The position numbers were made by a program, and so were the translations under genes. Shown here piece by piece: positions 1 to 30,799 of a stretch of DNA of 30,799 bases. How positions within the stretch are numbered: position 1 is the first letter of the stretch; every line of letters starts with the position of its first letter. Origin of the DNA: a virus; the IMG/VR virus record IMGVR_UViG_3300037189_010985, positions 1 to 30,799 of that record. One strand, written 5' to 3'. Below the pieces are notes generated by a model that saw only the letters and a list, made by a program, of their open reading frames with translations, was not told the DNA's origin and made no database searches.

Positions 1-216
1 GTAGAGGGAGCCCCCGACCGTGGTGAGCTTGGGGAAGGCCGTCTTCGTGTCGGCACCGCTCGCGCAGAGGTAACCCCCGACCGTGGTGAGCTTGGGGAAG
101 GCCGTCTTCGTGTCGGCACCTCTCGCGCAGAGGGAGCCTGTGATTTCCTCGAAGTCGTAGACTACTCCGGGGGCGGCATCCAAGTCGCCTTGGTGGATTT
201 TGAGAGTCTTGTTCAT
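1..216 (-). CDS. Repeat protein, N-terminal part (runs off the left end)
   Basis: An open frame begins with ATG at 214-216 and is still open at base 1, giving 72 codons. The ATG overlaps the stop of the upstream 93-residue gene (ATGA), and a strong Shine-Dalgarno stretch, GAGGAGGGAG, lies directly before it. The first 27 or so residues are unique (MNKTLKIHQGDLDAAPGVVY...). After that the protein repeats a 21-residue unit containing GADTKTAFPKLTTVGG, seen twice with near-identical DNA. Regularly spaced leucine, proline and glycine residues resemble a solenoid or leucine-rich type repeat, but I cannot name the family. The function is unknown; a structural or surface-binding role is only a guess. 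The full length and repeat number lie outside the window. Confidence 0.75.
   Translation of the reverse strand, partial: MNKTLKIHQGDLDAAPGVVYDFEEITGSLCARGADTKTAFPKLTTVGGYLCASGADTKTAFPKLTTVGGSLY
11..133. repeat. 63-bp tandem repeat inside a coding region
   Basis: Two copies of a roughly 60-bp block start near 11 and 74, so the period is 63 bp (21 codons). They differ at one position within the block (g at 58, t at 121) and at the joint triplets. The period keeps the reading frame of the minus-strand gene, so each copy adds one 21-residue unit. The left end of the window looks like the start of a further unit. Confidence 0.85.
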
Positions 217-494
217 GCTCCCTCCTCCTCAAGCCCAAGGCCGGGTTGTCTCGGGTCTTCCGCGAAGACGATGTCCTTGTAAGCGAACTTCCTGAATCCG
301 CTGATCTTACCCTCGATCTTGCGTTCCACGATGGAGGCGGAGAATGAAACCTTGCGCTCTCCCTCATCCTCCGCCTCAGTGATTTCCTGCCATGCCGTGA
401 CGAGTTGGTTGGCGAAGAGTTGGACGATGCCACGGATGATTTCAGCCTCTAGGGGACCAAAGAAATCCGTATCAAGAGTAATGTTATTGCTCAT
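213..494 (-). CDS. Conserved-looking hypothetical protein, 93 aa
   Basis: A complete 93-residue frame with an ATG start, lying between the HNH-like gene and the repeat-protein gene and sharing an ATGA with the latter. The N-terminal half (DFFGPLEAEIIRGIVQLFAN) reads as an amphipathic helix. The C-terminal half is rich in charged residues and ends in an acidic tail, GLGLEEEGA. No signal peptide, membrane segment or catalytic motif is visible, and I do not recognise the family. Its place in the replication block suggests an early accessory protein. Two TTACGGC repeats lie just upstream of its start. Confidence 0.7.
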   Translation of the reverse strand: MSNNITLDTDFFGPLEAEIIRGIVQLFANQLVTAWQEITEAEDEGERKVSFSASIVERKIEGKISGFRKFAYKDIVFAEDPRQPGLGLEEEGA

Positions 495-500
495 AGTTTT

Positions 501-519
501 TTACGGCTTTTGTTACGGC
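501..519. repeat. Pair of TTACGGC repeats upstream of the 93-aa gene
   Basis: TTACGGC occurs at 501-507 and 513-519 (read as GCCGTAA on the minus strand), 12 bp apart and just upstream of the start at 494. The same heptamer occurs in pairs on both sides of the att core near 4.5 kb. It may be a binding site for the same protein or a chance match; the spacing is 12 here against 13 there. Confidence 0.4.
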
Positions 520-521
520 TA

Positions 522-956
522 TCAGAAATTGTTAACGATTTGTTTGTGCGCCACCTCACGATGATGCTTGAAACAAAGCCACCTAACTGCAAGTGGCTTT
601 GAATAATCAGAGTGATTCGCCTCTGATTTTGGATCACCGCAAATCTCGCATGGGTTCTTTATCAATCTTTCATCCCTAACTGCATTTGATACTGCGTTTC
701 GGGACTTATATTTTTCGGGATACAAAGCCCTTATTTTCTTCTGATAAATGAGACATTTTTCCCTGCGATGCTCCGTCTTTCTACGGAAACGCTCATATTC
801 AGAAACTTTCTTTCTTCCTTCTGGTGACATATAGCGGATCGAAACATCAAGCTTGGTGCATTCCTTGCACTTATTAAGATGTCCATCAGCCATTTCCTTA
901 TGCCTGTAAAAGTCATTCAATGGCTTAACGGCTTTACATTTGAAGCATTGTTTCAT
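522..956 (-). CDS. HNH-like zinc-binding protein
   Basis: A 144-residue protein. Two Cys-x2-Cys pairs stand at the N-terminus (C4/C7 and C30/C33), and a second metal site lies near the C-terminus: CEIC (C103, C106), then NHSDYSKPL with H115, then WLCFKHH with C128 and H131/H132, and H137. The pattern H-x-DYSKPL...WLC-x2-HH matches small phage HNH-type proteins. Some members of that broad group nick DNA, and others are thought to be degenerate and only bind metal. The N-terminal half has a lysine/arginine-rich helix suited to nucleic-acid binding. It follows the Sak4/SSB pair in the same direction. A role in DNA metabolism or packaging is inferred; nuclease activity is not shown. Confidence 0.75.
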   Translation of the reverse strand: MKQCFKCKAVKPLNDFYRHKEMADGHLNKCKECTKLDVSIRYMSPEGRKKVSEYERFRRKTEHRREKCLIYQKKIRALYPEKYKSRNAVSNAVRDERLIKNPCEICGDPKSEANHSDYSKPLAVRWLCFKHHREVAHKQIVNNF

Positions 957-984
957 ATTTTTATTATTAGATTAGCTATGTTTT

Positions 985-1009
985 TTAAGAGGTATCATGC
1001 GCCTCTTAA
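985..1009. other. Hairpin at the end of the SSB-like gene
   Basis: TTAAGAGG at 985-992 pairs perfectly with CCTCTTAA at 1002-1009 around a 9-base loop. The stop codon of the SSB-like gene lies inside the stem. On the minus strand the stem is followed by a run of A, not T, so it is not a normal intrinsic terminator for that direction. It may be an RNA processing or stability element. Confidence 0.5.
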
Positions 1010-1470
1010 TTAAAAGGGATGTCGTCCTCGGCAAGATCCTGAACAGGAGCAGAAGGCTTGTAGCTGGAAGGAGCGGATTCCGTAACGGCCTTCTCCCATT
1101 TTGCTTTCGGCTCCCCGTAGAACTTGACTTCATTCCTTGCGGGAAATTCACCGGCTGGCTTGATCTTGATTTGCACCTTGCCAGCAGTTCCCCGGCAAGT
1201 ATCGGCGGTATATTCGCCATCGTCGTAGGCATTACGGGTTCCCGTCTCCTTGGCAAAGGAGAGGAGCTTGGGAAGGACGGAATCCAGAAGGTAGTCGGTG
1301 ACGAATCGGAAGCCTCCATTCTCATCATAGACTTTCAACTTCAGTTCGATCATCTCGTTCCTTTTCTTGGAAACCTTGTCCCATGCGTCGATGGTTTCAA
1401 AATCATAAACCCCTTCAGGGAGGAGGTTTTCTGATGCCAATTCTTCTTCGGTTTTAGGCGTGAATTTCAT
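1006..1470 (-). CDS. DUF669-like single-strand DNA-binding protein
   Basis: A 154-residue protein resembling the DUF669 group of phage proteins, which commonly sit beside Sak4-type ATPases and are thought to act as single-strand DNA-binding partners in recombination or replication. The N-terminus (LLPEGVYDFETIDA) and the strand-rich middle are typical. The end is acidic with aromatic and proline residues, EDDIPFN, much like the protein-contacting tail of bacterial SSB. It lies 34 bases downstream of the ATPase in the same direction, which supports a shared role. Binding to single-stranded DNA is inferred from the family and the context; no direct proof exists in the sequence. Confidence 0.75.
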   Translation of the reverse strand: MKFTPKTEEELASENLLPEGVYDFETIDAWDKVSKKRNEMIELKLKVYDENGGFRFVTDYLLDSVLPKLLSFAKETGTRNAYDDGEYTADTCRGTAGKVQIKIKPAGEFPARNEVKFYGEPKAKWEKAVTESAPSSYKPSAPVQDLAEDDIPFN

Positions 1471-1504
1471 GATGCTTGTTTAGTTTGGGTGTTGTTTTTT
1501 TGTG

Positions 1505-2395
1505 TTAGGAAACTTTCTTCTTTAGGTAACTGATCCACTTGTTGATTTGCTCGGATGTCATCTCTTCCCAGCTATCGACTTGGGCCTTGGTGAATCCCTT
1601 TTCGATTTCGGATGGAGTGACCTTGACGATCTCCAGAAGGCGGCGAACCTCGGCAACCTCCTCCGTGGTGGCGAACGTCAGAGGGACAACCTCGGCTTCA
1701 ATGAAATCTTTCCCGTAGCGTTCGGAGAAATCAGCATACTCAAGGGGAAGTGAATCACCTTCAGGGAATCCCGTAAGGCGTGACTTGCGGATGATTGCAA
1801 TACGGCTCTTGCCTCGCTTCTGTGCTTGAAGCGTCAGATCCAGTTCATAGATCAACTTATCCCAAATATCGGCAATCTTTCCAATCTCGGCACGTTGCCC
1901 GGTCGATGCGTCAAGACCCCACTCGGTCACTTCATGGGCAATAAACCAAACATTGATGTCGGCTTTCGCAGTCCAGTTGACGAGTTGGCGCATGAAGGAA
2001 ATGGCGGGTTTCTTGGAAGCCCCGAAAGCGTCTTTGTCTCCTAGCTTCTCGGCCTCGTTCGCAATCGTCGTCTGAAACAGCTTCGTGATGGAGTCGATGA
2101 CAATGGTCTTAAACTCGTGCTTCTGGCTGGCGAGTGCCTTGAATTGGTCGATAACAGTCTTGAAATCAAGACTACCATCCTGCGGCCCAAGGTATGCGCC
2201 CCCGGAAGCGGCAAGGCGTTCCTGATAGTGGGCAAGGTCGGCACCGCCTTCTGTGTCGATGTAATAGACGCTAGGGAAAGCTAGGGAAAACCAAGTCTTT
2301 CCGACACCTGAAGGGCCAAAAATAAGGCCTTTAGAGTGTCCCTGTTTGGTGATTTCAGGCTTGCGTGCTAGGAGTTTAGGTGTTTGTGTTGACAT
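1505..2395 (-). CDS. Sak4-like RecA-fold ATPase (single-strand annealing/recombination)
   Basis: A 296-residue P-loop ATPase. The Walker A motif GPSGVGKT is at residues 27-34, YYIDTEGG follows at 44-51, and the Walker B strand IVIDS is at 98-102. These fit the phage AAA_24/Sak4 family, a shortened RecA-like core that works with a partner SSB in homologous recombination and annealing. The neighbouring DUF669-like gene is the expected partner. The C-terminal part (DSWEEMTSEQINKWISYL) is a helical tail of about 50 residues. No lexA-like or helicase gene is seen nearby. It is likely an early gene used in genome replication or repair. The family call is confident; the exact activity is inferred. 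Confidence 0.85.
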   Translation of the reverse strand: MSTQTPKLLARKPEITKQGHSKGLIFGPSGVGKTWFSLAFPSVYYIDTEGGADLAHYQERLAASGGAYLGPQDGSLDFKTVIDQFKALASQKHEFKTIVIDSITKLFQTTIANEAEKLGDKDAFGASKKPAISFMRQLVNWTAKADINVWFIAHEVTEWGLDASTGQRAEIGKIADIWDKLIYELDLTLQAQKRGKSRIAIIRKSRLTGFPEGDSLPLEYADFSERYGKDFIEAEVVPLTFATTEEVAEVRRLLEIVKVTPSEIEKGFTKAQVDSWEEMTSEQINKWISYLKKKVS

Positions 2396-2431
2396 AGATT
2401 TGAGTTCTTTTAAGGGTTCTTGGATCTTTAA

Positions 2432-2469
2432 GAGGCCATTGGGTTGCCGCCCGGTGGCCTCATTTTTTT
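2432..2469 (+). terminator. Hairpin with T-run, oriented rightward
   Basis: GAGGCCA (2432-2438) pairs with TGGCCTC (2455-2461), and seven T bases follow at 2463-2469 on the plus strand. This is the form of an intrinsic terminator for rightward transcription. The flanking genes are read leftward, so it would block antisense transcripts, or act as an RNA structure between the 73-residue gene and the Sak4 gene. It does not have the right order to end the leftward operon. Confidence 0.45.
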
Positions 2470-2689
2470 ACTTGGTTTTGGTTACGTCTTTGTGGTGGGC
2501 GATAAGTTTGATGAGGTAGGTAATTGCCTCGCTCGACTGATTCTCAACCGACTTCAGAAACGCTTCGATTTCCTGAACGAGATTTGCCGGGTGAACTTCG
2601 GAAGCCTTGGTTGCCTTAACCTCTGGGGTTAAGACTTTGGGGGTTTCCTCCTTCTTTTGCTCCTTAATGATGGTTTCAGATGTAATCAT
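2468..2689 (-). CDS. Hypothetical protein, 73 aa
   Basis: A short hydrophilic protein. The first 30 residues are rich in lysine, glutamate and threonine and look disordered; residues 35-70 (PANLVQEIEAFLKSVENQ...) can form helices. It sits immediately upstream of the Sak4 gene. I do not recognise it; a small adaptor for the recombination proteins is only a possibility raised by position. Codon use and direction agree with its neighbours. Confidence 0.6.
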   Translation of the reverse strand: MITSETIIKEQKKEETPKVLTPEVKATKASEVHPANLVQEIEAFLKSVENQSSEAITYLIKLIAHHKDVTKTK

Positions 2690-2713
2690 AGGTTGTTTTG
2701 CTTTGGTTAGTCC

Positions 2714-2902
2714 CTAGCGGTTTTCGCTTGGGAAAGTTGGAGTTGATGTAGATGGATATGTGCTTTGAATTCGAAGCCCAGTTCTCCGATGGAGTTGGGA
2801 TTTCTCCCAGCCAGTAATACGCTTGTAATAAATCCATGCCCTTTTAATGAATGATGGACGCACATATTTGATTGCATATTCTAATGTTGGATCGTTTCTC
2901 AT
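2714..2902 (-). CDS. Small hypothetical protein, 62 aa
   Basis: The last member of a chain of ATGA-coupled small genes: its ATG at 2900-2902 overlaps the stop of the 38-residue gene. The protein is basic (PSFIKRAWIYYKRITGWEKS), with aromatic residues that could bind nucleic acid or membrane, and ends in a serine/threonine/proline-rich tail. There are no known motifs. Its reality rests on the coupled start and on lying in the gap between other genes of the operon. Confidence 0.5.
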   Translation of the reverse strand: MRNDPTLEYAIKYVRPSFIKRAWIYYKRITGWEKSQLHRRTGLRIQSTYPSTSTPTFPSENR

Positions 2903-3015
2903 TTCTTTTTTGACTTTATAAGCTTTTTAAGTTCTTCGATTCGCCTCTCCTTGCGGATTTGCTCGGCAATGGCTGTTGCGTAAAAAGGAGTTCTATTTGC
3001 TTTGGGTTTTTTCAT
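2899..3015 (-). CDS. Tiny basic helical protein, 38 aa
   Basis: Starts at the ATG at 3013-3015, which overlaps the stop of the preceding 33-codon gene (ATGA), and ends with an ATGA shared with the next gene. The same frame is open further upstream to a TTG at 3141, but the coupled ATG explains the layout better. The product (MKKPKANRTPFYATAIAEQI...) is a highly charged helix, with one third of its residues Lys or Arg, ending KKLIKSKKK. It could bind RNA or DNA or act as an adaptor. No family is recognised. Confidence 0.5.
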   Translation of the reverse strand: MKKPKANRTPFYATAIAEQIRKERRIEELKKLIKSKKK

Positions 3016-3113
3016 TTCAGGATTGTTGAGAGGAAAGATGAAAGGGCTTCTGTGAGTTCTTCCCTCCCCCATACAAGGATCAGGAAAACGGCGAGTGATA
3101 GAACGGCGATCAT
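3012..3113 (-). CDS. Tiny single-pass membrane peptide, 33 aa
   Basis: ATG at 3111-3113 overlaps the stop of the 25-codon gene, and its own stop overlaps the next ATG. The product begins MIAVLSLAVFLILVWGREEL: a hydrophobic stretch of about 14 residues followed by a charged turn and a short helix (TEALSSFLSTILK). It looks like a small inner-membrane peptide. Such peptides in phage early operons can act as lysis regulators, exclusion factors or toxins, but nothing here decides which. The overlaps on both sides make translation likely. Confidence 0.5.
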   Translation of the reverse strand: MIAVLSLAVFLILVWGREELTEALSSFLSTILK

Positions 3114-3187
3114 TCGCGTGGGACTTGGAAGGAAATCGCAATGAGAAAAACGAATAGCGAAAGAATGGTGATATTCTCCGGGGTCAT
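3110..3187 (-). CDS. Tiny membrane peptide, 25 aa
   Basis: ATG at 3185-3187 overlaps the stop of the 77-residue gene (ATGA), and the stop overlaps the start of the next tiny gene. The product is MTPENITILSLFVFLIAI followed by SFQVPRE, almost wholly a single membrane segment of about 15 residues. It is too short to be assigned to a family. Two membrane peptides in direct tandem suggest a two-part unit, but this is inference. Support is the coupled start and stop and the clear hydrophobic pattern in this frame. Confidence 0.45.
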   Translation of the reverse strand: MTPENITILSLFVFLIAISFQVPRE

Positions 3188-3417
3188 GCTTTGAGGAGTT
3201 GGGCTTTACGGCGTTTGAAATGCTGGCTCATGGAGCTTGCGAACGTGGAGGGGTTGGGATTGACGGGGATTCCCTTCTCAACGAGGATGGTGTGGATCTC
3301 GCGGAGGGTGTAGCCCTTGGCGTGAAGGGTTGCCGCTGGTGCGACTAGATCCCGGTAGGCCATGCGCTTTTTCGAGGGCATCGAATCGGCTAGAGATACG
3401 AGGGCTTGAAGGTTCAT
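3184..3417 (-). CDS. Small possible DNA-binding protein, 77 aa
   Basis: ATG at 3415-3417 overlaps the stop of the second RHH gene (ATGA), so translation is probably coupled. The middle of the protein, LHAKGYTLREIHTILVEKGI, reads as helix-turn-helix, followed by FASSMSQHFKRRKAQLLKA, a basic helix at the C-terminus. This resembles small plasmid and phage accessory DNA-binding proteins, but I cannot name the family. It is the third possible DNA-binding protein in a row, which suits a regulatory cluster at the front of the early operon. A palindromic operator candidate lies 12 bases upstream of its start. Confidence 0.65.
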   Translation of the reverse strand: MNLQALVSLADSMPSKKRMAYRDLVAPAATLHAKGYTLREIHTILVEKGIPVNPNPSTFASSMSQHFKRRKAQLLKA

Positions 3418-3599
3418 TTTGATGATGCGGGTTGAGTCAACCCCGTAAGCAAAAAAACAATCTGGTTATTCAAGGTTCTCTGATTTTTTTGCGCTTCCCT
3501 TGCTAGAGCGACTTTTACCTCTCGCGGTATTCTCAAGGACAGTTGCGATTTCTCTGCCTTCTTTTTCTGCACGTTCGGTTGCAATGCGGATAGCTTCAT
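3414..3599 (-). CDS. Arc-like ribbon-helix-helix protein (second of pair)
   Basis: The ATG at 3597-3599 gives 61 residues; longer starts in the same frame add a segment that does not resemble the family. Residues 18-52 (SQLSLRIPREVKVALAREAQ, then KNQRTLNNQIVFLL) match the Arc pattern: a polar beta strand, the R-x-PREV turn, helix A, a short turn with T-x-N, and helix B. RHH proteins bind DNA as dimers through the strand. The first 44 codons lie inside the first RHH gene in another frame, so the whole RHH core is encoded in an overlap. It ends in an ATGA shared with the 77-residue gene. It probably acts as a repressor or co-repressor of the early promoter. Confidence 0.75.
   Translation of the reverse strand: MKLSALQPNVQKKKAEKSQLSLRIPREVKVALAREAQKNQRTLNNQIVFLLTGLTQPASSK
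3429..3443. promoter_or_regulatory. Operator candidate: 15-bp palindrome (copy 2)
   Basis: GGGTTGA-G-TCAACCC is a perfect palindrome with 7-base arms around one central base. It lies in the last codons of the second RHH gene and just before the 77-residue gene. Its 13-bp core is the same as the palindrome at 3785-3797. A TTGCTT at the upstream side gives a weak possible -35, but no good -10 is seen. Confidence 0.6.
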
Positions 3600-3768
3600 A
3601 ATCTTGGGATGACAAAGAAAGGGTGGATGCTTTGATAATGAGGATTTCGGTAACAAATTCTGAAAGGGTTTTGTTTAGCCTTTGCGCCTCACGCACAAGG
3701 CGAACGCGCAACGTCCGAGGGATTCGGATGGTCATCGGTTCTTTGTCTGGTGCGTGGACGTTTGCCAT
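3466..3768 (-). CDS. Ribbon-helix-helix DNA-binding protein (first of pair)
   Basis: The chosen start is the ATG at 3766-3768, giving 100 residues; the frame continues to a TTG at 3795 that lies inside the operator palindrome, so it is unlikely to be used. Residues 11-47 (PMTIRIPRTLRVRLVREAQR, then LNKTLSEFVTEILIIK) form a clear RHH unit: strand, helix A, turn, helix B. The remaining 50 residues are a charged helix and a Ser/Lys/Arg-rich tail; this tail shares its DNA with the second RHH gene. No Shine-Dalgarno site is present, and the promoter's -10 lies six bases before the ATG, which suggests a leaderless mRNA. It is likely an autoregulating repressor. Confidence 0.8.
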   Translation of the reverse strand: MANVHAPDKEPMTIRIPRTLRVRLVREAQRLNKTLSEFVTEILIIKASTLSLSSQDYEAIRIATERAEKEGREIATVLENTARGKSRSSKGSAKKSENLE

Positions 3769-3774
3769 GAGTCG

Positions 3775-3803
3775 AAAGTATTCGGGTTGACTCAACCTTG
3801 CAA
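3775..3803 (-). promoter_or_regulatory. Promoter of the RHH operon with an operator in its spacer
   Basis: On the minus strand TTGCAA (3803-3798) and TACTTT (3780-3775) are 17 bases apart, the ideal spacing. The palindrome GGTTGA-C-TCAACC (3785-3797) fills the upstream 13 bases of the 17-base spacer, so a bound dimer would block RNA polymerase. Only six bases separate the -10 from the ATG of the RHH gene. The Arc operator in phage P22 also lies between the -35 and -10 of its promoter. Confidence 0.65.
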
Positions 3804-3848
3804 CACCTTTTTTAAAAAATCTTTGATTGCTCGTAGAGCCTTACAGAA

Positions 3849-4124
3849 TCAAGGTTCGCGGCAGATCGCGATCCCAACAAACCAAAAAATCACAAACCCT
3901 GAAATCAATCCGACGATTGAAAACGCATAGGCCCAATGTCCCACAATAGCCTCGTGGATCAGAACAACAACCGCCATCACAACAGGGGTTAGAATTACCG
4001 ATAACACGGCACCAATCCAACCCATGAATTTTACAGAAAGACAAACCGTCCACCCCCAAAGCGAAAAAAATAGAATCAGGGAAATCCCTTTGAATGTCTT
4101 TCCTATAAAATCCAAAATCGACAC
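3849..4124 (-). CDS. Small membrane protein, 91 aa
   Basis: Starts with GTG at 4122-4124, one base after the stop of the secreted-protein gene, so the two form a unit. Three hydrophobic segments are visible: about residues 13-33, 35-58 and 67-87. Charged residues are few and confined to the ends. No family is recognised. Placed with a secreted protein at the front of the early block, it could be a lysogenic-conversion or superinfection-exclusion gene; this is inference from location and topology. Confidence 0.65.
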   Translation of the reverse strand: MSILDFIGKTFKGISLILFFSLWGWTVCLSVKFMGWIGAVLSVILTPVVMAVVVLIHEAIVGHWAYAFSIVGLISGFVIFWFVGIAICREP

Positions 4125-4125
4125 T

Positions 4126-4404
4126 TTATCTCACCCTACGCCCGGATGACGCCCCATCAAATCCACCGTAAACAGGGGTTGATCCACTCCCGCCATACTG
4201 CGGGTTTCGTGTCCCGGCCTCTCCCGTGTATGGGTTGTAATTCCCTTTCGTCGTCCAGTTGTCATTCGGGTTCCCGTTTGGGGTGGAACGATAATGCCCG
4301 TCAACGGTAGTCCCGTTCTGGCGGGTGTAGCCATTCACCCATTCTTGAGCGCAAAGGGTGGACGCGATGGAAAGGAGGGAAACAAATGCGGCGATCTTCT
4401 TCAT
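4126..4404 (-). CDS. Secreted Gly/Asn/Tyr-rich protein
   Basis: I take the ATG at 4402-4404, giving 92 residues, because it starts a good signal peptide (MKKIAAFVSLLSIASTLCA, then Q). The mature part carries NGYTRQNGTTVDGHYRS, a stretch with GNPNDNWTTKGNYNPYTG, then GTRNPQYG. This short pattern is common in small exported proteins of bacterial chromosomes; its function is not known to me. A gene of bacterial type in a phage early region suggests a cargo (moron) gene. Its own promoter (4412-4439) is so close that the mRNA would be nearly leaderless. Confidence 0.75.
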   Translation of the reverse strand: MKKIAAFVSLLSIASTLCAQEWVNGYTRQNGTTVDGHYRSTPNGNPNDNWTTKGNYNPYTGEAGTRNPQYGGSGSTPVYGGFDGASSGRRVR

Positions 4405-4411
4405 GGGGAAA

Positions 4412-4439
4412 ATCGTATCACCCAAAAATTACCCATCAA
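4412..4439 (-). promoter_or_regulatory. Leftward promoter before the secreted-protein gene
   Basis: Minus strand TTGATG (4439-4434), a 16-base spacer, then TACGAT (4417-4412), with seven bases before the ATG at 4404. Transcription would begin at or next to the start codon. No Shine-Dalgarno site could fit. Confidence 0.45.
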
Positions 4440-4475
4440 ATGAAAAGAATGAACGGCATAAAATGGTGGCAGAAA

Positions 4476-4498
4476 TGCCGTAACTGATTGCCGTAACT
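4476..4498. repeat. Left arm-type site pair of attP
   Basis: TGCCGTAACT occurs at 4476-4485 and 4489-4498, a direct repeat with 13-bp spacing, 40 bp to the left of the tRNA-like core. A second pair with the same GCCGTAA heptamer and the same 13-bp spacing stands on the other side of the core. Short repeats flanking a core are the usual arm sites for the integrase N-terminal domain. Confidence 0.6.
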
Positions 4499-4537
4499 TT
4501 TTGCCTATCGACCACAAAACCTGTATTTATAAGGGTT

Positions 4538-4579
4538 TACCGGCGGTCGGGTTCGAACCGACACTTTTACGATTAAAAG
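4538..4579 (-). other. attP core: 3' half of a tRNA-Lys(TTT) gene
   Basis: Read on the minus strand: anticodon loop CTTTTAA (4579-4573, anticodon TTT), then TCGTA, a five-base variable region, the T arm GTCGG-TTCGAAC-CCGAC with a perfect stem, the acceptor 3' strand CGCCGGT and discriminator A at 4538. No CCA is encoded. The 5' side of the anticodon stem does not pair, and no 5' half is present, so this is not a working tRNA gene. Tyrosine-recombinase phages often carry such a tRNA 3' end to restore the host gene after integration, and the crossover commonly lies in the anticodon loop. The integrase gene starts 90 bases away. Confidence 0.8.
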
Positions 4580-4607
4580 AGATAACAGAGTAAAACGGGC
4601 CTCCTGT

Positions 4608-4659
4608 TCATGCTTTTCCTTGCTTTTTCATGCTTTTCAGCCGTAAATAAAAGCCGTAA
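4608..4659. repeat. Right arm-type site pair and 20-bp-spaced repeats of attP
   Basis: TTCATGCTTTTC occurs at 4608-4619 and 4628-4639 (20-bp period), followed by GCCGTAA at 4640-4646 and 4653-4659 (13-bp spacing). The GCCGTAA pair mirrors the one left of the core. The 20-bp-spaced repeats could be extra integrase, host-factor or excisionase sites. The region ends 10 bases before the integrase ATG, so binding may also control that gene. Confidence 0.55.
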
Positions 4660-4669
4660 GAAAAACCCT

Positions 4670-5851
4670 ATGGCAAGCGTCCGAAAATCCAAAATCTCCC
4701 CGTTCTGGCTTGCCGATATGCGGGTATGGAAATCCGTCCCCACGCATCCCCGTGGAGGGTATATCTCCAAGACCACGAAATCCACCAAGGTAAGCGTCAA
4801 GGAATCCCGCCGAACCGCTGAAGCCGTAGCCGATGAAATGGAGAGGACGGCGAACGAATTGCGGGGGAAAGCCGGGATGGATCGCCTCACGTTTGAGAAA
4901 AGGCTTGAATCCCTCATGCGCCTTGCCGGGGCAGAGGTTCCACGCAAGGCTACAACGTGGAATGATTTTGCCGCCCAATACCTCTCGGAGTCGGATGCCG
5001 GGGAAAGCTCCCTCGTCAAATACCGGGGCGAGATAAAGCAGTTTGCGGATTACCTTGGGGCTAGGGCATCCCATCCCCTGCGGGATCTTACCCATGAGGA
5101 CATAACGGGATTTTACTCATCCCTTCAATCTTCAGGCCGCACCAAGGCAACCGCTACAAACACAACCAAAACAATCAAGGCCGTCCTGAAGAGGGCCTTC
5201 CTGCTTGGCTACCTAGACAAGAATCCCGCCGACTTGGTGAAGTTCGCTAGGGGTAACGGGGTCACGGATACAAGCCGGCAGCCGTTTAGCAGGGATGAGG
5301 TGGCGCGGATTCTAGCAATCGTAAAGGGAGAGGAGAGGATCTTTGTCCTGTTCGGGTTGACCTTTGGCCTCCGGGCTACCGATGCCGCAAGGCGATCTTT
5401 TGAGGAAATCCACGAACAAGACGGGATGCGGGTCATCTCATTCGTCCCCCAAAAGAAAAGCCGCATGGGAAGGAAGGTGACACTTCCTGTCGTCGGGGAA
5501 CTGGAAACCCTCATACCAAAGACGGGAACCGGGTTCATCACTCCATCACTTGCCGGGATGAAACACCCCGGAAGAAAATTTGAGACGGCAATGGATCTTG
5601 CCGGGATTGATCGAAAGGTTACGAAAGGCAAGGGCAAGGGGAGGTCTATCAGCGCGAAAACTTTCCACTCCCTGCGGCATACGGCTTCAACATTCCTCAT
5701 GGAAAGCGGGGCAGATTCCCGGATGAGGCAACTTGTTTGCGACCATGATGATCCCCGGATGAACGCAAAATATACCCATTCAACAATCGCAGAAATGGGC
5801 AAGGCGATAACGAAAGCCCTTGCTCCAGCAACCAAAAAGAAGAAGAAGTGA
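4670..5851 (+). CDS. int: Tyrosine integrase
   Basis: A 393-residue site-specific recombinase of the phage lambda Int/XerD class. I use the ATG at 4670-4672 (MASVRKSKISPFWLADMRVW); an upstream start would run into the att repeats. Residues 1-60 are an arm-binding type N-terminus, 95-195 the SAM-like core-binding domain, and 205-385 the catalytic domain. Catalytic residues visible are R235 (GLRATD), H333 and R336 (HSLRH), H359 and the nucleophile Y368 (KYTHS). The tail is lysine-rich. The gene stands beside the tRNA-Lys core and reads away from the early block. No excisionase-like gene is obvious next to it; one of the small DNA-binding proteins may serve. Confidence 0.93.
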   Translation: MASVRKSKISPFWLADMRVWKSVPTHPRGGYISKTTKSTKVSVKESRRTAEAVADEMERTANELRGKAGMDRLTFEKRLESLMRLAGAEVPRKATTWNDFAAQYLSESDAGESSLVKYRGEIKQFADYLGARASHPLRDLTHEDITGFYSSLQSSGRTKATATNTTKTIKAVLKRAFLLGYLDKNPADLVKFARGNGVTDTSRQPFSRDEVARILAIVKGEERIFVLFGLTFGLRATDAARRSFEEIHEQDGMRVISFVPQKKSRMGRKVTLPVVGELETLIPKTGTGFITPSLAGMKHPGRKFETAMDLAGIDRKVTKGKGKGRSISAKTFHSLRHTASTFLMESGADSRMRQLVCDHDDPRMNAKYTHSTIAEMGKAITKALAPATKKKKK

Positions 5852-5855
5852 TTTT

Positions 5856-6203
5856 ATGAAATGGATAAAGCGCATTGCGCTGGCTATCACCACACTTGTT
5901 CTAGTGGGGTTTATTGCGGTTTGCTGGGATGAATACTCCTACAAAAAGCGCAACGAGGAAGCAGAAGCCGCATACAAAAAGAAGTTCAATACTCAGATTT
6001 CCAAGGAAATCCTTAGATCGGAATTGTCTGCCCTTCCGACACGTTACCGCCAAGATGGTAAAGAGACGGTCTTTATCACGGAACTGGATCAGACCCGCCC
6101 GATTTGGTGGTATGACATAGAGAATAATATCCTTTTGGGAGTAAGCCCCGGAATAGGACACACCTTTATCGCTGAAAGAAAAGCAATCCCTGTAAATCAA
6201 TGA
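5856..6203 (+). CDS. Membrane-anchored hypothetical protein, 115 aa
   Basis: Starts at the ATG at 5856-5858, four bases after the integrase stop; an earlier in-frame ATG lies inside the integrase gene and is less likely. The N-terminus KWIKRIALAITTLVLVGFIA is a basic-then-hydrophobic anchor, followed by a soluble domain with a charged helix (EEAEAAYKKKF) and strand-rich sequence (PIWWYDIENNILLGVSPG). No family is recognised. It shares an ATGA with the lipoprotein gene, so the two are probably made together from the integrase transcript. A role at the cell envelope during lysogeny is inferred. Confidence 0.7.
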   Translation: MKWIKRIALAITTLVLVGFIAVCWDEYSYKKRNEEAEAAYKKKFNTQISKEILRSELSALPTRYRQDGKETVFITELDQTRPIWWYDIENNILLGVSPGIGHTFIAERKAIPVNQ

Positions 6204-6514
6204 AAACACCAATCGCACTACTAGCTGCCATGTCATTCTCAATTTGTGGATGCGTCCCAATTACCGGGATGGCAATGCAAAAGATTCAACCGGGAATGAC
6301 AAGGGAACAGGTGATAAAAATCACAGGGAATCCCAATGGATTCAAGTCTGCGGGAGACACGGAAACCCTTTCCTACACGGATAGGCCGATTGATTGGAAC
6401 ACTCCGAACAGGGCTGATTTTCAGGTTGTCCTAAAGAATGGAAGGGTTATTTCATGCGGTGCATCAGAGGTAAGGAAAAACAATGTTGGTGTCATCGGGA
6501 TTGTCCCCATGTAG
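6200..6514 (+). CDS. BamE/SmpA-like lipoprotein
   Basis: A 104-residue protein with a lipoprotein signal: hydrophobic stretch, then ICGC with the lipid-carrying Cys at residue 18. Behind it, IQPGMTREQVIKITGNPNGF is the hallmark helix and turn of the SmpA/OmlA (BamE) fold, found in small outer-membrane lipoproteins. The start overlaps the previous stop (ATGA). The stop is one base from the stop of the giant virion gene on the other strand, with no room for a terminator between them. A host-like envelope gene next to the integrase is typical of a lysogenic-conversion gene; changing the envelope or excluding other phages is a reasonable guess. Confidence 0.75.
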   Translation: MKTPIALLAAMSFSICGCVPITGMAMQKIQPGMTREQVIKITGNPNGFKSAGDTETLSYTDRPIDWNTPNRADFQVVLKNGRVISCGASEVRKNNVGVIGIVPM

Positions 6515-6515
6515 C

Positions 6516-9500
6516 CTACTGACTCCGCAAAGCCTCGCCATAGCGTTGCAGGATCAACCTCCTCCTCGCTATCGCGGCGTTGTAGATTTGCCTGTCTGAC
6601 GGGGATAGAGACTGAATGAACTGCATCTCATTGTGACTGTTGTTCGTGAAATTGCTCATCACGCTCTTTTGGAATCCTGAATAAATTGTTCCAAGGTTCA
6701 TGCCCTGATTCTGAAGATTGCGGATTTGCTTCCTAGCCGCCGCAAAGTCTCCATCCTCCAAGGCGTAGCGGAGTTGTTGATATGGGGTTACTGGGTATCT
6801 TCCCCTTGGCATATGTTGAGGATGATTCTTTTGCATCCACTCTCTAGCCATGGGATAGACTTCCGTGATGGGGCTATACCGATGCACTTGGATTCCAGCA
6901 CTAGAAAGGATCTGTTCTAGTGGGGAAATTGGATTGTTCGCGCTCGTCTGCGTCCACGAACGGGTAAGGGATTGAACAGGCATAGGCAACGCCCCGGTAA
7001 GGATGTCTTTAATCGCAGTTCCAAAGGTGACTTGTTCACCACGATAATTAACTTGATAAACTCCTTCTTGAATTGATTTGCCAACAACAGGAGAAACCCT
7101 TCCAGAAATAAACGCTTGAGGATCGTGGACGAGTTTCCAAACGTCCTCGGCGACAGTCCTGACCCCATAATAGCGGTTGCCAATCTTGACTTCAAACGGG
7201 TGACTCCAATCAGGCTCCCCGTTCTCTAGTGTATTCACGATCTGAGCGAGGATGATGTTGGTAGCCGCACCAAAGGCGAGGGCTGAAAGTTGCTCTCCCC
7301 CGGCCTTGCTTCCAAGTCCCCTAATCGCTTGCGCCACAAACTTGCCTCGGGCTTCCAAGAAGTCGGGGGCAAGAAGGGCAATCTGCAAGATATGTTGCAG
7401 GGTTGGATTCCTGCCCATGTCGGCATAATTCAAGTGACCATAAGCGGCGTTCGCCTGTCTTGCTGAAAGCCTCATCACTTGTTCCTCTGTGATCTTTCCA
7501 GAAGCTAGATCCTTGGCGAATCGCTTCATATTGCGTTCCTGAATATGCTCGGCGGTCTTGAGCTTCAGGCCGGGGATATACCTCTCAAAAAGCATCCTCT
7601 GATATGCCTCTAGCCCATCTGCAAGGGCCTTGGTTCCTTTGCCGCCAAGTCCATTTGGAATCTTCCGGGCAAGGATGGTGACAAGGTTCCTATCCCCTCC
7701 CCCCAGCCCTTCCATGAATAGGGCTTGGCTGATCTTGTCGTGAGCCAGCATCAAGCCAGCTTGCGCCCATTTCATTTGTTTGGGATCACGCAAGTCGATC
7801 TTCTCGATTCCAGACATCATATTCACCCTGTGATAAGCGGCGTGAATACCCTCCTGCACCTGATGGAATGGTGATGCCGTGAACATCGTTGCCTTTGCGT
7901 ATCCCTGAACGTCATCAAACAGGAACTTGGCAAATCCCTTCAGCCCATTGTGAATCGGGTTATCATTCCTCTCATTCCACCAATCGCGGATCGCAGAACG
8001 TCCCAAGACATTCCGCAAGTCCTTGAAGATTGCCGGGTGAACTTCCAGATTGCCTTTAGAGAGGATGTTGCTTCCCTCGTCGGTTTTTCCAGCAAAGGCC
8101 CAATCTTTCAAGGCGGGTTGGTCTAGGCTCCTGTAATCGGTATGATTCTCATCCCGCATATCCGGGAAAACCAAGTGGGTCTTTCCATTCTCAGTAATGG
8201 TCGGGCTACCGCCTCCCGTTGGGGGAGATAAAAGCCTCCTTCCGTCAGCGTCCTTGCCCTTGGAAAGATCATGCACAAACCGCCGCGAGTTAATCGCGTT
8301 GTTCATGTCATTCATATAAACCCCTAGAAGGTTGGCAATGTCCTTGGTCTTGGGCTTGTAACCAAGTTGCTCCCCGGTGAAGTGATCTTGAATCTCCCTT
8401 TCCTTGGCGAATTTGAAGTTATCCGAAAGCCTCTTCATGCTAGATCCTGCGGGTCTAGCGGGTTCGGATTTCCAAAGGTGGGGAACGTAGTTTTCAATCG
8501 TCCCGATGTCGATTCCCCATTTGAGGCCGCGATTGCGTAGAACACGGAAAGCATCCGTTACCCTCTTGGCAACCTCTAGCTCCTCCGGGGATAGGTTTGC
8601 CGCCGCCTCATAGCCCTTACGCAACTCCTTATCCTTGGAGAGTCCAGCCCTTGCTAGGAGAAGGTCACGGCTTCCCCCGGCTTCAATCCAGTTCGTAATT
8701 GCCGCCCTGCGGATGGGGTCTTTGATCTTCTGCTTGATGGAGTGAACAACGCGATTGATTTCATCGGTTGAATACATATTCCGGGCTGTCCACTCGGCTT
8801 TTGCCCTAACGTAATCATTGACTTCAGGGATTCCCTTCAAAGCGCGAATCATGCGGTCATACGTTTTCCCGGCCTTCTCTCGGAAAGATGGTGCACGTGG
8901 GATAACCTCCCCCGTCCTTGGATCGCGATATTCCCCATCCTTGAGGGTTTGTGCGATACGTTCATCTTCAGGGTTAAAGAACTTCCTGGCTTTCTCTCCC
9001 CTCGCCTCTTGCGGTGCATCCTGTTGGAAGAAATGGTTATCATCATTCCCGGCAATCTGCCTGATCGCTTCGGCCCTAGCCTCATTGTCCCCCTTGGTGT
9101 ATTGCACAACGTGAACCCCCTTTGCCTCTAGCTTTGCAATAACCTCCGGGCTTGTTCCTTCAGGAACTACCGCCCCGGTGAACTCATGCAATCCAACCCC
9201 CCTTTGAATCTTTGATTCAAAATACTCGGTTGGGAGATTGCGGAGTTTTTCTAGGTAATTGCGCCATTGTTCAAAAGGTGCGCCATCGGGATACATCTCC
9301 CGCAGATACTTGATATTTTCCGATCCACCTTCAGCAAGGGCCTTCAGGTCATCGGAAATAGCATCCATGTAGAATGTCGGCTTTGAACTGCGAACCTTCA
9401 ACGCCTCTTCCGCGATTTTCTCAAACTCTCCATTTACCTCTTCCTTGAGGCGTTCCATCTCGGATTCAGAAACGATATGATCCCGGTGATTCCCGATTTG

Positions 9501-12500
9501 CTCAAGAGTTCGGAACTGCTTTGCCGCTTTGCTCCTGATGCTACCCACCCCGTAATTGAATCCCTCCCCGTCCCGTAGCTCCTTGGTCATCATCTTGACG
9601 ACATTATCAAGGGTATGCGGGATGTATCGGCGGTTTCCTGAAGGGGTGTATCCGTTGAAGATTTGCTCCTTTTCGGTAGCTCCTGAGTCGGCAATGGCTT
9701 TAGAAAGCCAGTTCTTGAAATCCTCTTTTACTTCTTTGTTCTCATCTACAAAGTTACGGATGTCCCATCTTGCGGATTGAGCGCGGTATCTTTCATCCCC
9801 TGAAGGGCTAAAAGGAACGTCCTGGATAAGTCCAGTATCAGCAAGGAAAGCCGCAATGAAGATTTCCGATTCAGAGAATCGCTTCTCCATCGGCTTATCT
9901 GCGTTTTCGGATTCAAAACTTACAAAGAAATCTTTACGCAAGGATTCAGGCATCTTGTCCATTGCCTTCACCAGAATATCGCGCAACTTACCAGCCGCTT
10001 TCCTATCGGCTATGGTGTAGGAAATACTTGGATACCGGGGGCTATAAACATCAGCGTTGAACGTCTTTGCCTTCTTGTCGGCCTTGGGATCAATCAGGTC
10101 TTTAGGAGCAACAAGGGTAATGTCGCCAAAGCTATTGAAGCGGGATCTATCTGCCCGGATGACGGCAATAGAGGGAGCCGCAAGCCCATTGACTTTCAGA
10201 ATGTTCTTCAGCTTTGCTTCATCCGTATTGTGAACGGCAACAAGGTTCTTCTCTGTGTCTTGCTGGAAGAAGTTCTGCCCAACCTCTTCAATACTCTGGC
10301 GCATCTCTGGCGTGATCTCGACTTTCCAGATTTGGGTTTCATCCAAAACGCTTCCCTCGCTATCCATTATTTGTTTTTGAGAGAACTGGCTTTCATCAGG
10401 AGTGAGGCTACCTTGCTCCACCTTTGCGCCCCACTTCTTGACGTACTTGCCAACCTCTTTAGGAAGGATCTGATCGTAGAAGCCCTTCATGCCTTCGCCG
10501 CCTACTTTTAGGGCTTGGCCTTTAATCGAAACCCATCCTGCACCATCAGGGGTTCCTTCGATCAGTTTTTTAGCAAGATCCTTTCCGATTAAATCTTCCA
10601 GTTCCTTTGGTTCGGCTTTTCTTTCGATCTCTGGTTCCTGATAAACATTAGGATCAACATTCCTTTTCCATGCTTGGAAGTATTTGTGTTCTGGGTTGTA
10701 CCTGACTTCAGAAACTTGCTTACTCAAGTCATAGCGTTCGGCTTGCGTCTCTCCGCTAGTCCACCCAATCCACTCTTTGCCACTTGCGATTGCATCACGC
10801 AATGCCCTCTTGAACATCTGGACTGACCAATCCTTGCGGAAAGGTGCGTCTGGGACTGCATTAGGTTGATTAAGTAGTTTCCCTTCTTCTGCCAATGCCT
10901 TAAACTCTGGATTTGTTTCCTCAAGTCTTAGTAGCTCGTCAACATTACTAACCCCATTTTCTTTAGAGATTTCGTGTATCCGTTTTCTGATTTCTTTCAG
11001 ACGTTCAGGATTTTGATACCCCTTTTCCCGTCCCTCCTGATGCCTGTCAGACTGAATCTCTTCGATAAAGAGACCCGGCTTTCCAGACGAATCGGTGCGC
11101 TCGTCTAGCCTCATGTGGGCTACATAGTTTGGGATGTCTGTGAAGTGGGAAGATGTGTAATTCTTGCCCGGCTCCCGTTGAATTGAATAAAGCTCCCTAG
11201 CTTCCTTGGAATCTTCACCAGTAAAGTTTTCTTTGAGCCATTGCTCATAAGGTTTTTTTACCTTAACCTCCGGCATCGTCAGCACAACCTCCCTGTAGTT
11301 CTCTCCGTTGGGGAGGGTGTAATTAAAATACTTGGGTCTGATCGTTTGATTTGGGAATCCCTCAACAGGTTCTTCCTTTAACGTCCTCTCTTCAAACTTC
11401 ACCGCACCCTCGTTCTTGAGATAATCAAGCACCTCCTCCTTGGTGACACTCTTTTTGCCCTCCAAAAATCCATCCAGATTGCTCCATTTGATCTCGTCAG
11501 GCTTTACGCCACTTCCCTTTGCAGGGTCGATAATCGCCCGAATCTGATCCACGCTTGCCTTGTTCGGCATCTTGTCGGAAATCGTGCGTTGAAGTTGAGA
11601 GTAAAAGCCGGGTTCTACTTCGTGCCTGTCTGCGTCCCGCTGATAAAAATCATGGCTAGGGTTCGGCTGATCGTATGGGCCTAGCTCCGTATTATCCCCC
11701 ATGTGGAACTTTATCAGGGCATCCGCTAGACGATTCCTTGCAGTCTCAACGTCACGCACAAAGTCACCCGACATCTTCCATCCCGTGAGTTCGGACAGAA
11801 CTTGGTTCAGCCACTTGACTACGCGAGTCGCAAAATCCTTGAAGGCTTTAGGATTGCGATCCTGCAACTTTTCCAAGAATGATGGGTCTTGGAATGAGTC
11901 ACCCAAGAAATCCGCGATATGCTCGTCAAAGAAACGGTGTGGCTTATACCCTGCCGCCCTATATTTCTCGTTAAGCCCATTCCAATCCTTGATGAGTGGG
12001 AGGAGTTCATCGCGTAAAGAAACAGCCAGCTTTGGGGCTTGCATCTCAATATGATGCCAAAGCTCATGCCCAAGCGTGAAAAGATGCGGCCTTGCACCGT
12101 CAACATTCAGGAAGATGTATTCCCCTAGCCTCGGGTCTTTTCCTACTACTCCGTTGATTCCGTCTCCCGGAAGCCCCTTGTATGCAACGATCTTTTTTCC
12201 AAAAATCTGGGCCAGCCTTGCGGCGAATAAAAACCTTGGGTTTTTCTTTAGTTCAGAAAGTTCTCGATCACTCGCGGGGGCAAACCTTTCTCGGTTATTC
12301 TTTCGTGGAGTAGTCGAATTGAGCAGCTGAATCGCTTCGTCGGAGCGTCGAGGGCTTTCCAAAACTCCTGCCGCCTCGCCCAAGTCATTTGCTTCAGGTG
12401 CTTTCGGAACTTCATGTTGGAAGAAACTGCCGCCGTTCTGCTTGATTGTCAATTCCCGTTCAATCCGACGATTCTCTTCCCTCCATGCTTCCTTCTCGGC

Positions 12501-14819
12501 CTCGGCTTTTTCCTTGGCCTTCTTCTTTTTCATCTCCTTGGCCCATGCCGCAGGGTCAACTTGCTTCAGGATGTCTAGCCGCTTCTGTTCTTTGATTGCG
12601 GCCTTCTGCTTGGCGATCTCAGCTTTCTGTGCCTTCCCAATCGCCACGGCTTGCTTGCTTGCCCGGTCGATATGGCTCCAAAGATCAGAGATAGAGGAAT
12701 CAGGCGGGATATACCCTAGATCAATCAATGCCTGATGAGCTTGGTCAATAGACTGATTTCCACCGAAAATCTTGTTGTGTGATACAGCGGAGAGCTTCGG
12801 AGCATCGTCATACTCAGCGGCGTTATTCGTGCCGCGCACCTTGTCGAGTCGCGCCTGTGCTGAACGGGAACGGATCGGGTTTTCAAGGAGGTAGGCGATA
12901 ACGGGATCTTCCCCAAAGAAGCCAAGGGAAACGCTACGCTTGTCCTTGTTGTCATTAGCGATAGGGGATTTATCCTCTGAAAGAACAATCTCTCTCTGCT
13001 TTGATAGTTCGGCTTGTCTAAGCCTGATCTCATCAATCCGATCTTGAATCAACTTAGCCCCTATCGTTCCGGGTGAGGCTTTTGGAAGCTCCTCAATAAC
13101 AAGCCTATTTTGCTCATCCGTGAGGGCTTGAAGCTCTTCATCTGCTGGATTGCTATAAGTATCAGCCTCCTCATCAGAAAGATCATCCATCCGATCTTCT
13201 GGAACGGGTTGCTTGGGAGCTGGCGCTTCCTCCTCCGTAGCCGTGAGCCATTCATGTTTCTCGTTTGGATCGTCCTGCTTGGGAGCCTTGGAGGGATCGT
13301 AAGGCTTCTGAGCCGTGGCGCTATCGCCTGAAATTGCCTCTGATGAAGTTTGTTCTCCTGCTGCTCTTGATTGTGCATCTAGGTTTCCGCGATCAGCTAC
13401 AGGGGCTTCTGTGGCTGGAGCATGAAAAGCGCCAAAAGCTCCCGTTGCTAGTCCCATTGGAACCGCATCAATGGCAAGTTGCTTCAGCTCTTCAGGGACA
13501 TAGGGTTTCCCGCTGATCCATGAGTTGACAACATTCTGAGCCGCAATCACTGGCATCCCGGTAAGCCATCCCATTGCGCCTTGCTGGACTACCCGCAAGA
13601 CGGGATTGGCAATCTTACTCTGCATTGAGAGAGGAAGCGCCCCGGTTACGGCTGTAGTTACGGCAGACGCGACACCTTTAGAGACGGCTAGGAATTCACC
13701 ATCTCCGTTCTCGACTGCCGCTTGTGCTGCCTCATCGCCAGCTTTCAAGGCGGGAAGCGCCATGGACTGAATGCCATGCTTGATCGAAGGCCATGCATCC
13801 TTGATAGCCGTGAAGAGTCCGGGGGCTTCTTCCGTTGCCAGCTTTGCGGCGTTCGCTTCAGCTCCTAGCCCTCCCGTTGCAAGCATCGCGGGAAGGTCTG
13901 CCGCCATAGATCCAAGCCCCTGCCCGATCTGACCAACTGCTCCCTGCTCCTCATTGGCTTGCGTCGAGTTGGCTTTGATTCCTGCATCATAGGAATCCAT
14001 CAGGTCTTTCCAGTAGGAGTAAAAATCTGAACTACCCCCCAATCCCTTGACGGCTTTATCGGTGTAGTAGGCGATTGTTGCGGGGGCTGATGCAATGACC
14101 TTATCAGTCTGGTAGGTTGATTGATTGATTCCCCTGCCAACTGATTGCCAGAAACCAACCTCTTCTTTTTTGGGCTTATCAAGATCGGTAACAGGCAATG
14201 CCCTAGCGATCGGCATCCCGGTTTCATTGTCCTTCCATTTCTGAAGGCCCAACTGATCGGCAATTGAATCCGATACTTGAGGGAGGCCATCGGCGGGTGA
14301 GGAAGATTGGTCATTCTCTCCCCCATTGCTAGTTAGCACAAAGCCGGGTGGTAGCTTTGCCGCCGATGGTTGTTGGGTAGGCGAACCTTCCAACTGAAAG
14401 CCGGGAGGGAGTCCCGTTGAGGAATGCCCAAGGATGCGGTATTGCATCGGGCTTTTCCCGTCTCCTCCAAGGATCGAATTAGCCCCATGCGTGAGGTCGA
14501 TAGCCGGGGAGCCGTCCCGCGCCTCTACCCATGAGGCGGGTCCTTTGTCCACAATCGGAGCAACGATCTTCTTCCCGGTAGCAGGGTTGGTGACTTCCAC
14601 CAAAGCCTTATGAGCCGCACCCTCATCGCCAAATGCTTCACGCAAGACATGACGGGGAAGAGATACCCCGACAAGATCCGGGTTGTTCGTATCATCCCCC
14701 CATGCCCCTACCCCGTTATCTTCAGGGTCATTATATCCAAACTCGGAAGCTAGTGCCGCTGTGGTGGCATCAGATGGTTCATTCAGGACAAAACCGGGAG
14801 GAAGTTGGGAAGATGCCAT
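6516..14819 (-). CDS. Giant polyvalent virion protein, 2767 aa (ejection/internal protein)
   Basis: The ATG at 14817-14819 is preferred over a TTG two codons earlier. The N-terminus (residues 26-131) looks like an RlpA-type double-psi barrel (DKGP at 91-94, IDLT at 107-110), a fold found in peptidoglycan-cleaving enzymes. The motif LPPGF occurs at 6, 137 and 156. A stretch of about 200 residues with small and hydrophobic residues follows. HELWHH at 918-923 is a zinc-metallopeptidase motif, with a likely third ligand in FDEHIADF. Around 1250-1350 (FIEEIQSD, WTSGETQAERYDLS) and 1523-1605 (VAVHNTDE, PSIAV, YSPRYP) lie domains common in large phage proteins, of unknown function to me. Residues 1935-2700 form a long helical C-terminal region. 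It is probably carried in the capsid and injected, opening the cell wall and acting early in the host. Confidence 0.85.
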   Translation of the reverse strand: MASSQLPPGFVLNEPSDATTAALASEFGYNDPEDNGVGAWGDDTNNPDLVGVSLPRHVLREAFGDEGAAHKALVEVTNPATGKKIVAPIVDKGPASWVEARDGSPAIDLTHGANSILGGDGKSPMQYRILGHSSTGLPPGFQLEGSPTQQPSAAKLPPGFVLTSNGGENDQSSSPADGLPQVSDSIADQLGLQKWKDNETGMPIARALPVTDLDKPKKEEVGFWQSVGRGINQSTYQTDKVIASAPATIAYYTDKAVKGLGGSSDFYSYWKDLMDSYDAGIKANSTQANEEQGAVGQIGQGLGSMAADLPAMLATGGLGAEANAAKLATEEAPGLFTAIKDAWPSIKHGIQSMALPALKAGDEAAQAAVENGDGEFLAVSKGVASAVTTAVTGALPLSMQSKIANPVLRVVQQGAMGWLTGMPVIAAQNVVNSWISGKPYVPEELKQLAIDAVPMGLATGAFGAFHAPATEAPVADRGNLDAQSRAAGEQTSSEAISGDSATAQKPYDPSKAPKQDDPNEKHEWLTATEEEAPAPKQPVPEDRMDDLSDEEADTYSNPADEELQALTDEQNRLVIEELPKASPGTIGAKLIQDRIDEIRLRQAELSKQREIVLSEDKSPIANDNKDKRSVSLGFFGEDPVIAYLLENPIRSRSAQARLDKVRGTNNAAEYDDAPKLSAVSHNKIFGGNQSIDQAHQALIDLGYIPPDSSISDLWSHIDRASKQAVAIGKAQKAEIAKQKAAIKEQKRLDILKQVDPAAWAKEMKKKKAKEKAEAEKEAWREENRRIERELTIKQNGGSFFQHEVPKAPEANDLGEAAGVLESPRRSDEAIQLLNSTTPRKNNRERFAPASDRELSELKKNPRFLFAARLAQIFGKKIVAYKGLPGDGINGVVGKDPRLGEYIFLNVDGARPHLFTLGHELWHHIEMQAPKLAVSLRDELLPLIKDWNGLNEKYRAAGYKPHRFFDEHIADFLGDSFQDPSFLEKLQDRNPKAFKDFATRVVKWLNQVLSELTGWKMSGDFVRDVETARNRLADALIKFHMGDNTELGPYDQPNPSHDFYQRDADRHEVEPGFYSQLQRTISDKMPNKASVDQIRAIIDPAKGSGVKPDEIKWSNLDGFLEGKKSVTKEEVLDYLKNEGAVKFEERTLKEEPVEGFPNQTIRPKYFNYTLPNGENYREVVLTMPEVKVKKPYEQWLKENFTGEDSKEARELYSIQREPGKNYTSSHFTDIPNYVAHMRLDERTDSSGKPGLFIEEIQSDRHQEGREKGYQNPERLKEIRKRIHEISKENGVSNVDELLRLEETNPEFKALAEEGKLLNQPNAVPDAPFRKDWSVQMFKRALRDAIASGKEWIGWTSGETQAERYDLSKQVSEVRYNPEHKYFQAWKRNVDPNVYQEPEIERKAEPKELEDLIGKDLAKKLIEGTPDGAGWVSIKGQALKVGGEGMKGFYDQILPKEVGKYVKKWGAKVEQGSLTPDESQFSQKQIMDSEGSVLDETQIWKVEITPEMRQSIEEVGQNFFQQDTEKNLVAVHNTDEAKLKNILKVNGLAAPSIAVIRADRSRFNSFGDITLVAPKDLIDPKADKKAKTFNADVYSPRYPSISYTIADRKAAGKLRDILVKAMDKMPESLRKDFFVSFESENADKPMEKRFSESEIFIAAFLADTGLIQDVPFSPSGDERYRAQSARWDIRNFVDENKEVKEDFKNWLSKAIADSGATEKEQIFNGYTPSGNRRYIPHTLDNVVKMMTKELRDGEGFNYGVGSIRSKAAKQFRTLEQIGNHRDHIVSESEMERLKEEVNGEFEKIAEEALKVRSSKPTFYMDAISDDLKALAEGGSENIKYLREMYPDGAPFEQWRNYLEKLRNLPTEYFESKIQRGVGLHEFTGAVVPEGTSPEVIAKLEAKGVHVVQYTKGDNEARAEAIRQIAGNDDNHFFQQDAPQEARGEKARKFFNPEDERIAQTLKDGEYRDPRTGEVIPRAPSFREKAGKTYDRMIRALKGIPEVNDYVRAKAEWTARNMYSTDEINRVVHSIKQKIKDPIRRAAITNWIEAGGSRDLLLARAGLSKDKELRKGYEAAANLSPEELEVAKRVTDAFRVLRNRGLKWGIDIGTIENYVPHLWKSEPARPAGSSMKRLSDNFKFAKEREIQDHFTGEQLGYKPKTKDIANLLGVYMNDMNNAINSRRFVHDLSKGKDADGRRLLSPPTGGGSPTITENGKTHLVFPDMRDENHTDYRSLDQPALKDWAFAGKTDEGSNILSKGNLEVHPAIFKDLRNVLGRSAIRDWWNERNDNPIHNGLKGFAKFLFDDVQGYAKATMFTASPFHQVQEGIHAAYHRVNMMSGIEKIDLRDPKQMKWAQAGLMLAHDKISQALFMEGLGGGDRNLVTILARKIPNGLGGKGTKALADGLEAYQRMLFERYIPGLKLKTAEHIQERNMKRFAKDLASGKITEEQVMRLSARQANAAYGHLNYADMGRNPTLQHILQIALLAPDFLEARGKFVAQAIRGLGSKAGGEQLSALAFGAATNIILAQIVNTLENGEPDWSHPFEVKIGNRYYGVRTVAEDVWKLVHDPQAFISGRVSPVVGKSIQEGVYQVNYRGEQVTFGTAIKDILTGALPMPVQSLTRSWTQTSANNPISPLEQILSSAGIQVHRYSPITEVYPMAREWMQKNHPQHMPRGRYPVTPYQQLRYALEDGDFAAARKQIRNLQNQGMNLGTIYSGFQKSVMSNFTNNSHNEMQFIQSLSPSDRQIYNAAIARRRLILQRYGEALRSQ

Positions 14820-14825
14820 ATGCAA

Positions 14826-15674
14826 TTATTGGCTAACCCATGCGCCGTTTGTAAATACCAAGGTTTCCCCGGTGGAAGGATTTGTTGCAGTTGCTCCTTC
14901 CTGAACTCCCCCGCCTCCTGCGGATGCTGATGGGGTAGACATTTGCCCATTCCAAGCCGGGGCCGTATGAGCCGGGGTTGCTGGCTTTGCTCCCCAAGTT
15001 CCAAGGGGGCCAAGATTCCACCCTTCAACTGCGGGAGTCCCATTGTTGAAAGCGGGAATATCTGGCTGTTGAATTGTTTTTACACCCATTGCAACAGTCC
15101 CATGATAAAGCCCCTGAATGGCTTGTGCATTTGAATCATAGGAAGCCTGATCCCCTCGGTTTCTAGCATCATTAAGGGCTTTCTGATAAATACCAAGTTG
15201 CCTCGTATAATTATTCGCCGCCGCCCATTTTTGCTTTTGATCTTGGGATAATGCCTGTGCCGCTTGTTGAGCCGACCTGATTTGTGGAATCTGATCGTAA
15301 TAGTTGGCGCGGGACTGAAGAAGCTGGTCAGTAATTTTTGACTGCCTGTGTTTATCCATTTGAAGCTGAAGAGCCATTTCAGACGTTCCACCAGTATGAG
15401 GCGCAACACTCCCGTCAGATTGACCATCCTCGCCTACTGTCGCCTGATAATCGGCATCGTTCTTGTTCATCAGGTCATTTGCAACCGCGTTATCTTTTTG
15501 GGTTTTTATCCCCGAGGCGATTGAAGTTCCCGCCGACTGCATCGCGGAAAGAAGTTGTTCCTGTTGCTTCTGTTTAATCAGGGCGTTTTCTTCAGCCGCT
15601 TTTTCATTGATAGCCGCTTGTCGCCCCTGCTTGTTAAGGAGCATTTCTGTGAATTGTGGGCCGTATCCTGCCAT
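14826..15674 (-). CDS. Probable internal virion protein, 282 aa
   Basis: A glutamine/alanine-rich helical protein (KQKQQEQLLSAMQSAGTSIA, then long QAAQALSQDQKQ helices to about residue 170), followed by a Pro/Gly/Ala-rich tail ending GETLVFTNGAWVSQ. It stands directly before the giant gene with six bases between. Small helical proteins beside a giant virion protein in podoviruses are usually ejected with the DNA. No enzymatic motif is visible. The assignment rests on position and composition. Confidence 0.6.
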   Translation of the reverse strand: MAGYGPQFTEMLLNKQGRQAAINEKAAEENALIKQKQQEQLLSAMQSAGTSIASGIKTQKDNAVANDLMNKNDADYQATVGEDGQSDGSVAPHTGGTSEMALQLQMDKHRQSKITDQLLQSRANYYDQIPQIRSAQQAAQALSQDQKQKWAAANNYTRQLGIYQKALNDARNRGDQASYDSNAQAIQGLYHGTVAMGVKTIQQPDIPAFNNGTPAVEGWNLGPLGTWGAKPATPAHTAPAWNGQMSTPSASAGGGGVQEGATATNPSTGETLVFTNGAWVSQ

Positions 15675-15693
15675 AGTTTTAAGTGGTTAAGGT

Positions 15694-16530
15694 TTATCGT
15701 GAGGCGGCGTAGCTTCCTACTCCTCCAATAATTGCTCCTCCAATAGCTCCAGCAACCGTCCCGATTCCCGGAACAACAGATCCCATCATTGCTCCAGCAG
15801 CCGCGCCAGAAAGTGCGCCTGTTCCAGCCGACATCAGGCCGTTGCCACCAATTCGAGGTTGCGTGTAAGGGTCATAAAGCCCATTTGCAACACTCGTATT
15901 GTATAGGAAGTTATCGAACTGATTCTGATAATTCGTGTTTGCCTGTTGCAGAGTCGCCGCTGTGTCGAAGTTCGTGTTGGTTGTCTGCGAAGTCATCGGA
16001 GCGACTTGAGCCGGGGCGTATGGAAGCGTTTGGCTATACTCGGAAAAAAGATCCCCTGCACCCCTAGACTGAAGGAATTGAACCCCTTGTTGCTGGCGTT
16101 GATTGTAAAGGTTTATCCGAGCCTGTGCGTTGTTAAATGCCTCTTCTGCGGTAGGGGCTGGGCCATACCAGTTGCCTCGTGCCGTCTGTGCCGCACGGCT
16201 CGCCTGATTGACTTGCTGATTGAGGTCATCTCCAAGGTTGTAACCATCTTGCAATCCCTTGAGTGCATTTGTGCCTAGCTGATTCCTTACCGCCTGAAAT
16301 TCTGGGTCAGTCTGATTGATGATACCCGTCAGAGTTGCGGCATTTTTTGGCGCATACTTTGCATTAAGATCCGTTGAAAGCTGGGCCTGTTTAGGTGCGT
16401 ATTCTTGAGTAAGGTTCCATTGTTGTTTTGCAAATTTAGGTTTAGTCTCAAGAATAGCTTGAGCCGCCGCCTTGTAGTCGGGAGGCTGATATGGATAGTA
16501 GTTTGCTGGGTTGTTTGCTGTGTTTGCCAT
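15694..16530 (-). CDS. Internal virion protein with glycine-zipper end, 278 aa
   Basis: Start taken at the ATG at 16528-16530, preceded by a strong AGGAGG site that lies in the last codons of the upstream gene; a longer version in the same frame starts inside that gene. The N-terminal 200 residues are rich in Asn, Gln, Tyr and Ala with helical segments. The C-terminus (TGALSGAAAGAMMGSVVPGI, then AGAIGGAIIGGVGSYAASR) is a run of small residues with a G-x3-G pattern, able to insert into membranes. Such ends occur in ejection proteins that form a channel through the inner membrane. Function is inferred from order and sequence. Confidence 0.65.
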   Translation of the reverse strand: MANTANNPANYYPYQPPDYKAAAQAILETKPKFAKQQWNLTQEYAPKQAQLSTDLNAKYAPKNAATLTGIINQTDPEFQAVRNQLGTNALKGLQDGYNLGDDLNQQVNQASRAAQTARGNWYGPAPTAEEAFNNAQARINLYNQRQQQGVQFLQSRGAGDLFSEYSQTLPYAPAQVAPMTSQTTNTNFDTAATLQQANTNYQNQFDNFLYNTSVANGLYDPYTQPRIGGNGLMSAGTGALSGAAAGAMMGSVVPGIGTVAGAIGGAIIGGVGSYAASR

Positions 16531-16531
16531 T

Positions 16532-18133
16532 TTAGTTCCTCCTGAGTTCCATTGTGTCCACAAAAGCCGAAAGTGTTACCTCGTGGATATTGAGACAGCC
16601 TTTTGTGCAAATGATTTCTAGTTGTATCTCCCTAAAGGAAGGGAGTTGATGAAGAGGGAATCGTTGTTTTGCCCACCCCGGAGAGGATGGGAATGAAACT
16701 GGAAACGTGATTGGAAAAGGAACTTGTGGAACATCGTTAACGATGTATTCCAGTAAAATAGGAGGTGCGCCATCAAGGATCGCATATACGGCAAATGATA
16801 CAGAACTGGTGACATATTCAAGTTCCAGATAAAACCCGCTTTTGGGATTTACGGGTTCGTTGAACGTCATCGCCCTAGTCCGAAGCGTTGCCGTGAAGTC
16901 CTGCGGATTCGGGAATGTAATCGGGAATGTAATCGGGAAAGAAAACGTCCCCGGAGCTTCAAGGTAGGAATCATTTCCATCAGCGGCCTCATAATCAAGC
17001 CACTCATAAATGCTACTGTCTAGCGTTCCGTAAAGAAGCCTCTCCCCTCCATTGTATTGCTGGCGATAGAAACATGATGCGTTCCATCCCGTAATCGTTG
17101 ACCAGCTACCCGTCAGAGTGTTGAAAACGAGGGTGGTATTGTTCTCGGAAGAACTGACAGGGATGGAAAGGATATATCGGTTATTGTAAAATTCAGCCGT
17201 AGCCTTGTAAGCGTAGTTCCAATTTATCTTGTTTATGATGTCTTGGATAGGCTGGGAGATAGGCGTGGATATTTGGTTGTTTGAGGTAGCAAGCTGTTTT
17301 TGGATGCTCATCACGCCATTCCGCGATAGGAACCAGATGTCTTGCCCAACCTGAACCATCGTGTTTTTGCTGACGCATCCAATCGCGTTGTGAATCAGTT
17401 TGATCGGAAAGGCCGCAACGCTTGTCCCGGCATTGCTATACAGAGGGTTGCAGTCAACTACCCATGTTGACCCCTTCTTGCAAACGATCAGGTTAGAGTC
17501 TTGCCAAGGAATATGCCCGACAATGGGATCACCATCCCCGTTTCCGATGTAGAGACGCAGATTGACGGAATCCCAAGTGGAAGGCGCAAGAAACCCGCTA
17601 AAATCAACCGCTGAAGGGGCCGTAGCAATCCCGCTTGCGACAAGCCTAGTCCCAAGGGAGCAAACATTGGTGGCCTGTGGAGATCCCGCTAAGTCTGAAA
17701 CAGTTGTTCCATCCCAAGTGCGAATCCTTGTTTTATTACTATCCGTCCAAAAGAGTTTGTCGGTCAGTTGGCAAATGTCAGGAACTTCCGTTGTATCGGT
17801 GATGTTTGCTGAGAATAGGTTAGCCCATGTTCCAGAAATAATATTCCAAGCAGTCCCACCAGAAAACCCAATGAGTTCTTTTCGCGTTGGTGTTTGGAAA
17901 TAGAAGATCCCTTGGGTCTTGTAGGATGACCCTGCAAAGTTTCTATTCCCTACCTGGCGCGATCCCCTACGCTTCTTCAGTTCTCCGTTGATTTGAAGGT
18001 CAAAGTTTTCGATTTTCGCGGCCTCATTGACCCCAAGCAGATTAGCCCTCTTGAATGAAACTTGCCCACCATCGAAACGAGGGCATGAATCAAACGCAAG
18101 GGGGTCGTCGGTAGCGTCAGAGAAAAAGATCAT
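16532..18133 (-). CDS. Podovirus tail (beta-propeller-like) structural protein, 533 aa
   Basis: The N-terminus (FKRANLLGVNEAAKIENFDL, then KKRRGSRQVG) is the usual opening of a family of podovirus tail/nozzle proteins. Repeated strand-rich blocks (LFWTDSNKTRIRTWDGTTVS, VGHIPWQDSNLIVCKKG, DIWFLSRNGVMSI) look like blades of a propeller. Later the hexamer FPITFP occurs twice in tandem and again near residue 485; the tandem comes from a 12-bp DNA repeat at 16909-16932. It likely forms part of the short tail and contacts the connector made by the next gene upstream. The stop overlaps the ribosome site of the next gene. Confidence 0.75.
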   Translation of the reverse strand: MIFFSDATDDPLAFDSCPRFDGGQVSFKRANLLGVNEAAKIENFDLQINGELKKRRGSRQVGNRNFAGSSYKTQGIFYFQTPTRKELIGFSGGTAWNIISGTWANLFSANITDTTEVPDICQLTDKLFWTDSNKTRIRTWDGTTVSDLAGSPQATNVCSLGTRLVASGIATAPSAVDFSGFLAPSTWDSVNLRLYIGNGDGDPIVGHIPWQDSNLIVCKKGSTWVVDCNPLYSNAGTSVAAFPIKLIHNAIGCVSKNTMVQVGQDIWFLSRNGVMSIQKQLATSNNQISTPISQPIQDIINKINWNYAYKATAEFYNNRYILSIPVSSSENNTTLVFNTLTGSWSTITGWNASCFYRQQYNGGERLLYGTLDSSIYEWLDYEAADGNDSYLEAPGTFSFPITFPITFPNPQDFTATLRTRAMTFNEPVNPKSGFYLELEYVTSSVSFAVYAILDGAPPILLEYIVNDVPQVPFPITFPVSFPSSPGWAKQRFPLHQLPSFREIQLEIICTKGCLNIHEVTLSAFVDTMELRRN

Positions 18134-18136
18134 CGC

Positions 18137-19060
18137 TTATGGAAGGTTGGCATAACCAAAATCATCGGGAGCCATCGCCGCATCCCACGGGACAAGCTGG
18201 GCAGAAGCCGCCGACTGATGACGTTCTAGATCAGCCATTTGTTGAGCCATCAGAGAACTTTCCTGCATCTTGATTTGAGCTTTCCCATATTGCCTCTGAC
18301 CTTCCTGCATATCGGCAAGAGCCGCCGCAAGGAGGGCGTTATCAATTCCTGCAATCTCCGGGGAATCGGAGTCATTCACAAGTGGCTTGAAACGCCTTTT
18401 GAACAAGATCAGGAGTGAAAGCGTGTAATCAGGGGTAACTTGGAAATAAATCCTTTGGTGCTGGCGAGAGGTTTCAGGGGCATCCAGATTTAGGATGACG
18501 GATGAATCGGCCTTGGTGACAATGAGATCGCTATCCGTGGAATTTTTAGAAAGATCATAGATTTCATCATAGGAATTGACCGATGAGATCACAGATTTCC
18601 CGGCAAGAGTAATCGTTTCATAGACTTCCGTTGATCCATAAATTCCACGGATTGAAACTGAATATGTTGCGTTTGGATCGGAAGAAGTAACAAAGATTTT
18701 CCCGCTTGCAGGAGATACCGCAACGGCAGAAGGAGAAATGATGGAAAATCCTGCGGGTTGTCCTGTTCTCTCAAAAAGTCCGGGATCAACAGAAAAAACC
18801 GTTCCGAGGTCTTGAGGGAGAAGGTTGGTTTTATCCCCCCACCTTACAGCCATCACACGATCAACAATCCGTGGGAGAATCATTGTTCTCGTTACGCTTT
18901 CAGCAGGGATAGAGATTGTGCTGATCGCGTCTCTCCATGGACGAGAATCCCAAAGCATCTTATACCGTGCTTTGATATACGTTTTTGCTTCCGCAATGGA
19001 TTGGGTATCCGTGCGGTGCATCTTGGTAGTCACCAAGTCGGCTAGTTCTGAAATGGTCAT
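18137..19060 (-). CDS. Head-tail connector (adaptor) protein, 307 aa
   Basis: The first 45 residues (ADLVTTKMHRTDTQSIAEAK, then ARYKMLWDSRPWRDA) are a helical module typical of podovirus adaptor proteins that bind the portal. The middle is rich in beta strands, and the C-terminal 70 residues are helical, with Gln- and Met-rich segments (MQEGQRQYGKAQIKMQESSL). It is followed closely by the propeller-type tail protein, the usual order in this phage group. There are no catalytic motifs. The family assignment is by pattern and synteny, so it is moderately secure. Confidence 0.65.
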   Translation of the reverse strand: MTISELADLVTTKMHRTDTQSIAEAKTYIKARYKMLWDSRPWRDAISTISIPAESVTRTMILPRIVDRVMAVRWGDKTNLLPQDLGTVFSVDPGLFERTGQPAGFSIISPSAVAVSPASGKIFVTSSDPNATYSVSIRGIYGSTEVYETITLAGKSVISSVNSYDEIYDLSKNSTDSDLIVTKADSSVILNLDAPETSRQHQRIYFQVTPDYTLSLLILFKRRFKPLVNDSDSPEIAGIDNALLAAALADMQEGQRQYGKAQIKMQESSLMAQQMADLERHQSAASAQLVPWDAAMAPDDFGYANLP

Positions 19061-19081
19061 GGTTTTAGAAGGTTGCTTTGA

Positions 19082-19534
19082 TTAGACAATCGGTTGTCCC
19101 GCTTTCACTTTGTCGGCCATTTGTGCAAGCGTTAGTCCTGTTCGATACTGGACATGAGGTTCGTCAACAATGGTTTTCCACGATCCCCCCCATTCCAGTT
19201 CTGGGAATTTGGCAACGACTTTGCCAATCTCCTTGTAAAGCGGAGACTCCTCTAAGTATCTGCCATCAGTAGTAAAAAGCCCGAGGTCAACGGCAATACC
19301 GTAATTGTGGTTAGATTGCCCTCCTTTAGCATTTGTGACTTTAGGGCCGGGTGCCGTGCGTCCCTTGGCATAAAGCGCATCCTGCTCTGCCCATGTTCTA
19401 TTTCCGCTGATGATACGAACGTCCACTCCCTTCTCTTGAAAGTGCTTCTTTGCTTCAATCAGGAAATTGGCAAAGACGGGCTGAACCTTAAGAATCAAGG
19501 TGGCGAGGTTCTTGGCTGAACGTGGGTCGATCAT
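19082..19534 (-). CDS. Endolysin: M15-type zinc peptidase
   Basis: A 150-residue peptidase. The ATG at 19532-19534 overlaps the holin stop (ATGA); the same frame extends upstream only as a shadow of the holin gene. SGNRTWAEQDALYAKGR (43-59) and SNHNYGIAVDLG (74-85, with zinc ligands H76 and D83), then DEPHVQY (124-130, H127), are the signature of VanY/CwlK and T5-type L-alanyl-D-glutamate or D-Ala-D-Ala peptidases. It would cleave peptidoglycan peptides at lysis. There is no signal peptide, so it depends on the holin for export. The active-site residues appear intact. Confidence 0.88.
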   Translation of the reverse strand: MIDPRSAKNLATLILKVQPVFANFLIEAKKHFQEKGVDVRIISGNRTWAEQDALYAKGRTAPGPKVTNAKGGQSNHNYGIAVDLGLFTTDGRYLEESPLYKEIGKVVAKFPELEWGGSWKTIVDEPHVQYRTGLTLAQMADKVKAGQPIV

Positions 19535-19935
19535 TTTGAAGCCCCCTTGATCTTTTCCCAAGTGCGGAAGCCCCCGAGTCCAAGGAGTCCGAAGAGTACC
19601 GTATTCAGCGCATCGTGATCTAGGGCAACTACAGGCGCGGGTTGTTTGTAAGCAAGTGCGTAGAAGAAGCTGAAGAAGGGTTGACCCACGAACTGCCAAG
19701 CAAAGGCAGTCGCGCATACCCAGCCCACGCAGGGTCTCCATCCGCTAGTAAAAAGGTTGGGAGATGCAGCCTCCACTTGATTGATTTCTGCCTGTGATTT
19801 TGCGGCATCGGCTTCAATCTGGATCAACTGTTGTTGAAGCTCCGCTTGGAGCTTCACTTGCTGATCCCTATCAGGAACAAACTTGTTGACGATCCCTCCA
19901 ATCGTCGTGACCATTTGTGGAATATCCCAAAGCAT
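19531..19935 (-). CDS. Holin (three-transmembrane type)
   Basis: A 134-residue protein. Residues 20-55 form a charged, Gln-rich helix; then SGWRPCVGWVCATAFAWQFV begins a membrane part with hydrophobic segments, ending LFGLLGLGGFRTWEKIKG. The GWRP...GW opening and the LGLGGFRT-x-EK ending are typical of the 3TM phage holin family. It releases the endolysin encoded just downstream, with which it shares an ATGA. Holin and endolysin thus form one coupled lysis unit. Confidence 0.82.
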   Translation of the reverse strand: MLWDIPQMVTTIGGIVNKFVPDRDQQVKLQAELQQQLIQIEADAAKSQAEINQVEAASPNLFTSGWRPCVGWVCATAFAWQFVGQPFFSFFYALAYKQPAPVVALDHDALNTVLFGLLGLGGFRTWEKIKGASK

Positions 19936-19942
19936 ATTTTAT

Positions 19943-20167
19943 TTATTCAACGTTTGCGTCAGGGTGTTTTTCCAACCAAAGCTTTGTGACTTTAGGTTTC
20001 ATAAAGTCTCTGTCTTTTTCAAGAGTTTGCTGTGAATAATGATCCGTTACCATGATTACAACGCCAGCAGACATTAACCCTACAATTGGAACGCCTATCC
20101 ATTTGATAAACCCAAGTATGGCTTTGAGCGTGTCGAGAATATCGTCGTGATTGTTTGGTGATGTCAT
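19943..20167 (-). CDS. Single-pass membrane protein of the lysis region, 74 aa
   Basis: A short hydrophilic N-terminus (MTSPNNHDDILDTLK), a hydrophobic stretch (FIKWIGVPIVGLMSAGVVIM) and a charged cytoplasmic or periplasmic end (EKDRDFMKPKVTKLWLEKHP). It lies seven bases before the holin gene, so it may be an antiholin, a second holin or a spanin-like part. I do not recognise a family. No lipobox is seen. Confidence 0.6.
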   Translation of the reverse strand: MTSPNNHDDILDTLKAILGFIKWIGVPIVGLMSAGVVIMVTDHYSQQTLEKDRDFMKPKVTKLWLEKHPDANVE

Positions 20168-20170
20168 AAA

Positions 20171-20413
20171 TCAGGATTTGTTGCATAGGTAAGCAAGTGA
20201 AACTGCAATGTAGATAACCGCCCCTGTAATGTTGTCATCTTTCCACCCCTTTTTCACAAGGTCGGTACGGATCTTGTTATACGCGATTTGTGTACGGGTC
20301 GGCCCGGTGTAGGAGAGGCCGGTTGCTTTGGCTTCCACAGAAACGGCAAGTACCTGACCCTTCGCAATCGGGTAGCAACGGACTAGGAGCCAGATGTCTT
20401 TAAGCAGTTGCAT
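20171..20413 (-). CDS. Small hypothetical protein, 80 aa
   Basis: The protein has a hydrophobic start (LLKDIWLLVRCYPIAKGQVL) and a hydrophobic end (GAVIYIAVSLAYLCNKS) with a basic middle (TQIAYNKIRTDLVKKGWKDD). It stands three bases before the membrane protein of the lysis region. The ATG at 20411-20413 overlaps the end of a 32-codon frame. Family and role are unknown; a tail accessory or lysis modulator is possible. Confidence 0.6.
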   Translation of the reverse strand: MQLLKDIWLLVRCYPIAKGQVLAVSVEAKATGLSYTGPTRTQIAYNKIRTDLVKKGWKDDNITGAVIYIAVSLAYLCNKS

Positions 20414-20562
20414 CGGGAGTCTCGGTGATGGTGCAAGCCGACTCTGGCAGCCAAGTAAGTTCGGCTCCGTAGATTGGGAACAATGCCTGTTTCTCCATTC
20501 ACCGCAATCGTTAGCGCATCAAGATTCTTGATTCCGCTGCGCTTGAGAGTGAGAGATTTCAT
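20400..20562 (-). pseudogene. Small gene split by an apparent frameshift
   Basis: ATG at 20560-20562 shares a TAATG with the fibre gene's stop and encodes MKSLTLKRSGIKNLDALTIA then VNGETG, a good phage-like start. After about codon 26 the sequence makes better sense one base on: LFPIYGAELTWLPESACTIT, then ETPDATA and a stop at 20400-20402. One extra base near 20484 separates the two parts. Joined, they make a tidy protein of about 53 residues. Without a shift, the first frame runs on to 20383 through less natural sequence, and the second part has its own ATG at 20496-20498 (32 codons). It may be a broken gene, a sequencing error, or a true shift; no classic slippery site is visible. Confidence 0.4.
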
Positions 20563-21779
20563 TAGAGGTATGTGATATTGACCAAAAAATCTCCCGCTGA
20601 AACAGCAGTTGCATCAAGGAGTGCTGAACCAGTGGTCAAAGCGTAGGAGAGTGCTGTGCCGACTCGTATTGACCAAAACGATGTAGATAGGTCAATCGTG
20701 CTATTCGGAGGTATTCCAACATTCAGGTTTGGCGTGGTTGTTCCGACTGTAAACGTGCTGGCGTTATAGATCTTGATGAAACGCCAAGATGCAGTCGTGT
20801 TGGTTAGCCAAATAGTTCCAACGTTCCTCTGTCCAGATATTGTTGTTGCGTTTGTGCCAGCCGCAGAAACAAGTGTGTGAAACGAGTAGAATCCCTGCGA
20901 CCCCACATTGACACCTTGAGCTGTAGTTACAGATCCAGTTATGGTAGAAGTTAAAATAGGAGATGGAGCAGTTGTGTTACTCAACGATACGACCAGACTT
21001 GTAAGCCCAGATGTAACCGTGCCAGTAACAATCATGCGGAAATACAAAAACCCATAAGTAGGAGAAGTCCATGCAGAGAGGTTTGTATATTGATACAGGA
21101 CGTTACTAGGAGAATAATTAGTGCTTCCGTCTGCGCGATTGAAACTGATTGGAATCCAGTTTGTGTTGTCGTTGGAAAACTGAAACTGGATCTGTCCTCC
21201 GGTTCCAACGGCAATATCAGCAACCGCTATATTCCTGTAGCTACCAATAGCAGTAGATGGAATCACAACCGTACTTGACGAAATAGCTCCAGTAAAACTG
21301 TAGGAGATCGTTTGTGGTGCTGGATTATTCGATGTTATCGCGCCAACCCTTTGGGTTGTCGAAGTAATTACACCTCCTCCGAGTTGTACGCTTGGAGTCG
21401 TAATCAGCCTTCCATTCACATCAGTCTGAAGCGTGGAAGAGGCTCCGCTGGTGTATGTGGGGAGGGTTGAATTGTAAGCAGCACTTGCCCCGCCGCCACC
21501 TCCCCCGCCACCCGTGACAGCGATGCTTCCCGTGGCAAGTTGGGTTTTTACCGAGGCCAGGTCGGCGGCTTGAGTCGTAAGCAACGCATTGGTCGTGTCC
21601 TGCTTGGACTCAATCAAGGACAGGTCAGCGGTTAGGTTTGCCTCTGTGTCAACGAGAAGGCGACCAGTATCTTTGTCGATATGAAGAAGCGCGGCATCAT
21701 CGACAACAAGCGAGTTATCTGCGTCTTTATCAACGGCAATAGCCGTTTGAAGTGATGTAGAGTTAAATCGCTTCGCCAT
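20562..21779 (-). CDS. Tail fibre/receptor-binding-type protein, 405 aa
   Basis: Residues 1-85 hold a helical, probably trimer-forming N-terminus (NLTADLSLIESKQDTTNALL). A hinge of eight glycines follows (VTGGGGGGGGASA), then about 300 residues of Ser/Thr/Asn/Gly-rich beta sequence, typical of fibre shafts and receptor-binding parts. No enzymatic residues stand out. It follows a fibre-assembly-type gene. The C-terminus (AGDFLVNITYL) is the likely tip or an outward-facing end. The precise receptor cannot be told. Confidence 0.65.
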   Translation of the reverse strand: MAKRFNSTSLQTAIAVDKDADNSLVVDDAALLHIDKDTGRLLVDTEANLTADLSLIESKQDTTNALLTTQAADLASVKTQLATGSIAVTGGGGGGGGASAAYNSTLPTYTSGASSTLQTDVNGRLITTPSVQLGGGVITSTTQRVGAITSNNPAPQTISYSFTGAISSSTVVIPSTAIGSYRNIAVADIAVGTGGQIQFQFSNDNTNWIPISFNRADGSTNYSPSNVLYQYTNLSAWTSPTYGFLYFRMIVTGTVTSGLTSLVVSLSNTTAPSPILTSTITGSVTTAQGVNVGSQGFYSFHTLVSAAGTNATTISGQRNVGTIWLTNTTASWRFIKIYNASTFTVGTTTPNLNVGIPPNSTIDLSTSFWSIRVGTALSYALTTGSALLDATAVSAGDFLVNITYL

Positions 21780-21780
21780 A

Positions 21781-22203
21781 TCAGTTTAAGCAATCAGGCC
21801 AAACGGCCTTAATTTCTTCAAGGGTGTCGGGAAGTTCGATTTTGGTAACATCCCTAAGTTCCTGTTTCTTCAGCGCGATTGCAGAAGCGGCAACGTGGTC
21901 TTCGACCTCGATTGCTTTCATATAATCAACGTCGAGCTTTTGGAGCTTTGGTTTGCGAGCCTCGCGGAATTTTTCGAGGTGGATAGCCTTGGCTTTGTCG
22001 AGGTTGACTGCCGCGCCGTCCTCCTCGTGAAACTCGTAGGCGTTGAAGTAGTCGTTATCAACGTGTGAAAGGTCATCCACGATCTTGAAAGGAAGTCCTT
22101 CAGGAACATCCTTCGCGGCGATCTCTTTGATGGAAAGGCTCGGATCAGCGGGGATGATGACCGCGACTTGTCCGTTAGTCTGGGGATATGTGATGAATGG
22201 CAT
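21781..22203 (-). CDS. Fibre assembly/XkdW-like protein, 140 aa
   Basis: The ATG at 22201-22203 (MPFITYPQTNGQVAVIIP) is used; the longer frame overlaps the upstream fibre gene. The N-terminal half is strand-rich. The second half is a charged helix (KAIHLEKFREARKPKLQKLD) followed by TKIELPDTLEEIKAVWP, which is the typical ending of XkdW-type and fibre-assembly proteins placed between fibre genes. It lies between two fibre-type genes, as such chaperones or connectors usually do. Confidence 0.65.
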   Translation of the reverse strand: MPFITYPQTNGQVAVIIPADPSLSIKEIAAKDVPEGLPFKIVDDLSHVDNDYFNAYEFHEEDGAAVNLDKAKAIHLEKFREARKPKLQKLDVDYMKAIEVEDHVAASAIALKKQELRDVTKIELPDTLEEIKAVWPDCLN

Positions 22204-22207
22204 AAAA

Positions 22208-23035
22208 TTAGTTTCCAAAAATTTGAACAAACGCTTCGGCGGGATCATATACAACTGATGTATCTACTCTTGCAAAATTAAGCATTACAGATGTAGTTAT
22301 CCGATTTGCTGGGCTTCGGCAGCTTCCAAGAACAATTAGCGATGTAGTAGATACCGCAATTGAATAATTTGCGTTACCAAGCGGACTAGAAAAGTTGATT
22401 GTATATATTCCTGTTGAAACCCTAGTTACAGAACTTACATTATAGCTGTCTTGAACTGTTGGAGTAGCTGTTCCTGTAAAATTCACCCACGCTTTTGCAT
22501 ATTTTGGGTTAGATGCGCTAACAATCGCTGAAGCAACCTGATTCACAATCCCGGCGGATATTCCGGGAGTATTCATGGAAGTTACTGCATTGAAGAAACA
22601 GACGGGAGTTCCAGTCGCAAGCGTTTGGGTAGCCGCCGCCGACAGCGTGACAGTTAATCCGACAATCGAAACAACCGTTGCACCAACAGGGATGCCATAC
22701 CCGCCAACAACCATTCCAGCCGTGATGCCTGTGGCACTAGCAACGACAAGGGAGGTTGTCCCGTTTGTGATTGCTCCCGTTGTATAGATTCCAGTTCCGT
22801 CAGAGGTAGAGGCGTTGAAAGATGACTTCAGCACCGAGATCGGCAATGAAGAGAGAGCCGCACCAGCGGCATCAGAAATCAAGGTAAGGTCAGAAGCGGC
22901 AACAGAAGAACGGGCGGTCTTTGCAGACAAAAAGCCATTCTTGATCGTTGCGTCATTGATTGCAGAATTAAAAGTAGAAGCGGGATATGTCTGCCCATCT
23001 TGGAATGTCTGTCCCGCTGAAATGTCGTTTCCCAT
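22208..23035 (-). CDS. Second tail fibre-type protein, 275 aa
   Basis: The start is put at the ATG at 23033-23035; a TTG at 23059 would overlap the previous gene. Central residues are Thr/Ser/Gly/Val-rich beta repeats (ITAGMVVGGYGIPVGATVVS). The C-terminal part, KAWVNFTGTATPTVQDSYNV then TGIYTINFSSPLGNANYSIA, is the common fibre/tip domain with AWVNF and the NF..PL.NANY pattern. Together with the 405-residue protein it makes two fibre-type genes. One may form the shaft and the other the receptor-binding tip. Confidence 0.7.
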   Translation of the reverse strand: MGNDISAGQTFQDGQTYPASTFNSAINDATIKNGFLSAKTARSSVAASDLTLISDAAGAALSSLPISVLKSSFNASTSDGTGIYTTGAITNGTTSLVVASATGITAGMVVGGYGIPVGATVVSIVGLTVTLSAAATQTLATGTPVCFFNAVTSMNTPGISAGIVNQVASAIVSASNPKYAKAWVNFTGTATPTVQDSYNVSSVTRVSTGIYTINFSSPLGNANYSIAVSTTSLIVLGSCRSPANRITTSVMLNFARVDTSVVYDPAEAFVQIFGN

Positions 23036-23046
23036 AAAAGTAGTGG

Positions 23047-23310
23047 TTAGTTGGCCCAAGCCTTTTTGATTTGTTCTTTCTTGAAAGCAGAACGGAATCG
23101 GCTTCCCTCACGTTCCTCTTTCTTATGGTGTTCCTTGAGCATCCTTGCATTGAAGGATGATTCCTCTGTAGCTCCCGGCACCAATACCCCTACGCGATCA
23201 GGAACAGTCTTGATTCGCTGAAGCACAATAGGCTTATTGCGATCTTCAACCGACCTTCTCAGGTCAATTTTCAATCCCGTTTCAGGATCTTCGTAGGTGT
23301 AAAGTGGCAT
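23047..23310 (-). CDS. FmdB-like small protein without cysteines, 87 aa
   Basis: The opening MPLYTYEDPETGLKIDLRRS has the layout of FmdB-type zinc ribbons (M-P-x-Y-x-Y...), but the Cys pairs that would hold zinc are missing. The C-terminal half is a strongly charged helix (MLKEHHKKEEREGSRFRSAF). It sits between the capsid-accessory and fibre genes. Function unknown; a capsid- or DNA-binding protein is possible. The resemblance is short and could be chance. Confidence 0.55.
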   Translation of the reverse strand: MPLYTYEDPETGLKIDLRRSVEDRNKPIVLQRIKTVPDRVGVLVPGATEESSFNARMLKEHHKKEEREGSRFRSAFKKEQIKKAWAN

Positions 23311-23316
23311 GGGGGT

Positions 23317-23625
23317 TTAGTAGTTGGATTCTTCGTCGGCCTTATTTGCGGCCTTTTCTAACTCTTCATCGGTAGGGGCTTTCTCCTCGTCGCCCTTGTC
23401 GGGCTCGTCGGATTCGGACTCTCCGGGGCGTTCCCCATTGATGAAGGAAATCGAAACAGTTGCGTTGTCGCCAGAAATGCCAGTTACGACACCTTCAGCG
23501 TGAAAGGAAACAGGGTCATTGACCATGGGAAGCTCTCCCTCTTCGGATTCAGACTCGCCGCCAACCATAGGGGAAGCGGGAAGCTGAAGGCTTTTCAGGG
23601 GGATCTTGATAATGAGATTGCTCAT
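23317..23625 (-). CDS. Acidic capsid-associated hypothetical protein, 102 aa
   Basis: A short conserved-looking beta part (VSFHAEGVVTGISGDNATVS) is set between highly acidic stretches (GGESESEEGELP and a Glu/Asp-rich C-terminus). It lies just downstream of the major capsid gene, where decoration or head-completion proteins are often coded. No family is recognised. Confidence 0.55.
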   Translation of the reverse strand: MSNLIIKIPLKSLQLPASPMVGGESESEEGELPMVNDPVSFHAEGVVTGISGDNATVSISFINGERPGESESDEPDKGDEEKAPTDEELEKAANKADEESNY

Positions 23626-23692
23626 AATTTTTATGGAGTGTTCCGGGAGAGGGCTTTTAAGTTCCCTCCCCCGGAGTTTGCATCCCTACAGA

Positions 23693-24655
23693 TTAGACGT
23701 AGGCAGTCTTGGAGCGGGTAACGACAACCCATGCAGGGTTGAGCATTGCCGCCTGATAGTAGGCCTTCCAGCCGACGATAAGGTTCTGATTGAGCGGATC
23801 GCTCTTATCGGCCTTGTCGCTGATGATGACCTGTGGCTTGTAGGGAGAAGTTCCCGAAAGCTTCGCCACGCCATAGCTTCCCTGACCCGTGAAGATCGTG
23901 GAGAAGATGGTGGGGGTGGAAGTGTCGCGGGTTCCCTCCGTGGAGCTTTCACCCCACTCGTTCGTGGTGACGCAGTAGCGAACACCAGCCAGCATACCAA
24001 TCTCGCCTTTGAAAAGCTGAGTGATAGCGGAGTAGGCAGACGCATTGACCCACGTGGAGTCAGTCATCAGGTCACGAGCGATACGAGGGCTGACGATACC
24101 AACATACTGCCCGTTGATACGGGGAGCCTTGTTGATGTTCAGGTTCGTCATCGCGTCCAGACCATCGGCATAGGTGAACTTACCAGCCGAGGTAGAGAGC
24201 GCACCGAGGGCCGCGAAGTTAGCCGCACCGCCGCTATAACGCTTGGTGGGGGTTCCTCCGATGATAGCCGCAAGGGTCATATCGTCGGCCTTGAGAGCGC
24301 AATCCTCGCCCATGAGGGTGATACCATCCTTCATCACGTTCAGGAGGGCAGTCCAACCGACGAGATCGGTGAACTTCATGGCCTCTCCAAGCTGGACGAG
24401 CGGGATGTCAACCGCCGTGTAGGAGAGATCCGTGAACGTATTGATGGGGGTCCCCTCAGTCAGCGTCTGCACGTTGGAAGAAGCCGCAACAACGGGACGG
24501 AAGAAACGAATGGTCTTGCCGCCCGTGTTTTTTGGAAGTTCTGCCTGTTTAGCAAACTGCTGAAGCTGAAGGGTGTGGATTGCGTGATCCAAGAGATCCT
24601 TGGAATATTTAGTCTGAAACTGATTGCTCAGCGTCGAAGTGGTATTGGCAGCCAT
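23693..24655 (-). CDS. Major capsid protein (N4-gp56 type, HK97 fold)
   Basis: A 320-residue protein. The N-terminal stretch (NQFQTKYSKDLLDHAIHTLQ), the GGKTIRFFRP strand, the segment LTEGTPINTFTDLSYTAVDI and the later LGEAMKFTDL follow the pattern of the N4-gp56-type capsid family. Towards the end, GWKAYYQAAMLNPAWVVVTR is the usual closing strand-helix unit. The gene follows the scaffold gene and comes before a small acidic protein. It forms the head shell. No cleavage site for a maturation protease is evident. Confidence 0.85.
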   Translation of the reverse strand: MAANTTSTLSNQFQTKYSKDLLDHAIHTLQLQQFAKQAELPKNTGGKTIRFFRPVVAASSNVQTLTEGTPINTFTDLSYTAVDIPLVQLGEAMKFTDLVGWTALLNVMKDGITLMGEDCALKADDMTLAAIIGGTPTKRYSGGAANFAALGALSTSAGKFTYADGLDAMTNLNINKAPRINGQYVGIVSPRIARDLMTDSTWVNASAYSAITQLFKGEIGMLAGVRYCVTTNEWGESSTEGTRDTSTPTIFSTIFTGQGSYGVAKLSGTSPYKPQVIISDKADKSDPLNQNLIVGWKAYYQAAMLNPAWVVVTRSKTAYV

Positions 24656-24672
24656 ATAATTGGTTGGTTAGG

Positions 24673-25623
24673 TTAGTAAGCTCCTCCGTCTGCTTCTGCC
24701 GCCATTCGTAGCAACTGGGCTTCCTGTTCAGCCCCAGACATCTCCTCAAAGGATTTGATGCTGGGACGCTTATTAGGGCCGTTACCTGAAAGACCCGTCA
24801 GCTTATTGAGTCGCTCGTTTTCTTTCTGAAGTTCTGAAACCTTATCTGTGAGGCCCGAAACCAAAGAGGCTTGACGCTGTGCTTTGGAGAAGGCGAAAGC
24901 CGCCTTGATCCCATCCGGGGAAGTGGAAAAAACAGGGTTCTCGTTAAGAACTTTCTGGAGGGCTTTCCCTGCTTCGCTTGAAGCGTCTCGCAGTTCTGGC
25001 TCCTGTTTGAAAATCTCTTCGAGGTTATTATTCCATCCCCTTACTAACTCTTCTTGCTGAGCTTTGGATCGCACCTGATCGGCTTCAAGCGCAAGGGCTT
25101 TAGCCTTCTCCATGGCACGTTCCGCTAGATCCGGGTCATCGGTTCGCTTGGCAAAGTCCTCGTAATCCTTGGCGGTATATCCCGCTGAATCCCGATACTC
25201 CTTTGCCTTGGCTTTCTCCAACTGAATCCCGGCTTCTTTTTCAGCAAGAATCCTTTCCCGTTCTGCAATCTGAGCGTTCCTTTCCTCCATCTTTTTCCAA
25301 TTACGCTCAAACCGTTCTTGCTCCCGCTTTGCCTTGGAATACTTGCTTTCGGTAAGGTCGGTCTTGCCTTCCTTGTCAGCTTCTTCCTTGGCTTTCTGTT
25401 CGTCTGCCTCCTTGGTTTCAGGCCCCTTTTCAGGGTTGGTTTCCTGTTCTTTTGCAGATTTATCATCTGCGGTTTTGCCTTCCGTCTCTGGTGATGGAGA
25501 CGATGGTTTCACCTCAATAGGGTCATCAGCCTTGATCTTTCCCTCATCGGCTTGCATGGCAAGGGTAAGGAGATCTGCTTCTGAAGCTACTGACTCCGTA
25601 GGCTGGTTTTCTGGAATTTCCAT
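24673..25623 (-). CDS. Scaffold protein, 316 aa
   Basis: A highly charged protein. Residues 40-95 are Glu/Lys/Pro-rich and probably disordered; 95-160 and 170-215 form long coiled-coil helices (RFERNWKKMEERNAQIAERE); and a C-terminal part contains another coiled coil (LTDKVSELQKENERLNKL). The end is a small helix-turn-helix (SFEEMSGAEQEAQLLRMAAE), the usual capsid-binding end of scaffolds. It stands directly before the major capsid gene, the normal place. No protease residues are seen. Confidence 0.75.
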   Translation of the reverse strand: MEIPENQPTESVASEADLLTLAMQADEGKIKADDPIEVKPSSPSPETEGKTADDKSAKEQETNPEKGPETKEADEQKAKEEADKEGKTDLTESKYSKAKREQERFERNWKKMEERNAQIAERERILAEKEAGIQLEKAKAKEYRDSAGYTAKDYEDFAKRTDDPDLAERAMEKAKALALEADQVRSKAQQEELVRGWNNNLEEIFKQEPELRDASSEAGKALQKVLNENPVFSTSPDGIKAAFAFSKAQRQASLVSGLTDKVSELQKENERLNKLTGLSGNGPNKRPSIKSFEEMSGAEQEAQLLRMAAEADGGAY

Positions 25624-25637
25624 TACTGGTTCCTTTA

Positions 25638-25979
25638 TTACGGGTTGAGTTGTTCAAGGGTGACGTTGCCCGTATCAACGCCCTCCTCGGATTGTTCGGG
25701 ATCTTGCGGCGACCCGATTGCCGAAAGTGTCTGAATGTCGGTGAGGGCCAGCATGTAGCCAGCCGCCGAACCTGATGCGTGAGGCTCGCCCTTCTGGACG
25801 GCCTGTGCGTTCATCGAAAGAGAAGCATTGCGGAGTTTGGCAATGAGCTTTGCCCCCGCTGGGGTTTTCAGGAAATGGGCCAAGGCGCCGGCATCTTCCT
25901 TTTCCCAATCGGTTCCATCCGTCCACGCTCCCCCGGTGGAGAGGAGGAAACGCAATGCTGTGAAGAGGCGGGTGATCAT
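25638..25979 (-). CDS. Hypothetical protein after the portal, 113 aa
   Basis: The ATG at 25977-25979 overlaps the portal stop (ATGA). The protein has a helical middle (GALAHFLKTPAGAKLIAKLR) and an acidic C-terminal tail (PQDPEQSEEGVDTG). It lies between portal and scaffold genes, a common place for small morphogenesis proteins. No known motif is seen, so the role is unassigned. Confidence 0.65.
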   Translation of the reverse strand: MITRLFTALRFLLSTGGAWTDGTDWEKEDAGALAHFLKTPAGAKLIAKLRNASLSMNAQAVQKGEPHASGSAAGYMLALTDIQTLSAIGSPQDPEQSEEGVDTGNVTLEQLNP

Positions 25980-28000
25980 TGCGCTGAAATCTGGTTGGGC
26001 CTTCCCTGCTTTTCAGGAAGTGGCTGGGCCTGAAGATCGGTAGGAACAGGGGCGGTCATACCGGGAGGGAGTTGCGGAGCGGGTGCGCCAGCGTCCTGGC
26101 TTACGGCAGGATTTACGGCCTTGCCGGGAAAAGGAATGAAACCCTGTTGCTGTTGGGCTTGCTGGTGCATCGCGGCGATATTCTTCACAATGGCAATCGC
26201 CTTGGCTTGGAGAGCATGAGCCGCCTTGGGGTTGCTCTTGGAAAGGGCTTCAATATGACCTTTGAGACGAGCGGAAAGGGCCTGTTGGCCTTCCGGGGTG
26301 AGTTGCTTGCCCTGCTTGGCTTCCCTTGCAAGATATTCCACGAGGAAATTCCCCTGAACATCGTTGTCGTCGGAGGGATCAATGGGAACAGCCATACCAT
26401 CCTCAAGGGATGGAATCGCCAGCATGATACGCTTTACCTGATCCTGTTGTGCCGTTCCCGGATCACGATAGACCTTCTGGACAAGACCCGGCTCGTCGAG
26501 TTCAAGGATGCTCTTGGTAAGTTCTCCCTGATCGACAAAGGGAGACCCGGCAAACATCTGGAAACGATTGACGGCCTTCTTGAGTCGTCCCATCTGATTC
26601 CATGAGTCGGAAGATCCGTTGGGCTGGATGGTAAGAACTGCGTCGAAGGTTGCCTTGTCAGCGGTCTTTAACTCCATCTTCTGAAGGTATTCAAGATCCT
26701 GATCGTATTGGATGAGGAGACTCCAAGCCTGATTGTAGAGTGCGCCTAGCTGTCGGCGGGTCATCCGGGAGCGCATATCAACGATTGTGTTCATCGTCGC
26801 GCTAATCTGTTCTACCTCGGTAGCAGTCTTGCGTTCCTTGGTATTGATCTGTTGACCCGTTCCAAAGTCAGGGACAGCAATCCTCTGCTCTGCCACCATG
26901 CGGGTAGAGACCATTTCCTGATCCCAAGACATCGGGGGTGCGCCACGATCTACCGGGGAAATCTTGAAAGGAAGGATGTCGCCGGGACGCATACGGATAT
27001 TACCGGCATTGGGAATGTCCCGATCAGCGTAGAAGAGAGGGCGATTGTAATAGCTCATCGCGTCATGCTTCTCGTTCCACATCTTGCAAAGGGATGATTC
27101 GAAGCTGGCAAGGATTTCCGTCACCCCGCGAGGGCTATAGTAGCTCTTATCCGTCTCCTCCATGGTGAAGTCGACAAAGGGGGCTTGCTCATGCTTGTAG
27201 GGAAGCCCATAGGTGTCCCGGATAGGATCTTGATCGGCATAGGGAGAAATCGTAGTGACTTCCCATCCGTCTTTGGTGCGCTGGTAAATCTCCCAAACGA
27301 TGATGGTATCAGGGATAGAAGTATGGGTGATGCCTTCCCTGATGCGCTTGGTATTCTCTAGGTTGTTGGCTTCATTGTCGGCCTTGCCTCCGGTAATTCG
27401 CTTGATGAAATCCTCGTCCTGCTTGCGGTTCTCCGCACCGGGGCCATTCTTATACTTCCAAGGGGAAAGGTGATAAACATGAACAATCCTGTCGGCGTTC
27501 TGAAGCTCGTCGGTATCAGCCGGGACTATCAGGTAAATAGGTTCTACGGAGTCAAACCGAACCTGTTTCTTTTCGGTGTCCCAAGTGATCTTAACGATCC
27601 CGCGCCCATTCTGAAGGAGTCCATCAAAGACGTAGGCAATTTCCCTCTCAAGGTTGCTCTTGTGCTTGAGCTTGTAATCAAACCACCAAGCGGCTTGCTC
27701 GACTTGATCGGACATCTGCGGGTCTTTAGAGATAAAATCCGCTAGGCGATCAGTTGCGAAGAGTTGGTTGATATAGAACGGCTTGAACTTCTCAATGACT
27801 GTATCGACTAGCGGAAAGTGCATATCAGCCGCACCGGGGAACGGCTTGACCTTACGGCGAAGTCCATCCCGGCGCATCTGATACCAGACTGCTTGACGAT
27901 CAGCCCAAACACGGCGGTTCTTGATGTCATCGCGCACAGCGGCGATTAACTCCGTGAGGGAAGTATCAACCTTTAGCTCGTCTGGTTTTTGATCGTTCAT
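25976..28000 (-). CDS. Portal protein, 674 aa
   Basis: The length and order fit a podovirus portal of the P22 kind. Characteristic parts include an N-terminal clip/wing opening (VWADRQAVWYQMRRDGLRRK, then PFPGAADMHFPLVDTVIEKF), the segment YVFDGLLQNGRGIVKITWDT, and the strand NIRMRPGDILPFK, then a helical C-terminal half ending in a Gln-rich barrel-like tail (MHQQAQQQQGFIPFPGK). It follows the large terminase with three bases between. The portal forms the DNA entry and exit ring of the head and docks the terminase and the tail adaptor. Confidence 0.85.
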   Translation of the reverse strand: MNDQKPDELKVDTSLTELIAAVRDDIKNRRVWADRQAVWYQMRRDGLRRKVKPFPGAADMHFPLVDTVIEKFKPFYINQLFATDRLADFISKDPQMSDQVEQAAWWFDYKLKHKSNLEREIAYVFDGLLQNGRGIVKITWDTEKKQVRFDSVEPIYLIVPADTDELQNADRIVHVYHLSPWKYKNGPGAENRKQDEDFIKRITGGKADNEANNLENTKRIREGITHTSIPDTIIVWEIYQRTKDGWEVTTISPYADQDPIRDTYGLPYKHEQAPFVDFTMEETDKSYYSPRGVTEILASFESSLCKMWNEKHDAMSYYNRPLFYADRDIPNAGNIRMRPGDILPFKISPVDRGAPPMSWDQEMVSTRMVAEQRIAVPDFGTGQQINTKERKTATEVEQISATMNTIVDMRSRMTRRQLGALYNQAWSLLIQYDQDLEYLQKMELKTADKATFDAVLTIQPNGSSDSWNQMGRLKKAVNRFQMFAGSPFVDQGELTKSILELDEPGLVQKVYRDPGTAQQDQVKRIMLAIPSLEDGMAVPIDPSDDNDVQGNFLVEYLAREAKQGKQLTPEGQQALSARLKGHIEALSKSNPKAAHALQAKAIAIVKNIAAMHQQAQQQQGFIPFPGKAVNPAVSQDAGAPAPQLPPGMTAPVPTDLQAQPLPEKQGRPNQISAQ

Positions 28001-28003
28001 CGG

Positions 28004-29473
28004 TTAATCTCCGCAATGCGCCCCGGCAATCAGGACCCCCTCGTTATTCAAGTCTTGGGCAAAGCCTTCAGATAGGAACTCCATCCAAGGGGGATTGACA
28101 TCCGCTCCCCGGTTGATGACTTGAAGCTTTCGGAGGGCAATGACGGCGGTAATAGCATCAGCCTGGTCGGGGGATTTGATTCCCCGCTTCCTCATGTCCT
28201 CTTTGCTTTCGGCCTTAATGCGTCCCTTGGAGTCAGCGAACCGCTTCCGGGAAACGAGTTGAGAGCGAAGCGTGGAATCATCAGGTATAATCACCTTGCC
28301 ATTGGCGACTTCACGCCCTGCGGTTTCCCATACTTCAGCGGAACGATTAGCAAAATCCTCGGAACGAATAGCCTCCTCCCCGGCATTAAAGCGATTGATG
28401 GGCCAGCCTAGTTCATGGAAACGGGCAATCATGGGCTTTCCTGCCCCGCCGTTGTCCCCGTAAATCTCTTCAGGGACGAATCCAAGGGATCGGAACTCAC
28501 GAATGAACTCCCCGATGGCCGCCATTTCATTTGTCTCACGCCAAGCCCGGACAATGCGGCAACGATTCCCTTCCCGAACGGCTAGGACATTCTCATCCCC
28601 TCCCCCGGCAAAGTCACAAAAGGCAACACGATCCCCGCGATTCCATTCAGGGGGATTATTTACGGCCTTATCTACGGCATTCAGGGTAAAGAAAAACGAG
28701 CTTTCAGCGTCACGAGACATGAACTCGGAGTAAAGCGTTGACCGGGTAAAGGGATGATCGGCCCCATAGGTGGCAAGAATGTCGTTGATCCTGCTTTCCG
28801 GGATATGGGGACACTCCTCAAGTCCCACCCTGCGGGTCTTGAACTGATCGGCCTTAGAGGTATGGCTTTCGTAGAAGCGGCCTTGGGTGAGTCCCGTAGA
28901 GGAAATGTAGAGAAGGCCGTTGTAAGTGCATCGGTCGAACGCCTCAAAGATGTTCTCCGGGATACTCTTTGCCTCGTCTGCAATGAGGAGAAGGGGGCCT
29001 TCAGGTTGCTTGTGCCAGCCTTCAGCCCTACCGGGATCATCGGTTGTGAATCCAATGATACGCCCCCCGGTAGGGGTTTCGATGAATCGACGGTTCCACG
29101 TGAATTTGTCGAACTTGGTTTTGTGTTGTTCGATGGCTGGCCAGATTTGTTGATCTAGCTGGCGGGAATCCTTGGAGGTAATGACAACAGTTGCACGGGG
29201 GGCCATGCAAACCCACCAAAGGGCAAGAGCGGCAATGACACGCTCGGATTTACCTGATCCGTTGGGAGCGGCAACGCTTCCTTTGATACGCTCCCCTGTA
29301 TTGGCATACCAATTCAGGACTTCCTTCTGCCAAGGGTAGAACTGGCAACCAAGGATGGTGCGCCCAAAGTTGACCGGGGCGGCGAGTTTCGCCATGGGGG
29401 AAGTCTTAACGGCCTTGGGCTTGCGTTGCTTGCTTTCTTCTACCATTGCCGGGAGTGTAGCCGTTGCGCTCAT
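28004..29473 (-). CDS. terL: Terminase large subunit
   Basis: A 489-residue DNA-packaging motor. Walker A is APNGSGKS (69-76), Walker B is LLLIADEA (161-168), with D166 and E167. The C-terminal nuclease shows FCDFAGGGDE (D287), IYGDNGG (D340) and SPDQAD (D436 and D439), the metal-binding acid residues of the RNase-H-like fold. It cuts concatemeric DNA and pumps it into the head. The start overlaps the stop of the small subunit (ATGA) and the gene ends three bases before the portal gene. All catalytic parts appear intact. Confidence 0.92.
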   Translation of the reverse strand: MSATATLPAMVEESKQRKPKAVKTSPMAKLAAPVNFGRTILGCQFYPWQKEVLNWYANTGERIKGSVAAPNGSGKSERVIAALALWWVCMAPRATVVITSKDSRQLDQQIWPAIEQHKTKFDKFTWNRRFIETPTGGRIIGFTTDDPGRAEGWHKQPEGPLLLIADEAKSIPENIFEAFDRCTYNGLLYISSTGLTQGRFYESHTSKADQFKTRRVGLEECPHIPESRINDILATYGADHPFTRSTLYSEFMSRDAESSFFFTLNAVDKAVNNPPEWNRGDRVAFCDFAGGGDENVLAVREGNRCRIVRAWRETNEMAAIGEFIREFRSLGFVPEEIYGDNGGAGKPMIARFHELGWPINRFNAGEEAIRSEDFANRSAEVWETAGREVANGKVIIPDDSTLRSQLVSRKRFADSKGRIKAESKEDMRKRGIKSPDQADAITAVIALRKLQVINRGADVNPPWMEFLSEGFAQDLNNEGVLIAGAHCGD

Positions 29474-29961
29474 TTCACGGCCTCCTGAAGCTCTTTATAC
29501 CCTTGCTGAAGCTGGTGAAGCATCTCCGGGGTAACGACAAGATCAATGTTGGTCTTGGGGGCCTCGTCCAGTTCCCCGGAAAGTTTGGCATCCAGTTCGA
29601 TAGCCCGGAGCTTGCAAGGGAGCTTGTAGGATCGCTCTCCCTCTTTACCTATCTTGTATTCTTGGCAAAGGTCAGAAGCCTCGGTGATTTCTCCAACCTT
29701 GGACCTAACGACTCGTGCAAGGAAGGAACGGCGTTCTGCCATAGTGAGGGCGGCGGCTTCAATAGCTTTTTCCTCTACCCTTGCGGCGACTCGCTCAATG
29801 TATGCCTTGACCTCTGTAAGCTCTTTTAATCGGCCTCCCGCGACATTCGCGCTCTCCCTCGTGCATTTGCTAGAGATTGCCTTGTGATAGGCATCGGCAA
29901 GCGTTTCACCTGCAATAATCAGGTCGGCAAACTTGCGATTCTTGGGAGAAATCCTTGGCAC
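29470..29961 (-). CDS. terS: Terminase small subunit
   Basis: A 163-residue protein with a GTG start at 29959-29961. The opening MPRISPKNRKFADLIIAGET and then LADAYHKAISSKC follow the Terminase_2 pattern: a helix-turn-helix DNA-recognition part, followed by a helical oligomerisation part (LKELTEVKAYIERVAARVEE) and a C-terminal part that would contact the large subunit (TPEMLHQLQQGYKELQEAVK). It shares ATGA with the large-subunit gene. No clear Shine-Dalgarno site precedes the start; an inverted repeat lies directly upstream. It recognises the packaging site, likely near its own gene. Confidence 0.85.
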   Translation of the reverse strand: MPRISPKNRKFADLIIAGETLADAYHKAISSKCTRESANVAGGRLKELTEVKAYIERVAARVEEKAIEAAALTMAERRSFLARVVRSKVGEITEASDLCQEYKIGKEGERSYKLPCKLRAIELDAKLSGELDEAPKTNIDLVVTPEMLHQLQQGYKELQEAVK

Positions 29962-30002
29962 AACGATAGATAAACACTCTAAAAAAGAAAAAGTCTATCG
30001 TT
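29962..30002. promoter_or_regulatory. Inverted repeat directly before the small terminase start
   Basis: AACGATAGA at 29962-29970 pairs with TCTATCGTT at 29994-30002: nine-base arms around a 23-base loop rich in A/T. The left arm touches the GTG start codon, so a folded RNA would hide the start, or the repeat may bind a protein at DNA level. The loop has neither a ribosome site nor a T-run terminator. Confidence 0.5.
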
Positions 30003-30006
30003 TCGT

Positions 30007-30080
30007 TGTTTGATTATGTTTGATTATGTTTGATTGTGGGAATTGCCGGGTGAATTGCATAAATCAAACATAATTGAACA
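30007..30080. repeat. 10-bp iteron-like repeats before the small terminase
   Basis: TGTTTGATTA, TGTTTGATTA, TGTTTGATTG stand in tandem at 30007-30036 with an exact 10-bp period. Two inverted units (TGTTTGATTT and TGTTCAATTA on the other strand) follow at 30061-30080. A 24-base spacer separates them. Such helically phased repeats near the terminase gene suit a pac-site or a regulatory protein array. Confidence 0.65.
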
Positions 30081-30237
30081 CTTGCGGCGTTGAATTTGCT
30101 TGACGGGTTTTGTTATAATTTTTCCCAACAGATACCGCATCCGTAAAAAACGGATCATATTCACCATCTCGGAAATACTGAATCCAGTAGTGTCTAGCCT
30201 CTAGTTCAAGGAGGGCTAATCGGGGCGTTATATCAAA
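30064..30237 (-). other. Open frame without a normal start, downstream of the methyltransferase
   Basis: 57 codons are open between a TGA and the stop at 30064-30066, and the translation looks protein-like: RHYWIQYFRDGEYDPFFTDA, then VSVGKNYNKTR. It has no ATG, GTG or TTG near its beginning. It begins where the methyltransferase ends, one frame over (-1). It could be a 5'-deleted gene remnant, a frameshifted extension of the methyltransferase, or chance. Its last codons lie inside the iteron-like repeats. Confidence 0.3.
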
Positions 30238-30799
30238 TCAAATTGTTCAATGATCCCAGCTTTTTTGATGTCGGTTGTGGCAGAAACAGGGCGTGTCCCG
30301 AGCGTTAAATTGCCCTTTGCTGCGGTGATTCGTTTTTGCTGAAGTGGCCCATATTCGGGGTTCACTTCGCACCCGCAATATCGACGGCCAAGGCTCAAAG
30401 CTGTGGCTGCGGTCGTACCGCTACCCATGAATGGGTCGAACACCACGTCTCCTACTCGGCTTCCAGCAAGGATGCAGGGTTCAATCAGCGCGGTCGGGAA
30501 GGTGGCGAAGTGCGCCCCTTTGAATGGCTTCGTAGCGACTGACCAGACGGAGCGTCGGTTTCGGGTTCCACCTCCCACCGCCTCTTCTTTGGCCGCCTCC
30601 GTGTCAAAGAAATACCGAGACGATTTTGACATGAGGAAAATATACTCATGCGCCTTGGTACACCTGTCTTTGACAGGCTCGGGCATCGGGTTCGGTTTGT
30701 TCCAAATGATGTCTTGCCGTAGATACCAGCCGTCCGCTTGTAGCGCGAACGCGACCCTCCACGGGATACCGATTAGGTCTTTCGACTTGAATCCCTCTA
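30228..30799 (-). CDS. DNA methyltransferase (N6-adenine/N4-cytosine type), C-terminal part
   Basis: The frame is open up to the right edge, so the N-terminus lies outside; 190 codons are visible. The first ones read DLIGIPWRVAFALQADGWYL, then RQDIIWNKPNPMPEPVKDR, the typical middle of phage and bacterial beta-class amino-methyltransferases. DPFMGSGTT is the S-adenosylmethionine site and comes late, as expected for the beta class, where the catalytic DPPY (not in the window) comes first. The SAM-binding end looks complete (GRRYCGCEVNPEYGPLQQKR). It may protect phage DNA against host restriction; no cognate endonuclease is seen here. The last 25 residues (TRPVSATTDIKKAGIIEQFD) are poorly conserved in look. 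Confidence 0.85.
   Translation of the reverse strand, partial: EGFKSKDLIGIPWRVAFALQADGWYLRQDIIWNKPNPMPEPVKDRCTKAHEYIFLMSKSSRYFFDTEAAKEEAVGGGTRNRRSVWSVATKPFKGAHFATFPTALIEPCILAGSRVGDVVFDPFMGSGTTAATALSLGRRYCGCEVNPEYGPLQQKRITAAKGNLTLGTRPVSATTDIKKAGIIEQFDLI

Follow-up and report, generated by a model that had tools for sequence, protein, structure and literature searches.

Positions 4477-4659 of the window (the whole stretch of DNA analysed here, 30,799 bases long, which is also the whole of its virus record) very probably constitute an attP in its intact form, belonging to a temperate phage with a Verrucomicrobiota host, at which an adjoining integrase would read GCCGTAA arm repeats and exchange strands with tRNA-Leu(CAA) in the T-loop. 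The attP site itself is real, and ordinary in kind. In the mechanism we propose, the N-terminal domain of the integrase would bind the GCCGTAA pairs, and its core-binding and catalytic domains would bind the inverted repeat that the T-stem forms in the tRNA-like core; strands would then be exchanged with a host tRNA-Leu(CAA) gene, inside the 7-bp T-loop of both partners. The integrated state would have, adjoining the left arm, a complete tRNA-Leu gene whose 3' end comes from the phage and, adjoining the right arm and the integrase gene (int), a displaced host 3' fragment.

Other phage-type genes in the window encode a portal-like protein (weak SU10-portal match), a major head protein, a Sak4-like protein and a methyltransferase. 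The initial annotation placed phage genes on both sides of the attP, and the gene content of the phage behind L031, a viral relative, bears this out for the left flank as well: left of its attP lie a Sak4 gene (74% identical), a gene matching positions 1006-1470 of the window, and a counterpart of the small open reading frame (ORF) at 3184-3417. The same annotation took the phage genome to be unintegrated, and since both arms in the window surround a single core, this is indeed the case. The small ORF (3184-3417, - strand), left of attP, has tblastn matches in most viral relatives, and family searches with it gave no match above chance; as a guess, it might encode a regulator or a directionality factor. 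A 2,769-amino-acid ORF on the - strand (6516-14825) occupies over a quarter of the genome; its sole match is phrog_22978, a family of unknown function.

The gene adjoining the attP encodes a tyrosine integrase of 393 amino acids (4670-5851, + strand; PF00589, 5.3e-12; phrog_1, 1.6e-33), whose catalytic residues (R235, K263, H333, R336, H359 and Y368) are invariant in 22 relatives. A structure model based on 22 sequences (mean pLDDT 80, pTM 0.49), which replaced an earlier one from nine sequences (pLDDT 63), shows residues 3-63 folded into three strands and one helix, ahead of the core-binding and catalytic domains. Lambda integrase aligns to this model over residues 1 to 366 (Z 14.7, 299 residues), with a large overall rmsd of 20.2 that we take to reflect domain placement; none of the arm-binding families in Pfam matched the integrase N-terminus. 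Annotated phage records yielded three weak integrase matches, one of them from an Akkermansia phage.

The core is flanked by two pairs of GCCGTAA repeats on the + strand, at 4477/4490 and 4640/4653, the copies in each pair lying 13 bp apart; these coordinates and this spacing reproduce exactly those initially annotated. The left arm-type pair, GCCGTAACTGATTGCCGTAA (P arm; 4477-4496, + strand), and the right arm-type pair, GCCGTAAATAAAAGCCGTAA (P' arm; 4640-4659, + strand), which stands immediately before int, match each other at 16 of 20 positions. The pairs had been described as mirror-placed, but all four copies share one orientation, making them direct repeats, and the pair centres lie ~67 bp to the left and ~96 bp to the right of the T-loop. 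Across the window GCCGTAA occurs 13 times, versus 2.25 expected from shuffles. Between the core and the right arm, the exact 12-bp repeat TTCATGCTTTTC was recovered with its previously noted 20-bp spacing, in copies at 4607 and 4627 (4607-4638, + strand), and is a possible accessory-protein site.

To compare attPs, relatives of the integrase were taken from IMG/VR. A check for GCCGTAA pairs in related phages found them identical on both sides in L029, which encodes the closest phage integrase (65% identical): its pairs, at 3813/3826 and 3979/3992, keep the 13-bp register, the left one occupies the same place as in the window, and they flank a different tRNA 3' piece. The right-hand pair is also kept directly before int in L030. 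More distant relatives have different repeats at the equivalent places (GTGCTAACT, GTGTCAACT, GTGATAACT and TGGATAACT), and the register is 13 bp in those viral relatives where an exact repeat revealed the left pair. The relatives thus support a layout in which paired arm-type sites flank a core derived from a tRNA, next to an integrase gene.

Co-variation of the two arms was assessed in 21 elements (15 viral and six integrated), by comparing the best 20-mer shared between the left and right sides of each element with that obtained for swapped partners. Over 15 divergent representatives, the mean arm match was 15.9/20 within elements, versus 13.2 when partners were permuted and 12.6 when the sequence was shuffled, and the observed value was reached in none of 20,000 permutations. 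By this test the repeats of both sides change together, as they should if left and right are recognised by a single protein. That protein is presumably the integrase, which would bind the GCCGTAA pairs.

A pure arm-site reading leaves unexplained three more GCCGTAA pairs, all on the - strand and 12 bp apart, that lie outside the attP and count against the attP explanation. One of these, which resembles the right arm site, is intergenic (501-519), just before the ATG of a 93-amino-acid ORF (213-494) for which family searches gave no known family; the others (13646-13664 and 26101-26119) are each inside a gene, and for these two within-gene pairs synonymous codon shuffles predict a total of 0.004. 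If the pairs were operators of a phage regulator and not integrase arm sites, their place around the core being secondary, this would account for the pair just before another ORF, for the others upstream of int and near a divergent gene, and for the excess of within-gene pairs over the codon-shuffle expectation. We consider this improbable, as the pairs of relatives stand at attP and nowhere else in the stretches examined (the whole 22.8-kb contig of L029 has no such extra pairs), mark both ends of integrated elements, and co-vary between left and right. The two roles could also coexist, as in KplE1, where binding was shown to repress intS (PMC2951348): the right pair of the window ends 10 bp before the int start codon (4670), so repression of int is possible and, by analogy, right-arm binding may have this effect.

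The tRNA 3' end between the GCCGTAA pairs is not part of a whole tRNA gene as judged by ARAGORN. It had been assigned to the 3' half of tRNA-Lys(TTT), an identification that we replace: the core (4538-4565, - strand) corresponds to the 3' end of tRNA-Leu(CAA), with its T-arm and acceptor; the complement of 4538-4565, AGTGTCGGTTCGAACCCGACCGCCGGTA (28 nt), is exactly the 3' end of that gene in two genomes (G584 and G593), and the 3' half of a Verrucomicrobiota tRNA-Lys(TTT) is quite unlike it. A search of 388 Verrucomicrobiota genomes with a tRNA pattern, at up to three mismatches, returned nothing; a shorter T-arm pattern, tried afterwards, led to tRNA-Leu. In searches with the T-arm and acceptor, the same sequence was found to end tRNA-Leu(CAA) in G335 and, less exactly, in G079, and 24 of 213 genomes of the order of G335 match at three mismatches or fewer, all complete genes being tRNA-Leu(CAA). 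The T-arm and acceptor of L031 (integrase 58% identical) are as in the tRNA-Leu(CAA) of two further genomes (G586 and G589), so this phage probably targets tRNA-Leu(CAA) too.

The supposed TTT anticodon was rejected, since these letters belong to a hairpin, CTTTTA-ATCG-TAAAAG (4564-4579, - strand), that resembles the variable arm of leucine tRNA and stands in its place. An attP targeting tRNA-Lys(TTT), with exchange in the anticodon loop, would fit the likeness of CTTTTAATC to a lysine anticodon loop and the common use of this loop by tyrosine integrases (PMC8371274); it is nonetheless scarcely credible, given that the T-arm and acceptor match tRNA-Leu(CAA) and not tRNA-Lys, and that the blocks shared in integrated relatives miss the anticodon loop, except partly for Gln.

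From these sequence matches we infer that tRNA-Leu(CAA) is the gene used in the phage's own host, and that this host belongs to the Verrucomicrobiota. Exact 36- and 40-nt core patterns had no match in genome contigs or viral contigs, and no lysogen or host of the window phage was found in searches of genome contigs, viral contigs, the 388 Verrucomicrobiota genomes and the order of G335. A pattern joining the T-loop to ACAGAGTAAAACG gave five matches in genome contigs, none beside a tRNA 3' end or this integrase, and these were read as chance. Separately, an 18.6-kb stretch of G582 (G582:C1:12462 and 31081; L163 and L150) runs from a whole tRNA-Leu(CAA) to a displaced 3' part starting at the anticodon region, and is another element in the same target gene.

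Relatives of the integrase (E < 1e-40) are present in 17 of the 388 Verrucomicrobiota genomes, most of which have a tRNA 3' fragment directly upstream of int. In five integrated relatives, a whole tRNA gene stands at the far end (Gln(CTG) in G219, Cys(GCA) in G089, Pro(GGG) in G120, Gly(CCC) in G297 and Glu(TTC) in G140), followed by the left arm pair, and the other end carries a displaced tRNA 3' fragment with the right arm and int, an arrangement that attP x attB recombination should produce. The left arm was not found in G259, which was also examined as an integrated element; this weighs against the attP explanation, as do the absence of a Pfam arm-binding match and of a lysogen or host of the window phage. 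The pair register in integrated elements is 10 to 13 bp. Shared blocks measure 28-34 bp, except for Gln, where the block is 46 bp with one mismatch; in five of the six integrated elements with a tRNA match, they start ~2 nt ahead of the T-stem and continue as far as the 3' end of the tRNA.

These blocks begin near tRNA position 47 and exclude most of the anticodon side, pointing to the T-loop and not, as the initial annotation had it, to the anticodon loop as the place of strand exchange. In the window, the T-loop (4551-4557, - strand) is a 7-bp segment between the T-stem inverted repeats and the likely strand-exchange region. Several lines of evidence make it the best guess: T-stem and T-loop together are laid out like a core site, as an inverted repeat whose halves are 7 bp apart; shared blocks lie as described; three viral relatives (L058, L050 and L074) have the right core half in common and differ in the left, the switch falling at the T-loop; mutation data led to the T-loop of tRNA-Ala being proposed as the exchange site of mycobacteriophage Ms6 (PMC1762012); and bacterial integrases use three places in tRNA genes, of which the T stem-loop is one (PMC8371274). 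Exchange is thus most likely in the T-loop, with presumptive cleavage points.

An attP in tRNA-Leu(CAA) whose exchange took place in the variable arm or on the anticodon side would agree with the extension of tRNA similarity through the variable-arm-like hairpin of the window, and with the G582 element, whose shared block reaches the anticodon loop. We think it unlikely, while giving it some weight: the shared block ends ~2 nt before the T-stem in all but one of the six integrated relatives with a tRNA match, related attPs for the same tRNA have little in common past this point, and half-site swaps break at the T-loop.

The conserved element AACAGAGTAAAACG (4584-4597, + strand) is found to the right of the T-loop, 34 bp from its centre, a spacing fixed in relatives: in every measured relative having both, ACAGAG keeps this distance and side, and in most it additionally occurs 23 bp left of the T-loop centre. 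A pattern of T-loop plus ACAGAG element detected 21 viral contigs, with identical spacing in all, and loosening the T-loop part added no viral contigs. In all readable contigs the pattern is directly upstream of a related integrase, one locus ending soon after the attP. Some relatives have cores without a T-loop, which counts against the attP and T-loop explanation.

In four relatives (L050, L074, L052 and L053), the core upstream of int is missing the acceptor side of the tRNA or the T-loop and keeps the flanking ACAGAG elements; these are possibly phages that left tRNA targets. A direct repeat, ACAGAGTAAAA, flanks the core 57 bp apart in L002 (~5855 and 5909) and likewise in most relatives, even where the core has no T-arm.

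A bolder reading, which we offer tentatively and think doubtful, is that a widespread Verrucomicrobiota integrase family uses the T-arm as a universal tRNA landmark together with a modular attP, in which arm repeats evolve in step with the N-terminus of the integrase and core halves swap at the T-loop. Related phages would thereby shift between tRNA genes such as those for Leu, Gly and Cys, some leaving tRNA genes altogether, and the extra pairs (501-519 and the two within genes) would let the integrase affect phage gene expression.

This analysis provides a sequence-level anatomy of an integration system from Verrucomicrobiota, a phylum with few studied phages, in which the arm sites are defined through co-variation, not by eye, and the target is corrected to tRNA-Leu(CAA). 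Integrases that are ~41-65% identical aim at different tRNA genes and keep the T-arm as a landmark; target switching is therefore testable by a swap of the ~28-bp core. The cassette formed by attP and int (4440-5851) could serve as an integration tool for Verrucomicrobiota.

As in lambda, the window encodes a tyrosine integrase with N-terminal, core-binding and catalytic domains, and arm-type sites flank the core. Lambda attB lies outside tRNA genes, whereas the window system would target one, and its arm sites, unlike those of lambda, are two direct pairs with copies 13 bp apart. In IntS/attL of the KplE1 prophage (PMC2951348), arm-type sites likewise lie between the tRNA core and int, overlapping the expected int promoter region; that system uses tRNA-Arg (argW) of E. 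coli, and the repression of int that was measured there is one that we infer for the window. Mycobacteriophage Tweety, which uses tRNA-Lys, shares with the window an intergenic attP directly upstream of int, and its phage core restores the tRNA gene; its shared block of ~47 bp extends into the anticodon stem, whereas that of the window is ~28 bp (PMC2884959). Ms6 (PMC1762012) resembles the window in its short core (26 bp, 28 in the window) at the T-arm and 3' end of a tRNA gene, and in the 7-base T-loop proposed as the strand-exchange site, and small changes in its core redirect integration. Its target is tRNA-Ala in mycobacteria, whereas that of the window would be, judging from sequence alone, tRNA-Leu(CAA) in a Verrucomicrobiota-type host.
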